From positions 1,736,001 to 1,800,000 of the forward strand of contig NZ_CP065800.1 of assembly GCF_023206215.1 (NCBI RefSeq): 64,000 nucleotides of DNA, given 5' to 3'. Shown here one piece after another: positions 1-64,000 of the stretch (its first letter is position 1; each line of letters starts with the position of its first letter). The DNA comes from Butyrivibrio fibrisolvens (GTDB lineage Bacteria; Bacillota; Clostridia; Lachnospirales; Lachnospiraceae). The notes beneath the pieces are model-generated. The model had not been told where the DNA came from, searched no databases, and saw nothing but the letters and a program-made list of their open reading frames with translations. The position numbers and the translations under genes are program-made.

Positions 1-1984
1 TATATCAGAGGGCTCATACACCTGGGACAATGTCTATGACTGGAAGGATTCTATTGGAGATATTGCCATAAGAAAAGAGAATGTCAATGTCTGGGGTTAC
101 AACATGACCATGGGACTTGGCTATATGGAATATTTCCAAATGGCAGAAGACTTAGGCGCTGAGCCTCTTCCTGTTATGGCCTGCGGAGTTTTGTGTCAGG
201 CCAGAAGCGATTATGTAAATCCTGCAGGTGGCAAGCTTAGAGATAAGTATATAGCTAATTTTACAGATCTTATTGATTTTGCTATAAGTACTGACTTTGA
301 AAACAATAAATGGGCAGATATTAGGAAAAAGATGGGCCATGAACAGCCATTTGGCCTTCACTATCTTGGCGTTGGTAATGAGAACTGGGGCGATGAGTTT
401 TTTGCTAACTTCGAAATTTTTTACCATAAGATAAAAGAACATCTGGATGAGTATTATCCTGGATATCCCATGACAATAGTATCTACTGCAGGAGCACAGG
501 CTGATGATGATGCCTACAAGATAGGATGGCAGTTTTTGTGCGGCAGGCATAAGGGCGTATCTTCATATATGTTTACAGATGGTGAGAAGTCTTTTGAAGA
601 GAAGATTGACTGGTACAAGTATAAGGGCGACTACCTTGATACCATCGTCGATGAGCATTATTACAGGTCCAATGAGTACCTTCTTGAAAATGTTGATAGA
701 TACAACTATTACCAAAGAGCCTACAAACTTGATGAAAACGGGCACAAGGTTATAGATGAAGCAAAGTCTCCCAAAGTCTTTGTAGGCGAGTATGCATCTG
801 TTGATAAGAATACCCTTAAGGGCGCCATAGCAGAAGCGGCTACAATGGTTGGATATGAGAGAAACAGTGATGTTGTGAGGATGGCATCAACGGCTCCTCT
901 TTTTAATCAGATATCAAATGATGGTACTTATAGATGGACTCCTGATTGCATCTGGTTTGACAAGACGAGAGTATATAGAACTCCAACATATTTTGTGCAA
1001 AAACTCTTCATGACCAATCTTGGAACAGAGCTTTTAAAACTTGATGAAAAAAAGCTATCAGGAAGTAACATGTCAGAACTAAAGCCACATGGAGGTTTCT
1101 GTATATCAGCTTCTAATGGAAGAGTAAAGTTTTTGAATATAAATGTTACTTCTAATATAGATGGAACTGTTTATTATCACAAAGAATATCCCGAAGGTCT
1201 TGTACTTGATGGAAGTACTGATACTGAATATCTCGTTTTTACAGATGCTGAGACTGGCTTAAATACTGAGGATCTAAGTGATTACAGCATAGAATTAAGA
1301 GCAGTAAAACTTGACGATATGGCTGTAATAGAGGTTGGATGCGGCCTTGTAGTAGCTCCCGGAGACTTTGATCCTACGAGAATGAGTCTTATGAAGTACT
1401 GCGTAGGAGATGCAGGCAATGGTACAGGCCTCAAAGTCTACAAGGATGGCATAGAGGGATATACTCTTGGGGATTATTCATCAAGTGTATATGCAGGCAA
1501 TCTTAGAGCTTGTCATATGGAGATAGTAGGAGCCGGATGCGAAGTGGTCGTAAGAGTTAATTATGGCGGCGATGATGGAAGAACTATCACGGCTTCATAT
1601 GAGATAGCAGGCAGTAAAGGTGTGGGCACTGTCCTTGGAGATATTGCCTACAAGCTGGAAAGTTATAACAAGGATATATTTGCATCAGCAACTAAAGATG
1701 CAGAGAATATCTATCTAAAGCTTGTCAATCCTGCGGATACAGTTAGGGACGTGCATATAGCATTCGATCATGGAGGAAGCGGTCCCTGTGAAGATGGCAG
1801 TATCTGTAAGTATCTCAAGGCACAGGTGATAGTACTGGAAGCTGATAAAGGCCAGGAGGATGTTCCTAATGTGAATGTACCTGAGACAATACTTCCAAGG
1901 ACATATGATCTTAGCGTTAATGGGGATTGTCTTGATATATCTCTAAAACCCTGGTCATTAAACATTATCAGGCTAAAAAAGTAA
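1..1984 (+). CDS. Alpha-L-arabinofuranosidase, GH51 (5' end outside window)
   Basis: This is the 3' part of a glycoside hydrolase family 51 enzyme, which removes terminal arabinofuranose from arabinan, arabinoxylan or their oligosaccharides with retention. The frame is open from base 2, so the start lies upstream of the window. GVGNENWG carries the expected acid/base Glu (bases 380-382) and FVGEYAS the expected nucleophile Glu (788-790). A beta-rich C-terminal region follows the barrel. About 660 residues remain, already longer than simple GH51 enzymes of about 500, so this is probably the long form with an extra N-terminal module. Whether it is secreted cannot be judged. The importers, GH43 enzyme and regulator downstream support a role in arabinan use. 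Confidence 0.9.
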   Translation, partial: ISEGSYTWDNVYDWKDSIGDIAIRKENVNVWGYNMTMGLGYMEYFQMAEDLGAEPLPVMACGVLCQARSDYVNPAGGKLRDKYIANFTDLIDFAISTDFENNKWADIRKKMGHEQPFGLHYLGVGNENWGDEFFANFEIFYHKIKEHLDEYYPGYPMTIVSTAGAQADDDAYKIGWQFLCGRHKGVSSYMFTDGEKSFEEKIDWYKYKGDYLDTIVDEHYYRSNEYLLENVDRYNYYQRAYKLDENGHKVIDEAKSPKVFVGEYASVDKNTLKGAIAEAATMVGYERNSDVVRMASTAPLFNQISNDGTYRWTPDCIWFDKTRVYRTPTYFVQKLFMTNLGTELLKLDEKKLSGSNMSELKPHGGFCISASNGRVKFLNINVTSNIDGTVYYHKEYPEGLVLDGSTDTEYLVFTDAETGLNTEDLSDYSIELRAVKLDDMAVIEVGCGLVVAPGDFDPTRMSLMKYCVGDAGNGTGLKVYKDGIEGYTLGDYSSSVYAGNLRACHMEIVGAGCEVVVRVNYGGDDGRTITASYEIAGSKGVGTVLGDIAYKLESYNKDIFASATKDAENIYLKLVNPADTVRDVHIAFDHGGSGPCEDGSICKYLKAQVIVLEADKGQEDVPNVNVPETILPRTYDLSVNGDCLDISLKPWSLNIIRLKK

Positions 1985-1991
1985 AAAACAC

Positions 1992-2057
1992 ATGTAAGCA
2001 GGTCTAAGGGAGGATACTTCCTAAATCGACCTGTTTGCATGAACTTAGATTTTTTTT
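1992..2057 (+). terminator. Intrinsic terminator after the GH51 gene
   Basis: A 13-bp stem with two G-U pairs is formed by 1992-2004 (ATGTAAGCAGGTC) and 2028-2040. The loop between them can form a smaller AGGA/TCCT hairpin. A run of eight T lies at 2050-2057. The T run starts nine bases after the stem, which is a little far, so termination may be incomplete. Confidence 0.6.
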
Positions 2058-2238
2058 ACAAAAAAACATAGATTTCAAGCACTAAAATTGCACAAAAATA
2101 AGGCTTTGTTTTCTATATAGATAAAAGTGAAATTGTATTGAAAAATCTAAAACTGAGATGTAAGCTTGATATAGTTATAAAACTGAATTATTTAATAAAA
2201 ATCTAAACTTTAGAAAATTGTAAAAACTGTTCTTTATT

Positions 2239-2261
2239 TGCTCGCGACATGAGGTTAAAAA
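2239..2261 (+). promoter_or_regulatory. Truncated copy of the repeated CTCGCG-SD leader
   Basis: The bases before this start codon repeat the 3' end of the leader seen at 6297, 51405 and 62904: TTGCTCGCGACATGAGG, then an A-rich spacer and ATG. GAGG at 2251-2254 serves as the Shine-Dalgarno. The upstream ATTGGYG hairpin is absent here, so the predicted pseudoknot cannot form. The rest of the 2058-2238 stretch is AT-rich, and I could not fix a convincing promoter in it. Confidence 0.55.
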
Positions 2262-5200
2262 ATGGCATTATTAAGGGGAAGTTCTAAAAGTAACATCAAA
2301 AAGACATCTGGTCTTTTAACTGCTTTTGTAGTATTGATATCTTTTATGGGGCAGACATATGCCTTATCTGTAAACGCTACTGAAGTGGATGCTTCTGATG
2401 CTGCGTCCGTGGTATCAGATGCCGAGGATGCAGAACTGGGTAGCGAATCGGAAGGCGGTGAAGCATCTTCTGATACAGATGAAGATATAGAGCGTCTATC
2501 CACTAATTATACGACTATAAGTAAAGGTTATACGTCATCTGAGTATGAAGGTGAAGACATCGCTTATAGGATGGAAGATATCCTTGGCACAGAGTATTCT
2601 TCATATCTTACTACTGACAGTCATGATTATACAGATGGAAGCGTCGCTGATGTATCACATTCTGATTACATTGAAGTAACTGTAGATGTTCCTGAGGATG
2701 CACTTTATGAGATAGGTTTTGATTATCTGTCTTATGATGAATCGATCCTGCCTCTTGAGATCGCGTTTACTGCTGATGGAAGTTATCCTTTCTATGAGGC
2801 TAGGAGCATAACTCTTGAGACTATCTGGGTATCAGAAGATACTACCAGCATCGACCGTTATGGCAATGAGATCGTAGCACTTCCTCAAAAGCTTGTCAGA
2901 TGGGAACACAAAGAGCTGGGTGATTCCAGTTACAGATATTCAAGCCCGCTTCTTGTAGAGCTTACAAAAGGTGAACATACTTTTGGTATATCTGTTAAGG
3001 AAGGCACTATGCTCCTTGGAGATATCACTTTAAAAGCACCTGTCAGGATTCCTGAATATACAGGATCAAAGGCAGCAGAGGGCGAGGGCCTTATCACTAT
3101 AGAAGGTGAAGACTTTACTTATCGTAATGATTCTTCTATACATTCTTCTTATGAATTTGATACATCTATCAGTCCTATTTCTGCTAAGCAGAAAGTACTC
3201 AATCTGGTAGATGAGGATTCATTCAATACAGCCGGTCAGACTATCACATACAGTTTCAACGTAGATAAGGCCGGTTATTACAATCTTGCTATGAATTACA
3301 GACAGTCTGAAAAAAATGACTTTCCTGTATTTCTTGATATCAGGATTGATGATGAGATTCCCAATACAGCATTTCAGTCTTACTGGCTTACTAAGTCAAC
3401 AAAATTTACCACCAAAGCATTCACAGATTCTGATGGTAATGCGCTTAGCGTATATCTTGAAGAGGGAGATCATACCATATCACTTACCATAAGTGCAGAC
3501 AATATAAGATACGCCCTTGAAGAAGTTGACAGGATCATGTCACAGATAAGTGATCTGTCGCTTGAAGTTACCAAGGTTGCAGGTACCAATAAGGATAAAT
3601 ATCGTGACCTCAAACTTACAAGATATATTCCTGATCTTCAGGAAAGGCTTCAAGGCTGGGTTGATGACCTTAATGCTATCGCTTCTGAAGCTACAGTTTA
3701 TGTAGGGACAGATGATCCTGAAGATGTTGCAGCTTTTTCATATCTTCTGATCGCAGCTGATCAGCTCCAGAGTCTTGCAGATGAACCTGACGAGCTTGTG
3801 TACAGGGTAGATGAACTATCTACAAGTGTTAACTCTATAAATACACAGATAGCTAACTTCGTTGACATCATGAATGACAATGATATAGCGATAGACAGGA
3901 TATATCTATATCAAAATGATGCAAAGCTTCCTTCTGGCCTTAACTTTTTTGAAGGACTTTTGATGAGTGCAGAGAGGTTTTTCTATTCATTCTTTGGACA
4001 GAGCTACTCTGCAAGTAATACAGATGAGTCTCATATACAGGTATGGGTCAACCGCCCCAGACAGTATGTAGAGATCATGCAGAAGATGATAGATGAAGAG
4101 TTCACTGCTTCAACAGGGATAGAAGTCGATCTCTCCATCATGACTGATGCGCAGAAGCTTATTTTGTCCAACGCATCAGGTGATACTCCGGATATAGCTA
4201 CAGGTATCAACTATTCGATACCTTTTGATCTTGCTATAAGAGGAGCTTTGGTAGACTTGACTCAGTTTGATAATTACAAGGAAGTATTTGGAAGGTATTC
4301 TGACGGTCTATTGGTTCCCTCGGTAGTAGGAGACGGACTTTATTCACTTCCGGAGACTATGAATTTCTATGTAATGTTCTATAGAACAGATGTTTTGGAA
4401 AAACTGGGACTTTCGGCACCTGATACTATAGATGATCTTATAGCTATGCTGCCGGATCTTCAGATGAGAGGACTTAACGTATATTATCCTACAGCAGCGA
4501 TGCTGGCTATGAGGAACTTTCATGGAACTACACCTCTTATATTCCAAAATGACGGATCACTATATGGAGATACAGCTCTTGATATAGAGCTTGATTCTGA
4601 GACATCGGTTGAGGGCTTCACACAGCTTACAGAGCTTTTCACTTTATATGATCTTCCTGTGGATGTTCCTAATTTCTATCAGCATTTTAGAAACGGTGAC
4701 CTTCCAATTGGTATAGCTGACTTTAACTCTTACAACCTTATATTGAATGCTGCTCCTGAGATAGCTAATTCATGGGAGATAGCTCTTGTGCCGGGCATCA
4801 CTGACGATAGCACAGGTGAAGTTGTCAGATATATGTCGGGCGGAGCAGAGAGCACAGTTATGTTTGCATCTGATGAGGAAAGAGAACAAAAGGCCTGGGA
4901 GTTTATGGATTGGTGGTCCAGCGCGCAGGTTCAGGCAGAGTTTGGTCAAAGGCTCCAGATCCTATACGGAGATGAGTATATCTGGCCGACAGCCAATCTT
5001 GAAGCTTTTACGCTTCTTCCATATCCGACAGATGACAAGGATGTGATCTTAGAGCAGGCTCAGTATATCCTTGAAGCTCCAAGGCTTCTTGGAAGCTACA
5101 TGATGGAACGAGAGTTGTCCAATGCTTTTAATGATGTAGTAGTTAACGGTGAGTCTGTAAGATCTGAAATAGATGAAACAGTCAAATCTGTTGACAGAGA

Positions 5201-5309
5201 GACTAGAAGGAAGCTCGAAGAATTCGGATATATAGATGCGGATGGCAACGTACTTGAAGAGTACATAACTCCTTCTATTTCCAAAGTAAGAGAGATTATG
5301 GAGCGATAA
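2262..5309 (+). CDS. Giant extracellular solute-binding protein with N-terminal carbohydrate-binding-like modules
   Basis: A 1015-residue secreted protein, more than twice the size of a normal sugar-binding protein. It opens with a signal peptide (hydrophobic core LLTAFVVLISFMG) without a lipobox. After an acidic Ser/Asp/Glu linker come two beta-sandwich-like regions (about residues 75-255 and 270-425). The second begins with an IEGEDF motif and contains AGYYNLAMNYR and EEGDHTISL, which resemble CBM6/35-type folds. A helical region (about 430-580) leads into a family 1 binding-protein domain (about 588-1015). The two permeases downstream indicate the binding component of an ABC importer, probably for large arabinan oligosaccharides. 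The ligand and the CBM assignment are inferred. With no lipid anchor, how it stays at the cell surface is unclear. Confidence 0.8.
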   Translation: MALLRGSSKSNIKKTSGLLTAFVVLISFMGQTYALSVNATEVDASDAASVVSDAEDAELGSESEGGEASSDTDEDIERLSTNYTTISKGYTSSEYEGEDIAYRMEDILGTEYSSYLTTDSHDYTDGSVADVSHSDYIEVTVDVPEDALYEIGFDYLSYDESILPLEIAFTADGSYPFYEARSITLETIWVSEDTTSIDRYGNEIVALPQKLVRWEHKELGDSSYRYSSPLLVELTKGEHTFGISVKEGTMLLGDITLKAPVRIPEYTGSKAAEGEGLITIEGEDFTYRNDSSIHSSYEFDTSISPISAKQKVLNLVDEDSFNTAGQTITYSFNVDKAGYYNLAMNYRQSEKNDFPVFLDIRIDDEIPNTAFQSYWLTKSTKFTTKAFTDSDGNALSVYLEEGDHTISLTISADNIRYALEEVDRIMSQISDLSLEVTKVAGTNKDKYRDLKLTRYIPDLQERLQGWVDDLNAIASEATVYVGTDDPEDVAAFSYLLIAADQLQSLADEPDELVYRVDELSTSVNSINTQIANFVDIMNDNDIAIDRIYLYQNDAKLPSGLNFFEGLLMSAERFFYSFFGQSYSASNTDESHIQVWVNRPRQYVEIMQKMIDEEFTASTGIEVDLSIMTDAQKLILSNASGDTPDIATGINYSIPFDLAIRGALVDLTQFDNYKEVFGRYSDGLLVPSVVGDGLYSLPETMNFYVMFYRTDVLEKLGLSAPDTIDDLIAMLPDLQMRGLNVYYPTAAMLAMRNFHGTTPLIFQNDGSLYGDTALDIELDSETSVEGFTQLTELFTLYDLPVDVPNFYQHFRNGDLPIGIADFNSYNLILNAAPEIANSWEIALVPGITDDSTGEVVRYMSGGAESTVMFASDEEREQKAWEFMDWWSSAQVQAEFGQRLQILYGDEYIWPTANLEAFTLLPYPTDDKDVILEQAQYILEAPRLLGSYMMERELSNAFNDVVVNGESVRSEIDETVKSVDRETRRKLEEFGYIDADGNVLEEYITPSISKVREIMER

Positions 5310-5345
5310 GTAGTTATTTCTATCAGAAAAAGGGGAAACAAAGAA

Positions 5346-6260
5346 ATGTTTTTGCCAAAAGCCAAGGTAGGGGCCAGATCACATTCAAACAGAGCAGGTT
5401 ATCTGTTTACAGGTCCTTATGCAATCCTTTTTATAATTTTCATACTTGCACCTGTTGTCACAGCGATAGGTCTTTCGTTTACAAACTTTAATACGATCCA
5501 GACTCCCAAAGTTGTTGGTTTTCTGAATTATATCAATCTGATAACAGCTGATGATGTATTTATGAAATACGTCCTTCCAAACACTGTTAAATATGCTCTG
5601 ATAGTAGGCCTTGGAGGATATGCTCTTGCATTTCTTCTGGCATGGGCGCTTTCAAATCTGACTAAAGGGCCAAGGACAGTATTTGCACTGATACTGTATT
5701 CACCCAGTATGACTACAGGTGTAGCAATGGCTGTTTTGTGGAAGATCATGTTCACAGGTGATCAGACAGGTTATATCAATTCATGGCTTATGGATATAGG
5801 TGCTATAGATGAGCCTATCATCTGGCTTTCAAGCGCGCAGTACCTTCTTCCTATAGTTATAATAATAGGCCTTTGGTCCAGCATGGGTATAGGCTTTCTG
5901 TCAATTCTTGCAGGTCTTTTGAATGTTGATGAAAGTCTCTATGAGGCAGCAGCCATAGATGGTGTCAAGAATAGATTCCAGGAGATGATATATGTGACAA
6001 TCCCTTCTATGAAGCCTCAGATGCTCTTTGCAGCAGTTATGCAGATAGTTGGAGCCTTCCAGAACGGTACGATATCCACCATGCTTGCAGGTAATCCTAC
6101 TCCCGGATATGGAGCTCAGCTTATCGTAAACCACATAGAAGACTATGGATTTATCAGATACGAGATGGGTTATGCTGCGGCAGTATCTGTAGTACTTCTT
6201 TTGATAGTTCAGGCCTTCTCGGTATTCTTTAACAGATTATTCGGAAGCGCAGATGAGTAA
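5346..6260 (+). CDS. Sugar ABC transporter permease, MalF/UgpA type
   Basis: A 304-residue inner membrane permease of the carbohydrate uptake family 1 importers. About six hydrophobic segments are visible, starting with [16 protein letters not shown]. The cytoplasmic EAA loop, which contacts the ATPase, reads [21 protein letters not shown]. It starts 36 bases after the giant binding protein gene, with AAGGGG as Shine-Dalgarno, so the two are probably co-transcribed. Its partner permease is the next gene. No ATPase gene is present in the window, so the energy-coupling subunit must be encoded elsewhere. Confidence 0.9.
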
Positions 6261-6296
6261 ATACTATTTAGATTAAAAATATACTAAGAAAATACT

Positions 6297-6357
6297 ATTG
6301 GCGCTGCGAGCTCCGCCAATATCGAACCATTAGTCACTCGCGACATGAGGTTATAAA
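6297..6357 (+). promoter_or_regulatory. Repeated hairpin/pseudoknot leader, copy 1
   Basis: A 7-bp stem pairs ATTGGCG (6297-6303) with CGCCAAT (6314-6320) around a 10-base loop. Loop bases TGCGAG (6305-6310) can pair with CTCGCG (6337-6342), giving an H-type pseudoknot. GAGG at 6347-6350 is the Shine-Dalgarno for the ATG at 6358. The region 6298-6350 is nearly identical to the leader of dnaG at 51405. The stem differs there by one compensatory pair (C-G here, T-A there). No known RNA family was recognised. Confidence 0.65.
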
Positions 6358-7236
6358 ATGGCTGCTTATAGAGGACACCGGACCAATCCGGACAAATTCG
6401 AAAAAGGTCAGATCAAGATCTATATAATGATCCTTCCAATGATCCTTTTGACGGGACTTCCGATCATATTCATCATATTCCATGCTTTTAAGCCTATGGA
6501 AGAGTTGTTCGCATTCCCGCCAAAGTTTATTACAACTAATCCAACGCTTGATAATTTTGCCAAGCTTGCCAAAGCTTCCAGAAGTGCAAGTATTCCGCTT
6601 AGCAAATATGTCTTTAACAGCGTGTTTATAACAATCGTATCAGTTCTTGCCTCACTTCTTTTTTCTACAATGGCTGCATATGCCCTGTCCAAGCTTAAGT
6701 TTAAGGGAAGAACAATGATGATGCAGATCAACCAGATAGCTCTTATGTTTGTGGCTGTAGCTGTTATGATCCCAAGATACCTTATCGTTAATAAACTTGG
6801 ACTCATAGATACATATCTGGCAGAGATACTTCCGCTTATAGCTGTTCCCGTAGCTCTGTTCCTGGTAAAAGGGTTCGTGGATCAGGTGCCGGATTCTCTT
6901 ATAGAAGCTGCATATCTTGACGGAGCTTCTGAGTGGAGGATATATACAAGCATCATCATCCCGCTTATAAAACCGGCTATAGCAACAGCAGCAATCCTTG
7001 TATTCCAGCAGGTTTGGACCAATATCGAATATGCCAACTACTATATCAATGATGATTCACTTAAGTCGCTGGCATTTTATATGAATACACTTACAAGCGC
7101 AACTACTACCAACACTGTAGCTGGTCAGGGTATTGCAGCTGCAGCATCTCTTATAATGTTTTTGCCTAATCTGATCCTCTTCTGTATCCTTCAGAACAGC
7201 GTCATGAACACAATGGCAACATCCGGTATTAAGTAA
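6358..7236 (+). CDS. Sugar ABC transporter permease, MalG type
   Basis: A 292-residue membrane permease and the second half of the transmembrane pair with the gene before it. It has an N-terminal membrane segment (IMILPMILLTGLPIIFII), a large external loop and the EAA signature EAAYLDGASEWRIYTSIIIP. The gap to the upstream permease is 97 bases, long for such a pair, and is filled mainly by the repeated leader. Its Shine-Dalgarno comes from that leader, so its translation may be controlled apart from the upstream gene. Confidence 0.9.
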   Translation: MAAYRGHRTNPDKFEKGQIKIYIMILPMILLTGLPIIFIIFHAFKPMEELFAFPPKFITTNPTLDNFAKLAKASRSASIPLSKYVFNSVFITIVSVLASLLFSTMAAYALSKLKFKGRTMMMQINQIALMFVAVAVMIPRYLIVNKLGLIDTYLAEILPLIAVPVALFLVKGFVDQVPDSLIEAAYLDGASEWRIYTSIIIPLIKPAIATAAILVFQQVWTNIEYANYYINDDSLKSLAFYMNTLTSATTTNTVAGQGIAAAASLIMFLPNLILFCILQNSVMNTMATSGIK

Positions 7237-7256
7237 AACATAAAGAGGACGTGAAA

Positions 7257-9347
7257 GTGAAAAAGATATCTGAAAAAAGGCAAAATAAAAGCAGTTTTAA
7301 AAATATCCTGAAAAGATCGATAGGGATAGCGCTTATAGGGATCAGCCTTATCTGGAATGCAGATGTATTAACGGCCCATGCTGACGCTCCCTATAAGACT
7401 TATACGGTAGATGGATACAATTCTGTAACAGAGACGCAGACAGCATATCTTCCGTATAAGACTATCACCAAGATAGGTGATGAATCTCTTATGACTCCTA
7501 CAGATTTTACTCTTCTTGATGACGGAACTATGTATGTTCTTGATAGCGGTAATAAGAGAGTAGTAGTTGGTGATGCTGATGGCAATCTTGTGACTACTTT
7601 CGGAGAAGGGGTTCTGGTAGGACCTAAGGGCATATATGTTACTGACAAGCATATTACCTATGTTGCAGACAGAGATGCCAAGTCCATATTCGTATTTGAT
7701 GAAAACGGAGAACTGATCCATACCTATACAAGACCGCAAGTTGCCATGTACGGCGATGCTCTTGACTTTCTTCCACTTAAGATAGTGGTTAATTCATCAG
7801 GTACTATGTATATCGTCTGCGAATCTAATACTAATGGTATAGTTGAGATCAGTCCTGTTGATAACGGAACTTTCCTTGGATATTTCGGAACCAATGCAAC
7901 AAGCGCATCTGTCTGGACTATCGTATGGAGAGCGCTTCTTACGGATGCTCAGCGTGCCAAGATGGTTGGTAATATACCTGCAACTCCCGATAACATGGCA
8001 ATCGATGAAAAGGGTATTATCTATACTGTCACAAGAGGTGAAGGTGATGATACCTTAAAACGCCTTAATATAGCAGGCGTAAACATGATAACAGATCCTG
8101 GCAAGAGCGATACGGTTCCTGCAGCTATAGCCGTTGGTAATCACGATAACTTCTTTGTAGTGTCGCAGCAGGGCTTTATATATGAGTACAACAATGAAGG
8201 TCAGCTGCTTTTCATGTTTGGAGGTAAGGATGATGGTCAGCAGAGGATAGGCCTTTCTACCAAAGCCGAAGCTATCCAGATAGGAAGCGATGACAAGATC
8301 TATGTCCTTGATTCTGACAAGGCGCAGATTCAGGTCTATGAACCTACAGAGTTTACTGATTATCTTCATGAAGCTTTATATCTTTTTTCAAAAGGAAGGT
8401 ATGAAGAGAGTAAAGAGCCTCTGTCACAGGTTCTTATGATGAACAATCTCTTCGACTATGCCAATATGGCAATGGGCAAGGCTCTTTACAAAGAAGGAGA
8501 TTATGAGGGAGCACTCAAATACGCCAAGCTCTCTATAGATAATGACCTGTACTCAGATTCTTTCTGGGAGATAAGAAATATATGGCTTAAGAAGAATCTG
8601 TCAACAGTTATCGTCATAATCCTTGTACTGATAGTTCTTAATAAGATCGTTAAATACCTTGACAATAAAAAGAATATTTTAAGTAAACCAAAAGCTTTTG
8701 TACAGAAGATAAAGAATCAAAAGCTTGTAGCACAGCTTCGATATATTTTCTTTTACATGAGGCATCCAATTGATGGCAATTATGGTATCAAGCGTCAGAA
8801 CAAGGTGTCGGTACTTGCTTCTAATATACTTCTTGCTCTTATGATCGTGTTCTATATCATTAACAAGTATTTCTGCGGATTCATGTTCAAGACAGTAAGA
8901 GAGGGACAGTTCGATGTTGCATCGGATATCATCATAATCCTCGTGGGACTGTTTCTTATAGTAGGATGCAATTATCTTATGTGTACCATCAATGACGGTG
9001 AAGGTAAGTTCAAGGCTATATACTGTTCCTTTATTTATTCAGCATCACCGTTTTTGGTCTTCATGCCTTTTATCTTCGCTTTAAGCCACGTTGTTACATA
9101 CAACGAAGAGTTTTTTGTAAGCTTTGGCAGGTTCTGTATGGTCTGTTGGATCCTGGTTCTTATATTCATAGCGATCAGAGAGATCAACAACTATACAGTT
9201 GGCGAGACCTTTAAGATCATAGGACTTACTGTTTTTACAATACTTATAGTATGTCTTCTTGCATTTATTATCTATGTACTGTGGTCGCAGGTATTCGACT
9301 TCCTGCAGTCACTTGTAGGAGAGGTGGTGTATCGCATTGGCGGCTGA
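7257..9347 (+). CDS. NHL-repeat protein with TPR-like and YIP1-like membrane domains
   Basis: A roughly 696-residue membrane protein. A signal sequence (IGIALIGISLIWNADVLTAHA) is followed by an NHL-type beta-propeller (about residues 50-370, with repeated LDDGTMYVLDSGNKR-like strands). A short TPR-like helical stretch (about 375-440) and a transmembrane helix near 450 follow. The C-terminal region has about five hydrophobic segments like the YIP1 family. I prefer GTG 7257 as start because it lies 8 bases after GAGG; GTG 7251 is too close. Such proteins sit with DUF5696 proteins and sugar importers in many Firmicutes loci, but their function is not established. The propeller may act outside the membrane as a glycan or partner-binding platform. 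Confidence 0.7.
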   Translation: MKKISEKRQNKSSFKNILKRSIGIALIGISLIWNADVLTAHADAPYKTYTVDGYNSVTETQTAYLPYKTITKIGDESLMTPTDFTLLDDGTMYVLDSGNKRVVVGDADGNLVTTFGEGVLVGPKGIYVTDKHITYVADRDAKSIFVFDENGELIHTYTRPQVAMYGDALDFLPLKIVVNSSGTMYIVCESNTNGIVEISPVDNGTFLGYFGTNATSASVWTIVWRALLTDAQRAKMVGNIPATPDNMAIDEKGIIYTVTRGEGDDTLKRLNIAGVNMITDPGKSDTVPAAIAVGNHDNFFVVSQQGFIYEYNNEGQLLFMFGGKDDGQQRIGLSTKAEAIQIGSDDKIYVLDSDKAQIQVYEPTEFTDYLHEALYLFSKGRYEESKEPLSQVLMMNNLFDYANMAMGKALYKEGDYEGALKYAKLSIDNDLYSDSFWEIRNIWLKKNLSTVIVIILVLIVLNKIVKYLDNKKNILSKPKAFVQKIKNQKLVAQLRYIFFYMRHPIDGNYGIKRQNKVSVLASNILLALMIVFYIINKYFCGFMFKTVREGQFDVASDIIIILVGLFLIVGCNYLMCTINDGEGKFKAIYCSFIYSASPFLVFMPFIFALSHVVTYNEEFFVSFGRFCMVCWILVLIFIAIREINNYTVGETFKIIGLTVFTILIVCLLAFIIYVLWSQVFDFLQSLVGEVVYRIGG

Positions 9348-11568
9348 TAATAAGATTTTGGGATTTATAAAAAAAGGTACGTGCGCAGCCTTATCAATTG
9401 CACTGGCGCTTGGCGCAGCCTCCTATGCTCAGCGATATGAGTATATGCTGGGAGGAGAGAATATCAGCGTTGTATATGCGCAAGATGAACTTGACGGCCA
9501 TAAATATGTAGCATCAAGCTCAGGATATAATCTGTACGTAAGTGAAGAGGATCTTTCTATCATCATAGAAGATAAGACAACAGGGGCAAGGCTTGAAAGC
9601 TATCCAACTTATGATGATCAAAAGTGCAATGCCACATGGATCGGAGCTATGCGATCTGCAGTTGTCATGACTTTGATAAGTGCCAATGATGATACCAAGC
9701 AGGCAGATCTTGTCAATGATGATGTGGACAAGAAGATCACATATACAGATACAGGCTTTACGGCAACTCTTTACTGGAATACTTATAAGCTTGGCTTGAC
9801 ACTTACAGTATCTCTTACAGATGAGGGACTTACAGCAAGGATTGCAGAAGATTCCATCAAAGAAGATGGAGATTCCTATTATATAGGAACTGTATCTATG
9901 TACCAGTACATGGGAAGTTCCTACCTTGATGACAAAGAAGGATATATGTTCATCCCTGATGGTAACGGTGCACTTGTTTATCTTGATGACAAAGAGGGAA
10001 GATTTTCAAGCGGATATTCGGCTCTTATATATGGAGAGGATGTTGGATTTGATGAATCGGAAGTTAATACCCTCCTTCTTGACAGATATAACACTATAAC
10101 AGATCCTCAGCAGATCCTGGCTCCGGTATTTGGAATAGCTCATACAGATGATCAGATAGCTTTTCTTGGAATAGTCGAAGATGGCGCGCAGAGAGCTGAT
10201 ATCAATGTTATGCCCAATGGTGTGAGTATTGATTATAACAGGTCCTATGCAAGATTTATCTTAAGAAAGCTCTACACGCAGCCTACCAGCAACAATTCTA
10301 CTTCAGGTTCACTTCATGTATATGAAGCAGACAGAAGCCATTCTGATCTTCAGATAAGGTTCAAGTTCCTCTCAGGAGAGGATGCAAACTATAGTGGTAT
10401 GGCTACAAGCTACAGACAATATCTCCTTGATAACGGACTTATCAGCAAGCAGGATGTGTCCTATAACACAAGGATTGATTTCCTTGGAACAGAGAGAGAG
10501 TCATGGCTTATTGGCACCAGTGCTGTAGTTATGACAACTACAGATGATATCAGGGATATCTATGAAGATCTTGAAAGTAGCGGTGTTACAACGCTTATGT
10601 CAGTTTACAAGGGTTGGCAGGCAGGAGGCTTGTATGATCTTCCTATCACTAAGTACAAGGCTGACAGCAAGATAGGAGGAACCAAGGATCTTACAGCTCT
10701 TATCAAAGAGTCAGAGGAAAAAGGCATTAAGATATACCTTTACGATGATGCTCTTTTGATCAATCCTGATGAGCAGAATGCAACATTTAACGTAGTCAAG
10801 AAGGTCAATAAAAGGCGTTATGAGTACGAGACTTACAAAGATGTATACGATACCTTCCTATATGTAACTCCTTCAAGGACAGGCGATGTTCTGAATGATG
10901 TCTTATCAGGGTATACCAAAAACGGTGTTGATAATCTTGCAATAGCAGGTATTACCAACACGATGTATACCTACACCTATAGCGGCAATAAGTATACAAG
11001 ATTTGATACGGCAGCATCTTATAAGTCTACTCTTGATACTATGTATGATTCAGCGGAGCTTGTACTTGAAACACCTATTGCTTCTTACTGGTCAGATACA
11101 AGAGCTTTTCTTGATATGCCGCTTTACTCTTCAAGCTACATTCTTGAAGATGTGGAAGTTCCTTTCCTTTCTATAGTACTAACAGGAATCATACCTGTAT
11201 ATGCGCAGTACATGAACTTTGAAGCTAACAAGAAGGAATTTTTCCTAAAGATGGTTGAGTCGGGTTCATTCCCTTCCTTCTATATCACTAAGGAGAGTTC
11301 ATCAGAGCTTATAAATACTAACTCCAGCGATATTTATTCTTCTGAATACAGTTCATATAAGGATACTATCGTAAGCTACAATACAGAGTTCAAAGCGCTT
11401 CATGACAAGACGCAGGATGCTGTTATAGTAAGGCACGAGCTTCTTGATAACAACATAACTAAGGTTACATATTCTAACGGTGTAGTGATCTATATTAACT
11501 ACGGCGACACAGCGCAGACTGTAGATGGTATTACGATTGACACTATGTCTTACGAGGTAGCAGAGTAA
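9337..11568 (+). CDS. DUF5696-like secreted protein of a sugar-uptake locus
   Basis: A 743-residue exported protein beginning at TTG 9337, which overlaps the previous gene by 11 bases, with GGAGAGG upstream. It has an N-terminal hydrophobic signal (CAALSIALALGAASYA). The rest is beta-rich, then alpha/beta-like: DIRDIYEDLESSGVTTLMSV and TALIKESEEKGIKIYLYDD read like a TIM-barrel fold. Overall form and context match DUF5696 proteins next to carbohydrate importers; this was judged by eye. No catalytic pair was identified. Tight coupling to the NHL/YIP1-like gene suggests that the two work together, perhaps handling oligosaccharides at the membrane. Confidence 0.6.
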   Translation: MAADNKILGFIKKGTCAALSIALALGAASYAQRYEYMLGGENISVVYAQDELDGHKYVASSSGYNLYVSEEDLSIIIEDKTTGARLESYPTYDDQKCNATWIGAMRSAVVMTLISANDDTKQADLVNDDVDKKITYTDTGFTATLYWNTYKLGLTLTVSLTDEGLTARIAEDSIKEDGDSYYIGTVSMYQYMGSSYLDDKEGYMFIPDGNGALVYLDDKEGRFSSGYSALIYGEDVGFDESEVNTLLLDRYNTITDPQQILAPVFGIAHTDDQIAFLGIVEDGAQRADINVMPNGVSIDYNRSYARFILRKLYTQPTSNNSTSGSLHVYEADRSHSDLQIRFKFLSGEDANYSGMATSYRQYLLDNGLISKQDVSYNTRIDFLGTERESWLIGTSAVVMTTTDDIRDIYEDLESSGVTTLMSVYKGWQAGGLYDLPITKYKADSKIGGTKDLTALIKESEEKGIKIYLYDDALLINPDEQNATFNVVKKVNKRRYEYETYKDVYDTFLYVTPSRTGDVLNDVLSGYTKNGVDNLAIAGITNTMYTYTYSGNKYTRFDTAASYKSTLDTMYDSAELVLETPIASYWSDTRAFLDMPLYSSSYILEDVEVPFLSIVLTGIIPVYAQYMNFEANKKEFFLKMVESGSFPSFYITKESSSELINTNSSDIYSSEYSSYKDTIVSYNTEFKALHDKTQDAVIVRHELLDNNITKVTYSNGVVIYINYGDTAQTVDGITIDTMSYEVAE

Positions 11569-12621
11569 ATGAAGATTTTTGGGAAAAAAGAAAAAAAGCC
11601 CAGGATAAAACTTGGAAAGCTTGAATCAAGAGAAGCCAGAATGGGATATCTGTTCGTGGCACCATGGCTTGTGGGAGTTCTGGCATTTCTTCTTATTCCG
11701 CTGGCACAGTCTTTTTACTATATGTGGTACAACATTAGGATCACGCCAAACGGAATGAAGTTCACATTTTTGGGAACAGGTAACTTTACTCAGATATGGC
11801 TTGAGAATCCTGAATTTCCGCAGCAGCTTGTGACATACATATGGCAGACTCTCATAGAAGTTCCGATCATAGTAGTATTCGCACTTATGATTGCGATCAT
11901 GTTAAATGGCAAGATAGTTGCAAGAGGGTTCTTCAGACTTATATTCTTCCTTCCGGTCATTATAGTATCGGGACCTGTTATGAACCTTCTGGTAAGCGAG
12001 GGAGCATCCAGTATCCCTGCTATGGATACACAGGCTATCGTATCGGCTATGGAGACTGTCCTTCCAGCATCGGCAGCAGAGGGAATAGGAGAGATCTTCT
12101 CCAATATGATCATGACTTTGTGGTATTCAGGCGTTCAGATTCTTATTTTCCTGTCAGCACTTCAGAAGGTCGATCCTTCCATGTATGAAGCTGCCAAGAT
12201 TGACGGAGGCTCTGAATGGGAGTGTTTTTGGAAGATAACTCTTCCTACTATCAAACCTATGATTTTGTTATGTTCGGTATACTCCGTAATATTCCTTTCG
12301 GGCAATGAACAAAACGAACTTATTACCATGATCAAAGATGCTATGTTCTCAGGAACCAAGGAAAAGGGTTATGGATATGCATCAGCAATGGCCTGGATGT
12401 ATGCAGTGGTTATTACTCTTATAACACTTCTTTTCTTCCTGCTATTAGGATCTAAGAAAGATCACTATGACAGACTTGTGAAGAAACACCAAAAGCAGCT
12501 CAAGAAAGAAGAAAGAGAAGCAAAACGTATAGAAAGGAGGGGCAGAAGAAATGCAGCAAGGATGGAAAAAATCCAAAGAAAAGGAAAATTCACAACATAT
12601 GACGGCTCAGGCGATTACTAA
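11569..12621 (+). CDS. Sugar ABC transporter permease, MalF type, with basic C-terminal tail
   Basis: A 350-residue permease starting directly after the stop of the previous gene. The hydrophobic segments and the EAA motif EAAKIDGGSEWECFWKITLP are clear. After the last membrane segment it carries about 55 highly charged, Lys/Arg/Glu-rich residues, unusual for this family. Most of that tail lies where the next gene begins in another frame, so part of the tail may exist only because of the overlap. It pairs with the next permease and probably with the binding lipoprotein at 13737. Confidence 0.88.
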   Translation: MKIFGKKEKKPRIKLGKLESREARMGYLFVAPWLVGVLAFLLIPLAQSFYYMWYNIRITPNGMKFTFLGTGNFTQIWLENPEFPQQLVTYIWQTLIEVPIIVVFALMIAIMLNGKIVARGFFRLIFFLPVIIVSGPVMNLLVSEGASSIPAMDTQAIVSAMETVLPASAAEGIGEIFSNMIMTLWYSGVQILIFLSALQKVDPSMYEAAKIDGGSEWECFWKITLPTIKPMILLCSVYSVIFLSGNEQNELITMIKDAMFSGTKEKGYGYASAMAWMYAVVITLITLLFFLLLGSKKDHYDRLVKKHQKQLKKEEREAKRIERRGRRNAARMEKIQRKGKFTTYDGSGDY

Positions 12622-13570
12622 AAAAGATCTAAGGAGCTATTTTACCAAAGAAAAGCTTCACAGATTCATGTTTGGAACAAGAGAAAAGCAGGGAGCCGGC
12701 AAGATGATCGCCATATATGGACTTCTTATCTGCATAGGTTTTGTATATCTGTATCCTATCTTCTATATGATAAGTACCAGCTTTATGGATCAAAATGATC
12801 TTTTGGATACATCGGTCAAATGGATTCCTAGTCATTTATATCTTAGAAATTATGTAGACGCAGGAGCATCGCTTGATTTTGTGGCTTCCTTTTTTAAGGG
12901 AATACTTATAGCTGGGATTCCCACTGTCTGCAATATCCTTATTGATATGATGGTTGGATATGGGTTTGCAAGATATGAATTTAAGGGCAAGAAGATCATG
13001 ATGGCGATACTTATATTCTCTTATATCCTTCCCAAGCAGGTTACCATGATCCCTACCTATGTTCTGTACAACGATATGGGAATACTTGGAACTATATGGA
13101 CTTTTGCACTTCCGGCGCTATTTGGTAACGGACTTAATGCTCCTATTTTTATCCTGATATTTTATCAGTTTTTCAGGCAGGTTCCCAAGGTTTTAATGGA
13201 GGCAGCGGCTATAGACGGCGCGGGTCATTTTAAGAGGTTTTTCAGAATAGCGGTTCCGTCAGCTGTTCCTGCTATCGTTACAGTAGTCTTATTTTCTTTT
13301 GTATGGTACTGGAATGAATCATATCTTACTGAGCTGTATGTTCAGGGACTTTCAGGTAACAGCATATGGACCAATCTTGTAGTTCAGCTCAAGAATTTCG
13401 ATTCATCCTTTGCTTCTAAAGCTACAGTAGGATCAACAGCAACGAGCCTTAATGAGTCGGTTCGTATGGCAGCAACATCACTTTCTATCATCCCGCTTCT
13501 TATCATGTATCTGATATTACAGAAGCAGTTTGTAGAGAGTATCGATAGAGCGGGTATTACGGGTGAATGA
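12551..13570 (+). CDS. Sugar ABC transporter permease, MalG type
   Basis: A 339-residue permease with EAAAIDGAGHFKRFFRIAVP as the EAA loop. The start at 12551 has a strong AAAGGAGG (12533-12540) ten bases upstream and lies 71 bases inside the previous gene in a different frame. A later in-frame ATG at 12599 has no comparable ribosome site. The long overlap suggests translational coupling of the two permeases. The N-terminal ~45 residues are charged and cytoplasmic before the first membrane helix (IYGLLICIGFVYLYPIF). Confidence 0.88.
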   Translation: MQQGWKKSKEKENSQHMTAQAITKKDLRSYFTKEKLHRFMFGTREKQGAGKMIAIYGLLICIGFVYLYPIFYMISTSFMDQNDLLDTSVKWIPSHLYLRNYVDAGASLDFVASFFKGILIAGIPTVCNILIDMMVGYGFARYEFKGKKIMMAILIFSYILPKQVTMIPTYVLYNDMGILGTIWTFALPALFGNGLNAPIFILIFYQFFRQVPKVLMEAAAIDGAGHFKRFFRIAVPSAVPAIVTVVLFSFVWYWNESYLTELYVQGLSGNSIWTNLVVQLKNFDSSFASKATVGSTATSLNESVRMAATSLSIIPLLIMYLILQKQFVESIDRAGITGE

Positions 13571-13736
13571 TCTTTGATCAAGACTTTAATGACTCCTTAC
13601 CAGGTGATAGATCAATTGGTTAGTAGTGATAATTTTTATGGAATTAGTCAGCACAAAATGTGTATTAGCCTTCCCGGTCTTAGGAATGATCTAATATTGG
13701 GTATGGCATCAGATACGATAATAAAGGAGGGAATAT

Positions 13737-15290
13737 ATGAAAAAGAATTTAAGTAAAGCTGCTGCGAGCATACTGGCCGCAGCAATGGTGGTTGGCACAG
13801 CTGCCTGTGGATCTTCAACAAATGCAGATACAGGTTCCGGTCAGACAGCGCAGGGTTCCGGGGAGGATGGAGTTACTACTGATAATATAACTCTTACTTA
13901 CTGGCACTATGAAGATGAGACTACTATTAACATTCTGGCTGAGAAGTTTATGGAGAAATATCCTAATATCACTGTAGAGACCAAGGTCATCAGTGATATG
14001 TCAACAGACCTATCTGCAGCAGCTGCAGCAGGTCAGTTCCCGGATGTATTTGTAGGTACAGACTCTGATACAGCTCTTGCCAATATGTACTGGGCTGATA
14101 TTACAGATTATTACAACAATGATCCTGAGACAGCCAACCTTATGCCAACTATTAATGAATATGGTATAGGTATGTTCGATACAGATGTAAGGTATGCGGT
14201 ACCTGCATGGTATCAGCCAAGTGCTATTTTCATTGATAGGAATGTTATCAACAAACTGAATCTTGAGATGCCTCGTACAGACTGGACATGGGATGAGATG
14301 ATCCAGCTTATCAAGGATGCAACAGTAGATGACAGAACAGGTATGAAGTATTACGGCCTTGGCTACTACAACAGACTTGATTCACTTTATGGTATCGCAG
14401 CCTGCTCCCCTGAAGAAAGAGCACTTAAGGGAGAATTTGGTTTTGATGGAACAGACTTTGATCTCTCATACTGGGCTACAGGTGAGCAGCAGTTTTCAGA
14501 TCTTAAACTTGGAGGATATGTAGCTCCTCAGCAGAATACTCAGGCTATGGAAGACTGGTCCGGTGACTGGTCCACATGGTTTGGTGCAACAGGACATGTA
14601 GCAGTATTCTCAGAAGGTTTCTGGTCATATCAGAATCTTTGGAATACAGAGATTGATGGTCAGTCATATCAGGACTATTACGGACTTGATATCGTTCCTT
14701 ATGTAACTCCTAATGTTGTTGATGAGAAGGAACACAATGTTATCGCCAATATGTACATGGGCGGCGTATCAACATCCTGCGAACATCCTTATGAAGCATA
14801 CCTTCTTCTTAAATTCATGACATTTGGCGTTGATGGCTGGAACGCTCGTCTTGATATCTATGAAGATGAGTCTATCACTAATGAATCAGGTGTTGCACTT
14901 AAGCATGCCAATATGCCTGTTCCTATGACACTTGATGAGGGCGTATGGACCAGATACAGAGCACTGTTCCCGACAGTTACAAGTGAAGACGGAAGTGTTG
15001 ATTACTGGGATGACTATTTTGCATCAATCACAAGGCCTGTTGCTTATGGCTGGTACAGCATTGCAGGATACTGGAACTTCTGCGATCAGTATTTTAATTC
15101 AATCGGTATACATGATCTTGTTGATGCAGGCACAGCTAAGGCTGCTGACTACGCTGATGAAGCTACACGTCAGGCCAACTATTATCATGCAGAAGCTATG
15201 ATCTCTTACTTTGGACCAAGCGGATATGATGTCCTGTCTGAAGAAGATCTTGCTGCATATCAGGCGGTTGTCGATTCTTTTGCTCAGTAA
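13737..15290 (+). CDS. Sugar-binding lipoprotein, extracellular solute-binding family 1
   Basis: A 517-residue lipoprotein with a signal peptide ending in the lipobox GTAAC (Cys near residue 24) and a Ser/Gly/Thr-rich linker. The mature part has family 1 features: ITLTYWHYEDETTINILAEKF at the N-terminus, a DVFVGTDSD segment and Trp/Tyr-rich stretches suited to stacking on sugars. AAGGAGG lies close before the ATG. It follows the second permease pair and is probably its binding component. The 166-base gap after that permease shows no clear promoter. The ligand is inferred from context to be arabino-oligosaccharide. Confidence 0.88.
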   Translation: MKKNLSKAAASILAAAMVVGTAACGSSTNADTGSGQTAQGSGEDGVTTDNITLTYWHYEDETTINILAEKFMEKYPNITVETKVISDMSTDLSAAAAAGQFPDVFVGTDSDTALANMYWADITDYYNNDPETANLMPTINEYGIGMFDTDVRYAVPAWYQPSAIFIDRNVINKLNLEMPRTDWTWDEMIQLIKDATVDDRTGMKYYGLGYYNRLDSLYGIAACSPEERALKGEFGFDGTDFDLSYWATGEQQFSDLKLGGYVAPQQNTQAMEDWSGDWSTWFGATGHVAVFSEGFWSYQNLWNTEIDGQSYQDYYGLDIVPYVTPNVVDEKEHNVIANMYMGGVSTSCEHPYEAYLLLKFMTFGVDGWNARLDIYEDESITNESGVALKHANMPVPMTLDEGVWTRYRALFPTVTSEDGSVDYWDDYFASITRPVAYGWYSIAGYWNFCDQYFNSIGIHDLVDAGTAKAADYADEATRQANYYHAEAMISYFGPSGYDVLSEEDLAAYQAVVDSFAQ

Positions 15291-15306
15291 AAACGGGGTA
15301 GTTTAA

Positions 15307-15367
15307 GACATGAGGCATGGATATGATCCATGGAGATGATTCATGGATAGAATCTGTGCCACATGTC
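15307..15367 (+). other. Intercistronic stem-loop after the binding-protein gene
   Basis: GACATGAGGCA (15307-15317) pairs with TGCCACATGTC (15357-15367) with one mismatch. Inside lies a smaller ATGGAT/ATCCAT hairpin. No T run follows directly, so this is more likely an mRNA-stabilising or processing element than a full terminator. Such stems often follow binding-protein genes and raise their expression over neighbours. Confidence 0.5.
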
Positions 15368-15414
15368 AGGTAATAAGGCTTTAATTATATTTTTCATATT
15401 ATAAGGAGGGTTTT

Positions 15415-17463
15415 ATGAAGAAGAAAGTTTTAAGTGTCATGATGGGTGTATTCATGACATCATCTCTTCTTGCAGGCTGCGGAACTTCTGGAAGTGATAC
15501 AGCAAGTCAGGCTGATTCATCAGCACAGGAAGCATCTAGTCAGGAAACTGCAAAGGAAGAAAACAAGGAAGAACAGGCTACAGAGAGCGCAGCGGCTACT
15601 GAGATTCCTGATGACTACAAGTACTATTTTTCTTTCGATGAAGAAGATGAGAGAGTACATGCAGCTATTCAGGATACTGCGGCAACACCTATCGTTCAGA
15701 CTACAGATGATGCAGTTAATTATGTTAACGGTGTAAGTGGCAATGCCCTTTATGTTGATGGAAGTAAGGGAGCAAAGCTTGATGTTAACGGCGTAGGTGA
15801 TACGTATTCTGTTTCCTTCTGGGTATATTCAGAAAGATCAGCTAACTATATGCCAACTCTTCAGTATGGTCCTGATATTCACGGAGATGCTACAGGTGGT
15901 CAGCACTATGTTAACTTCACATGGGCAGACTGGAATCCTGACGGAAGCGCATTCCCTTGCGTATGGGCTTATGATCAGCTTGATGATGCCAAGTGGCCTA
16001 ACTGGTATCCGGATGAAGCCAATACTCATGTAGGCGAGTGGAACAACATAACTCTTACAGTTGATCCTTCTGAGCTTTCTGAGGATGGAACACTTATTGT
16101 TGCACATCTTTATTTTAACGGAGAAGAGCTTGTTGGCTATGATTCAGATGGCAATGTAAGACCTACATATGTTGTAAGCGGTACTATGGCTGAGTCTGAT
16201 AACTTTGATTTCCTTCTTGGTATCAACTACTGGGATGCTATCATGAAGGGTGCATTCGATGAGATCTATGTATATGACTATGTACTTGACGCAGGTCAGA
16301 TCAAAGCTTTGTATGAGGCCGGAGATGCTACTTCCACATATGATGCTCCAACTCATGAAGTGACTCTTAAAGTAGATGAAAGTGCTATTGATAGCGTTGG
16401 TGCTACAGATTTTTCTAATGCATGGTGGAGTGACTGGTCAGAGTTTACAGAGCTTAAGGATGGTGAGACCAAAGTTGTAAAGCTTAAGAACTGGTCAGAT
16501 GGCGTTAATAACTATGATAACTATACAGTTCTTTTTACTAACGAAAAGACACCTGCTCACGAGGATCCTAATGAGTCCGGATCAGCTGATCACAAGGAAT
16601 ATGCATGTGTAAGAGCCGATGCATTTGGATGGACTCCTGACGGAGATATTGATTCTGCGCTCTTTAACTACAGCTGGGGCAACTGGGGCACATGGCTTCA
16701 GCAGGTTATGACGGAAGCTGATGTTGAGCTTACAATCTCAAGAAGCGGTTCTGAACTTACTGTTAATGCTGTTCAGACTGACTATCTTGGATCAGCTAAT
16801 ACCTGCCAGGTTACATTCCCTGCTGATATTACAGCTGATGATGACTGCTTCTTCGCAATTACAGGCGAGGCTTGCTATATCGATATCCTCTCAATCGAGG
16901 ATGCTATAAGTGTTGTGGCAGATCCTGATGCTATAGACTCTGTAGGTTCTACAGATCTTACAAATGCATGGTGGACAGACTGGTCAACACCTATCGAGAT
17001 TGCTGATGGTACTACAACTACTGTTAACTTCAAGAACTATTCTGATGGTGTCAACAACTGGGACAACTACGTAATGGTATTTACTAACGAAGAGACAGAG
17101 GCTCATCAGAATCCTAATCCTGATGAAGGCGTTGGCTCTGCTGATCATGTTGAGTATGCAGCTATTCGTGCTGATGCTTATGGCTGGGACGTAGATATTG
17201 ACGGTGGAGATGTAACCTATGAGACAAGCTGGGGTGATGACTGGGCTACATGGCTTGATGCTATGAAAGATGCTGATGTAACTCTTACTATCACAAGAGA
17301 TGGTACTTCTATGGTAGTAGATGCTGTCATCGTTGACAGAAATGGCAACAAGTTCACTAATAAGACTAGCTGGACTACAACATGTGCTGCAGGCGATCCT
17401 ATGTACATGCTCCTTACATGTGAAGAGTGCTACATAGACATTATGTCTGTAGAAACTAAATAA
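15415..17463 (+). CDS. Surface lipoprotein with LamG-like domain and two copies of an unrecognised Trp-rich module
   Basis: A 682-residue lipoprotein with lipobox LLAGC and an acidic Ser/Glu linker. A LamG/concanavalin-type domain follows (about residues 60-315; SFWVYSER, GAFDEIYVYDYVLD). The rest is a tandem duplication, about 320-493 and 501-680. Both copies have NAWW(S/T)DWS, SDGVNN.DNY, FTNE.T.AH, GSADH.EYA and RADA(F/Y)GW. I do not recognise the module; the aromatic residues suggest carbohydrate binding. AAGGAGG precedes the ATG. Between an importer and a GH43 arabinanase, it probably binds arabinan or pectin at the cell surface. No catalytic residues were seen. Confidence 0.75.
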   Translation: MKKKVLSVMMGVFMTSSLLAGCGTSGSDTASQADSSAQEASSQETAKEENKEEQATESAAATEIPDDYKYYFSFDEEDERVHAAIQDTAATPIVQTTDDAVNYVNGVSGNALYVDGSKGAKLDVNGVGDTYSVSFWVYSERSANYMPTLQYGPDIHGDATGGQHYVNFTWADWNPDGSAFPCVWAYDQLDDAKWPNWYPDEANTHVGEWNNITLTVDPSELSEDGTLIVAHLYFNGEELVGYDSDGNVRPTYVVSGTMAESDNFDFLLGINYWDAIMKGAFDEIYVYDYVLDAGQIKALYEAGDATSTYDAPTHEVTLKVDESAIDSVGATDFSNAWWSDWSEFTELKDGETKVVKLKNWSDGVNNYDNYTVLFTNEKTPAHEDPNESGSADHKEYACVRADAFGWTPDGDIDSALFNYSWGNWGTWLQQVMTEADVELTISRSGSELTVNAVQTDYLGSANTCQVTFPADITADDDCFFAITGEACYIDILSIEDAISVVADPDAIDSVGSTDLTNAWWTDWSTPIEIADGTTTTVNFKNYSDGVNNWDNYVMVFTNEETEAHQNPNPDEGVGSADHVEYAAIRADAYGWDVDIDGGDVTYETSWGDDWATWLDAMKDADVTLTITRDGTSMVVDAVIVDRNGNKFTNKTSWTTTCAAGDPMYMLLTCEECYIDIMSVETK

Positions 17464-17486
17464 ATAGTTCCTCCTTCTGTTATTTT

Positions 17487-17513
17487 ATTCCGGGTGCTAT
17501 TTGCACCCGGAAT
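17487..17513 (+). terminator. GC-rich hairpin after the LamG lipoprotein gene
   Basis: ATTCCGGGTGC (17487-17497) and its exact complement (17503-17513) form an 11-bp stem with a 5-base loop. It is stable, but the bases after it are not a T run, so terminator activity is uncertain. It abuts the longer inverted repeat that begins at 17513. Confidence 0.45.
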
Positions 17514-17574
17514 AGTACATTACTAAAACCACTTGGACAGACCAGTATCCCCAAGTGGTTTTAGTAATGTACTA
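17513..17574. repeat. Perfect 24-bp inverted repeat with 14-base loop
   Basis: Bases 17513-17536 are exactly complementary to 17551-17574. The arms begin TAGTACATTACT and contain ACCACTTGG next to the loop. The stem is too long and AT-rich for an ordinary terminator, and no T run follows. The rest of the gap to the GH43 gene shows no clear promoter. Confidence 0.8.
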
Positions 17575-17711
17575 TTAGAATGAAGTGGCTGAAAGATGTT
17601 GGTTTCTAATGAGTATATAAGGAATGGATTTGTATTTATTAGAAAGTGTGGATTTAAGATATTAGGCGAGATGTAGAAATGATGCAAATATAAGACTAAT
17701 GGAGTTGGATT

Positions 17712-19799
17712 ATGTATAGCGATGGTAAAAGTTTTAATGATATTAGTAATGTTTCGGATAATGATCATTGTGCGACCAAGGGTGCAAAGGCGGGTGGATT
17801 TCGAAAGATTCGCAGGACGTTTGCTGCGCTTTCGCTTCTTGTGATGATGGCAGTTAATGGGTGCAGCGGCGGGGGAGAATCGTCTTTGGATGTTAACGGC
17901 GCTGGAGAGGCATCTTCGGGGCAGGGAGATGTTGCTGGTGACAAGGTGCAGGGGCTTAATGGTAATACTTACTATGAGTCTAAAGACGGTGTAAGTGTAA
18001 CTCTTTCTACAGATAAGCTTTCGTATGAAGATGGAGAAGAGGTTCATTATACGCTAGTAGTTAGTAATGATACTAAGGACTATACGATATCAGGTAAGAA
18101 ATTCCAGTATACCAATTCTGATAATCTTGTGGCTGCGTCAGAAGATTCTATGCCTGATGAAATTCCAATGTTAAGAGCCGGAGAGAGTTATACCATAGAA
18201 GGGACTTTGATTGGAGGAGAGGGTCAGAGTGTGTCACCTAATCTGGCATCGGCATCTACTGATGTATCTCTAAGGCCTTATGTAATGATCACTTATAAAG
18301 GAGAGGAAGCAACGGTTCGCTGCGTTCTGAATTTGAAGATGACAGAAGTTGTAAGAGAGTTTGATAACCAAGATAAGAAAACAGCAAGTACTGTATCAGT
18401 GCATGATCCGTCTATATTCAAGGATGAAGATGGTAAGTACTATATTGTAGGAACTCATATTACCAGTGCATCATCAGATGATCTTTTTGACTGGGAGAAT
18501 AGGACTGCAGATTTTAGAGCATCTCTTTCTGATGAAACTATAGAAAAGATAAGAGAGTGGAATGATGATGAAAACGGTGACTGGTTCGGATATCTCTGGG
18601 CTCCTGATATCATCTATAATGAAACAATGGGCAAGTACTGTATCTATCTGTCTGCTAATGGAGACAACTGGAAGTCCAATATAGTCCTTCTTACAGGAGA
18701 TAGTGTTTACGGCCCTTATGAATATGCAGGATCTGTTGTATATGGCGGATTTAACGAAGATACGTTCAGTCAGACAGATGCAGGAACTGTTCTTGGTACG
18801 GATACTATTCCTGAGCGCTATGTTACATACGGCGTTGACAACAAGAAATGGGGGGATATGTATCCTAATTGTATAGACCCATGTGTATTCTATGATCAGG
18901 ATGGCAAGCTTTGGATGAGTTATGGTTCCTGGTCAGGCGGTATCTTTATGCTGGAACTTGATGAAGAGACAGGCCTTAGAGACTACAATGTAAGTTATGA
19001 GACCAAGGCTCACAGCGATGCATATTTTGGAACTTTAGTAGCAGGCGGAGCCTATGTTTCGGGAGAGGGATCCTATATACAGCATATAGGTGACTATTAC
19101 TATCTTTTTATTTCATATGGTAATCTTGAAGCTGCAGGCGGCTATAATATAAGGGTGTTTAGATCTACTAAGCCTGATGGAGACTATGTTGACGAACTTG
19201 GAAATACGCCTTACTATGATACATATTCTTTTAACTATAATACAGGTATAGGTGTCAGACTCTTCGGAGGATATAAGTGGAAGACCATGTCTATAGGTCA
19301 GGTCGCTCAGGGACATAACTCAGCTTTTGTAGATGATGACGGCAAGGCTTATATTGTATTCCACACAAGGACTACAAACGGATCAGAAGGCCATTATGTC
19401 AAGATCCATCAGCTTTTTGTCAATAAGGAAGGATGGCTTGTGGCAGCTCCTTATGCTACTGATGGAGAGACATTGAAGGAAGATGGCTATGAGATATCTG
19501 AAGTAGCCGGCGACTACGAAGTTATAGTTCATGATCTTGATGTAGACTACAAGAATCTTGACTACAATGCGCCAAAGACTATCACTCTTAATGAAGACGG
19601 CAGTATCACAGGCGCTTTTGAAGGCACCTGGAGTCTTGAAGATGGCACTCCTTATATTGAGCTTTCATTTAACGGCGATACATATAGCGGAGTTACTGTT
19701 TCTATGAATATAGAAGGCAGCAGCGTAGAGACTATGACATTTACTGCTCTTGGCAAGGATTCACAGATTACGGTATGGGGATCTAGGATGGTAGATTAA
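17712..19799 (+). CDS. Extracellular arabinanase-like lipoprotein, GH43
   Basis: A 695-residue lipoprotein. A long polar N-terminus of about 35 residues precedes the signal (TFAALSLLVMMAVNGC, lipobox VNGC), so a later start is possible, although GGAG stands before this ATG. An Ig-like domain (about 80-210) leads into a five-bladed GH43 propeller. HDPS (Asp about 232) is the expected base, NCIDP (about 389) the pKa modulator and GEGSYI (Glu about 452) the acid. GHNSAF and a C-terminal beta domain ending in VWGSRM match bacterial arabinanases with a GH43 C-terminal domain. It probably cuts arabinan at the cell surface to feed the importers upstream; exo or endo action cannot be told. Confidence 0.85.
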   Translation: MYSDGKSFNDISNVSDNDHCATKGAKAGGFRKIRRTFAALSLLVMMAVNGCSGGGESSLDVNGAGEASSGQGDVAGDKVQGLNGNTYYESKDGVSVTLSTDKLSYEDGEEVHYTLVVSNDTKDYTISGKKFQYTNSDNLVAASEDSMPDEIPMLRAGESYTIEGTLIGGEGQSVSPNLASASTDVSLRPYVMITYKGEEATVRCVLNLKMTEVVREFDNQDKKTASTVSVHDPSIFKDEDGKYYIVGTHITSASSDDLFDWENRTADFRASLSDETIEKIREWNDDENGDWFGYLWAPDIIYNETMGKYCIYLSANGDNWKSNIVLLTGDSVYGPYEYAGSVVYGGFNEDTFSQTDAGTVLGTDTIPERYVTYGVDNKKWGDMYPNCIDPCVFYDQDGKLWMSYGSWSGGIFMLELDEETGLRDYNVSYETKAHSDAYFGTLVAGGAYVSGEGSYIQHIGDYYYLFISYGNLEAAGGYNIRVFRSTKPDGDYVDELGNTPYYDTYSFNYNTGIGVRLFGGYKWKTMSIGQVAQGHNSAFVDDDGKAYIVFHTRTTNGSEGHYVKIHQLFVNKEGWLVAAPYATDGETLKEDGYEISEVAGDYEVIVHDLDVDYKNLDYNAPKTITLNEDGSITGAFEGTWSLEDGTPYIELSFNGDTYSGVTVSMNIEGSSVETMTFTALGKDSQITVWGSRMVD

Positions 19800-20137
19800 T
19801 GAAAAAGAAATATAGAAATAGTAAAAACGCTTTAAGCGAACAAAAAGCGATAAACATCCTTAAAACAGACTCTGAAGAAGCCGCTTATAGGCGTGCCAAG
19901 GAAGATGAGTTTAATCCTCTGAACCTTTTAAAAGGTATACTGGGATTCGTCTTTGTGGTAGCAATAGCCTTTGGCTGGATGATGCTCATGCTCCTTATTA
20001 TAAGCTTTGTAAGCCTTTCATACCTTCATTTTAATATTGACGTCATGCTCTACGTATCTGCAGGATTTGCTGCAATATGTGGTGTGGTTTATATTTTTGG
20101 TAAGGTCAGAAAGAGTATTGGAAGACGTAAACTTTAG
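19799..20137 (+). CDS. Small membrane protein of unknown function
   Basis: A 112-residue protein whose ATG overlaps the stop of the GH43 gene by one base, indicating translational coupling. It has a charged N-terminal half and two hydrophobic helices (about residues 44-72 and 78-100), followed by a basic tail. No family was recognised. It might be a membrane partner of the surface enzymes, but nothing in the sequence shows this. Confidence 0.6.
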   Translation: MKKKYRNSKNALSEQKAINILKTDSEEAAYRRAKEDEFNPLNLLKGILGFVFVVAIAFGWMMLMLLIISFVSLSYLHFNIDVMLYVSAGFAAICGVVYIFGKVRKSIGRRKL

Positions 20138-20155
20138 TTTGATCAGTATATAAAT

Positions 20156-20192
20156 AAAAAACCTTCCCTTTTAGTTTTGGGGAAGGTTTTTT
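20156..20192. terminator. Bidirectional terminator
   Basis: A run of A, then ACCTTCCC (20161-20168), an 11-base loop, GGGAAGGT (20180-20187) and a T run. It is symmetric and serves both the arabinan operon (+) and the regulator gene (-). Confidence 0.85.
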
Positions 20193-20194
20193 AT

Positions 20195-21118
20195 TTATTC
20201 AGAGTCTATAGGACTGTAGCTCATTCTGACTTCGATATCCTGATTGTAATTGCCAAATGACTTACCAAAGATAGTTAGACCGCCAACATGCTCAGCTGTA
20301 TCAGGAACTTCCATGCGGAATTTGATGTTGCTCTTACTTGTAAGATTGAATCGGTCGATGGTAACGTCAGATATCTGAAGACCATCAATGAAGGTGCCCT
20401 TATGGTTTATTACCAGCATCTTTAGAAGACCATACTGATTCCAGTTAGGGAACCACCAGTCAGGGGTGAAGATTCCTTTGACATCTCCGAAGTCTCCCGG
20501 TGATGTCCAGTAGCCAAGGCTTACATCGTTTAGATAAAAGTAAATATCAGATGGCCATACGTTGTTGACACCAGGTGCTTCTGATGAAAGCTCTGCTGAG
20601 ATGCAGATCTCATCAATTTTTTGTGAAAAAGGAATGAAATTAGGAATCACATAGTCTACATGACCTTTAGTAAACCATAGAATATCAGCATGATACCTGT
20701 CTGGATGAGAGAAGTATCTTGTATCATCAACCTGGCCTATGAGCTGTGATCCGGATGCTATACCACAGGTAGGATATACTTCATAGTCTGAAAAAAGACC
20801 AACTTTTATCGAAGTAGTATATACGTTTTCATCCTTGGCTTCATCTTGAAGGTCGATTAGTATTTTATCAAGATGTACTGAGCATATTTTTTGATTGCCG
20901 TGTCCTGAGGTTTCAGATGATACTGTGACAACTCCGCATTCTTCAAGCTTTTTGATATGGCTTGTAAGAGCACCGTTGGTGATATTGAGACGAGATGCAA
21001 GCTCGTTCATATTCATTCCGTTATTGTCCAAAAGAATCTTAACGATCTCCACTCTGATATCTGATCCGAGTGCTTTGAACAGGTCCAGTCCTTCTGAAAG
21101 AGATTTGATATGTAACAT
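20195..21118 (-). CDS. ArsR-type transcriptional regulator with large C-terminal beta-rich domain
   Basis: A 307-residue DNA-binding regulator. Residues 1-90 form a winged helix of the ArsR type: FKALGSDIRVEIVKILLDNNG, then the recognition region MNELASRLNITNGALTSHIKKLEE. No Cys pair for metal sensing is evident there. The remaining ~210 residues look beta-rich (FRMEVPDTAEHVGGLTIFGKSF) and may bind a sugar ligand. ATG 21118, with GGGGG just upstream, is preferred over an in-frame TTG at 21142. It sits convergently at the end of the arabinan locus, so control of that locus is the best guess. Target sites were not identified. Confidence 0.75.
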   Translation of the reverse strand: MLHIKSLSEGLDLFKALGSDIRVEIVKILLDNNGMNMNELASRLNITNGALTSHIKKLEECGVVTVSSETSGHGNQKICSVHLDKILIDLQDEAKDENVYTTSIKVGLFSDYEVYPTCGIASGSQLIGQVDDTRYFSHPDRYHADILWFTKGHVDYVIPNFIPFSQKIDEICISAELSSEAPGVNNVWPSDIYFYLNDVSLGYWTSPGDFGDVKGIFTPDWWFPNWNQYGLLKMLVINHKGTFIDGLQISDVTIDRFNLTSKSNIKFRMEVPDTAEHVGGLTIFGKSFGNYNQDIEVRMSYSPIDSE

Positions 21119-21142
21119 GATACCCCCTATACAGTAATTCAA

Positions 21143-21403
21143 TTTATCTGCTTATGATCAATACATATGATGACGTTTGTGTTTGAAGAAAACACATTTG
21201 ACCTTAAGAATAAGATGATGAGATCTGTCATCTTTACCATAATGATTTACAAATTACTAAAATATTTCAAACAACTATATTTTAATATAAAAATATGGCG
21301 CTTGCAATCTAATATAATGCTAATTTTGGCTAAATTTTGCTCGATATTGACAATTTTCAAAATATATAAGCGTGGCTTATGCGTAACATAAAAAAATATT
21401 GAT
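21143..21403. other. AT-rich intergenic region
   Basis: Together with the purA promoter and 5' UTR, this gap separates the regulator and purA. It is very AT-rich. A 74-codon open frame at 21167-21391 has no ribosome-binding site and a composition like non-coding DNA. I see no tRNA or riboswitch signature. Confidence 0.4.
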
Positions 21404-21432
21404 TTTACTTATGAACAAAAATGTTTTATAGT
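21404..21432 (+). promoter_or_regulatory. Possible purA promoter
   Basis: TTTACT (21404-21409), a 17-base spacer and TATAGT (21427-21432) give a plausible sigma-70-type promoter about 80 bases before the purA start. The -35 match is weak. The leader has no recognisable purine riboswitch. Confidence 0.35.
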
Positions 21433-21513
21433 AATCACGGTGACAGGTTCATGTCTTATGTCACTAAAATCTATTTGTTATTTGGAGATAACAATTTCAG
21501 GAGGATAATAATT

Positions 21514-22809
21514 ATGGTTAAGGCAGTTGTAGGAGCCAATTGGGGCGACGAAGGCAAGGGAAAGATTACAGATATGATGGCAGATAACGCAGATGTTGTT
21601 ATCCGTTTTCAGGGTGGTGCCAATGCAGGTCACACTATTGTAAATGAGTATGGTAAATTTGCTCTTCATACAATGCCGTCCGGAGTATTCCATCCGAATA
21701 TTATGAATATTATTGGTAATGGTATGGCTTTCGATATTCCTAAGTTTATGAGAGAACTTAAGGAAGTTACTGAAAAGGGTGTTCCGATGCCACAGATCAT
21801 GATCTCTGACAGAGTTCAGGTTATGATGCCATATCACATTCTGTTCGATACACTTGAAGAGGCTCGTCTTGCAGGTAAGAGCTTTGGTTCTACCAAGTCC
21901 GGTATTGCACCTTTCTATTCAGATAAGTTTGCTAAGATTGGCTGGCAGATCAATGAGTTCTTCCAGGATGATGAGACTATCAAGGAGAAGATAGCTAATA
22001 TCGCTTCTATTAAAGATACACTTTTAGTACACCTGTATCATACAGATCCTATTAACCAGGAAGAGCTTTTTAATACGATCGTAGACTGGAGAGAGCAGGT
22101 TCGTCCTTATATTGGCAATGTTTCTGAGTATCTCGATAAGGCTCTTAAAGAGAACAAGACAGTCCTTCTTGAGGGACAGCTTGGTACTATGAAGGATCCT
22201 GATCACGGCATCTATCCTATGGTTACTTCTTCACACACACTTGCAGCTTATGGCGCACTTGGAGCAGGAATCGCTCCTTACGAGATCAAAGAGATTGTAG
22301 CTGTAACCAAGGCATACAGCTCTGCAGTAGGAGCTGGTGAGTTCGTATCAGAGATCTTCGGAGAAGAAGCTGACCTTATGCGTAATCACGGTGGAGACGG
22401 CGGAGAGTACGGTGCTACAACAGGAAGACCCAGACGTATGGGCTGGTATGACTGTGTTGCAAGTAAGTACGGATGCAGACTTCAGGGCGCTACAGATGTA
22501 GCCTTTACAGTACTTGATGATCTTGGATATCTTGATGAGATCAAGGTATGTGTAGCATACGAGATTGATGGCAAGGAGACTACAGAGTTCCCTGTAACAA
22601 GAGAGCTTAAGAAGGCTAAGCCTGTATATGTAACTCTTCCGGGATGGAAGTGCGATATCCGCGGAATAAGGAACTTTGACGAGCTTCCAGAGAATGCCAA
22701 GAATTACGTTAACTTCATCGAACAGCAGATTGGATTCCCGATCACAATGGTTTCTAATGGTCCTGCTCGTGAGGATATTATCTACAGAGAGAGCCCTCTT
22801 AAGAAATGA
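21514..22809 (+). CDS. purA: Adenylosuccinate synthetase
   Basis: A 431-residue cytoplasmic enzyme that joins IMP and aspartate using GTP, the first step from IMP to AMP. The GTP-binding N-terminus reads GANWGDEGKGKITD, with Asn where most homologues have Gln (GAQWGDEGKGK). GGANAGHTI carries the catalytic His. TGRPRRMGWYD and the C-terminal EQQIGFPITMVSNGP block are also typical. The segment STKSGIAPFYSDK replaces the usual TTGKGIGPAYEDK, marking a divergent subtype. The start at 21514 follows AGGAGG; the frame stays open upstream to 21421 without a ribosome site there. Confidence 0.95.
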   Translation: MVKAVVGANWGDEGKGKITDMMADNADVVIRFQGGANAGHTIVNEYGKFALHTMPSGVFHPNIMNIIGNGMAFDIPKFMRELKEVTEKGVPMPQIMISDRVQVMMPYHILFDTLEEARLAGKSFGSTKSGIAPFYSDKFAKIGWQINEFFQDDETIKEKIANIASIKDTLLVHLYHTDPINQEELFNTIVDWREQVRPYIGNVSEYLDKALKENKTVLLEGQLGTMKDPDHGIYPMVTSSHTLAAYGALGAGIAPYEIKEIVAVTKAYSSAVGAGEFVSEIFGEEADLMRNHGGDGGEYGATTGRPRRMGWYDCVASKYGCRLQGATDVAFTVLDDLGYLDEIKVCVAYEIDGKETTEFPVTRELKKAKPVYVTLPGWKCDIRGIRNFDELPENAKNYVNFIEQQIGFPITMVSNGPAREDIIYRESPLKK

Positions 22810-22903
22810 TATTTTAGAAAAAGAATTATTAGAAATAAATCTATTTTAGAAATAAAGATATTTTAAAAAAGTTATTTTAGAAAAAAGATTTTTCAGAAAA
22901 ATG
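22809..22903. repeat. Degenerate AT-rich tandem repeat
   Basis: About five or six imperfect units of 14-20 bases built on TATTTTAGAAAtAAAGA lie between purA and its terminator. The units vary in length and sequence. The stretch encodes nothing recognisable. Confidence 0.5.
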
Positions 22904-22915
22904 TTGACTGAGTAT

Positions 22916-22955
22916 ATCGCAGCTATTGATCAAAGATCGTGGCTGCGATATTTTT
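22916..22955 (+). terminator. purA terminator
   Basis: ATCGCAGC (22916-22923) pairs with GCTGCGAT (22942-22949), with an inner GATC/GATC pair, followed by five T in ATTTTTATA. Confidence 0.8.
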
Positions 22956-23035
22956 ATAAAGCTTCTTTGACTTTAAAAGGCATATGTCATATTGTGGTAT
23001 AGACGATCTTATGAATTTAGTTAGGAGGATTTACT

Positions 23036-23947
23036 TTGAGCGATAATAATTCAGCAAATAAGTGGACGGCTAAGAGAATAGCCGCAATAATTGGTATTGT
23101 ACTTCTTGTGGGGATGTATATAGCCCTGTTTATATTGGCATTTATCTTTCCTGCCAATTCTTTTGAACTGTTTATAACAGCTGTAGGCGGAACAGTAGGT
23201 ATTACGATACTTATATGGCTTATGATATGGGTGATAGGTCTTTTTACAGGAAGACATACAATAGCTTCTCTTGATGCTATGACTTCCGATCAGGATCATG
23301 ACAAGTATGGCAATGCAGTTCCGAGAAAGCCTTCAAGCTATATTGATACGATCATCTTCGATATAGGCAATGTTCTTGTAGACTTCTCCTGGAGGCAGAT
23401 GCTTGCAGATAAGGGAATTCCTGAAGATCTTATTGAGAAGGTTGGCGATGCAACCGTAAGAACTGATATCTGGAACGAGTTTGACCGTGGCATCATGAGC
23501 CATGAAGAGATTATTGATAAGCTCTGTGAACAGAGTCCTGAACTTTCCGAGTATATACATATGGGCTTTGATGATTTCAAGGGCATAGTTAAGCTTAGAA
23601 GTACATCAATTCCTCTTATCGAAGGGCTCAAGAAAGCACATTACAGAGTGCTTGTTCTGTCTAATTTTTCCAAGAATGCAGTAGATACCAACAAGGTAGA
23701 GATGGCTTTTTTGGACTATGTTGACGGCGGTATCTTAAGTTATAAGGACCATGTGATCAAGCCTGATAGCGATATCTACGAACTGATCATAAAACGCTAC
23801 GACCTCACCCCTGATAAGTGCGTATTTATAGATGATACAGAGAAAAATGTCATCGGAGCCATCAGATCAGGGATAAAGGGTATCCATTTCCAAAGTATCG
23901 AGCAGATGATGGATGAGCTTAAAAAGCTTGGAATAAAGCGCATTTAA
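23036..23947 (+). CDS. Membrane-tethered HAD-family phosphatase
   Basis: A 303-residue fusion of two N-terminal transmembrane helices (about residues 12-36 and 41-68) with a cytoplasmic HAD hydrolase domain (about 101-303). The HAD motifs are FDIGNVLVD (nucleophile Asp; Gly replaces the second Asp, as in YihX-type sugar phosphatases), VLSNFS, the Lys in HVIKPDSDIYE, and FIDDTEKN. YihX-type enzymes dephosphorylate sugar phosphates such as glucose-1-phosphate. The start is TTG 23036, eight bases after AGGAGG. Membrane tethering is unusual for this family. The gene ends tail to tail with the LysR gene, their stops overlapping. Confidence 0.8.
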   Translation: MSDNNSANKWTAKRIAAIIGIVLLVGMYIALFILAFIFPANSFELFITAVGGTVGITILIWLMIWVIGLFTGRHTIASLDAMTSDQDHDKYGNAVPRKPSSYIDTIIFDIGNVLVDFSWRQMLADKGIPEDLIEKVGDATVRTDIWNEFDRGIMSHEEIIDKLCEQSPELSEYIHMGFDDFKGIVKLRSTSIPLIEGLKKAHYRVLVLSNFSKNAVDTNKVEMAFLDYVDGGILSYKDHVIKPDSDIYELIIKRYDLTPDKCVFIDDTEKNVIGAIRSGIKGIHFQSIEQMMDELKKLGIKRI

Positions 23948-24888
23948 TCCTTGGCTTTGATCAGTTCCAGCAGCTTTGCAGATGCAAGGGACTGAGGACG
24001 TTTGGTGTCAGTCACAAGTCGCAGGTGTCTTGGAGGGATTCGCTGCTTGAATCTTAGTTCGAAGAGTTTTCCGTTGTCCAGATCTTCTTTTGCAAAATCC
24101 CTGACAACCATGCCAACGCCAAGAGATCTCTCTGCAAATTGAACGATCATATCACTGGTGGCTAGTTCGAACTCAGGATGTATGGTTATATTGTTCTTTT
24201 TTAAGAATTCAGTTACATATCTGCCGCTTGACGTCTGGCCTTCAAGAGTTATAAGCGGCAGATTTTCAAGCTCTTGAAGATCTATCATATGATTTTTATA
24301 TTGGATAAAAGATCTTCCTGCTACGAAACAGTCCTGAATTTCGCGAACATCTATATAAGTGATGTTTTCTTTATTTATATATTCAGGAAACGGAGATGAT
24401 ACAACGCCAAAATCTATTCGGTCATCTTCGAGGTATTTGAGGGTTTCGGGAGTAGGTCCATTGGTTACGGTGACTTTGATACCGGGATATAGCTGATGGA
24501 ATTTCTCAAGGTATGGCAGAAGGAAAAAGCGAAGAGTCATATCGCTTGCTCCGACTCTGACTTCTCCTGCTTCCAAATGCAGAAGCTGAGATAGGCGTTT
24601 TTCACCCTGAAGTATTTCTTTGTAGCCTTTTTCTACATATTTATATAGGAGGCTTCCTTCTGATGTAAGAGCGATGCCTCGTCCGCTTCTTTTAAATAAA
24701 GATACGCCCAGCTGCTTTTCAAGACCTGATATCTGCTGACTTACAGCAGGTTGTGACATGCTAAGCTCTTTGGCGGCAGCGGTTATCCCGCCGTTTTTGG
24801 CCACATGATAGAATATCTTATAGTATTCAAGATTGACATCAAAGTTTGTATTGCTGATATTATTTTTTAAATTGTTGTTTTTGATCAT
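23944..24888 (-). CDS. LysR-type transcriptional regulator
   Basis: A 314-residue regulator. The winged helix (about residues 20-80; YYKIFYHVAKNGGITAAAKEL, then SMSQPAVSQQISGLEKQLG) is followed by the periplasmic-binding-protein-like effector domain (LEAGEVRVGASDMTLRFFLLPYL). The first ~17 residues are an Asn-rich extension. It is divergent from infC, with about 216 bases between the start codons, so its promoter is close to or overlaps that of infC. Effector and targets cannot be told from the sequence. Confidence 0.9.
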   Translation of the reverse strand: MIKNNNLKNNISNTNFDVNLEYYKIFYHVAKNGGITAAAKELSMSQPAVSQQISGLEKQLGVSLFKRSGRGIALTSEGSLLYKYVEKGYKEILQGEKRLSQLLHLEAGEVRVGASDMTLRFFLLPYLEKFHQLYPGIKVTVTNGPTPETLKYLEDDRIDFGVVSSPFPEYINKENITYIDVREIQDCFVAGRSFIQYKNHMIDLQELENLPLITLEGQTSSGRYVTEFLKKNNITIHPEFELATSDMIVQFAERSLGVGMVVRDFAKEDLDNGKLFELRFKQRIPPRHLRLVTDTKRPQSLASAKLLELIKAKD

Positions 24889-24918
24889 TTTTTATTTTGC
24901 CTTTTTGAACTGAAACTA

Positions 24919-24947
24919 TTGACAAAGGGTTACTATCGTGATAATCT
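24919..24947 (+). promoter_or_regulatory. Promoter of the infC-rpmI-rplT operon
   Basis: A consensus -35 TTGACA (24919-24924), a 17-base spacer and TAATCT (24942-24947) preceded by the extended -10 TG. Transcription would start near 24954, at the head of the L20-type leader. Confidence 0.75.
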
Positions 24948-24953
24948 ACTAAT

Positions 24954-25085
24954 GTTTGAAAACAAAGCAGAGTATCCACTCTCACCCTGCGGCATATGCT
25001 TCAGGTGTTTATAACTTCAGACAGACTCTTTTGTCTGTACGGTTTGATTATAAGTGGATGCGTCTCGCGTGTCCACTTTTTTATT
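24954..25085 (+). promoter_or_regulatory. L20-type leader with transcription attenuator
   Basis: The leader contains a CACCCTG/CAGGTG hairpin, an ACAGAC/GTCTGT hairpin (25021-25038) and a terminator: AAGTGGA (25052-25058), TCCACTT (25072-25078) and a T run. ATCCACT at 24974-24980 can pair with AGTGGAT (25053-25059), providing an antiterminator. This layout matches the known L20 leader of Firmicutes, where excess ribosomal protein L20 promotes termination. The assignment is by position and folding by eye. Confidence 0.75.
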
Positions 25086-25104
25086 TTAATCGGAGGTAAT
25101 AACC

Positions 25105-25611
25105 ATTAACGACTTATTTATTAACGAACAGATCAGAGACAAGGAAGTTCGTGTGATAGGACTAAGTGGTGAGCAGCTTGGAGTTATGTCAATCCAGGAT
25201 GCACGCAAAGTCGCAGAGGAAGCAGGAGTTGATCTTGTCAAGATCGCACCAAATGCAAAACCCCCTGTTTGCCGAGTAGTTGACTACGGCAAGTACAAGT
25301 ATGAACAGCTTCGCAAAGCTAAAGAAGCGCGTAAGAAACAGAAGACTGTTGAGATTAAAGAGATTCGTATTTCTCCCAATATCGATACAAACGATCTTAA
25401 TACTAAGATCAATGCTGCAAGGAAATTCCTTGAAAAAGGCAATAGGGTCAAGGTAACTATGCGTTTTAGAGGTCGTGAAATGGCTCATATGGGAGCGAGC
25501 GTTCATGTTCTGATTGATTTTGCCAAGGAGCTCGAAGACTGCGCAGTAGTTGAGAAGCAGCCTAAAGCAGAAGGCAGAAGCATGGTTATGTTCTTAGCTG
25601 AGAAGAAATAA
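25105..25611 (+). CDS. infC: Translation initiation factor IF-3 (ATT start)
   Basis: IF-3 binds the 30S subunit, checks the start codon and initiator tRNA and prevents early 50S joining. The two domains are visible: the N-terminal part with [14 protein letters not shown] and the C-terminal part with [39 protein letters not shown]. The full N-terminus is reached only by starting at ATT 25105, which lies just after CGGAGG (25091-25096). The first ATG or GTG (25153) would delete 16 conserved residues. An AUU start is the known basis of IF-3 autoregulation in other bacteria. Length 168 residues, normal. Confidence 0.93.
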
Positions 25612-25654
25612 AAAAGTACATGCAGATACCGTAAGAAATAGGAGGATTTTTATT

Positions 25655-25855
25655 ATGCAGCACAAAATGAAAACAAGCAGAGCAGCTGCCAAGCGCTTCA
25701 AAGTAACAGGCACAGGCAAGCTTATGAGAAACAAGGCATACAAGCGTCACATTCTGACTAAGAAGTCTACAAAGAGAAAGAGAAATCTTCGTCAGCCAGC
25801 TCTTGTAGATGCTACATCTGTTAAGACAATGAAGAAGATCCTGCCTTACCTTTAA
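25655..25855 (+). CDS. rpmI: Ribosomal protein bL35
   Basis: A 66-residue basic ribosomal protein of the large subunit. [21 protein letters not shown] and [15 protein letters not shown] are family hallmarks. AGGAGG precedes the ATG. It is the middle gene of the operon, under the L20-type leader. Confidence 0.95.
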
Positions 25856-25906
25856 TTTTTAGTAAGACAGTTCGTAGTTTTTTAGATTATTTAGGAGGAA
25901 ATTACA

Positions 25907-26263
25907 ATGGCAAGAGTAAAAGGCGCATTAAATGCCAAGAAGAAACACAATAGAGTATTAAAGCTTGCAAAGGGCTACAGAGGAGCTCGTTCCAAGCAGT
26001 ATAGAATCGCAAAGCAGTCTGTAATGAGAGCTCTTACAAGCGCATTCGCAGGTCGTAAGCAGAAGAAGAGAGATATGAGATCACTTTGGATCGTTCGTAT
26101 CAACGCTGCTGCTAGACTTAACGGAATGAGCTACAGCACTCTTATGCATGGCCTCAAGCTTGCTGGTGTTGAAATCAACCGCAAGATGCTTGCTGAGATG
26201 GCAGTTAATGATGCAGAAGGCTTCAAGACTCTTACAGAAGTTGCTAAGAAGCAGATCGCTTAA
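25907..26263 (+). CDS. rplT: Ribosomal protein bL20
   Basis: A 118-residue 23S rRNA-binding protein needed early in 50S assembly and the expected repressor of its own operon through the leader. The N-terminus [29 protein letters not shown] and the C-terminal globular part ([25 protein letters not shown]) are typical. AGGAGG stands before the ATG. Confidence 0.96.
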
Positions 26264-26296
26264 TATACAGAATTCGTGAGTTTAACATGAATTTAT

Positions 26297-26337
26297 AAAG
26301 ATCCACTGATCACTTTAGGTGTGACGTGGGTCTTTTT
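26297..26337 (+). terminator. Terminator of the infC-rpmI-rplT operon
   Basis: AAAGATCCAC (26297-26306) pairs with GTGGGTCTTT (26326-26335), including one G-U, and runs into TTTTT. Confidence 0.85.
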
Positions 26338-26375
26338 GATTGCTTTGATATGTGATAGAATATACATCTGATTTA

Positions 26376-26470
26376 AGTATTAGTATTTACATCTAGTATG
26401 CTGACTGGCTCATATTTGATTAAATATGAACGAGTCAGTACACTAGAGGCGTAGATCTTTTACTGATACT
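26376..26470. repeat. Long imperfect palindrome upstream of pepD
   Basis: An inner stem of about 25 bp with a few mismatches spans 26393-26446 (arms start and end with CTAG; centre ATATTTGATTAAATAT). It is flanked by outer arms AGTATTAGTA (26376-26385) and TACTGATACT (26461-26470). The whole folds into one long hairpin ending 20 bases before the pepD ribosome site. It could be a small inserted palindromic element or a structured leader. Confidence 0.6.
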
Positions 26471-26502
26471 AAATAAATCTGTATTAACAGGAGGACTTGA
26501 TA

Positions 26503-27945
26503 ATGGGCGTTTTAGATAATTTAGAGCCAAAGTCAGTATTTCATTTTTTTGAGGAGATAACACAGATCCCTCATGGATCAAATAATGTTCAGATGATCAG
26601 TGACTATCTTGTGAAGTTTGCCAAGGATAGGAATCTTGAGTACATACAGGATGAGACCAGAAATGTTATCATATTCGGTGAAGCTAGTGAAGGATATGAA
26701 GACAGGGAGCCGATCATCCTTCAGGGGCATATGGACATGGTAGCTGTTCATGATGCTGATTATGATATTGATATGGCTACTCAGCCTTTAAAGCCTGTTA
26801 CAGATGGTGATAAGATCTGGGCTGAGGGTACATCTCTTGGTGGTGATGACGGTATTGCTGTTGCTTATTGTCTTGCACTTCTTGATTCTAAGACAATTCC
26901 TCATCCTAGGCTTGAAGTTGTTATAACAACCAATGAAGAGACTGGAATGGACGGCGCATTTGCGATAGATCTGTCTCCATTAAAGGGCAGAAAGCTTATC
27001 AATATCGATTCTGAGACAGAGGGTGTACTTCTTACATCTTGTGCAGGCGGAGCAAGATTTTATGCAACTCTTCCTGTATCTAAGGTTAGCAGAAGCGGTA
27101 TGCTATATGATATCGAAGTGTCAGGCCTTCTTGGTGGACATTCAGGTACAGAGATAATCAAAGAACATGGTAATGCTAATATTCTCCTTGGAAGAATTCT
27201 TGCTGCAGTTTCTGACAAAAACGATATTTCACTTGTTTCGATAAATGGCGGAGTAGCTGATAATGCAATTCCGGTTAATGCAAAGGCAACTATAGTAGTG
27301 CCTGAAGATACAAGTAAAGAAGCTGCTTTAAAGGCAGTAAAGGACCTTGAAGCTATCGTTAAGAGTGAACTTGAAATCAAGGATCCTGATGTTAAGTTTA
27401 CGGTAACAGCAAGAGAAAAATGTACTTTTGACTGTCTTGATAACGCTTCAATGAAGAATGTATACAAGCTCATATTATCCTTACCAAATGGTATCCAGGC
27501 TATGAGCGCATCTGTTCCGGGACTTGTAGAGACATCTCTTAATCTTGGAGTTATTGTAAGTTCTGATAACGAAGTGACACTTGAGTATGCTGTTAGAAGT
27601 AGCGTAGATAGCAGCAAGGATGCTCTTCTTGACAGACTTGTATACATTACAGAGGCATTTGGAGCCAAGGCCAAGATCACATCATCCTATCCGGGATGGC
27701 CATTTAAGTCAGATTCTAAGCTTCGCGAGCATATGATAGATGTGTTTAAGAAGATTTACGGCCGTGAGCCTAGGATAGAAGCTCTTCACGCAGGTGTAGA
27801 ATGTGGACTTTTTGGTCAGAAGCTTGAGGGACTTGACTGTATCTCTATAGGACCTGATATGGAAGGTGTTCATACTACATCAGAGAAACTTTCTGTAGCT
27901 TCTGCAGCCAGAACATTTGAATATCTGTGCGAAGTCCTTAAGTAA
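26503..27945 (+). CDS. pepD: Aminoacyl-histidine dipeptidase (M20 family)
   Basis: A 480-residue cytoplasmic zinc dipeptidase that cleaves Xaa-His and other dipeptides. The metal and catalytic motifs of the M20 family are present: GHMDMV, SLGGDDGIAVAY, TNEETGMDGA, NIDSE and LHAGVECGLF. A dimerisation insert lies near the middle (SGLLGGHSG). ATG 26503, eight bases after AGGAGG, is preferred to an in-frame TTG six bases upstream. Confidence 0.92.
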   Translation: MGVLDNLEPKSVFHFFEEITQIPHGSNNVQMISDYLVKFAKDRNLEYIQDETRNVIIFGEASEGYEDREPIILQGHMDMVAVHDADYDIDMATQPLKPVTDGDKIWAEGTSLGGDDGIAVAYCLALLDSKTIPHPRLEVVITTNEETGMDGAFAIDLSPLKGRKLINIDSETEGVLLTSCAGGARFYATLPVSKVSRSGMLYDIEVSGLLGGHSGTEIIKEHGNANILLGRILAAVSDKNDISLVSINGGVADNAIPVNAKATIVVPEDTSKEAALKAVKDLEAIVKSELEIKDPDVKFTVTAREKCTFDCLDNASMKNVYKLILSLPNGIQAMSASVPGLVETSLNLGVIVSSDNEVTLEYAVRSSVDSSKDALLDRLVYITEAFGAKAKITSSYPGWPFKSDSKLREHMIDVFKKIYGREPRIEALHAGVECGLFGQKLEGLDCISIGPDMEGVHTTSEKLSVASAARTFEYLCEVLK

Positions 27946-28083
27946 TTGATCTGATCATAGTGTTTATTATAAGTGTTTTTATCATAGTTTGGATGTACTG
28001 GCTTTTGATTTGAAAAAGATCTTGAAAGAGACAGTATACTATAAAAGTGATAGAAATAGTTTTAACTTTTGCGATGTTATATT

Positions 28084-28120
28084 AGTAGCCAAAATTTTTT
28101 GAAAATTTTGGCTACTTTTT
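28084..28120 (+). terminator. Strong intrinsic terminator between pepD and the TetR gene
   Basis: AGTAGCC plus an AT run (from 28084) pairs with its complement ending in GGCTACT (28109-28115), followed by a T run. It lies about 140 bases after pepD. A weak promoter-like pair (TTGAAA about 28010, TATACT about 28035, spacer about 19) precedes it, so a very short separate transcript is possible but unproven. Confidence 0.75.
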
Positions 28121-28152
28121 TATATTCCATTTTACGATAATGAATGATAAAA

Positions 28153-28221
28153 TGGAAACCAAGGAAAATGATTAAGTTTCCAAATGTTAAAAATGTTTAT
28201 TTGGTGCAAGCATATGGAAAC
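28153..28221. promoter_or_regulatory. Possible operator repeats of the TetR regulator
   Basis: TGGAAAC at 28153-28159 and GTTTCCA at 28176-28182 form an inverted repeat, and a third TGGAAAC occurs at 28215-28221 just before the regulator gene. Repeats of this kind close to a TetR gene are often its autoregulatory sites. Confidence 0.4.
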
Positions 28222-28253
28222 GTATAAAGAATATTTTTTATCGGAGATGAGTT

Positions 28254-28814
28254 ATGGATGAGACACAGAAGAAGATACTGGAGACTGTAATAGTTGAATA
28301 CAAGGCTAAAGGCCTTAAGTTTACTATGGATGACATTGCCAAAGAATTGCATATGAGCAAGAAGACCATATATAAGATCTATCATGATAAGGAAGAGATG
28401 CTCGATAGCATGGTTGACTATGTATTTAATTCTATTAAAGAGAGTGAGCATGCTATCTTGAATGATAATAGTCTTACTACTGCTCAAAAGGTTAGCAAGA
28501 TACTTATTGCTCTTCCTGATAGTTATCAGAATGTGGATTTCCGTCTGATGTTCCAGCTTAAAGACAAGTATCCAAAAGTTTATTCCAAGATTAACGATAG
28601 ACTTGAAAGCGACTGGGAAGAGACTATAGCTCTAATAGAACAAGGTATCGAAGAGGGCAGTATCAGACCTATTTCTATTCCTACTCTTAAAGTGATATTC
28701 GAAGCAACTGTAGAGAAGTTCCTTAGTTCTGATGTTCTTATCAAATTTAATATGGAATACCAGAATGCACTTAATAACATGATAGATATTCTTATGGATG
28801 GCATTAGAGCTTAA
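28254..28814 (+). CDS. TetR/AcrR-family transcriptional regulator
   Basis: A 186-residue repressor-type protein. Residues 5-55 form the TetR helix-turn-helix (YKAKGLKFTMDDIAKELHMSKKTIYKIYHDKEEML). The rest is an all-helical ligand-binding and dimerisation domain of unknown specificity. The ATG follows CGGAGATGAG. The alpha-galactosidase starts 42 bases downstream in the same direction, so the two are likely co-transcribed; whether the regulator controls it is unknown. Confidence 0.88.
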   Translation: MDETQKKILETVIVEYKAKGLKFTMDDIAKELHMSKKTIYKIYHDKEEMLDSMVDYVFNSIKESEHAILNDNSLTTAQKVSKILIALPDSYQNVDFRLMFQLKDKYPKVYSKINDRLESDWEETIALIEQGIEEGSIRPISIPTLKVIFEATVEKFLSSDVLIKFNMEYQNALNNMIDILMDGIRA

Positions 28815-28856
28815 TCAGGGGAACAGAACATTATATATTGGGAGTGGTGACTTGCT

Positions 28857-31298
28857 ATGATCATTGAGAGAAATGGATGTTTTTTGCTTCAGACTTTGCA
28901 TACATCGTATCTTTTTAATATTTTAAAATCCGGACATCCGGAGCATCTTCATTACGGTGCTTCAGTGATATCGGAAACGCAATATGAGGAATTTCTAAAA
29001 GCTTCCTCCTTTGGAGATGGCTCAGAAAGTGAAGCTGCGTCTATATGTCTTAACAATATCTGTTATAGCCTTAGCGAAAAGCATCCTGCTGTAGGCGGGA
29101 ATATGATCTCATATAGTGATGATTTTCCGGGGATCGCGCTTGAAGATCTTCCTCTCGAGATAAGCTCTTTTGGTAAAGGAGATATAAGAGATCCATTTAT
29201 TCTTGTAACACATGAGAATGGTTCTAAAACTTCAGATTTTACATTTGAGAAGGCTTCTATTACTAATGATATACAAGCTCCTTCCTCTCTTCCGGGATCA
29301 TATGATGATAGTGTTAAGACTAGCGTCGGCTCATCAGAAGACTATGCTCAGCAGCTTGTTGTTACATATAAAGACAAAGAGTATGGAACTTGCCTTGAAG
29401 TTATATACAGTGTATATCCTGAATGTGATGTTATCACAAGACGAGCAGTCATAGTATCTGCAAATGAGAAGATTCACATAGACCGTATCATGAGTAACCA
29501 GATTGATTTTCATGAAAATGGGCTTGTGTTTACATCTTTCCATGGAAGATGGGCTGATGAAATGCATAGAACAGACAGTGTCTGCGATGGCGGAAGATGT
29601 GTATCAGAGGAGATGGCTGCAGGCGAATCCGGAAGCAGGTCCAATCCATTTGTCATGATCTCCCATAAAGATACTACCGAAGATAGCGGTTATTGCTATG
29701 GCTTTAACCTTATTTACAGTGGTAATCATTATGAGGCTCTTTCATCCAATGGATATGATAAGAGCCGTTTTATAAGTGGTATATCTCCGGCGACTTTTGG
29801 ATGGACGCTTGATAAAGGTGAGAGATTTGAAACTCCTGAAAGTATTATGACTTTTGATATGAATGGTGCCAATGGAATGAGCCGCCACATGCATGATTTT
29901 GTCAGAAAGCATATAGTAAGAGGAAAATGGAGAGATAAGAACAGACCGATCCTTATCAATAGCTGGGAAGCATCTTATTTCAGATTTACAGAGTCAAGTC
30001 TTTTAAAACTGGCTAAGGAAGCTGCAGGACTTGGAATAGAGCTTTTTGTAATGGATGATGGATGGTTTGGCAAGCGTGATGATGATAAAAGTTCACTTGG
30101 CGACTGGTATGAAAATAAAGACAAATTGCCGGGCGGCATAAGTGGTCTTTCCAAGAAAATAAATGATCTTGGGCTTATGTTTGGTATATGGGTAGAGCCT
30201 GAGATGGTCAATGAAGACAGTGACCTTTACAGAGCGCATCCTGACTGGGCTGTTCAGGTTCCGGGACATGCTCATTCCAAGGGTCGTAATCAGATGAATC
30301 TGGATCTTACAAGAACTGATGTTCAGGATTATGTTATCGAGTCTATGAAGAAGGTCTTTGGGTCGGGTGATATCTCTTATGTAAAATGGGATATGAATCG
30401 TATATTCTCTGACTGCTATTCTAAAGAACTTCCTGCAGACAGGCAGGATGAATTTATGCACCGCTATTACATTGGCTTATATCGCATTATGAAGGAATTG
30501 ACAGATTCTTTCCCTGATATATTGTTTGAAGGATGTTCTGCAGGTGGTAACAGGTTTGATCTGGGAATTCTGTGTTATTTTCCTCAGATATGGGGATCTG
30601 ATGATACGGATGCTATATGCAGAGCAGATATCCAGAGAGGTTATAGCTATGGATATCCTCAATCGACAGTAGGCGCGCATGTATCTGCAACTCCAAATCA
30701 CCAGACTCTTAACACAGTACCTCTTGAGACCAGATTTGACGTAGCCTCATTTGGATGCTTTGGATACGAGCTTAATCTGTGTGATATTACTGCTTCTGAC
30801 AAAAAAGAAATCAAAGATCAGATAGACTTTTACAAAAAATACAGACATACCCTTCAATTCGGGCATTATTACAGATTAGATGATGGAAGGTGTATTACAG
30901 TATCGGATGATGGCAAAAAGGCCATAGCATTTATGCTTCAGAGAGAAAGCAGACCTAACAGAGATGTTGTGACTCTTAGAACTTGCGGACTTGATGATAG
31001 CAAGACATACCATATCACTAACAGATATGTAGATATCGACCTTAAGACTATGGGTAGTCTTATCAATATGTTTACTCCGATACATATTAAACAGGATGGT
31101 ATTATACATAATATAGCTAACTCTGTTGTCAAAGTTCAGAATGAAAGAGAAGATATGACAGCTCCTGGTGCACTGCTTAACAGAGTAGGCGTAAGGCTTC
31201 GCCCCAAGTTTGGAAGTACCGGTTTTGATCAGGACGGCGATAAGACAGGAATCCTTAGGACGGGTGACAGCAGGCTGTATATCATTGAATCTGTATGA
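28857..31298 (+). CDS. Alpha-galactosidase, GH36
   Basis: An 813-residue cytoplasmic retaining alpha-galactosidase for melibiose/raffinose-type oligosaccharides or galactomannan fragments. An N-terminal beta-sandwich (to about 330) leads to the barrel with FVMDDGWFGKRDDD, the nucleophile Asp in YVKWDMNR (about residue 512), EGCSAGGNRFDLG and the acid/base region WGSDDTDA (about 580-586). A C-terminal beta domain follows. No signal peptide is seen, so the substrate must first be imported. It is longer than the common ~730 residues, mostly in the N-terminal domain. GGAGTGGTGA precedes the ATG. Confidence 0.93.
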   Translation: MIIERNGCFLLQTLHTSYLFNILKSGHPEHLHYGASVISETQYEEFLKASSFGDGSESEAASICLNNICYSLSEKHPAVGGNMISYSDDFPGIALEDLPLEISSFGKGDIRDPFILVTHENGSKTSDFTFEKASITNDIQAPSSLPGSYDDSVKTSVGSSEDYAQQLVVTYKDKEYGTCLEVIYSVYPECDVITRRAVIVSANEKIHIDRIMSNQIDFHENGLVFTSFHGRWADEMHRTDSVCDGGRCVSEEMAAGESGSRSNPFVMISHKDTTEDSGYCYGFNLIYSGNHYEALSSNGYDKSRFISGISPATFGWTLDKGERFETPESIMTFDMNGANGMSRHMHDFVRKHIVRGKWRDKNRPILINSWEASYFRFTESSLLKLAKEAAGLGIELFVMDDGWFGKRDDDKSSLGDWYENKDKLPGGISGLSKKINDLGLMFGIWVEPEMVNEDSDLYRAHPDWAVQVPGHAHSKGRNQMNLDLTRTDVQDYVIESMKKVFGSGDISYVKWDMNRIFSDCYSKELPADRQDEFMHRYYIGLYRIMKELTDSFPDILFEGCSAGGNRFDLGILCYFPQIWGSDDTDAICRADIQRGYSYGYPQSTVGAHVSATPNHQTLNTVPLETRFDVASFGCFGYELNLCDITASDKKEIKDQIDFYKKYRHTLQFGHYYRLDDGRCITVSDDGKKAIAFMLQRESRPNRDVVTLRTCGLDDSKTYHITNRYVDIDLKTMGSLINMFTPIHIKQDGIIHNIANSVVKVQNEREDMTAPGALLNRVGVRLRPKFGSTGFDQDGDKTGILRTGDSRLYIIESV

Positions 31299-31537
31299 TG
31301 ATTTTGTAATAAGATTTAGTTTTAGTATCCATGCGATTGGTATACTGGTTCATTCATAATGGATTTTTAGAAAATAGAATGATAGTTAAGGATGGATACA
31401 ATAATAGTACGCAATATAATTGCAGATGTTTATAGAAAATTAATATGATATAAGCCTTTTATATGCTTGCTTTATTATATTTCATAATGTAGAATTCAAC
31501 TTGATGTAGTTATTGATTATACGGAGGCTTTATTAAT

Positions 31538-31885
31538 ATGAGTTTAAGAGATATTTTATTTGGTAGTGACGAGGAGCTTGCTAATGCTCCTGTTAATGAA
31601 GAAGCAGAGAAGGCCGGAGCAGAGGCAGCTGCCAAAGCTATGAGCGATGAATCTTCTGAAGATAAAAAGGAAGGTGCTGATCTTATTACAACAGATATGC
31701 TTGTAGGCGAGATCATAGCTAAGCATCCTTCTACAGCACAGTTCCTTATGGACTGCGGCATGGAATGTATTTTCTGTCCAGCATCTCAGATGGAATCTCT
31801 TGGAGAGGCATGTGCAGTACACGGAATCGATGGTGATGAGATCTGCGCAGCTCTTAATGAGAAACTTGAAGAGTATAAAGACTGA
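31538..31885 (+). CDS. DUF1858 / redox-disulfide domain protein
   Basis: A 115-residue protein. After a charged, Ala/Glu-rich first half (about 1-48) comes a DUF1858 domain (ITTDMLVGEIIAKHPSTAQFLMDCGMECIFCPAS) with the typical C...C..C cysteines. This domain, also found next to hybrid-cluster proteins, is thought to form a redox-active disulfide. No redox partner is adjacent. CGGAGG stands before the ATG. The 239-base gap upstream holds only a TGG-TATACT extended -10-like site near 31338-31346. Confidence 0.8.
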   Translation: MSLRDILFGSDEELANAPVNEEAEKAGAEAAAKAMSDESSEDKKEGADLITTDMLVGEIIAKHPSTAQFLMDCGMECIFCPASQMESLGEACAVHGIDGDEICAALNEKLEEYKD

Positions 31886-31916
31886 TATATATGTTAAAGA
31901 AAGCATATTAAGTGAT

Positions 31917-31991
31917 AAAATCCCCCTATACATGATATTTGATGAGTTTCGATATCGTAATACTCATCTGTATGTCATGTATGGGGGGATT
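31917..31991. terminator. Large two-part hairpin, probably a bidirectional terminator
   Basis: A 17-bp outer stem (AATCCCCC...ATACATGA against its complement, one G-U) and an inner GATGAGT/ACTCATC stem are formed by 31919-31991. AT-rich flanks on both sides give short T runs in either direction. It lies between the convergent DUF1858 and TetM-like genes. Confidence 0.7.
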
Positions 31992-32019
31992 ATTTGATTT
32001 GTATTCAGATAGAAAGTAT

Positions 32020-32052
32020 ATACATTTTTGAATCTTTGATTCAAAAATGTAT
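32020..32052. repeat. Dispersed palindrome, copy 1
   Basis: A perfect 15-bp stem with a TTT loop: ATACATTTTTGAATC (32020-32034) and its complement (32038-32052). The same sequence, identical over about 35 bases, occurs at 37251-37287. Here it stands directly after the stop of the TetM-like gene and could also end its transcript. Confidence 0.75.
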
Positions 32053-32056
32053 GAAC

Positions 32057-34792
32057 TTATGAATCTGTACTATTAAGGTCTATATCTTTAAGAACATAGT
32101 TATGTAGCTTATTGTCTAGTGTCTCTATATGTTGCTGTCTTATCTGATCTTCTGTATTTTTTACCTCGTCCCAGAACTCTTTTGCAGGCATACGGATACC
32201 GCCAGCTCCTAATATGATAACCTGTTCGATTCCGTCAGATGTTGCAACTGTAACTTTATAGTTTTTCGAAAGCTCATGTGAGGTTCTTTCTATATATTGG
32301 TCTGCGGTTTCTGCTTCTTTGGTATATATTACATCAAGGTTATGGTATTTAAGGACTTTTTCTGATCCTCCATGAACCTTGTAGGCATCGAATACTAGGA
32401 TTATGTTCTCTCGTCTGTACCCTTGGAAATTAGATACTATATCCATAAGCTTGTCTCTTGCAGCATTTATATCTCTTTCTGCGAGAGATTTTAGATCGCT
32501 TGAAGCAAATAGTACGTTGTAACCGTCTATAAGAAGGTATTCTTTCTGACCATTTGCTTTTTTCTGGGCTTTGGCATCTCTTTTTTCATCATACTTGGGA
32601 TCAGATATCCCTTTGGGTTTGTCATCAGGAACTCCGTAGGTGCGTGGCCTGTCATCATCGTTATTGGTACGGCGGTCTTTAATTGGGCCGTAGGTCTTTT
32701 CGAAGATAGCCATGAGTTCATCCTGACCTGCCCTGTAATCACGCTCTTTCTCAGAAAAGGACCTGTTATCAACAACTGCCTCATTGGAAGTGCGAGCTTT
32801 GAATGCAGTAATGTTTTCAATGTCATACTCCATAGCGATGTTGCTGGGAATAGGAGTATTGTCTCCTTCAGGCCTCCACCCTGTATCTACATGCATATAT
32901 TTTCTGACATCATTCCATGGGATGACAGTGCCTACTCCGTGAGAACAGAAGACGGAGCTGCAAGGATTGTGGGTATCAAGCTCCGGATCGTAGTTGCTTT
33001 TGGCTATGACTTCTTCTGCGTTATGGCACGGGGCATAGCCTTTTAGTACGCAGGATATAGACCCTTCGCCGCTTGTGTAGCTTCTTACATCTTCTGCATA
33101 GTTTCCAAGGCATGCAGCGGGGATTGTACCTCTAAGGACAGTTTTGCCATTCTCTATCTCAGGTGAATTTACTGTGGCATTTCTTTGTGACAGATCAGTC
33201 ATGGCTCGTCCTACATTTTCAGAAGGAACTATAAGTTCATATCTGTACACAGGCTCAAGTAGTACAGAGTTCGCCATCATAAGTCCTTGTCGTACAGCTC
33301 TGTAAGTCGCTTTTCTAAAGTCTCCGCCCTCAGTGTGTTTTAGATGAGCCTTGCCTGATATGAGAGTTATCTTCATATCTGTGATCTCGGAACCTGTGAG
33401 AACACCTTTGTGTTTTTTCTCCTCAAGATGGGTCAGGACGAGTCTTTGCCAGTTGCGAGCCAGGATATCAGTAGGGCAGTTTGCTTCGAAACTAAGACCG
33501 GATCCAGGGGCAGAGGGCTCTAGCATTAGATGAACCTCTGCATAGTGTCTTAGAGGCTCGAAGTGCCCTACGCCTTCGACTGTATTAGCAATAGTCTCTT
33601 TGTATATGATACGTCCCTGGCCGAAATCTATGCTCATTTTAAAGCGGTCCATCATGAGTCTTTTTATGATCTCCATCTGAACCTGTCCCATAACTCGTAC
33701 GTATATATCGCCGTTTTCTTCAGTCCTTGATACGCTGAGCATAGGTTCTTCTTCCTGAAGGATGAGGAGGTTCTGCCAGACTTTGTAGGGATCTTCATCA
33801 TCAGGCAGCAGGATCCTACAATTTAATATAGGTTCTAGCAGCTCTTCGTGGTTTGATGCTTCAAAGCCAAGACCGTCGCCTGCTCTTGTGCCGGATAACC
33901 CTGCTATTGCACAGATTGTCCCTGCCTCGGCACTTTGCACCTGTTCGTATTTACTTCCGGAGTACAGCCTTATCTGTGATATCTTTTCTTCTCCAAAAGT
34001 ATCTCGTATTGATATACTTCCTCCTGTTATTTTGAGAAAAGATAATCTGGTTCCGTCACTGTCTCTGGAAATCTTATAGACTCTTGCTCCAAAATCATCA
34101 GGATATGAGGGGGTAGGGGCATATCTACACAGATTTTCAAGGAAAGCCCTGACGCCTTCACCTTTTAAAGCACTTCCATAGTAACAAGGAAATAGAAGCC
34201 TTTTGGATATCAGGTTTATTATGTCACTTTCCTTAATAGGGGTACCGTTAAGGTAGCTGCCTAGAAGGTTATCATCGCAGACTGCTATACTTTCACATAC
34301 CATAGGATCGTTGACTCCGAGAGTCATGTTTACAATGCTTCTTCCAAGACTTTGGCTTAGCAAGGCGGAGATTTCATCCATATCACTTCCCGGCTGATCC
34401 ATCTTGTTTACAAAAATAAAAGTTGGAACATTATAATGCTCAAGCAATGACCAAAGTGTCCTTACATGAGCTCCTACACCATCAGCTGCGCTTATAACCA
34501 GAATTGCTGCATCTAGGACCTGAAGAGTTCTCTCTGTCTCGGGAGAGAAGTCAATATGCCCGGGAGTGTCCATTAAAGTGATCTTACGATCAAAAGCTTC
34601 CAGTCTTGCCTGCTTTGAGAAAATGGTGATTCCTCGTTCTTTTTCCAGATCAAAGGTGTCTAAAAAGGCGTCACCATGATCAACTCGTCCGATAGATCTA
34701 ACAGCACCTGCTTCATATAATAATGCTTCTGATAAAGTTGTCTTACCGGCATCAACATGTGCCAGTATTCCTATATTAAGTGAGGTGGACAT
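32057..34792 (-). CDS. TetM-like translational GTPase fused to a Rae1/YacP-type (NYN/PIN-like) ribonuclease domain
   Basis: A 911-residue two-part protein. Residues 1-640 follow the TetM/TetO ribosomal-protection layout: AHVDAGKTTLSEAL (G1), ERGITI (G2), DTPGHIDF (G3), VNKMDQ (G4), then EF-G-like domains II-V. At the domain IV tip (about 478-492) it reads SGKAHLKHTEGGDF; the Ser-Pro-Val that TetM uses at the tetracycline site is not there. A charged linker (about 640-745) joins a complete YacP/Rae1 domain (about 748-890) with acidic motifs LLIDGYNVL, LVFDAYK, KEAETADQYIE and VATSDGIEQ. Rae1 in Bacillus subtilis cuts mRNA in the ribosomal A site. The fusion suggests ribosome-bound mRNA cleavage rather than plain tetracycline resistance. 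GGAGG lies 5 bases before the ATG. Confidence 0.85.
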   Translation of the reverse strand: MSTSLNIGILAHVDAGKTTLSEALLYEAGAVRSIGRVDHGDAFLDTFDLEKERGITIFSKQARLEAFDRKITLMDTPGHIDFSPETERTLQVLDAAILVISAADGVGAHVRTLWSLLEHYNVPTFIFVNKMDQPGSDMDEISALLSQSLGRSIVNMTLGVNDPMVCESIAVCDDNLLGSYLNGTPIKESDIINLISKRLLFPCYYGSALKGEGVRAFLENLCRYAPTPSYPDDFGARVYKISRDSDGTRLSFLKITGGSISIRDTFGEEKISQIRLYSGSKYEQVQSAEAGTICAIAGLSGTRAGDGLGFEASNHEELLEPILNCRILLPDDEDPYKVWQNLLILQEEEPMLSVSRTEENGDIYVRVMGQVQMEIIKRLMMDRFKMSIDFGQGRIIYKETIANTVEGVGHFEPLRHYAEVHLMLEPSAPGSGLSFEANCPTDILARNWQRLVLTHLEEKKHKGVLTGSEITDMKITLISGKAHLKHTEGGDFRKATYRAVRQGLMMANSVLLEPVYRYELIVPSENVGRAMTDLSQRNATVNSPEIENGKTVLRGTIPAACLGNYAEDVRSYTSGEGSISCVLKGYAPCHNAEEVIAKSNYDPELDTHNPCSSVFCSHGVGTVIPWNDVRKYMHVDTGWRPEGDNTPIPSNIAMEYDIENITAFKARTSNEAVVDNRSFSEKERDYRAGQDELMAIFEKTYGPIKDRRTNNDDDRPRTYGVPDDKPKGISDPKYDEKRDAKAQKKANGQKEYLLIDGYNVLFASSDLKSLAERDINAARDKLMDIVSNFQGYRRENIILVFDAYKVHGGSEKVLKYHNLDVIYTKEAETADQYIERTSHELSKNYKVTVATSDGIEQVIILGAGGIRMPAKEFWDEVKNTEDQIRQQHIETLDNKLHNYVLKDIDLNSTDS

Positions 34793-34844
34793 ATATCCTC
34801 CAAGAATATGCGTATTTGTAGTGAATATCGTAATTTAAATCATA

Positions 34845-34865
34845 GCATATGTGATGATCATATGC
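34845..34865 (-). promoter_or_regulatory. Possible operator/promoter of the TetM-Rae1 fusion gene
   Basis: GCATATG, 7 bases, CATATGC form a clean inverted repeat 53 bases upstream of the start codon. On the minus strand TTGCAA, a 17-base spacer and TATGCT overlap it, so a bound repressor would block this promoter. Confidence 0.35.
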
Positions 34866-34966
34866 ATTGCAATAACATGGATGGAACATAAAAAGATTCT
34901 AAAATATTACAAAGGTCATACAATAAGAGATATAAGTAAGGATTAGATGTGAATTCTGCTTTTGTT

Positions 34967-35010
34967 CAAAAAAAGAAATCGCACTGATGATCAAATCATC
35001 AGTGCGATTT
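34967..35010 (-). terminator. Terminator of tRNA-Pro
   Basis: Read on the minus strand, a perfect 16-bp stem (34995-35010 with 34976-34991, loop of three) is followed by a C and seven T (34967-34974). Confidence 0.85.
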
Positions 35011-35020
35011 CTTATCATAG

Positions 35021-35094
35021 TCGGAGTGACAAGACTTGAACTTGCGACCTCTACTTCCCTAAAGTAGCGCGCTAGCCAACTGCGCTACACCCCG
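35021..35094 (-). tRNA. tRNA-Pro (anticodon AGG)
   Basis: A 74-base cloverleaf: acceptor CGGGGTG/CACTCCG with discriminator A, D-stem GCGC/GCGC, anticodon stem CTACT/AGTAG with loop TTAGGGA, and T-loop TTCAAGT. The anticodon is AGG (CCU, and more if A34 becomes inosine). CCA is not encoded. A34 is unusual for bacterial proline tRNAs. Confidence 0.93.
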
Positions 35095-35175
35095 GCACAA
35101 GTGCTATTATATAACAGGGTTTTTGAAAAGGCAACACCTAATTTTTAAAAATTACAAATTTATTTTATAAAAGTT

Positions 35176-35217
35176 TTAGCACTCTCAGCTGGACAGTGCT
35201 AATTTTTGATATATAAT
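35176..35217 (+). promoter_or_regulatory. CIRCE-like operator over the mecA promoter
   Basis: TTAGCACTC (35176-35184), nine bases, then CAGTGCTAA (35194-35202) match the HrcA-binding CIRCE consensus in 17 of 18 positions with the right spacing. The promoter TGGACA (35190-35195), 16 bases, TATAAT (35212-35217) overlaps it. HrcA would therefore repress this gene until heat or misfolding stress. Confidence 0.75.
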
Positions 35218-35244
35218 ATACTTAATTGAGAGGAGTGAGGCAGG

Positions 35245-36045
35245 ATGGTAATTATAAAAATAAGTGAAAAGACTGTGCAGTGCAGTATTGCTGCTCAGGA
35301 ACTTCATGAGATCGGACTTACACCTGAAGCTCTTTTACATGGAGAAGAAAAGAGTATTCCATTTATGACGCAGCTCAATCAGGAAGTTGGGCAGCAGCTG
35401 TCATATGATCCTGAGAATGAAGTTATGATGATGAGCAGGAATCTGATGGCTGATGGAAGTGTACGTATATATGCGGTTAAGATGGACAATGATGATATAC
35501 AAAGTTCTGCAGACCGCCTTCGCAGTATTGCTCAGGGAATTCTGGATTATCTCACACAGGACAAGATAGATGCAGTCAAAGCTGAAAAAGGCAAGGATAA
35601 AAGTGATGCACTAAATAAACTTGTCGAAGGAATGAATAATATGGTAGGTCGTATGTATCTTGAAGAGAGCAAAGAAGGTCAGGAACTTATCAGTGCTCTT
35701 GAGAAGATACAGGAAGTTAATGTCATATCTAAGCCTGCGCTTGAATATCAGCGCTATATGGGCGAATTCGATAATCTTGATAAGGTGATAAGATTTTCAA
35801 AGATCGCATCGGCTATGCCGATAGTGGATTCTGCGCTCTATAAGGCGGATGACAGATACTATCTTATGATGGGACTTCAGACTGACAGCGAGGCTGTTGT
35901 ATATGAACTTCGAAAAGCCGGTATCGAGTACGCAAGTGCTCTTAGCGTTAATTCACCGGAAGAACTGCATCTTGCTGAGACTGCAGAGCGCATTATAGCA
36001 AAAGATGCTATTTCTCATCTGGCTGAACTGGAAGCCGAGAGCTGA
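35245..36045 (+). CDS. mecA: Adaptor protein MecA
   Basis: A 266-residue adaptor that brings substrates to the ClpC-ClpP protease. The N-terminal substrate-binding part (IIKISEKTVQCSIAAQELHEIGL) and the C-terminal ClpC-binding alpha/beta domain (FDNLDKVIRFSKIASAMPIVDSALYKADDRYYLMM) fit the family. A charged linker near 105-125 joins them. A GAGGAGTGAGG tract precedes the ATG. The CIRCE-like operator places it in the heat-shock response, as expected for a Clp partner. Confidence 0.85.
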   Translation: MVIIKISEKTVQCSIAAQELHEIGLTPEALLHGEEKSIPFMTQLNQEVGQQLSYDPENEVMMMSRNLMADGSVRIYAVKMDNDDIQSSADRLRSIAQGILDYLTQDKIDAVKAEKGKDKSDALNKLVEGMNNMVGRMYLEESKEGQELISALEKIQEVNVISKPALEYQRYMGEFDNLDKVIRFSKIASAMPIVDSALYKADDRYYLMMGLQTDSEAVVYELRKAGIEYASALSVNSPEELHLAETAERIIAKDAISHLAELEAES

Positions 36046-36112
36046 CTATAATGAAGCTTTTTGTTAAGATGTAGTATCGCAGTATATATAACCAAGCATC
36101 AAGGATCTGATT

Positions 36113-36943
36113 ATGAATAAATTTGATGATGTAGCGATTTTTAATTTTACAGGTGTATATGAAAGCGAGGATTTCTATAGAAATATAGATAATCCTCGCT
36201 TTATTGAATGCAAGGACATAAGCGGAACAGATTGCTTTTGCGACGATGATGGAGAGAGAACGATCAGAAATATCATAGAAGGTGAGAAAGTTCCTCTTCG
36301 AGGTATTCATTTTATAGATAATGGCAATTATCATTATATGTCACATATCTTTACTTCAATGATTGAAGAACCCTTTGATCTTATATATTTTGATAATCAT
36401 CCTGATATGAAGCCTTCCATGTTTGGCGATATCCTTTCTTGCGGTAGCTGGGTCAAAAAAGTAATTGAAACTAACGTAAATGTCAGAAACGTCATAGCTG
36501 TCGGAATTAATAAAGAGCTATTTGATGAAATAGATGATGCCGTAAGAAAAAAAGTGACATTGGTGTCAATCTGCGATAGCGTATGCGGAATAGAAAATGA
36601 TGTTTACAAAAGTCTTGACTATGACAATATTAACGTTGGAGATGGTACTAAAAACTTTGATAACACTATGAACAGAATTATGGACGGGTTATCGCATGAC
36701 CTTCCTGTATATATTTCTGTTGACAAAGATGTATTGTCTCCGGATCAGTTAAAGACCAATTGGGACCAGGGAACTATGCTGGCAGATACTCTTTTAGAGA
36801 TTATAAAACGACTCGTAGGGTCAAAAAAAGTATTGGGCATAGATATATGCGGCGAAGTAAGTATAGATACAGATTGTGACTATGACCTGGAGATTCAGAA
36901 GAACAACAGTTTTAACAAGAGGATTTTAACAGAGTTATCATGA
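36113..36943 (+). CDS. Arginase/ureohydrolase-fold protein
   Basis: A 276-residue cytoplasmic protein with the dinuclear-metal motifs of the arginase/agmatinase/formiminoglutamase superfamily: GNYHYM, YFDNHPDMK and SVDKDVLSP. It is divergent from true arginases, and the substrate cannot be told. AAGGAT lies upstream of the ATG. It follows mecA by 67 bases and could share its transcript. A short terminator-free gap leads to the tRNA cluster. Confidence 0.7.
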   Translation: MNKFDDVAIFNFTGVYESEDFYRNIDNPRFIECKDISGTDCFCDDDGERTIRNIIEGEKVPLRGIHFIDNGNYHYMSHIFTSMIEEPFDLIYFDNHPDMKPSMFGDILSCGSWVKKVIETNVNVRNVIAVGINKELFDEIDDAVRKKVTLVSICDSVCGIENDVYKSLDYDNINVGDGTKNFDNTMNRIMDGLSHDLPVYISVDKDVLSPDQLKTNWDQGTMLADTLLEIIKRLVGSKKVLGIDICGEVSIDTDCDYDLEIQKNNSFNKRILTELS

Positions 36944-37017
36944 AGACTGTATCTTCTATATAATAATGTTAATGCGCGATCGATAAAACGATTTTTTGGA
37001 AAAAATGCAAATAGGTG

Positions 37018-37046
37018 TTGACATTAAATGATCAAAAGGATATCAT
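37018..37046 (+). promoter_or_regulatory. Promoter of the first tRNA-Leu gene
   Basis: TTGACA (37018-37023), a 17-base spacer and TATCAT (37041-37046). The transcript then begins with GTCGCGTGCAG, repeated after the second promoter at 37362. Confidence 0.75.
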
Positions 37047-37090
37047 ATAACAGTCGCGTGCAGCGAGTATGGCGACAAATTATAAGGTTT

Positions 37091-37175
37091 GCGGGAATGT
37101 CGGAATTGGCAGACGAGCAAGACTAAGGATCTTGTGACCGCTTAGGTCGTGAGGGTTCAAGTCCCTTTTCCCGCA
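37091..37175 (+). tRNA. tRNA-Leu (anticodon AAG), copy 1
   Basis: An 85-base type II tRNA with acceptor GCGGGAA/TTCCCGC, anticodon stem CAAGA/TCTTG, loop CTAAGGA (anticodon AAG) and a long variable arm (GACCGCTTAGGTC). CCA is not encoded. It is identical to the gene at 37571. Confidence 0.93.
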
Positions 37176-37178
37176 CGA

Positions 37179-37209
37179 AGAGCATCAGTCGGATGACTGG
37201 TGCTCTTTT
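37179..37209 (+). terminator. Terminator after tRNA-Leu copy 1
   Basis: AGAGCATCAGTC (37179-37190) pairs with GACTGGTGCTCT (37195-37206), followed by TTT. Confidence 0.8.
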
Positions 37210-37250
37210 GCGTTATCCATAAAATATAGTGACTACATAAAAGCACAATC

Positions 37251-37287
37251 ATATACATTTTTGAATCTTTGATTCAAAAATGTATAT
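37251..37287. repeat. Dispersed palindrome, copy 2
   Basis: A perfect 17-bp stem with a TTT loop (37251-37267 and 37271-37287). It shares about 35 identical bases with the element at 32018-32052. It stands between tRNA transcription units, after a terminator. Confidence 0.75.
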
Positions 37288-37361
37288 TTTCTGAAGGCTT
37301 GGATCTGAATTGTGTTTAGAATAAGTTTGAGTAAGTTTTTTGAAAAAATAAAAAATAAGTG

Positions 37362-37390
37362 TTGACATAAATCTCTCTAGAGGATAATAT
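37362..37390 (+). promoter_or_regulatory. Promoter of the second and third tRNA-Leu genes
   Basis: TTGACA (37362-37367), a 17-base spacer and TAATAT (37385-37390), followed by GTCGCGTGCAG as after the promoter at 37018. One transcript probably carries both downstream tRNAs. Confidence 0.8.
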
Positions 37391-37444
37391 AATACATGTC
37401 GCGTGCAGAGCGCGAGGGACTACAGCGTAGTGCACATGCTATAT

Positions 37445-37527
37445 GCAGGAATGGCGGAATGGCAGACGCGCATGGTTCAGGTCCATGTGATAGCAATATC
37501 ATGAGGGTTCAAGTCCCTTTTCCTGCA
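37445..37527 (+). tRNA. tRNA-Leu (anticodon CAG)
   Basis: An 83-base type II tRNA: acceptor GCAGGAA/TTCCTGC, anticodon stem CATGG/CCATG with loop TTCAGGT (anticodon CAG) and a long variable arm (GATAGCAATATC). No encoded CCA. Confidence 0.92.
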
Positions 37528-37570
37528 CTGCCTTACTTATAAGGCAAGCGATATAGTTAAATAAGGGTTT

Positions 37571-37655
37571 GCGGGAATGTCGGAATTGGCAGACGAGCAA
37601 GACTAAGGATCTTGTGACCGCTTAGGTCGTGAGGGTTCAAGTCCCTTTTCCCGCA
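37571..37655 (+). tRNA. tRNA-Leu (anticodon AAG), copy 2
   Basis: Identical over 85 bases to the tRNA at 37091-37175. Flanking similarity extends only a few bases upstream (GGTTT). It lies 43 bases after tRNA-Leu(CAG) without its own promoter. Confidence 0.93.
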
Positions 37656-37660
37656 CTAAA

Positions 37661-37691
37661 GAGTATTGATTATAAATCGATGCTCTTTTTT
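37661..37691 (+). terminator. Terminator of the tRNA-Leu cluster
   Basis: GAGTATTGATT (37661-37671) pairs with AATCGATGCTC (37675-37685) using two G-U pairs, followed by six T. Confidence 0.85.
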
Positions 37692-38056
37692 GTTCATTAT
37701 TGTAAGGTGCATTAAAAGCTTTACTTAATGAATTTTCGTTAATATCTACAATGAACTTTTTCTAAAGGCCAGGCGCTAAAAGCTTCTTTTTAAGCCTATC
37801 TAAAACAAAATGACCGACTTTCATTTCAAAAAATCATGTTTTTATGATGGTAATTATTATAAAAACTTTCGGAGCGTGTGGTATAATTTAGGAAGCTTTA
37901 TATTAGTACTTTTTACATGGCGTAGGATTAGTTTTTGCGAGAAAGTCTTTTTTAACATCAAGATCGGAAACGCCGCCGACATCAATGGTTTCTACAGCAT
38001 AATGTTTTTATCAATAAAATAACGAAATTACGTATTTGATTTGTTTAATATCAATA
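37692..38056. other. Intergenic region with an orphan extended -10 site
   Basis: No convincing gene was found. A 70-codon open frame (37810-38022) lacks a ribosome site. TGG-TATAAT at 37879-37887 is a perfect extended -10 with a weak -35. A GAAAC/GTTTC hairpin lies about 80-120 bases further on. A small RNA or long leader is possible but not shown. Confidence 0.3.
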
Positions 38057-38085
38057 TTGCCAATATATAGAAACGATATTATGAT
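38057..38085 (+). promoter_or_regulatory. Promoter of the coiled-coil gene
   Basis: TTGCCA (38057-38062), a 17-base spacer and TATGAT (38080-38085), about 100 bases before the start at 38186. A small ACGCT/AGCGT hairpin (38153-38166) precedes the ribosome site. Confidence 0.5.
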
Positions 38086-38185
38086 AATCTATCAGTGAGT
38101 TTATATGTATTTACAAAAAACATCAAAAATGTGATGAATTTGTCTGTCTTATACGCTTTATAGCGTTTGAAACATGAGGTTGATT

Positions 38186-38830
38186 ATGGCAGAACTGGAT
38201 CTTAAGAAGCTAAGTAGAGCTCAGCTTCTCGAAATGATGCTTAAGTTCTCTGAAGAAGCTGAGGCTGCAATTGCCCATGAAAAAGAACTTCAGGAACAGT
38301 TTAATAAGGAAAAAGAAGTTATCCTTCAACAGGCAGCAGATGAAAGAGAAGAAATGATGCATAAATTTGATGAAGAAAGAAATGAAATGCGTCAGAAGTT
38401 TGCAGAGCAGAAAGCACAGCAGCAGGCTAAATTCGATAAGGATATTGAAGGGCTTAAAGCAAGACTTGAGCGTGAGAAGGCTGCTATGAAAGATGAAGTT
38501 GATATGGCGCTTCATAAGATAAATAACTCGGGTACGCTTGCAGATGCAGCAGTGAGACTTGGCAATGTAATGGAATCTGCTCAAGAATCCGCTGATATGT
38601 ATGTAGAACTTATCAAAAAACAGATAGAAGCTGAATATGAGGATCTTCAAAATGACATGAAAGCGGCCAGAAGTCGAATCGAACTTCAGGAGAAGAAGTC
38701 GAGTGACAAATGCAAGGTCATGGAAGAGGATACAAGACGAAAGTGCTTAGAGCTTTTAAAAAAAGCTGAGTATGTCTACAAACATCCTGAGCTTGTGGCA
38801 GGTTTAGTACAAAATAGTAATAAGGCTTGA
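38186..38830 (+). CDS. Coiled-coil protein of unknown function
   Basis: A 214-residue, highly charged, almost wholly helical protein. A first short segment (LKKLSRAQLLEMMLKFSEEA) leads into a long heptad-like region rich in Glu, Lys and Gln (about 25-110), then a less charged helix (about 115-150) and another coiled coil. No membrane segment or enzyme motif is seen. ATG 38186, eight bases after GAGG, is preferred to ATG 38174, which lies inside the Shine-Dalgarno tract. A scaffold, cell-division or envelope-positioning role is possible, but nothing in the sequence decides it. Confidence 0.65.
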   Translation: MAELDLKKLSRAQLLEMMLKFSEEAEAAIAHEKELQEQFNKEKEVILQQAADEREEMMHKFDEERNEMRQKFAEQKAQQQAKFDKDIEGLKARLEREKAAMKDEVDMALHKINNSGTLADAAVRLGNVMESAQESADMYVELIKKQIEAEYEDLQNDMKAARSRIELQEKKSSDKCKVMEEDTRRKCLELLKKAEYVYKHPELVAGLVQNSNKA

Positions 38831-38941
38831 GCTTTTGCCTAACTATTTTGAATATTGTAAATCGGGTAAATGCAATAAGACATAAAAAGCTAATCTTATG
38901 TAACATACATGTTTTGATATATACAGGGATGGATTATATCG

Positions 38942-39556
38942 GTGAGTAGCAAAAATACTAATACTAAAGATAATGAACTTAAAAACATCAAGCCGACGAC
39001 ACAGCAGCTTAAAGATGCCCTTGATCACGAAATGCGTAAGCAGGAGTATAAGACTACATTTGCTAAAACAATAGGAATACTTGTGGCTGTTGCTGCGTTT
39101 TCTGTTCTTATTGCCAGCTTTTTTGTAAAAGTTCAAAAGATATCCGGAGAATCAATGTATCCGACGTTATCTACAGGGCAGATTGTAATAGCTTTTAAAA
39201 CAGATACGTTTGAGCCGGGACAGTTAGTTGCTTTTTATTATAACAACAAAGTGTTGATCAAAAGGGTAATAGGGTCACCAGGTGACTGGATCAATATAGA
39301 TAGTGAAGGCAATGTCACTGTAAATGGTGTGGTTTTGGATGAGCCATATCTTACAGAAAAGAGCCTTGAACCAACAGATATTGAATTTCCATACCAGGTG
39401 CCGGAAAGTAGATACTTTGTATTGGGGGATAACAGAAGTGTGTCTATAGATAGCCGTTCAGATGTAGTGGGATGCATCTCAAAAGAACAGCTAATCGGTC
39501 ACGTTCTATTCAGAATTTATCCATTTGGCGAATTTGGAATTATTACTAATAACTGA
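38942..39556 (+). CDS. lepB: Type I signal peptidase
   Basis: A 204-residue membrane serine protease that removes signal peptides. A cytoplasmic N-terminal stretch of about 40 residues precedes a single membrane helix (IGILVAVAAFSVLIASFFV). The catalytic Ser is in SGESMYPTL (about residue 71) and the Lys in VLIKRVIGSPGDW (about 106); VLGDNRSVSIDSR is the conserved box. The start is GTG. It lies 87 bases before the pilus genes in the same direction, which suggests a peptidase dedicated to pilin export, as in other pilus islands. Confidence 0.9.
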   Translation: MSSKNTNTKDNELKNIKPTTQQLKDALDHEMRKQEYKTTFAKTIGILVAVAAFSVLIASFFVKVQKISGESMYPTLSTGQIVIAFKTDTFEPGQLVAFYYNNKVLIKRVIGSPGDWINIDSEGNVTVNGVVLDEPYLTEKSLEPTDIEFPYQVPESRYFVLGDNRSVSIDSRSDVVGCISKEQLIGHVLFRIYPFGEFGIITNN

Positions 39557-39643
39557 CTATTGACAGGATTTTATTAGTAGGTGTGTTTTTTTGTGCGCCA
39601 AAATACAGGCTTTATAGGGAAGTTAAGTTAAGAGGAAACAGGG

Positions 39644-42600
39644 ATGCAGAAAAAAGGTGAAAATCGCATAAGAGAGTATTTGAGCAAAAGAAATCGCTAT
39701 AAGAGATGGATTTCTATTGTTATAGTACTTGCGATGCTTGTAGGTCTTACAACAATATACTCATTAAATCAGGATGCTTCAGCTACAACACAGGATGGCG
39801 CTGATGAAGTTGGAATGATACTTGAAGGATCAGATGGCAATGGGTCTGATAATAGTGACCATCAGACTGAGACTATTGTTAATAATAGCGGCGAAGGTTC
39901 TGACACCGAATCTGTTTCTGATGAGCAGGAAGATGACGGATCATCAGATGATACAAGGGCTGCTGATAATACAGATGAACAGAATACTTCTGATGAAGAG
40001 TCTGATGAGCATGAATCAGATGAGTCAGCTATAGAAGCTTCTGAACTTACTGATCTTAACGATGATGAATCAGCAAGTGCAGCATCAGCTTATACATCAT
40101 CAGATATTCAAAATGATGAAGATGATGAAGATGATTATGTTCCGGTTAATATCGCTGTTTTGGTAGTTGATGAAGATGGTAATGCCCTTGGTGGTGACTA
40201 CTTAGATATTGATATAGATGATATTTCTTTTGACTCAGATTCAGAAGTGAGTATTGATTCTTCTTTGTTTGGTAATGTTTCTATTACTAATGAAGATGGC
40301 AATACCACCTATTATGAATATGTAGCTAATTCTTTTGATGGAGAACAGATTCAGTCCATTAGAAGGCAGGAATATAAAGCTGATGATGCGGATACGGATC
40401 CTAGCTCTGATCACTTAGAATCAGATTCTTCTGAAGGTAGCAGATATAACTACTACTATTCTAAAGATAATACTGACTGGATCAAGATAACATCTGATGC
40501 AGAACTTATTATTACATATAAGACCAAAGGAGTAGCTGTAGATGTAAGAGCATCTGTTGTAGATGAGTTTGGAGAAGAGATAGATTCTTCATTTACAGAT
40601 ATGGATCTTCCGGCTTTTACAGACGATGTACTTGTCCTTGATGATGTAGATAATGCACCTGTAGCTAAGGTTCGTAAGGTGTTAAAAACATATAGCACAT
40701 ACAAAAAGTATAGTTCTGAATATACATATGTACGTGCAACAATTGATGGAAACATCGTCACAAGTATTAAAAGAACTCTTTTGGATGAAAATGACGGAGT
40801 ATATACATATTCATATACTATAGATGGTGAATCGTATATAGATATAACCAAAGATACAGTTGTAAAGTTTGAATATGCTTCAGATGATTCTGATACATAC
40901 AAGTTTACATATGACGATGATGATGTAGTAGTTACAGCCGTTTTACAAAATGCTAATGCTATTCCTGAAAATGCTGAGCTTCGTGCTACCAGGATCACAG
41001 AGGGAGAAGCCTTTGATGCATATATAGAAGCTCTTAATGCTGCTGATAATGAGAGTTCAAAAGATTCTGATCAGCCTGAGGAAGGATCTGGCTTATCAGA
41101 AGGAACTGATGAATCAGAAGAATCAGTAAAGCATACACAAGACAATACTCTTCTTTATGATATTGCTTTCATAGTATCTGAGAAGGATGATGAAGGTAAT
41201 GAAACTGAAGTTGAATATGAGCCTACAGAAGGATCTGTAAAGATCACAATAGAGTTTAAAAATAAGCAGCTTTCAGATATAGGCGTTTCTTCTCAGGAAG
41301 ATGTAGAAATATCACATATGATCCTTTCTGAAGAGGTTAAGGATACTGCAGCTACTACATTAGAAGCTTCTCAATCAGCTACTTCATCTGACATTACTAT
41401 AGAAGAGATAACAGCCAGTGCGGTAGAAGCAGGTAGTGATGCCTTGTCCAATGAAAAGATTGAGTTTTTGGCAGAAAGCTTTTCTGTATATGCTTTATCT
41501 TTTAATAACAGCATTCTTTATTATTACAACTACCAGTATGTGGATGACTTTGACTATCAGAAATCGCTCAATGCTGCATATGATTATGGTGTTGTAGCCA
41601 ATACATATTCCTGGTCAGGCGATACAGAAACCAACGTAATGGCAGGATATGTTAAGACAACAGGCAATGATGTCGGAGCATCAGTTAATTATAGTAATGC
41701 AGGTGGCAATAACTACTTTGGTGATTTTGAAGACAATATTACTACAGTTAACTTCCATACAGCTCCTGCTAACATCTATCTTGGAAGCGGAGCTACATCC
41801 AAATATAGTAATGGACGGATCAAATTTACTAATACTAGTGGAACAAATATTGTTAAGAACTCCGGAATCAGTGTTCCTACTGTCATAAACAGTATTGATG
41901 ATTATTATGCTAAGTATGAAGGCATAGGTGGTGCATTTGAAGCAAGTCACAGAGATAAGGGCGGAACAACAATCGATCTCCGAGGCGTCCCAAATGGAAC
42001 ATATGTTCTTACTTATACAGGCAATAATATTCATATAGATCACGAGAAGTTATATATATACCTTAACGAAGGTCAACACCTGATTCTTAACTGTACATCT
42101 TCTGATCTGTCCATAGGAACGTATGAACTTAACGGAACAGTAAGCTCTTCATATGTTGGAAACACAGACAAATCATATGACTGGCTTACAACTGCAGTTA
42201 TATTTAACGTTGTGAATGCCAGCAATGTTACTATAACCAATACCTGCGGTACATTTATAGCTCCTGATTCAGCTGTTGTGACAGGTGGTGTTAACGCCGG
42301 AGTTGTAGTTTCGAACTGTATCACTTCCTGCAATGAGTGGCATTATCACAATCATGATCTTCCGTCTGTTGAAGATTTCGGATACCTTCGTATCCATAAG
42401 ATGGTAGTTAATGATTTTGGTTCTGATTTTGTAAGAGATAAGACCAAAACTGCTCTGTTAAAACAAGTCACATTCAGAATAACCAATACAGCAGATAGTT
42501 CATATATAGTATTTACCGGATTTGTAACAGGTCAGACGGAATTAACATACAAATCTGATGGTAGAACTATAGCAGGTAGAGCGGTTGAATATGACAAATA

Positions 42601-44608
42601 CGGCAATCTTACAGGCAGAAGCTATGATGTAACTTATAATAACAGCGCCCAGTGGACTGTTTCTAAACTTCCTGTAGGAACTTATGTTGTAGATGAAGTA
42701 GCTGACGGACTTACACTTGGTTACAACGCTGTAGGCAATTATTATTATGCGATTACTGATTCCGGCCTTAGCAGAGTTACAAAATATGCTGTAACCACTG
42801 ATGCTAATGAAGGCAATAATAACTACGGAACAGGTGGAGAGAACCTGAGAAAAGTATTCTCAGTAGATGTCAGCAGCGGCAATCAGAACAATCTGTCAAA
42901 TGTAGGACAGACTGTTAGTGTAAGTAGTTGCTATTCAAAAACTCAGACCGTTCAGGTATGTAACTATTATTCAACACCTGTTGCACCTTTGGAGGTTACT
43001 AAGAACTTTAACGGCGGTATATGGGAAGATGACATGACCTTCTCATTTAAGCTTGAAGGTATAAGCGCTACTGATACTGTTCTTTCTGATGGAACCTTGG
43101 TATCCGGCGTAGCGGTTCCTATGCCCAAGGCAGATACTGTTACAGGTGATGGTATATCAGCAGTATTAAATGATGACAATACATATACTTTGTCTATAAA
43201 CAGTAGTGCAAAACATACGAACGAAGATGGTTCATATACTGCCAAGGCATCTTTTGGAAGTATCAGCTATGTATATGAAGGAACATATACATATAAGATC
43301 ACTGAAGAGATGACTGGTGCTAACGGAGTTATATATGATACCAGTGTGTATTATGCAACAGTAGTAGTATCCAAGCAGTATACAACTTTCCAAAAGACGT
43401 ATTCTACCTGGGTCAACTATCCGGATGGTAGAGAAGCAGGCGCTTTTAGTAGCGGTGATAAAGATAATGTATCTTTAACCAAAACGGAGGACTTCTTCTA
43501 TCTAGGAGCTGATGTTGTTTATACAGATGAATCAGGACAAAAAGTTGCGGCAAGCTCTGTAAGACTTAATTCGGGACTTAACACAGCTAATCCTGTCAGC
43601 AACCCTTACATTACCACTTATGACTCTTCATATAACCAAAATGGAGTGGTATTTGTAAACAGCTATGCAGCCATCAAGGTTGTTAAGAGCGCTGCAGTAG
43701 AAGGAACCATAGCAAATGGAACAGAATTCTCTTTCCGCGTATATGATTCTGAGGGCAAAGCTTTAAAGGTTTACGGTTACAGCGTAGATGCAAACGGCAA
43801 TGTAACAAAGTATGAAAAAACCAAGGATCGTAACATCGTTCAGGTTGGCGGTTATGTAGTTATCACAGGATATAAATCCGGTGAAGATGCTAATGGAGAC
43901 GAGATCATTTCTAATCTTGTCCCTGGAAGCTTATATACTATCGTCGAGTTAACCTCGAATGAAGGCGACAAGATAGATGGAGCGCCTTTAGGTTATAAAG
44001 TAAGCTATTTTGTTATGACACCGGAAAACATGACACCTGTAGAAGGCAATACAGTAGCTTTTACAAGCGGCCTTTCTACTGTGAATATTGTTAATGATAA
44101 GCTTGCTCAGCTTACAGTCAAAAAGACCTGGCTGTCATCATCTGGCGAAGATGATTCAAAGAGCCATACTTATCTTGATCTTAGTTTGTACAGAAAGACT
44201 CAGGATGAAAATGAATGGACTTTTGTACAAACGCTGCAGCTGACCAGTGCAAATGAATGGAGTTATACATTTGAGGATCTGCCTGCTTTTGATGCAAGCG
44301 GCAATGCTTATCTTTACAGAGTGGCTGAAGATGATGCATACAATTCACTCTACAGCATTACATATTCTTATGTTGATGGTAATGGCAATACGACAACTGT
44401 AGAGGGAAGCCCTGAATATGCAATGAATATTAACGGCAGCACCTATGATTATGGTCAGCTGACTATTACCAATAAGTCGCTTGTTAATAACACACTTCCT
44501 TCTACAGGAGGTATCGGAACGATTATATTCAGGATCATAGGTGGACTTTTAGTACTTGCAGCAATTGTATTCTTTATTTTGAAAAGAACTAAAAAGAGCA
44601 GATCATAA
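39644..44608 (+). CDS. Giant LPxTG pilus tip/adhesin protein
   Basis: A 1654-residue cell-wall protein. A signal peptide (ISIVIVLAMLVGLTTIYS) is followed by a Ser/Asp/Glu-rich stalk (about 45-170), beta-rich repeats and a central adhesin-like part (about 630-920; many NN, TNT and SG stretches). A FctA-type isopeptide pilin domain lies near 1115-1265 (LEVTKNFNGGIWEDDMTFSF, YTYKITEEM), more beta domains follow, and a Cna-B domain lies near 1489-1600. The sorting signal is LPSTGG (about 1616), a hydrophobic helix and KRTKKSRS. Being first and largest in a pilin-sortase operon, it is probably the tip adhesin; its target, perhaps plant fibre or a host surface, is unknown. Confidence 0.85.
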   Translation: MQKKGENRIREYLSKRNRYKRWISIVIVLAMLVGLTTIYSLNQDASATTQDGADEVGMILEGSDGNGSDNSDHQTETIVNNSGEGSDTESVSDEQEDDGSSDDTRAADNTDEQNTSDEESDEHESDESAIEASELTDLNDDESASAASAYTSSDIQNDEDDEDDYVPVNIAVLVVDEDGNALGGDYLDIDIDDISFDSDSEVSIDSSLFGNVSITNEDGNTTYYEYVANSFDGEQIQSIRRQEYKADDADTDPSSDHLESDSSEGSRYNYYYSKDNTDWIKITSDAELIITYKTKGVAVDVRASVVDEFGEEIDSSFTDMDLPAFTDDVLVLDDVDNAPVAKVRKVLKTYSTYKKYSSEYTYVRATIDGNIVTSIKRTLLDENDGVYTYSYTIDGESYIDITKDTVVKFEYASDDSDTYKFTYDDDDVVVTAVLQNANAIPENAELRATRITEGEAFDAYIEALNAADNESSKDSDQPEEGSGLSEGTDESEESVKHTQDNTLLYDIAFIVSEKDDEGNETEVEYEPTEGSVKITIEFKNKQLSDIGVSSQEDVEISHMILSEEVKDTAATTLEASQSATSSDITIEEITASAVEAGSDALSNEKIEFLAESFSVYALSFNNSILYYYNYQYVDDFDYQKSLNAAYDYGVVANTYSWSGDTETNVMAGYVKTTGNDVGASVNYSNAGGNNYFGDFEDNITTVNFHTAPANIYLGSGATSKYSNGRIKFTNTSGTNIVKNSGISVPTVINSIDDYYAKYEGIGGAFEASHRDKGGTTIDLRGVPNGTYVLTYTGNNIHIDHEKLYIYLNEGQHLILNCTSSDLSIGTYELNGTVSSSYVGNTDKSYDWLTTAVIFNVVNASNVTITNTCGTFIAPDSAVVTGGVNAGVVVSNCITSCNEWHYHNHDLPSVEDFGYLRIHKMVVNDFGSDFVRDKTKTALLKQVTFRITNTADSSYIVFTGFVTGQTELTYKSDGRTIAGRAVEYDKYGNLTGRSYDVTYNNSAQWTVSKLPVGTYVVDEVADGLTLGYNAVGNYYYAITDSGLSRVTKYAVTTDANEGNNNYGTGGENLRKVFSVDVSSGNQNNLSNVGQTVSVSSCYSKTQTVQVCNYYSTPVAPLEVTKNFNGGIWEDDMTFSFKLEGISATDTVLSDGTLVSGVAVPMPKADTVTGDGISAVLNDDNTYTLSINSSAKHTNEDGSYTAKASFGSISYVYEGTYTYKITEEMTGANGVIYDTSVYYATVVVSKQYTTFQKTYSTWVNYPDGREAGAFSSGDKDNVSLTKTEDFFYLGADVVYTDESGQKVAASSVRLNSGLNTANPVSNPYITTYDSSYNQNGVVFVNSYAAIKVVKSAAVEGTIANGTEFSFRVYDSEGKALKVYGYSVDANGNVTKYEKTKDRNIVQVGGYVVITGYKSGEDANGDEIISNLVPGSLYTIVELTSNEGDKIDGAPLGYKVSYFVMTPENMTPVEGNTVAFTSGLSTVNIVNDKLAQLTVKKTWLSSSGEDDSKSHTYLDLSLYRKTQDENEWTFVQTLQLTSANEWSYTFEDLPAFDASGNAYLYRVAEDDAYNSLYSITYSYVDGNGNTTTVEGSPEYAMNINGSTYDYGQLTITNKSLVNNTLPSTGGIGTIIFRIIGGLLVLAAIVFFILKRTKKSRS

Positions 44609-44856
44609 TAAAGAATTTTGAAATACAATGCGATGCAATAGAATCATAGCATTTACGCGAAAATACAAATATTATCATAAATATGAGTATTTGTAAGATG
44701 GTCAAAATGCTACACTATGGCATAATATCGTGCCAAAAGGCACGATTTATGAAATATAAGCTGGTTACAAAACAAAATTTAATCACATTTATCTGACACC
44801 GGGTTAAGTCTTACTTTTTTGGAGAAGGCCAGGGGAACAGGGAAAAGGAGAAAGAA
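44609..44856 (+). other. Structured gap before the major pilin gene
   Basis: It contains a compact hairpin ATCGTGCC-AAAA-GGCACGAT (44727-44746) and upstream ACAAATA/TATTTGT pairs. No long T run follows the hairpin. It may act as partial terminator, processing site or stabiliser for the major pilin mRNA. No riboswitch motif was recognised. Confidence 0.4.
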
Positions 44857-46440
44857 ATGAAGAGATTCAAGGCACTATTAACAGGAATCCTCACAGCAGC
44901 GCTTCTTGGCGTAACTGCAGCAGGATCTATCACAGCTAATGCTCAGGAAAATGCCGGAAGCATTACAGTAACAGGAGCAACAAAAGGTGAGACTTATACA
45001 GCCTATGAAGTACTTGAGTATACAGCTGTAGACGAAACACTTAATAATGCAGCAGAGTCCACAGATACTAATGGTACAGCACAGTTCACAGATACTCATG
45101 GTACATATAAAGTTACAGCGGAGTGGGTAGATTTTTTTACAAGTAATGAGTACGGACTTAGTTCATATATTACTAATTATGATGGTGAGTACTATGTAAC
45201 AGGAGTTACAAAAGCTAATGATGTAGCGTTCGCTTCTGCTATTCAGACAGGAAGTATCAAGTATATTGCTTCTCATACTAACCTTACTGCAAGACAGGCA
45301 GTAGCACAGGAGAAGACAGTTACTATCTCAAACCTTCCATATGGTTATTATGTAATCGATTCTTCACTTGGTGCAGTTAATAGTACAGGTCTTACATCAC
45401 CTTCTGTATCAGTTGAAGAAAAGAACGTGACAACACCTGCTCCTGAGAAAGAAGTTCAGGAGAACTCCAAAGCAGCAGAAACTTTCAGCATTGACGAGTC
45501 CAATGGCTGGGGAGAATGGAATGACGGTCAGATTGGCGATACAGTTACATTCAAAACAAAGGTAACACTTCTTCCCAAGACAACCAATGTAGTACTTCAT
45601 GATACTATGGATGCTACTCTTAGCTATAAAGAAAAATCTGCAGTAGTTTACTATGCAGAAGATGCTACTGGAAGCGATGTAACAGACGCAGTAAAAGCTA
45701 AAGCATCTGTAAATACAGATGGAAACGGATTCACAGTATCTTTTGATACATCTTATACAGAAAATCTTACAAATACTGTTTTCGTAACTGTAGTTTATTC
45801 AGCTCAGATCACTCAGGGTGCGCAGGTCAACAAAGGCCAGCTCAATGATACATATGTATCATATGGTAATGACGGTACAACAGCGCATGATCGTACATAC
45901 ACATATACTTATGACATCAATATCATAAAGCAGGATGAGAACGGTACAGCACTTGATGATACACACTTCAATCTTCTTGCAGCAGATGGAAAGACTGTAT
46001 TAAAAGTGTTTTATAAAGATGGTGTTTACACTTTAGCAGCTGACCAGAATGCCGATAATGTAACTGACGATATTGTTACATCTTCAAAAGGTAAGATTAA
46101 GATAAATGGTCTTGATACAGGAGTTTATTATCTTCGTGAGACACAGGCCAAGGCTGGCTACAACATGCTTACAGATGATATTAAGATTTCTATTTCAGGA
46201 ACTGTAGATTCTACTAATAACACAGCAGTTGGAACTATTTCAGCTACATATGGCGAAGATAATGCAGCTAAGATTGGTAATGTTTCTGTTGATAAGAATA
46301 CTCTTTTCGTAGTAAATACAACAGGTGCTTACCTTCCTTCTACAGGTGGCGTTGGTACAACAATGTTCTATCTTGTAGGCGGCGCACTTATCCTTATGGC
46401 AGTAGCTGCATTCATCGTTAAGAGAAAAGCAGCAGTTTAA
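44857..46440 (+). CDS. Major pilin, isopeptide-forming, LPxTG
   Basis: A 527-residue backbone pilin. Signal peptide (LLTGILTAALLGVTAAGSITANA), an N-terminal domain (about 30-190), a D2-type fimbrial isopeptide domain (about 210-350) and a Cna-B-like C-terminal domain. KVTLLPKTTNV (Lys about 240) fits the pilin-motif lysine used for polymerisation. The E-box is LRETQAKAGYN (Glu about 427). The sorting signal is LPSTGGVGTTMF with a membrane helix and KRKAAV. The class C sortase downstream would link subunits covalently. AAAAGGAG precedes the ATG. Confidence 0.9.
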   Translation: MKRFKALLTGILTAALLGVTAAGSITANAQENAGSITVTGATKGETYTAYEVLEYTAVDETLNNAAESTDTNGTAQFTDTHGTYKVTAEWVDFFTSNEYGLSSYITNYDGEYYVTGVTKANDVAFASAIQTGSIKYIASHTNLTARQAVAQEKTVTISNLPYGYYVIDSSLGAVNSTGLTSPSVSVEEKNVTTPAPEKEVQENSKAAETFSIDESNGWGEWNDGQIGDTVTFKTKVTLLPKTTNVVLHDTMDATLSYKEKSAVVYYAEDATGSDVTDAVKAKASVNTDGNGFTVSFDTSYTENLTNTVFVTVVYSAQITQGAQVNKGQLNDTYVSYGNDGTTAHDRTYTYTYDINIIKQDENGTALDDTHFNLLAADGKTVLKVFYKDGVYTLAADQNADNVTDDIVTSSKGKIKINGLDTGVYYLRETQAKAGYNMLTDDIKISISGTVDSTNNTAVGTISATYGEDNAAKIGNVSVDKNTLFVVNTTGAYLPSTGGVGTTMFYLVGGALILMAVAAFIVKRKAAV

Positions 46441-46510
46441 TCCTAAAACTTATTGTATGCATTGTATTATTGATTCGCCTATAGCGAAGATATACTAAGA
46501 TATGATTTGT

Positions 46511-46566
46511 AGCGGTATATGACCGCTTTCTCCGCCATCTGTCAAAGGATGGTGGAGAGTTTTGGC
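46511..46566 (+). terminator. Attenuator between major pilin and sortase genes
   Basis: A small AGCGGT/ACCGCT hairpin (46511-46527) is followed by CTCCGCCATC (46530-46539) pairing with GATGGTGGAG (46548-46557) and a short TTTT. The weak T run suggests partial termination, giving much pilin and little sortase. Confidence 0.5.
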
Positions 46567-46580
46567 AAAAGAGGTAGCGA

Positions 46581-47420
46581 ATGAAAAGTTATATAAAAAA
46601 GAATTTATCTACAGTATTTTTCGCTGCAGTTCTTATTGTCGGCTTATGCATTTTTTTGTATCCATCTGTCAGTAATTATTTGAACGGGCTAAAACAGTCC
46701 AAGGCTATAGCAGACTATAATACTGCTTTGGACTCTATGACACCCGAAGACTATTCATCATTTTGGCAGGCAGCTATTCTTTATAACGAAAAGCTTGCAA
46801 ATGGTGTGATGGATTTTAATCTTACAGATGAAGAGATGGAAGAATATAATACGATCCTTGATCCTACAGGAACGGGTATTATAGGTTATCTTGAGATAGA
46901 GAACATAGGTGTTAACCTTCCGATCTATCATGGAGTAGAAGAGTCTGTACTTTCAGTAGGAATTGGACATCTTCCGGGGACGTCTTTCCCAACAGGGACA
47001 GCGTCAACTCATACAGTACTATCCGGTCACAGAGGACTTCCGTCTGCAGAGCTGCTTACCAATCTTGATCAGATGATAGAAGGAGATACGTTTCTTTTAC
47101 ATATTATGGATCAGGTTTTTGCTTATGAGGTGGACTCGATCAATATAGTCCTTCCAAATGAGACAGAAAGTCTGTATATATATGACGGTGAAGATTATGT
47201 TACCTTGGTTACATGTACACCTTATGGTGTCAACACACATCGACTTTTGGTAAGAGGCAAAAGAGTAGATTATAATCAGGAAGAAAGGCTTATTATCACA
47301 GCTGATGCTACTATGTACAGTACGCTTACTGTTGCTATCTTTATAGCAGTGCCAATTCTTTTGGTAATATTTATTGTATTTATGATAAGGACATCTAAAC
47401 ATTTTAATAAAGGTAAGTGA
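46581..47420 (+). CDS. srtC: Class C (pilin-polymerising) sortase
   Basis: A 279-residue membrane transpeptidase with helices at both ends (about 9-29 and 247-270), as usual for class C. The catalytic His is in LSGHRGLPSAEL, the Cys in TLVTCTPYGVNTHRLLVRG and the Arg in the same block. TGIIGYLEIENIGVNLPIYHG is the conserved entry strand. A lid-type DPx motif (LDPTGTG) precedes it. It polymerises the major pilin and adds tip and base subunits. Confidence 0.92.
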   Translation: MKSYIKKNLSTVFFAAVLIVGLCIFLYPSVSNYLNGLKQSKAIADYNTALDSMTPEDYSSFWQAAILYNEKLANGVMDFNLTDEEMEEYNTILDPTGTGIIGYLEIENIGVNLPIYHGVEESVLSVGIGHLPGTSFPTGTASTHTVLSGHRGLPSAELLTNLDQMIEGDTFLLHIMDQVFAYEVDSINIVLPNETESLYIYDGEDYVTLVTCTPYGVNTHRLLVRGKRVDYNQEERLIITADATMYSTLTVAIFIAVPILLVIFIVFMIRTSKHFNKGK

Positions 47421-47433
47421 TTTAAGGAGTAAT

Positions 47434-48540
47434 ATGGAGAAGAAGTTCAAAGCTATCAAAAGAATAATCGGGATTATAATGACAATTCTCATTATGAGCT
47501 CCATATTTGCATGTCTGGGAAGTACATCACAGGCAAGGAACAGGATAGATACCTCCAAGAAAGGGACCATTAGGTTATCCTATAAGTGCGATATAACAGA
47601 AGATAATGTGAGTAACCCTATGCCAATAAGTGGCGTTAACGTTCATCTATATCGCATAGCTTCTGTGAATGAAGCCGGTGCGTTTGCATGGGAATCGCCA
47701 TATGCAGATATTGCAGAAGTTAGCGCTATTTCTGTCAATAAGATTTCATCTGCAGATGAATGGAATATACTTCTTGGACCAATTAAGACATATATTTATA
47801 CCAATAGTATAAGTGCGGATGCAAATGGCATATCTGACTCTGATGGGACAGCTGTAATAAGTGGACTTGATCTTGGTGTATATCTGGTGGTTGGAGATAC
47901 GCTTGAAGATAAGTCTCAAAACTGCACATACACTTTTACACCATTTTTCGCCACTATTCCTACGATCGATCCGGAAACAGATACATGGGTATATGATAAT
48001 GGAGATGAGTATATTGTAGATGTATCTGCCAAGTGTGAATATTATTTAAATCCTAAGGAAGTCCAATATAATATTTACAAAAACTGGGTTGATAATGGCA
48101 CGGAGCGCCCAGAGTCAATTGAAGTAGGGATCTATCTTGATGGAGACTTATATCAGACAGTTACACTTTCAGCATCTAATAACTGGCACTATTTCTGGAC
48201 ATACAAGGAAGGACATAGCTTTACTATATCAGAGACTGTGCCTGCAGGTTATACAGTATCATATTCTCAGAACGGCAATGTCTTTACGATGACCAATACC
48301 GGTAATGATACGCCGCCAACAACCCCCTCTGAGCCGGAGAATCCCAAGACACCTGACAATCCTGTTGAAGAGGTTCTGGGAGCAGTCAGACTTGCAATTA
48401 CAGAAGATGACACACCTGAAGTGCTTGGAGCAACAAGACTTCCTCAGACAGGTCAGATCTGGTGGCCGGTATTTGCTTTAGCGCTTATTGGGATAGGATT
48501 TTTTACAGTAGGATTTATTAGTGACAAAAAGAGCGTATAA
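47434..48540 (+). CDS. Minor (base) pilin with Cna-B domain, LPxTG
   Basis: A 368-residue cell-wall pilin. Signal region IIGIIMTILIMSSIFACLG, a first beta domain (about 45-200), a Cna-B domain (about 205-290; YNIYKNWVDNGTERPESIEVGIYLDG), a Pro-rich segment (about 292-312) and VLGA repeats. It ends with LPQTG (about 338), a helix and DKKSV. A Pro-rich stretch before the sorting signal is typical of basal pilins that anchor the fibre to peptidoglycan. The ATG lies 13 bases after the sortase stop, with AAGGAG upstream. Confidence 0.88.
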   Translation: MEKKFKAIKRIIGIIMTILIMSSIFACLGSTSQARNRIDTSKKGTIRLSYKCDITEDNVSNPMPISGVNVHLYRIASVNEAGAFAWESPYADIAEVSAISVNKISSADEWNILLGPIKTYIYTNSISADANGISDSDGTAVISGLDLGVYLVVGDTLEDKSQNCTYTFTPFFATIPTIDPETDTWVYDNGDEYIVDVSAKCEYYLNPKEVQYNIYKNWVDNGTERPESIEVGIYLDGDLYQTVTLSASNNWHYFWTYKEGHSFTISETVPAGYTVSYSQNGNVFTMTNTGNDTPPTTPSEPENPKTPDNPVEEVLGAVRLAITEDDTPEVLGATRLPQTGQIWWPVFALALIGIGFFTVGFISDKKSV

Positions 48541-48578
48541 GAACAATTGTTTTTATGCACAAAAGAATTACAATTAAA

Positions 48579-48618
48579 AGCGGGAAGGAGCGGGGATGCT
48601 TTCTTCTCGCTGTTTTTT
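48579..48618 (+). terminator. Terminator of the pilus operon
   Basis: AGCGGGAAG (48579-48587) pairs with CTTCTCGCT (48603-48611), one G-U, and is followed by GTTTTTT. The second sortase gene starts only 45 bases later and may depend on read-through. Confidence 0.75.
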
Positions 48619-48662
48619 AGGAATTTTCAGAGCTTTATAAAGGCAAGGAAACGGAGTTGTTT

Positions 48663-49277
48663 ATGAAAATGACTAAAGGAAAAGTAATGATGGCTGTTGG
48701 ATTTATATGCATAATAGGTGCAATGGCTTTTGTTGTTAGAAATTATATAGAAAGCAGAAATGCAGGTGACCTTGCAGATTCTTATATGACTCTTGTTGAG
48801 CAGCAGATTCCTGATCATGATGATGGAATTGCTATTCCCAAAGAAGGTGAGATGCCTGCTATAGATGTAGATGGAAATAGTTTTATCGGAATAGTTTCTA
48901 TACCTGCATTGGATATAAGTCTTCCAATACAGCGCGACTGGTCATCCCAAAATGCCAAAATATCTCCGTGCCGTTATAAAGGTTCTGTTTATGAGAACAA
49001 CCTTATAGTAGCCGGACACAACTATGACAGGCACTTTGGAAGACTTAAAAACCTTGTGAGCGGCGATACAGTCATAATAACAGATGTTAATGGACTTAGC
49101 TTTTATTATACAGTTACATATACAGAGATAATAGATTCGTACGGAGTTGATATTATGGACCAGGGAGACTGGGATCTTACAGTATTTACCTGCACTATAG
49201 GCGGTTCTAGCCGTGTCACTGTCAGATGTGAATTTACAGGTAAAGTAGTTGTATCCGATCAAAACCTTTTTAATTAA
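48663..49277 (+). CDS. Second sortase (class B/D-like)
   Basis: A 204-residue sortase with one N-terminal membrane helix (VMMAVGFICIIGAMAFVV) and none at the C-terminus, so not class C. SFIGIVSIPALDISLPIQ is the entry strand. The catalytic residues are His in VAGHNYDRHFG, Cys in TVFTCTIGG and Arg in SSRVTVRCEF. Next to a pilus operon it probably acts as the housekeeping enzyme that fixes the finished pilus to the wall. ATG 48663, seven bases after GGAG, is preferred to the in-frame TTG 48657. Confidence 0.85.
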   Translation: MKMTKGKVMMAVGFICIIGAMAFVVRNYIESRNAGDLADSYMTLVEQQIPDHDDGIAIPKEGEMPAIDVDGNSFIGIVSIPALDISLPIQRDWSSQNAKISPCRYKGSVYENNLIVAGHNYDRHFGRLKNLVSGDTVIITDVNGLSFYYTVTYTEIIDSYGVDIMDQGDWDLTVFTCTIGGSSRVTVRCEFTGKVVVSDQNLFN

Positions 49278-49327
49278 AAAAATATAATGATCATAATAAA
49301 ATACTAGTCAAAGAGTTTGACATTATG

Positions 49328-49336
49328 TGGTATACT
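49328..49336 (+). promoter_or_regulatory. Extended -10 promoter before the DUF6465-like gene
   Basis: TGG-TATACT stands 57 bases upstream of the ATG at 49393. The -35 is not recognisable at the usual distance, as expected for extended -10 promoters. Confidence 0.4.
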
Positions 49337-49392
49337 TAATCTGTTGCAGTATGTTTTATAAGGGCGGAATTTTGTTTTAAAGGAGCGAGATT

Positions 49393-49938
49393 ATGGCAGA
49401 GAATAAGACAGGCGACAAGATCAAAAAGATTAAAGACTCCTTGACGGAAGTGGCTCAGGACCTTTCACAGCAGGCTAAACCGGTACTTGATGACATCAAA
49501 GACGCAACAATACCGGTCATTGAGAATGCCCGCAAGAATGCCGAGCCATATGTAGAGAACATAAAATCCAAAGCACAGCCTTTTATTGATGATACAAAAA
49601 AGAAGGCTGATCCCTACATCAAGAAAGCCAGAAAGGCAGCAGAGCCAGCAGCCAAAAGCATAAAAGAAGGTTCTGAAAAGGCCAGGAGAGCTGCAAAATT
49701 TGTCAGCGATGATATAACTCGTCAGGTCATGAAGAAAAATGAGAAGGACGAAGTTTATATCCAGTATAAAAATACGGAAGTTCGTACAACCGATATTCTT
49801 GAAAAAGCAAGAGAGAATTATGTTGCCAATGGACATAAGCTTACCGATATACAAGAAGTACAGGTATATATCAAGCCTGAGGACAATAAAGCTTATTATG
49901 TTGTCAACCATAAGGATACCGGAAGATTCGAACTATAA
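49393..49938 (+). CDS. DUF6465-like protein with helical repeat
   Basis: A 181-residue cytoplasmic protein. Residues 1-105 form a charged amphipathic helical repeat with Pro at regular intervals (QAKPVLDDIK, NAEPYVENIK, KAQPFIDDTK, KADPYIKKAR), resembling LEA or apolipoprotein-like segments. Residues 115-181 form a compact domain (VYIQYKNTEVRTTDILEKAREN, VQVYIKPEDNKAYYVVN) like DUF6465, common in Lachnospiraceae. The function is unknown; the repeat could bind membranes. AAAGGAGCG precedes the ATG. Confidence 0.7.
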   Translation: MAENKTGDKIKKIKDSLTEVAQDLSQQAKPVLDDIKDATIPVIENARKNAEPYVENIKSKAQPFIDDTKKKADPYIKKARKAAEPAAKSIKEGSEKARRAAKFVSDDITRQVMKKNEKDEVYIQYKNTEVRTTDILEKARENYVANGHKLTDIQEVQVYIKPEDNKAYYVVNHKDTGRFEL

Positions 49939-49968
49939 ACTAAAAAGACATCTAAGGATGAATGGATA

Positions 49969-50322
49969 ATGGATGACAATATTCAGGATGTAAGACCTAT
50001 ACAAAAACACACTTTCTTCAATTTCAACCATTACAATTATGGTGAAGCCTTTTTTGGAAGTTACAAGGGAATGAGGTACAGACTAGCAAGAGATCCTCTT
50101 GTCAATGTTATCTTTATCCCGGTTGATCAAAGAGGTGAAGCAAAGCTAGTTGCAACTGTATGGCCTGAACCATTTGCATATGGTCAGACAGATCCATCCA
50201 AAATGACAACATGTGAGTTTGAATTCAGTGAAGATGGATTTGATCAGGCGGTTTCATGGTTTAATGATCAATATATGCAGCGTATTGATGAGTGGAGCTT
50301 AGATCATAGTATTCTTGACTGA
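49969..50322 (+). CDS. Conserved-looking protein of unknown function
   Basis: A 117-residue soluble protein, not recognised. It is aromatic-rich at the start (HTFFNFNHYNYGEAFFGSYKGMRYRLARDP), then alternates strands and a C-terminal helix. It lies 30 bases after the DUF6465-like gene and 20 before dgt in the same direction, so it is probably part of that operon. The ribosome site (AAGGATG) is modest. Confidence 0.6.
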   Translation: MDDNIQDVRPIQKHTFFNFNHYNYGEAFFGSYKGMRYRLARDPLVNVIFIPVDQRGEAKLVATVWPEPFAYGQTDPSKMTTCEFEFSEDGFDQAVSWFNDQYMQRIDEWSLDHSILD

Positions 50323-50342
50323 CCCCACGGAATGGAGTTTAT

Positions 50343-51350
50343 TTGAAAATACGTGAAAATCTTGAAAAGCGGGAAGCTGAGACACTGAGTAAATATGCGG
50401 TTCTTAGCAGAGATTCCAAAGGCCGCGAGAGGGATGAGGAACTTTGTGACATAAGGCCATGTTTTCAAAGGGACAGAGACAGGATCCTCTATTCCAAATC
50501 CTTCAGAAGATTAAAAGATAAAACACAGGTCTTCCTGACACCTGATGGAGATCATTACAGGACCAGGATGACACATACTCTTGAAGTTGCTCAGAATGCC
50601 AGAACACTTGCAAGAGCACTTAGACTGAATGAAGATCTGTGTGAAGCAATAGCTCTGGGACATGATCTTGGACATACGCCCTTTGGTCATGCCGGTGAAA
50701 GAGCTCTTAATGCTGTTAGCCCATACGGTTTCAGGCACAATGAACAGAGCCTTAGGCTTGTTACAATGCTTGAAAAAGAAGGTAAAGGACTTAATCTTAC
50801 CTGGGAAGTAAGAGACGGTATTATAAATCATGAGATGGAACTTACACCTGCAACTTTGGAAGGCAGAGTTGTAAGGCTTTCTGACAAAATAGCTTATATT
50901 CATCATGATATGGATGATGCGATAAGAGGCGGTATATTAAGCCCTGATGATGTTCCGGAACAGATCAGCAAGATTGTAGGCAAGACCAACGGAGAATGGC
51001 TTGATACCTTTATCCATGATATTGTTGAGAACAGTACTGACAAGGACGACATCAGAATGTCGGACGAAGTCTACAATGCAATGCTGGAGCTGCGAAAGTT
51101 CATGTTTGCAAGAGTATATACCAACCCTGTTGCCAAAGGGGAAGAGGGCAAGGCGGTTGATCTTGTCAAAACATTATATGATTATTACTTACACCACGAA
51201 GACAGATTCCCGGGATATTTGAAGAATCTTTTGGACAAAGGTGAACCTATTGAGAAAGTCACCTGCGATTATGTCAGCTCTATGACAGATCGTTTTGCTA
51301 TAGCGCGCTATGAAGAATTATTCATTCCTAAATCGTGGTCAGTTTATTAG
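50343..51350 (+). CDS. dgt: Deoxyguanosinetriphosphate triphosphohydrolase (HD domain)
   Basis: A 335-residue HD-superfamily enzyme that splits dNTPs into deoxynucleoside and triphosphate. The motifs are YRTRMTHTLEVAQNARTLAR (first His), ALGHDLGHTPFGHAGE (HD) and LSDKIAYIHHDMDDA. The start is TTG 50343, eight bases after GGAG. The dgt-dnaG-rpoD order is common in Clostridia. Confidence 0.92.
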   Translation: MKIRENLEKREAETLSKYAVLSRDSKGRERDEELCDIRPCFQRDRDRILYSKSFRRLKDKTQVFLTPDGDHYRTRMTHTLEVAQNARTLARALRLNEDLCEAIALGHDLGHTPFGHAGERALNAVSPYGFRHNEQSLRLVTMLEKEGKGLNLTWEVRDGIINHEMELTPATLEGRVVRLSDKIAYIHHDMDDAIRGGILSPDDVPEQISKIVGKTNGEWLDTFIHDIVENSTDKDDIRMSDEVYNAMLELRKFMFARVYTNPVAKGEEGKAVDLVKTLYDYYLHHEDRFPGYLKNLLDKGEPIEKVTCDYVSSMTDRFAIARYEELFIPKSWSVY

Positions 51351-51404
51351 AGGACATAGGGAGACGATAGTAATATAATAATCTAATTGCTATAGGATCC
51401 GCGA

Positions 51405-51464
51405 ATTGGTGTCGCGAGCTCCACCAATATCGAACCATTAGTCACTCGCGGCATGAGGTTAATA
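51405..51464 (+). promoter_or_regulatory. Repeated hairpin/pseudoknot leader, copy 2 (dnaG)
   Basis: The stem is ATTGGTG (51405-51411) with CACCAAT (51422-51428). Loop CGCGAG (51413-51418) is exactly complementary to CTCGCG (51445-51450). GAGG at 51455-51458 is the dnaG Shine-Dalgarno. This is the best-formed copy. The 51351-51404 stretch before it shows no clear promoter. Confidence 0.65.
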
Positions 51465-53249
51465 ATGCAGTTCACACCCGAGTTGATTGAAGAAATCCGC
51501 TCACGTAACGATATAGTAGATGTAATAGGACAATACGTCCATCTTGAAAAAAAAGGATCGAATTATATGGGGCTATGCCCCTTTCATAACGAGAAATCAC
51601 CTTCTTTTTCGGTTTCCCAGAGCAAACAGATGTATCATTGTTTTGGATGTGGCGTCGGAGGAGATGTTTTTAGCTTCCTGCAGCGCTATAACAGTCTGAC
51701 ATTTCCGGAAGCAGTCAAGGAACTGGCAGACAGGTCCGGAGTTGCGCTTTCGGCAGCAGATGATACTGAAGAAGCCAGAAAAGAAAGATCCCAAAGGCAG
51801 CTATTATATGATATCAATAAAGAGGCTGCCAAGTATTATTTTTATGAGCTTCGTGGAACCGGCGGTAAGACAGGACTTGATTATTTCCAGAAAAGGAAAT
51901 TATCAAACGAGACCATGCAGAAGTTTGGACTTGGCTATTCTCCTGTGGGAGCAGGTAATCTTGTTAATTATCTTAGGAAAAAAGGCTATTCTGATGAGAT
52001 AATGATCCTTGCAGGGCTTGCCTCACATGATGAAAAAAGAGGAACGCATGATGTGTTCTGGAACAGAGTCATGTTTCCTATTTTTGATATAAATAACAGA
52101 GTTATAGGATTTGGCGGACGAGTATTAGGAGATGCCAAACCCAAATATGTTAATACCAATGACACGCCTATTTTTAACAAAAGAAGAAATCTATACGGTT
52201 TGTCTTTTGCCAAGAATTCAAAAGCCGGTAACTTCATATTATGTGAAGGGTATATGGATGTAATAGCTATGCATCAGGCGGGATTTACTCAGGCGGTAGC
52301 TTCGCTTGGAACTGCATTTACAGCAGAACAGGCCCAGCTTATAAAAAGGTATACACAGGAAGTTATCTTGTCGTATGATAGTGACGGCCCGGGAGTTAAA
52401 GCCGAGCTTAGAGCAATACAGATACTCAAAGAAGCAGGACTTCGTGGAAAAGCTCTTAACCTTGAGCCTTATAAAGATCCAGATGAATTTATCAAAAACG
52501 AAGGACAGGAAGCCTTTGAAAAAAGACTTCGAAATGCGGAAAACACATTTTTCTTTGAGATACGGATAATGCAAAGGGACTATGATATGACAGATCCTGC
52601 CGGCAAAACTGCGTATTACAGAGCTGTCGCAAGGCGTTTGTGCGAATTTAGTGAAAGCCTCGAAAGAGAAAACTATATTCAGGCGACGGCAGCCAAACTT
52701 GCAATTCCGATTGGAGATCTAAAAAATCTCGTTGTTTCGATAGCTTCTGAAGGCATAACTTCGAAGCAGTCAGGAAAGGATATTAAGGCTTATCAGAATC
52801 AAAGAAGGAGGGATCCCAAGGATAATATCCTTAGACCTCAACGCTTACTGCTTACATGGATTGCTGATGAACCTGATATTTATAAAATAGTCAAAAAATA
52901 TATAAGTCCGGATGACTTTACCGATGAACTTTATCGTAAAGTCGCGGAGAAGATGTACGAAGGCCTTGACGCAGGAAGATTTTTGGCTGCATCCATTCTC
53001 TCTCTTTTTCCTGATGATGAAGAGCAGCAGTCGAGGGTATCGGAAATCTTCAATACCAATCTGGTCCGAATTGAGACCAGAGAGGAAAAAGAAAAAGCTT
53101 TGCACGATATCATTTATGATATCCGCAGAATGTCTTATGAAAAGAAAAAAAGTGAGATACAGCTGGGAGATGCAAACGCGCTTAAAACAATAGTGGACAG
53201 CAAAAAGAAGCTGGAAGAGCTGGCGCATAGTCGCATTGGACTTGACTGA
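51465..53249 (+). CDS. dnaG: DNA primase
   Basis: A 594-residue primase that makes RNA primers at the replication fork with the DnaB helicase. The N-terminal zinc ribbon ([19 protein letters not shown]; about residues 39-64), the RNA polymerase core, the TOPRIM centre ([15 protein letters not shown], then YDSDGPG) and a helical C-terminal helicase-interacting domain are all visible. ATG 51465 gives the canonical [21 protein letters not shown] start. An ATG at 51453 in the same frame lies within the leader's Shine-Dalgarno and is unlikely to be used. Confidence 0.96.
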
Positions 53250-53305
53250 AGATCACACGATACGGTTTTTTTAGAAGGTGCATATTTGCCCCAAGGGAGG
53301 AAAAA

Positions 53306-55000
53306 ATGAGTACCAGTAAGAAGACGCTAAGTGATGACAAGAAGACAGAAAAATCAAAGGCAGTATCAAAGACAGACAAAGGTAAGACACAAAGTGCCAA
53401 AGAAGCTTCACCCAAGGCTAAGGATAAGTCTGTAAAGAAAGTGAGCGAAAAGGCAGAAACAACAAAAACAGGGAAGAAGGAAGTAAAAAGCAAAGTGAGT
53501 CAGACAAAAGCAACAAAGGAAGAAAAAGAAATCAAGGAAACAAAAACAACCAGCAAGACAACAAAGCTTAAAGCTACAACAAAGAAAGCGGCAGATAAGA
53601 CTGCTGATAAAGTAGAAGATAAAGAAGTAAAGACTGCAAAGGCACAGGAAAAGGAAGTTAAACCTGTCAAGGCTGCAAAAGCGCCCAAAGCACCAAAAAC
53701 TGACAAGACTCCTAAAGCAAAAGCCGATACATTAGAAAAAGATAATCAGTCATCAGGCGAAATGGATGAAGATGCTCAGGAAAGATTCAAGGTTAAGCTT
53801 AAAGAACTTCTTGCTCTTGCCAAGAAGAAAAAGAACGTACTTGAATATGATGAGATCAGCGATCAGCTCTCAGAGCTTAATCTTAACGAAGATCAGCTTG
53901 ATAGTGTACTTGAAGTACTTGAAAAATCAGGAATAGATGTTCTTCGTATGTCAGAGGATGTAGATGATATCCCTGTTGATGATGAAGATATCGATCTTGA
54001 TGATGAAGAAGAAGTCGATATGGAGAATATCGATCTCTCAGTTCCTGATGGCGTAAGTATAGAAGATCCTGTACGTATGTATCTTAAGGAAATCGGTAAA
54101 GTACCGCTCCTTAATGCTGATCAGGAGATAGTTCTTGCTCAGGATATGGAGAATGGTATGCTGGCAGAGAGAGTTCTCAAAGCTCAGGACCGTAGTTCTC
54201 TGGATCTTAAAGATGACGAAAAAGAACTTATAGAAGGCAAGACAGATGAAGAACTCAAAGAGCTTATTGAACTTGGTAATGATGCCAAGAATAAGCTTGC
54301 AGAAGCCAACCTTCGTCTTGTTGTATCTATAGCAAAAAGATATGTTGGCCGTGGAATGCTCTTCCTGGATCTTATTCAGGAAGGTAACCTTGGTCTTATC
54401 AAGGCTGTAGAGAAGTTTGATTTCCGTAAGGGATTCAAGTTCTCAACATATGCTACATGGTGGATTCGTCAGGCTATAACAAGAGCCATAGCAGATCAGG
54501 CCAGAACTATTCGTATTCCTGTTCATATGGTTGAGACTATCAATAAGCTTATTCGTATCAGCAGACAGCTTCTTCAGGAACTTGGCCGTGAGCCTCTTCC
54601 GGAAGAGATTGCAAAAGAGATGAATATGCCTGTAGAAAGAGTTCGTGAGATCCTTAAGATCTCTCAGGAGCCTGTATCTCTTGAAACTCCTATAGGTGAA
54701 GAGGAAGATTCGCATCTTGGAGATTTCATTCAGGATGATAATGTTCCGGTTCCTGCTGATGCAGCAGCATTTACTCTTCTTAAAGAGCAGCTTGTTGAAG
54801 TCCTTGGAACACTTACAGAGCGTGAGCAGAAAGTATTAAGACTCAGATTCGGTCTTGATGACGGAAGAGCCAGAACTCTTGAAGAAGTAGGTAAAGAGTT
54901 CAACGTTACTCGTGAACGTATCCGTCAGATTGAAGCAAAAGCACTTCGTAAACTGCGTCATCCCAGCAGAAGCCGTAAGCTTAAGGATTATCTCGACTGA
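53306..55000 (+). CDS. rpoD: Primary sigma factor with long Lys-rich N-terminal extension
   Basis: A 564-residue housekeeping sigma-70. The first ~150 residues are a low-complexity Lys/Ala/Thr tail ([20 protein letters not shown] and similar). Region 1.1-like helices and an acidic stretch follow ([14 protein letters not shown]). Then come region 1.2 ([11 protein letters not shown]), region 2 ([32 protein letters not shown]), region 3 and region 4 ([36 protein letters not shown]). The tail is absent from the ~370-residue Bacillus SigA and may contact DNA or RNA polymerase. The start follows GGGAGG. Confidence 0.96.
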
Positions 55001-55644
55001 TGAGACAAAAGATTTATGCATACACACACCAACAGGCATTTGTCAAGAAATTGGCGCTTATGCTGATTGGTGTTCTGTGTATGGGCTTTTTCCTATCTTT
55101 TCTTATCGAGGTTAATCTTGGTACAGATCCTTGTACATTTATGAATGTTGCAATATCCAGAAAATTTGGGATACTTTTTGGCACCTGGCAGCTTTTATTA
55201 AATGCAGTTTTACTTTTGATCGTAATTAAATATGACATAAGACAGATTGGACCTGGCACGATTGCGAATATGGTATTGATAGGTTATGTTGCTGATATTT
55301 GCAGATGGCTTTGGTCAAAAATCTTACCAAAAGAGTTTTTTACAACATTTCCATATAGAGGAGTCATATTTGCAGTAGCGATCGTAAGCTTTGTTATAAG
55401 CGTAGCGATTTACATGAATACCGACATGGGAGTAGCACCATATGATGCTTTTCCTATAATAGTTCATGATAGACTTTTGAAGAATATTCCGTTCAAGTAT
55501 GTACGAATGGGCTATGATTTTCTGGCAATCATTATCGGATATCTTCTTGGCGCAGTTCCAAACATAGGAATAGTTATAATGGCATTATTATTAGGTCCTG
55601 CTATTTCGTATGTAGGCAAAAAGCTCGCTCCTTATCTGAATTGA
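55000..55644 (+). CDS. YczE/YitT-like membrane protein
   Basis: A 214-residue integral membrane protein with about five hydrophobic helices. Its ATG overlaps the rpoD stop by one base, suggesting coupling. Two similar halves contain LGTDPCTFMN and MGVAPYDAF, the repeated G.(D/A)P motif of the YczE/YyaS/YitT group. The transported substrate or role is unknown. Confidence 0.75.
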   Translation: MRQKIYAYTHQQAFVKKLALMLIGVLCMGFFLSFLIEVNLGTDPCTFMNVAISRKFGILFGTWQLLLNAVLLLIVIKYDIRQIGPGTIANMVLIGYVADICRWLWSKILPKEFFTTFPYRGVIFAVAIVSFVISVAIYMNTDMGVAPYDAFPIIVHDRLLKNIPFKYVRMGYDFLAIIIGYLLGAVPNIGIVIMALLLGPAISYVGKKLAPYLN

Positions 55645-55677
55645 AGTTGTTTAAAAATAGTTATTTAAAATAGTTAT

Positions 55678-55720
55678 AAAAAGCCTTCGAATACATGTTT
55701 AAGATATTCGAAGGCTTTTT
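55678..55720. terminator. Bidirectional terminator
   Basis: A 16-bp stem (55678-55693 with 55705-55720) begins with an A run and ends with a T run, so it works for the rpoD side (+) and for the esterase gene (-). Confidence 0.88.
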
Positions 55721-55765
55721 GTTATTTATAGAAATGTTAATGGCAGGACTGCTTCAAAGAATGCT

Positions 55766-57598
55766 CTATCCGACAGGGTGCATCTCAGTATCTGAAGGAA
55801 GTTTAGTTCCTATAGTATTCATTATTTCCATTACCCTGCAAAGACCAGCATATACATCTGCTCTTGTTATGGGACATCCTCCGTCTGTAATATCACTTGA
55901 ATCAAAACTTGAAGGATCGATATATACAGCTTCAGGAGGAACTATACCATCAGCAACAGCCCTGTGAAGGCACTCAGAAAGTCCGAGGTCAGGCCTTTTC
56001 AAGACTTCCTTTTCCATGCCGCGCTCGCACAGACTGGCAAATTCTGCATAAGTAAGTGGATCATCAGGCCTGAACATATCGTTAGGAGTAGTATTCTCAT
56101 CGATAAGATTCTCCTGAACACAGGTTTCAACAAAAGATGAATCCCACTCGTATCTTCCTATATCTATATATCTTCCATGATATGGACGTCTTCCTTCAAT
56201 TCGAAGAGCCTTAAAAAGGACCATCAGAACCTGAGCTCTTGGCATAGTCTGCATAGGATGAAGATACATGATGCAAGGATCAAGAAGACCGCCTTTGAAA
56301 GCTGTAGCTATGCGCCCGTACTGTGGGATACCCTCTATATCAACGTAAGGGATATTTATATCAAAGATGCTGCTTTCTTCAGGTTCTTTTGGAAGCTCCT
56401 TGATATCAAGATCGGGTGTAAATGGAGTCGGATCTGCAGGAGATATGAAATTACACAAAGGCTCTATGTTATTATTTCTGATCTCGTCAGCAACGATCTC
56501 AGCTATAAGAGATGCGCCATAATCGTTGGTATGAGTTTGATCCATAAAATAATCATTAGCCCTGTCATCAAGTTCGATCCATTTATTGAAAGTCAGTGTA
56601 TGAAGATCTATGAATGGAACATTGAGTTCTTCACTGGCCTGCCTTGCAGCAAGAGCATAAGTTTTTAAAAGAGAACATTTTTTGCCTGTTTCTTCATCAG
56701 TGAAAGGAATACGGCTTATTGGAGAGCATATGATTGGATAAGCTCCAAACTCACGTATTTTTTTGACATACCATCTTAGATTATTGATATACCCACCAAA
56801 TGCAGTGAGATTGCGGCGCTTTTGATCATTATGTCCGAATTGGAGCATGAATATATCCCCTTCACGAATTGACTTCGTAAGGATATCCCAATGTCCGTCA
56901 TCTCTGAAACAGTTAGTAGTAAGGCCTGAGTGAGCATAATTACATACACTTATATTTTCGAAATACTGAGCTATATTCTGAGCCCATCCGCCTCCGCTTC
57001 CGTATGGATAGTAAGGCGCAGGAGCGTTCTGATCTGTAAGGGTCGAGTCCCCTGCAACATACAGTACGGGTACCTGATCTTGAACTATATCTAACTTGGA
57101 AATTCCCGCATTTTTACCAGTAATGCTTATATAGACAGCTTTCTCCATACAAGGCACACTCGTTAGTGCAGGTATATAAGGAGTGACATTAACATAGAAA
57201 GATCTTGAATACGATCCGCCAAGTGGCACATCTATTTCGGAAGCAATGAGATTTCTACGTCCGGCGAATATTCGCATATCTTTGATATCGCCTTTATCAG
57301 CGTTTACATTAAGAGTTATTTTGTAGGTCCCGAAATCAGGAACTAATGACTTAAAGATTATCACATCTCTTGAATGATTAATATAAACTCCATTATCTGT
57401 AGCAGTAACAATATCATCCCAGGGCGTCTTATAGGATTTTCTGAGATTCCAACCACCTGCATACAAAGACCTTTCAGATGCGGTATTGCCTATAGGAGAA
57501 CTTAGATCAACAAAACCATATCCCTTTGATTTGTCATAAAAAGATGTATCACCTATCATATTTTCTTTAGAACCGAAACTATAGGATGCAATTAACAC
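55766..57598 (-). CDS. CE12-type SGNH esterase (rhamnogalacturonan acetylesterase-like) with SLH-like repeats
   Basis: A 610-residue protein. An N-terminal beta domain (about 1-175) precedes an SGNH hydrolase (about 178-390) with AGDSTLTD (Ser), HSGLTT, FGHNDQ (Asn) and DQTHTND (Asp-His), like rhamnogalacturonan acetylesterases of pectin breakdown. The C-terminal part (about 440-600) contains SLH-like segments (MPRAQVLMVLFKALR, FRPDDPLTYAEFASL, PITRADVYAGLCRVM). The start is GTG, seven bases after AAGGAGG. No signal peptide is visible, which conflicts with surface-binding SLH repeats; unconventional export, or intracellular deacetylation of imported oligomers, are both open. Confidence 0.75.
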   Translation of the reverse strand: MLIASYSFGSKENMIGDTSFYDKSKGYGFVDLSSPIGNTASERSLYAGGWNLRKSYKTPWDDIVTATDNGVYINHSRDVIIFKSLVPDFGTYKITLNVNADKGDIKDMRIFAGRRNLIASEIDVPLGGSYSRSFYVNVTPYIPALTSVPCMEKAVYISITGKNAGISKLDIVQDQVPVLYVAGDSTLTDQNAPAPYYPYGSGGGWAQNIAQYFENISVCNYAHSGLTTNCFRDDGHWDILTKSIREGDIFMLQFGHNDQKRRNLTAFGGYINNLRWYVKKIREFGAYPIICSPISRIPFTDEETGKKCSLLKTYALAARQASEELNVPFIDLHTLTFNKWIELDDRANDYFMDQTHTNDYGASLIAEIVADEIRNNNIEPLCNFISPADPTPFTPDLDIKELPKEPEESSIFDINIPYVDIEGIPQYGRIATAFKGGLLDPCIMYLHPMQTMPRAQVLMVLFKALRIEGRRPYHGRYIDIGRYEWDSSFVETCVQENLIDENTTPNDMFRPDDPLTYAEFASLCERGMEKEVLKRPDLGLSECLHRAVADGIVPPEAVYIDPSSFDSSDITDGGCPITRADVYAGLCRVMEIMNTIGTKLPSDTEMHPVG

Positions 57599-57898
57599 GT
57601 TAATTCCTCCTTAATTCAAAAATATATGTGAGGTTAAATATTTAAAGAAATACTAAATGCCCATATAGATTTTTTTCGGACATATTGTTATTTTAATGAA
57701 TATGCAACTTTCAAAAGTTAGAATCATCATAATAAACTTCGTGTGCACATTATCATTATAAAATAATATATTTAATAATCCAATTTTCTAAGGACTAGTT
57801 TGATGCAAAAATGACCATGTATCTGTACTTCAAACGCTGATCGATAAAAAAGGGATAACTGCACAAGTCTTCGAGGTTATTTTTGAATGAAATGCTAA
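57599..57898. other. AT-rich divergent intergenic region
   Basis: This separates the esterase gene (-) from the hypB operon (+). It is AT-rich, with a TATAAAATAATATATTTAATA tract typical of promoters near 57756-57776. No gene, tRNA or repeat was recognised. Confidence 0.4.
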
Positions 57899-57927
57899 TT
57901 GAAAAAAGGAAACTAACTATGTAAAAT
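57899..57927 (+). promoter_or_regulatory. Promoter of the hypB operon
   Basis: TTGAAA (57899-57904), a 17-base spacer and TAAAAT (57922-57927), about 45 bases before the hypB start. Confidence 0.55.
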
Positions 57928-57971
57928 AAGTTTTCGAGTGTGTTATAACTTTGTCAGGAAAGGATACAGCA

Positions 57972-58643
57972 ATGAGCGACAGAACATTTGAGATTTTGGA
58001 AACTAAAGAACGGGTTATTGCTGACAATGATGCAGAAGCAGCCAAAGTCAGAAAACTCCTGGATGAACATAAGATATTTCTTGTAAATCTTATGGCATCT
58101 CCAGGCGCTGGGAAAACTACAACACTTGTACGTACTATAAATGCACTTAAAGATAAATACAGGATAGGTGTCATGGAGGCTGATGTTGACAGCGATGTAG
58201 ATGCTAAAACTGTATCGTTGGCAGGAGCCAAGGTTATACAGCTCCATACAGGCGGAAGCTGCCATATGGATGCAGATATGACAAGAAGAGGCCTTGAGGG
58301 ACTTGGACTTGATGATGTCGATGTAGTATTTCTTGAAAATGTCGGCAATCTGGTCTGCCCGGCAGAATTTGATGTTGGAGCCAATAAGCGCGTTATGATA
58401 CTGAGCGTTCCGGAAGGTGATGATAAGCCGCTTAAGTACCCTCTTATGTTCAGCGTAAGCGACTGTATGCTCATTGGTAAGATAGATGTAGCTCCTGTGT
58501 TTGATTTTGATTTTGATGCTTGTAAGAAAAGGGTTAAAGCTCTTAACCCCGATATTGAGATAATAGAAGTCTCATCTCTTAAAGGCGACGGATTTGATGA
58601 ATGGATAAACTGGCTTACACAGCAGATTGAGAGGAGCAGATAG
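57972..58643 (+). CDS. hypB: HypB GTPase, copy 1
   Basis: A 223-residue GTPase that helps load nickel into NiFe hydrogenase or related enzymes, with HypA. The Walker A is ASPGAGKTT. MEADVDSDVDA, GGSCHMDADM (metal-site Cys-His), FLENVGNLVCPAEFD and the base-specificity region IGKIDVAP are conserved. It lacks the N-terminal His-rich or CxxCGC nickel-storage segment of some HypB proteins. ATG 57972 after AAAGGAT is preferred to an in-frame TTG at 57951. A paralogue follows at once. Confidence 0.9.
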   Translation: MSDRTFEILETKERVIADNDAEAAKVRKLLDEHKIFLVNLMASPGAGKTTTLVRTINALKDKYRIGVMEADVDSDVDAKTVSLAGAKVIQLHTGGSCHMDADMTRRGLEGLGLDDVDVVFLENVGNLVCPAEFDVGANKRVMILSVPEGDDKPLKYPLMFSVSDCMLIGKIDVAPVFDFDFDACKKRVKALNPDIEIIEVSSLKGDGFDEWINWLTQQIERSR

Positions 58644-58679
58644 TGTGAAAAATTGTATCGATATGACAATTTTTTACAC
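58643..58679 (+). other. Hairpin between the two hypB genes
   Basis: GTGTGAAAAATTGT (58643-58656) pairs with ACAATTTTTTACAC (58666-58679), with one mismatch. No T run follows. A CGAAT/ATTCG hairpin lies further on. Possible RNA processing or stabilising elements between paralogues. Confidence 0.4.
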
Positions 58680-58775
58680 GACTATTTGATACGAGCCCAA
58701 ATAGCCCTGATGGCAAATTCGAATCTGATATTCGGATTACCGGACTTACACAAAGACTCGTAATGGAGGAATAAT

Positions 58776-59435
58776 ATGAAGACAATTGAACTCAATGCTT
58801 CGGTCACAGCATCTAATGATGCAGATGCAGATGCTATGAGAATGGAACTTAAGGCAAAAGGAACCCTTCTTATAAATCTGATGTCATCACCCGGATCAGG
58901 CAAGACAACTCTTTTGTCAAGAATCATCAAAGATCTTGGTAAAGAAAAGAAGATAGGAGTTATGGAGGCAGACATAGCTTCTGATGTAGATGCATTAAAG
59001 ATAGAAAACCTTGGAGCAAGAAGTATTCAGGCTCACACAGATGGAATGTGTCATATGGATGCAGGAATGACAAGACGTGCCATGGATGCTATGGGATGTG
59101 ATGATCTTGATCTTATTTTCCTTGAGAATGTAGGCAATCTTATATGCCCTGCAGAATTTGATACAGGAGCTGGCAGGAATATCATGATACTCAGCATTCC
59201 GGAAGGTGATGATAAGCCTCTTAAATATCCACTCATGTTCGAAAAAAGCGATGCGCTTGTTATAACCAAGATGGATACCAAAGATTATTTTGACTTTGAT
59301 CTTGAAAAGTGTATTGAAAGGGTAAAGCGTCTTAACTCGGATATTGCCATATTCCCTGTTTCGGCAAAGACAGGTGAAGGAATGGATGACTTTGAAGACT
59401 TTCTTTTAAGTCAGATGGCACTTTGGAAAGAATAA
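58776..59435 (+). CDS. hypB: HypB GTPase, copy 2
   Basis: A 219-residue paralogue of the preceding gene, closely similar along its whole length: SSPGSGKTT, MEADIASDVDA, DGMCHMDAGM, FLENVGNLICPAEFD, SIPEGDDKPLKYPLMF. The base-specificity region reads ITKMDTKD, the usual (N/T)KxD form, whereas copy 1 has GKID. Both look intact, so they may form a heterodimer or serve different targets. GGAGG precedes the ATG. Confidence 0.9.
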   Translation: MKTIELNASVTASNDADADAMRMELKAKGTLLINLMSSPGSGKTTLLSRIIKDLGKEKKIGVMEADIASDVDALKIENLGARSIQAHTDGMCHMDAGMTRRAMDAMGCDDLDLIFLENVGNLICPAEFDTGAGRNIMILSIPEGDDKPLKYPLMFEKSDALVITKMDTKDYFDFDLEKCIERVKRLNSDIAIFPVSAKTGEGMDDFEDFLLSQMALWKE

Positions 59436-59499
59436 AAAAATTCAGGATGGCAAGGTCCTGATAATGTTTTTATAAAAAAGGGTAAAGGTTAGGTAAGAG

Positions 59500-62325
59500 A
59501 TGAAAGAACAGAAGAATCGTATGACTAATGAGAGGGATTTCGTGCAGGATCCTTCTTACAAGGCTAAGGATCCTGAGAAGGAGAAGGTTATCAAAAAACT
59601 TGGTGAGATGATAACAGATCGTTATGCTGTTAAGCTTACTCATTCGCTTGGTGTTGATGATCCTGAGTATTGGGCACTTGATGATGTGCTCACTAAAGAA
59701 GAAGCTAAATTTCTTCTTAGTTTCAAGAAGACACGTGTTAATTACAAGCCTGAACAGCTTGCCAAGATGAATAACATGTCACTTGAAGATACTCAGAAGA
59801 TGATAGATCATCTTACATGGATCGGTGTTCTTGAAATGAACAGAGAGAACCCCGAGCATACCAAGCAGTATGATGTTCCGATATTCGTACCGGGATCTGC
59901 AGAATTTATGATGATGCAGGATAAACTCACAGATGAGCATCCAAGGATTGCATCATTTTTCAACCTTATGACACAGATGCCTCTTGAAGGCATGACTCCC
60001 AATATCCCTATGGGCGGAGCCGGAGTCGGAATGCATGTCATCCCTGTAGAGAAAGCTATCCAGACCCAGTCACAGTCAGTTTCTGTAGAACACCTGTCAC
60101 ATTGGCTCAAGAAATATGACAAGTATTCAGTCAGCCAGTGTACATGTCGTAAGCAGCAGGAGATGCGAGGCGAAGGAAGCGGTGAAGTCAACGGTGAATT
60201 CTGTATCGGAGTAGGTGATATGGCAGAATTCCTCGTAGATAGAGGTACAGCTCGCTATATAACATACGAAGAAGCTCTTGAAGTATTAGAAAGAGGAGAA
60301 CGTCACGGTTTCGTACATCAGACAACCAATATTGACGGAGAAGATAAGATAGTAGGCATCTGCAACTGCGCTCCCGGTGTCTGCAATGCCCTCCGTACAT
60401 CTCAGCTTTATAATACACCTAATATGTCTAGAAGCGCATATCGTGCGCATGTAGAGACAGATAAGTGTGTTGCCTGCGGTAAGTGCGTAGAAGTCTGCCC
60501 GGTAGGCGCAGCTAAGCTGGGACAGAAGCTTTGCAAGAAGGACGGATCTAAGGTAGAGTATCCACTTACTCTTTTACCTGATAATACAAAATGGACAGCT
60601 GATAACTGGAACGTAAACTATAGAGAGGATGCTAAGATCAACTGTTACGATACAGGTACAGCTCCATGTAAGGCTAACTGCCCTGCTCATCTTGCTGTTC
60701 AGGGATACGTCAAGATGGCAGGCGAAGGCAGATATATGGATGCCCTTAAACTCATCAAGCAGGACAATCCATTCCCTGCAGTATGCGGAGCTATCTGCAA
60801 CAGAAGATGTGAAGATGCATGTACGAGAGGCACTATAGATAAGCCTGTAGCAATAGATGAGATCAAGAAGTTCATCGCAGCAAAAGAGCTTAACGAATCA
60901 GAAAGATACATCCCTATCTGTGAAAAAGATGATGGCGGTATGTGGGGCGCTGATTACAAGATGGCAGTTATTGGAGCTGGCCCTGCCGGCATGACATGTG
61001 CATATTATCTGCGTACCAGAGGATATGATGTTACTGTTTTCGAAAAAGAAGACAGAGCAGGCGGTATGCTCATGAATGGAATCCCTAATTTCCGTCTGGA
61101 AAAAAGTGTGTTAAAAGCAGAGATAGAAGTTCTCGAGAAGATGGGCGTAGAGTTCAGATTCGGCGTAGAAGTCGGTAAAGATAAGACTATAAGTCAGCTT
61201 AGAGAAGAAGGCTATAAGGCATTCTATATTGCTATAGGTCTCCAGGGTGGCCGAAAGGCTGGAGTTGCCGGAGAAGACGCAGAAGGCGTAGAATCCGGCG
61301 TATCATTCCTTAAGAGAGTTGCACTTGGACTTTCTAAGGATGGAAATTCAGATACTGTAAAGCTAAACGGAGATGTTGTAGTAGTTGGCGGTGGTAACGT
61401 TGCTGTAGACGTAGCAAGAACTGCTGCAAGAAGTACAGATGGTAAAGTTACAATGCTCTGCCTCGAATCAGAAAAAGAGATGCCGGCAGCAGCTGATGAA
61501 GTAGAAGAAGCGAAGGCAGAAGGAATTGAAGTCAAGAATGGATGGGGACCAAAAGAGATTCTCACCAAGGAAGTTGATGGACAGACTGTTGTAACAGGAA
61601 TCGTGTTCAAACGCTGCACCAGTGTCAAAGATTCAGATGGAAGATTCAATCCTTCATATGATGAAAATGATACAATCACAATATCTTGCAGCAATGTACT
61701 TCAGGCAATCGGACAGTCTGCTGAGTGGGGCTCACTTTTAGAAGGAACCAAAGTTGAACTTGGCCGCGGCGGCACAGCTGTTCATGACAGCCTTACATTC
61801 CAGACAGGCGAACCGGATATCTTCGTTGGAGGAGACATAGGACACGGCGCTCGCTTTGCTATAGATGCAATTGCTGATGGCAAAAAAGCCTGTGAGTCCA
61901 TGCATAGGTTCGTTCATAAGGGACAGTCACTTACTATCGCACGTGATAAGAGAGAGTTTATCGAACTTGATAAGGATGATATCAGTGTTGCAAGTTATGA
62001 TAATACCCCTCGCCAGGTTGCCGGAGTAAAAGCAGGTGATGCAAAAGGAACCTATCATGATCTTAGAGAACCTCTGACACAGCAGCAGATCATTGCAGAG
62101 AGTAAGAGATGCCTTGGATGTGGTGCTACAACAGTAGATCTAAACCGCTGTATCGGATGCGGACTTTGCACTACAAGATGTGAATTTGATGCTATCCACC
62201 TTACTAGAGATCTTCCGGGGTGCACCAATATGATAAGGTGTGAAGATAAGATAGGACCTGTTGCAAAGTATGCGTTAAAGCGTAACTTCAAGATTCTTTT
62301 CTCTGGCGATAAGAATACAAAATAA
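59500..62325 (+). CDS. Large GltD-like FAD/Fe-S oxidoreductase with ferredoxin domains
   Basis: A 941-residue cytoplasmic redox protein. The N-terminal ~310 residues look partly like a winged helix (EQLAKMNNMSLEDTQKMIDHLTWIGVLEM) and carry CTCRKQQEM and CNCAPGVC cysteines. A 4Fe-4S ferredoxin motif follows (CVACGKCVEVCP, about 323). Then come the GltD-type Fe-S region (CKANCPAH, CGAICNRRCEDAC), the FAD site (GAGPAG, about 491), the NAD(P)H site (GGGNVAVD, about 628) and a C-terminal ferredoxin (CLGCG, CIGCGLCTTRCEF, about 870-895). It lies between hypB and hypA, suggesting a link to hydrogen or nickel metabolism, perhaps NAD(P)H-ferredoxin electron transfer; the substrate is unknown. Confidence 0.8.
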   Translation: MKEQKNRMTNERDFVQDPSYKAKDPEKEKVIKKLGEMITDRYAVKLTHSLGVDDPEYWALDDVLTKEEAKFLLSFKKTRVNYKPEQLAKMNNMSLEDTQKMIDHLTWIGVLEMNRENPEHTKQYDVPIFVPGSAEFMMMQDKLTDEHPRIASFFNLMTQMPLEGMTPNIPMGGAGVGMHVIPVEKAIQTQSQSVSVEHLSHWLKKYDKYSVSQCTCRKQQEMRGEGSGEVNGEFCIGVGDMAEFLVDRGTARYITYEEALEVLERGERHGFVHQTTNIDGEDKIVGICNCAPGVCNALRTSQLYNTPNMSRSAYRAHVETDKCVACGKCVEVCPVGAAKLGQKLCKKDGSKVEYPLTLLPDNTKWTADNWNVNYREDAKINCYDTGTAPCKANCPAHLAVQGYVKMAGEGRYMDALKLIKQDNPFPAVCGAICNRRCEDACTRGTIDKPVAIDEIKKFIAAKELNESERYIPICEKDDGGMWGADYKMAVIGAGPAGMTCAYYLRTRGYDVTVFEKEDRAGGMLMNGIPNFRLEKSVLKAEIEVLEKMGVEFRFGVEVGKDKTISQLREEGYKAFYIAIGLQGGRKAGVAGEDAEGVESGVSFLKRVALGLSKDGNSDTVKLNGDVVVVGGGNVAVDVARTAARSTDGKVTMLCLESEKEMPAAADEVEEAKAEGIEVKNGWGPKEILTKEVDGQTVVTGIVFKRCTSVKDSDGRFNPSYDENDTITISCSNVLQAIGQSAEWGSLLEGTKVELGRGGTAVHDSLTFQTGEPDIFVGGDIGHGARFAIDAIADGKKACESMHRFVHKGQSLTIARDKREFIELDKDDISVASYDNTPRQVAGVKAGDAKGTYHDLREPLTQQQIIAESKRCLGCGATTVDLNRCIGCGLCTTRCEFDAIHLTRDLPGCTNMIRCEDKIGPVAKYALKRNFKILFSGDKNTK

Positions 62326-62425
62326 TAAAAGAATACAAATAATAAAGACTTCAAGAAAATAAAGACTACGTCATATGGTGTCAGAAGAGAATTTTGACAT
62401 CCGGATTATAATATGACCTAAAATC

Positions 62426-62457
62426 CAAATGTCTCTACGGATTCGTAGAGACATTTG
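62426..62457. other. Perfect 14-bp hairpin before hypA
   Basis: CAAATGTCTCTACG, loop GATT, then the exact complement. The bases after it are A/T mixed without a T run, so it is a weak terminator candidate or a leader hairpin for hypA. Confidence 0.55.
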
Positions 62458-62497
62458 AATTATAAAAAGAAAAATACATTTCACGAGGAATTAGTAT

Positions 62498-62857
62498 ATG
62501 CATGAAATGGGAATTGTTACTCATCTTGCCAAAACGCTTGATGAAACAGCAATAGAGAATAACCTCACCAAGATAGGCTCAGTAACATTGCAGATAGGCG
62601 AAGTGTCAGGAATAATGACAGATTATTTTGTTGAATGCTGGGATTATTTCAAAGGTCGACATCCGGTACTCAAAGACTCTACTCTTAAACTGGAACAGAT
62701 ACCGGCAGTCACCTGGTGCAACTCTTGTAAAAAAGAATATGAAACAGTAAAATACGGAAGAGAATGTCCCTACTGCCATAGCGGCGAAACCTGGCTTTTA
62801 AAAGGAAACGAATGTATCATTAAAGAGATAGAAGCTGAAGGGGGCAATAATCCATAA
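62498..62857 (+). CDS. hypA: Nickel metallochaperone HypA
   Basis: A 119-residue protein that delivers nickel with HypB. The nickel-binding N-terminus MHEMG (His2) and the zinc site CNSCKKEYETVKYGRECPYC are present. AGGAATT precedes the ATG. HypC, D, E and F and the hydrogenase itself are not in the window. Confidence 0.93.
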   Translation: MHEMGIVTHLAKTLDETAIENNLTKIGSVTLQIGEVSGIMTDYFVECWDYFKGRHPVLKDSTLKLEQIPAVTWCNSCKKEYETVKYGRECPYCHSGETWLLKGNECIIKEIEAEGGNNP

Positions 62858-62903
62858 TACAATAGCGAAGTAAGGCTTGAAAATGATTTGTTTTCAAACC
62901 CAA

Positions 62904-62971
62904 ATTGGTGCCGCGAGCTCCACCAATTTGAACTATTAATCACTTGTTTTGCTCGCGACATGAGGTTAAAA
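62904..62971 (+). promoter_or_regulatory. Repeated hairpin/pseudoknot leader, copy 3 (dtd)
   Basis: The stem is ATTGGTG (62904-62910) with CACCAAT (62921-62927). Loop CGCGAG (62912-62917) matches CTCGCG (62952-62957). GAGG at 62962-62965 is the dtd Shine-Dalgarno. The linker between hairpin and CTCGCG is 7 bases longer than in the other copies (extra TGTTTTG) and has several substitutions, yet the pairing bases are kept. Confidence 0.65.
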
Positions 62972-63424
62972 ATGCGTTTTGTAATACAGGTAGTTACTGA
63001 TTCACAGGTTACAGTTGATGGTGAAGTTAAAGGGAAAATAGGCAAAGGCTTTATGGTCCTCATAGGAATAGGACATGAAGATACTAAAGAAATTGCTGAT
63101 GTAATGGTTAAGAAGATGCTAGGTCTTAGAATTTTTGCAGATGAAAACGGTAAGACCAATCTGTCTCTAGACAAAGTAGATGGACAGCTCCTTCTAATAT
63201 CGCAGTTTACTCTCTATGCAGATTGCAGACATGGTAATCGCCCGGGATTTACCGATGCTGCCGGACCCGAGCTTGCTAACGATCTATATGAATATATAAT
63301 TAGTAAATGTAAAGAGAAAGTACCTGTTGTCGAAAAAGGTGTATTTGGAGCAGATATGAAAGTAAGCCTTACCAATGATGGCCCATTTACTATTGTTCTT
63401 GATTCCAAAGATTTGATCAAATAA
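62972..63424 (+). CDS. dtd: D-aminoacyl-tRNA deacylase
   Basis: A 150-residue dimeric enzyme that removes D-amino acids (and glycine from tRNA-Ala) from mischarged t[28 protein letters not shown] contains the SQ.T motif, and [11 protein letters not shown] holds the Gly-cisPro motif of the active site. ATG 62972 gives the normal family N-terminus (MRFVIQVV). The frame is open further upstream, but that part overlaps the leader repeat. Confidence 0.94.
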
Positions 63425-63524
63425 AGATCTTATAGGTAGCATAAGTATACCTATGATATATTGATACAATTATTTGCTTTTACAACAGTATATTATTACC
63501 CTATTGATAAGGGGATTTGATTAC

Positions 63525-63791
63525 ATGATCAGAAAAGAAATGGTATTTTATGGCGGCGTTCAAGGCGTTGGTTTTCGTTATACTGCTTATCATATAGCCA
63601 ATAGCTTAGGGATTACAGGCTTTGTTCACAATGAATGGGACGGTTCAGTCAAAGCCCAGCTTCAAGGTGACAAAGAGCAGATCGATCTTTTTCTAGATCA
63701 GATTGGACGCGGAAGGTATATCAGTATTGATCGCATAGAGCAAAGAGATATACCTGTAGACGAGGATGAACGTACATTTAGGATTGAGTAA
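63525..63791 (+). CDS. acyP: Acylphosphatase
   Basis: An 88-residue enzyme that hydrolyses acyl phosphates. GGVQGVGFRYTAY carries the phosphate-binding loop and catalytic Arg; GFVHNEWDGSV carries the catalytic Asn. ATG 63525 with AAGGGG upstream is preferred to an in-frame start at 63474. It lies between dtd and trmK on the same strand. Confidence 0.93.
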   Translation: MIRKEMVFYGGVQGVGFRYTAYHIANSLGITGFVHNEWDGSVKAQLQGDKEQIDLFLDQIGRGRYISIDRIEQRDIPVDEDERTFRIE

Positions 63792-63799
63792 AAAGATAT

Positions 63800-64000
63800 A
63801 TGAATAAAAAAGAATTAGATAAAAATAGTCTTCCGCCTGTTTCAAACAGGCTCAAAACAGTAGCAGATATGGTGCCGGAAGGAAGTAAAATAGCGGATGT
63901 AGGGACAGATCATGGATTTGTCCCTATTTATCTTGCACTAAGTCATCGTATAGAACATGCCATTGCCATGGATGTACGAAAGGGACCGCTTGAAAGAGCA
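63800..64000 (+). CDS. trmK: tRNA (adenine22-N1)-methyltransferase TrmK (3' end outside window)
   Basis: The first 67 codons of a class I SAM methyltransferase. SNRLKTVADMVPEGSKIADVGTDHGFVPIYLAL matches the TrmK N-terminus and SAM-binding motif I, and AIAMDVRKGPLERA fits motif II. TrmK makes m1A22 in bacterial tRNAs. It starts nine bases after the acyP stop; the Shine-Dalgarno is weak, so coupled translation is likely. The window ends inside the gene. Confidence 0.85.
   Translation, partial: MNKKELDKNSLPPVSNRLKTVADMVPEGSKIADVGTDHGFVPIYLALSHRIEHAIAMDVRKGPLERA

Follow-up and report, generated by a model that had tools for sequence, protein, structure and literature searches.

In a compact bacterial genome, mobile DNA has to insert at places where the damage is slight. 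According to the available text of their description, the PATEs of Haloquadratum have no terminal inverted repeats, carry palindromes close to their ends and make no target duplication; they are too short for a transposase, occur in many copies and differ in their sites between close genomes, and their palindromes match those of IS605 elements in the same organism (PMC3119063). REP elements and REPINs, moved by RAYT transposases, usually start with GTAG or a similar tag and lie beside rayt genes (PMC2817692, available portion), and both have been tied to a class related to the IS200/IS605 transposases (PMC2817692 and PMC3116915, available portions). The TAACTGA repeats of marine Beggiatoaceae are presented, in the accessible sections of the report, as heptamer direct repeats with little Shine-Dalgarno (SD) character (PMC4679880). 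The term Shine-Dalgarno is absent from a review of MITEs (PMC10969869) and from a survey of REPs (PMC3733652), and in the accessible text of a study of pneumococcal repeats it is used once, for sites that are lacking (PMC3049150).

The subject of this work is a repeated leader found directly against the start codons of unrelated genes in a 64-kb stretch of DNA, hereafter called the window. Most probably it is a non-autonomous mobile element, a DNA unit of about 96 bp (AAGTTTG...GAGGTTA) in which a 5' hairpin is followed by a second one with an H-type pseudoknot and, at the 3' terminus, by an SD. Mobility was deduced from genome comparison: among the readings proposed in the initial annotation was a mobile repeat with a ribosome site of its own, and this reading is supported by filled and empty sites and by a patchy distribution. 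The family appears to enter the most sensitive few bases of a leader by carrying the signal that it displaces. A literature search by title and start of abstract, mostly outside the subscription journals, returned no description of this element, and no mobile-element class specialised for the spacer between SD and start codon was found described.

Copies in the window and in the host genome

The profile model R1 was built from 30 copies of the host genome, chosen by a pattern fixing GCGAGCTC and CTCGCG. It places the three copies reported initially within 3 bases of the positions then given, and adds a fourth match absent from that list, the remnant at 2209-2258 (Table 1). The 5' hairpin is present in copy 3 only. 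A loop GCGAG pairing with a downstream CTCGC is indeed found in all three copies. The 7-bp hairpin attributed to each applies to copy 2, the stem being of 8 bp in copy 1 and of 10 bp in copy 3, and the distance to the ATG, described as identical, is nearly but not exactly so (7, 6 and 6 bases between GAGG and ATG in copies 1 to 3). The impression that no described RNA family is involved agrees with an Rfam search without match: only four tRNAs exceeded the gathering cut-off when 4227 models were run over the window, and one element, searched with E up to 5, gave a single lncRNA match of 10.1 bits against a cut-off of 50. Three tRNA genes lie close together on the + strand (37091-37175, 37445-37527 and 37571-37655) and another on the - strand (35021-35094). 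The open reading frame 51465..53249, which we take to be dnaG, appeared in the ORF listing with a start at an ATG (51453) located inside copy 2 and in frame by chance; since alignments with the DnaG proteins of relatives mostly begin at residue 4 or 5 of this longer frame, the start was taken as 51465. The named records closest to this dnaG belong to Butyrivibrio, for the most part from the rumen.

Table 1. Element copies, their parts and neighboring genes (positions in the window)
Feature	Position	Strand	Remarks
Copy 1 (sugar ABC permease)	6294..6354	+	short-linker form, without 5' hairpin; R1 63.1 bits
Copy 2 (dnaG; subject of the initial annotation)	51402..51462	+	short-linker form, without 5' hairpin; R1 77.4 bits
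Copy 3 (dtd): stem-loop, pseudoknot, SD	62901..62969	+	R1 96.4 bits
3' remnant (CTCGCGACATGAGGTTAA), SD kept, before ORF 2262-5309	2209..2258	+	R1 28.6 bits
5' hairpin of copy 3 (GCTTGAAAATG...TTTTCAAAC)	62875..62899	+	18/25 bases match the 5' hairpin consensus
Pseudoknot 5' arm CGCGAGC, copy 3	62912..62918	+	7 bp with 62951-62957
Pseudoknot 3' arm GCTCGCG, copy 3	62951..62957	+	pairs with 62912-62918
Element-borne SD GAGG, copy 3	62962..62965	+	6 nt before ATG 62972
SD GAGG, copy 2	51455..51458	+	6 nt before ATG 51465
SD GAGG, copy 1	6347..6350	+	7 nt before ATG 6358
dtd, D-aminoacyl-tRNA deacylase	62972..63424	+	TIGR00256, 178.7 bits, cut-off 101.5
dnaG (presumed)	51465..53249	+	start by alignment of relatives' proteins
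Sugar ABC transporter permease	6358..7236	+	best match UgpE-type permease, 85.8 bits, curated cut-off of 297 not reached
Empty site before ORF 47434-48540	47408..47433	+	plain SD AAGGAG

The exact pattern GCGAGCTC-N10-45-CTCGCG has 62 matches in the genome (4.45 Mb, two contigs) against 0 for the reversed control, so that the family cannot be due to chance. At least 147 copies were retrieved genome-wide using R1 (E <= 0.01), and the family has well over 100 dispersed members in the host. Alignment of 61 copies gave the 95-nt consensus GTTTGAAAGTGTTCCACTTTCAAACCCAAATTGGTGTCGCGAGCTCCACCAATTTGAACCATTAGTCACTCGnTTTGCTCGCGACATGAGGTTAA, and flank comparison extended the unit to about 96 bp, in which the 5' hairpin is followed by the second hairpin, whose loop pairs with the downstream CTCGCG, and then by GAGG. 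A 9-nt stretch of the linker is missing from some copies, window copies 1 and 2 among them. Copies cut at the 5' end, cut at the 3' end or internally deleted all occur, and some of the 5'-cut ones keep an intact 3' end. At three loci (L010, L012 and L043) another 5' hairpin (GGGAGTTAATTAGGAATTAACTCC in L010) replaces or follows the usual GTTTGAAAG hairpin, and the 5' module seems from these sequences to be exchangeable. Hairpins of the 5' type also occur without a full core in G000 (C1:1022230, 2344688, 475006, 1548951, 2548968, 2798891 and 3018751; C2:194529) and are possibly 3'-deleted copies or a smaller separate unit. A comparison of coordinates by eye yielded no autonomous copy, i.e. no orphan 5' hairpin and orphan 3' end flanking a gene. 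On contig 2 of G000, element copies are doubled together with their flanks (6-12 and 312-319 kb; 17.7 and 324.2 kb; 27-28 and 333-335 kb), an indication that large segments of this small replicon are duplicated.

The position of 140 of the 147 host copies was read and classified. An ORF of at least 40 codons begins within 17 nt of the element end in 81 of them, 78 of these at an ATG; 14 copies stand first in a tandem pair (3 were assigned by hand), in another 26 an ATG follows 1-4 nt away but opens no ORF of that length, and the last 19, adjoining neither, were counted against the reading as a mobile carrier of a ribosome-binding site. The element points in most copies the same way as the gene behind it. 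A recognisable 5' hairpin was seen in 128 of 203 host and related copies, and a GAGGT end in 114 of the 128; the ATG is found 3 or 4 nt past GAGGTTA in 84 of these 114, and 0-9 nt past it in 99. At the 26 short-frame sites the ATG may open an unannotated small ORF, a leader peptide or a broken gene, or the target rule itself may include the ATG; some of these sites precede terminator-like hairpins. At one locus (L044, host C1:3977904; L273 in G065), the host copy stands before a short frame starting ATGATCAACAAAGCAACGGCGCTTTAA, followed by a hairpin with a T run and then by a frame with its own SD, an arrangement that looks, from its sequence, like a leader peptide with an attenuator.

Twenty target proteins were compared to protein families, of which 19 had a family and 1 had none; the families are unrelated. 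Scores above the NCBIfam cut-offs were obtained for murF, an Fe-S hydro-lyase, fliS, dapB, nrdG, an M3 peptidase, glycerol-3-phosphate dehydrogenase, phosphofructokinase, dtd, dusB, hisF, coaE, rsmG, hemW and a GGDEF protein, and scores below them for a PyrK-type subunit, an RlmL-type methyltransferase, a beta-glycosidase-like protein and the permease of the window.

Insertion sites and distribution among genomes

Most copies with a clear 5' end are placed right after an SD-like stretch, between it and the ATG. After 29 of the 128 copies, whose left flank resembles the element's own 3' end, had been set apart, an SD 4-mer was found in the 12 bases that precede the final two (usually AA) in 59 of 99 left flanks adjoining a recognisable 5' hairpin, as against 9/96 and 7/70 farther upstream (pooled p 3e-18); the 40 flanks without such a 4-mer were counted against insertion behind an SD. 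The hisF locus of the host genome reads CTGGAGGTATAA-element-aaATG, the native SD thus lying within the end of hisH (CTG GAG GTA TAA) and the element in the spacer.

The ends of the element were defined by two pairs of filled and empty sites. The first is filled in G102 (GAGGGTAA-GTTTG...GAGGTTA-AATATGG) and empty in the host (GGAGTAATATGG), with a second empty relative, G065, differing in the spacer (GAGGGATTATATGG); the second is filled in the host (GAGGTTAA-GTTTG...GAGGTTA-AAATATGG) and empty in G065 (GAGGTTAAATATGG). Both fit an element AAGTTTG...GAGGTTA without target duplication. A two-base duplication of AA also fits both pairs but fails for copies reading GAGGTTATTTATG, with right flank TTTATG, and AA was for this reason assigned to the element. 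The ends and the absence of duplication are thus drawn from two pairs plus the copies ending GGTTATTTATG.

Further sites differ in occupancy between the host and these two relatives, whose DNA is about 78-80% identical to that of the host over the window stretch and 97-99% in some genes. The gene at window position 47434 has a full element in G102 and is empty in the host and in G065, the latter with a plain SD GAGGG, and dtd is filled in the host and empty in both relatives. In G065 the element also precedes a gene (75.8% identical) that in the host has a plain AGGAGG site. The gene behind the remnant at 2209 has a complete-core copy in G102 (L314, 98.3% identical over 600 bases). The stretch upstream of dnaG amounts to 101 bases in the host, 24 in G065 and 20 in G102. 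Both shorter stretches contain GACATGAGGTAA, which is possibly the end of a lost copy, so that this site may represent a loss in G065 and G102 and not a gain in the host. At C1:2395518/2395614 the host has a tandem and G065 a single copy at the same gene (99.8% identical), the second copy having apparently been inserted behind the SD of the first. The copy adjoining the ATG has the higher R1 score in 13 of 14 tandem pairs, which fits the entry of new copies behind a working SD and, equally, a relaxed upkeep of the distant copy. At host C1:189145 (L099), the same gene (about 97.5% identical) is occupied at the same insertion point in G065 (L269) and G102 (L266). By sequence, the L099 copy is of a different subfamily (GGCGCGAGC.../AGCTCGTGAC) from the other two, which looks like gene conversion between copies or replacement.

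Additional copies before start codons, the search for which had been proposed as a check, were found in G065, G102 and other related genomes. A match was obtained in 8 of 79 genomes of the genus, host included, by an R1 profile search that may miss divergent carriers: at least 64 copies in G065, at least 33 in G102, at least 12 in G101, and four more genomes listed with one match each, three of which are weak (E 3e-6 to 2e-4). All copy counts per genome are lower bounds. A draw from the family gave 4 carriers in 397, host included; the three new ones, G141, G298 and G432, belong to three other genera. No carrier was present in an earlier draw of 60 relatives. The 60-75 bases before the gene are free of the element at 21 of 21 same-genus dnaG loci and at 29 of 29 hisF loci of same-genus relatives, and R1 gave 0 matches over 80 named dnaG loci. 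There was no match in the phages and viral contigs searched. Plasmid matches were confined to B. fibrisolvens D1 pNP243 (NZ_CP146964.1), where the element occurs in three places; at the two inspected, annotated genes begin 5 and 4 nt past it. A strict pattern had 0 matches in a contig collection from which near records were possibly left out.

Fold, Shine-Dalgarno upkeep and rival explanations

The 151 distinct cores were reduced to 129 with a stem and to 99 passing length, stem and genus filters, of which 92 form alignment A3. Across these 92 distinct sequences, changes on both sides occur at 10 of 10 pairs of the second hairpin, where 97.0% of cells are paired. For the pseudoknot helix they occur at 6 of 8 pairs and in 11 of 736 cells, the outer pairs of this helix failing in 33 and 46 of the 92 sequences; 6 such pseudoknot pairs were reached in 2 of 500 shuffles. 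Covariation is therefore strong for the hairpin and moderate for the pairing between loop and CTCGCG, for which the initial annotation had called for a covariation test; within the main family that of the pseudoknot is thin. Cases include CACGAG/CTCGTG, CGCAAG/CTTGCG and TCGCGAA/TTCGCGA. As the pseudoknot partners shift in G141 and G298, copies of these two genomes are not part of A3 and were compared by script and by eye. In G141, GCTGCG faces CGCAGC with 6 bp in 2 of 9 rows; the other 7 rows count 4 bp, two of these bases also belonging to the stem. In G298, CGCAGG faces CCTGCG with 6 bp in 2 of 3 rows. By their predicted pairing, these other genera are a clearer case for the pseudoknot than the main family. 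When partners were swapped among 129 copies, at least 5 contiguous pairs were present in 102 actual combinations and in a mean of 90.7 (maximum 98) swapped ones, a modest difference. An upstream ACTCG may compete with the downstream partner: it pairs in more cells (92.4% versus 85.7%) and has both-side changes in 1 of 5 pairs as compared to 6 of 8. One leader folds better than 200 of 200 shuffles (z -3.3, with a folding program blind to pseudoknots), its SD being paired in the best fold and open in the centroid.

The GAGG is intact in 74 of 77 full-length host copies located before an ORF versus 29 of 40 non-tandem others (p 4e-4, copy age uncontrolled); among the latter 40 it is kept in 21 of 23 copies with a nearby ATG and in 8 of 17 without. 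The pseudoknot, counted as intact at 6 or more pairs with G-U allowed, is kept in 55 of 77 versus 24 of 40 copies (p 0.22). Better upkeep before genes is thus a property of the GAGG and not of the pseudoknot, which speaks against a regulatory leader. The window remnant at 2209 keeps little but its SD end and, together with the better upkeep of GAGG, is read as host-side selection for the SD. The fold could be kept by the spread of the element itself, could protect the SD, or both.

Two competing explanations assign the element a regulatory role. A cis-regulatory RNA leader, riboswitch-like or protein-bound, would control a large regulon via the pseudoknot next to the SD, and the covarying hairpin and pseudoknot directly before GAGG, co-directional with 81 ORFs, would be expected of it. 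This is very unlikely in view of the unrelated targets, the absence from all the dnaG and hisF loci read in same-genus relatives, the patchiness among genomes, the tandem and non-coding copies and the upkeep of the pseudoknot, which does not differ significantly between gene copies and others. In view of the same absences and pseudoknot comparison, the general stress- or ribosome-responsive leader put forward initially is not supported. The initial doubt about a single-metabolite riboswitch was justified, the target genes being unrelated; a metabolite riboswitch or regulon was rejected as the targets share no pathway and the element is absent at orthologues. Alternatively, the element could be mobile in origin and now be used by the host, its copies tagging genes for common translational control. 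The common 5' leader adjoining the start codon of 81 host ORFs is compatible with this, and so are 4 of 20 G065 loci with a copy at the same gene as a host copy, one of them also in G102. Such a use is nevertheless unlikely: for the other 16 G065 loci, no gene with a host copy gave a close match (140 of 147 host loci compared; some of these genes may be absent from the host genome), the extra upkeep of the pseudoknot before genes is not significant, and the remnant at 2209 has little left but its SD. A retro-element, comparable to a bacterial SINE and copied through RNA, would explain the 5'-truncated copies with an intact 3' end and is very improbable: the reverse transcriptase domain PF00078 has 0 matches in the genome (3 of 14 control genomes match), 3'-truncated and internally deleted copies exist as well, and one 5'-cut copy has a complete-core counterpart at the same gene in G102, so that 5' truncation can result from decay.

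Proposed mechanism and comparison with known systems

Under the preferred reading of a mobile element carrying its own SD, insertion behind a native SD would part the old ribosome site from the start codon, leaving it about 100 bases too far upstream, and the GAGG of the element would take its place. Because the 3' end GAGGTTA resembles the sequence behind which it is inserted, an equivalent ribosome site would be regenerated, which would explain why insertion is tolerated even before dnaG and murF; the gene behind an inserted element can probably still be translated. More tentatively, the folds might prevent upstream sequence from pairing with the SD and, in single-stranded DNA, might be recognised by an enzyme acting in trans. 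The lack of duplication, the lack of visible inverted repeats and the hairpins near the ends lead us to guess at a single-strand HUH/Y1 transposase of the IS200/IS605 type. The genome contains three Y1-transposase genes. The hairpin, CTCGCG and ACCATTAG motifs are absent from all three loci by motif search of the host genome's transposons, where a single GAGGTTA (L167, 1.4 kb from tnpA) and a single CATGAGG (L166) are as chance allows. An IS605 parent in the host genome was rejected for want of convincing end motifs at the three Y1 loci, and no mobilising enzyme was identified in that genome.

A stronger proposal, which we regard as rather unlikely, is that the element homes to ribosome-binding sites, its machinery recognising the SD and start-codon context, perhaps in single-stranded DNA or in nascent mRNA and perhaps guided by the GAGG or CAUG of the element. 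In its favor, an ATG lies 1-4 nt past the element in 26 of the 45 non-tandem host copies without an ORF of at least 40 codons; by our own estimate from base composition, chance would place one there in well under one case in ten. If true, homing would define a mobile-element class for the spacer between SD and start codon, made nearly harmless by a structurally insulated replacement ribosome site. If the mobile reading is right, the copies form a natural set in which one portable ribosome site precedes at least 81 frames of a single genome, useful for translation studies and design and as a marker of real start codons. The family would also serve to study how a parasite is able to spread through target choice and self-repair, and would be a warning that a structured, covarying RNA adjoining start codons need not be a regulator.

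The element differs from MITEs by having no terminal inverted repeats. BOX and RUP of Streptococcus pneumoniae are likewise small interspersed repeats in transcribed intergenic DNA; in the accessible text they are over-represented between convergent genes (PMC3049150), whereas the present element lies mostly before start codons. The TAACTGA repeats, studied in one Beggiatoaceae genome, resemble it in that they precede start codons by a few bases and follow no pattern of gene function, and differ in that the accessible sections describe no hairpin unit or SD end (PMC4679880). As REP elements and REPINs do, the element combines small size, very high numbers and hairpin formation; unlike them, its hairpins are preceded by AA and CC, its consensus is without GTAG, no copy was found flanking a transposase, and it is placed in the spacer between SD and start codon. 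For PATEs, the available text mentions neither ribosome-site targeting nor an SD end (PMC3119063), and the motif search of the host genome's transposons gave no match between the element and IS605-type palindromes; it is therefore termed PATE-like and not a PATE. As in PATEs, the ends AAGTTTG.../...GAGGTTA are by inspection not inverted repeats, an 11-bp 5' hairpin stands at the left end and a 10-bp hairpin ends about 40 nt before the right end, no target duplication is seen in the small sample of two filled/empty pairs and GGTTATTTATG copies, and the element, which at about 96 bp is too short to code for a transposase, occurs in many copies with site differences between close genomes.
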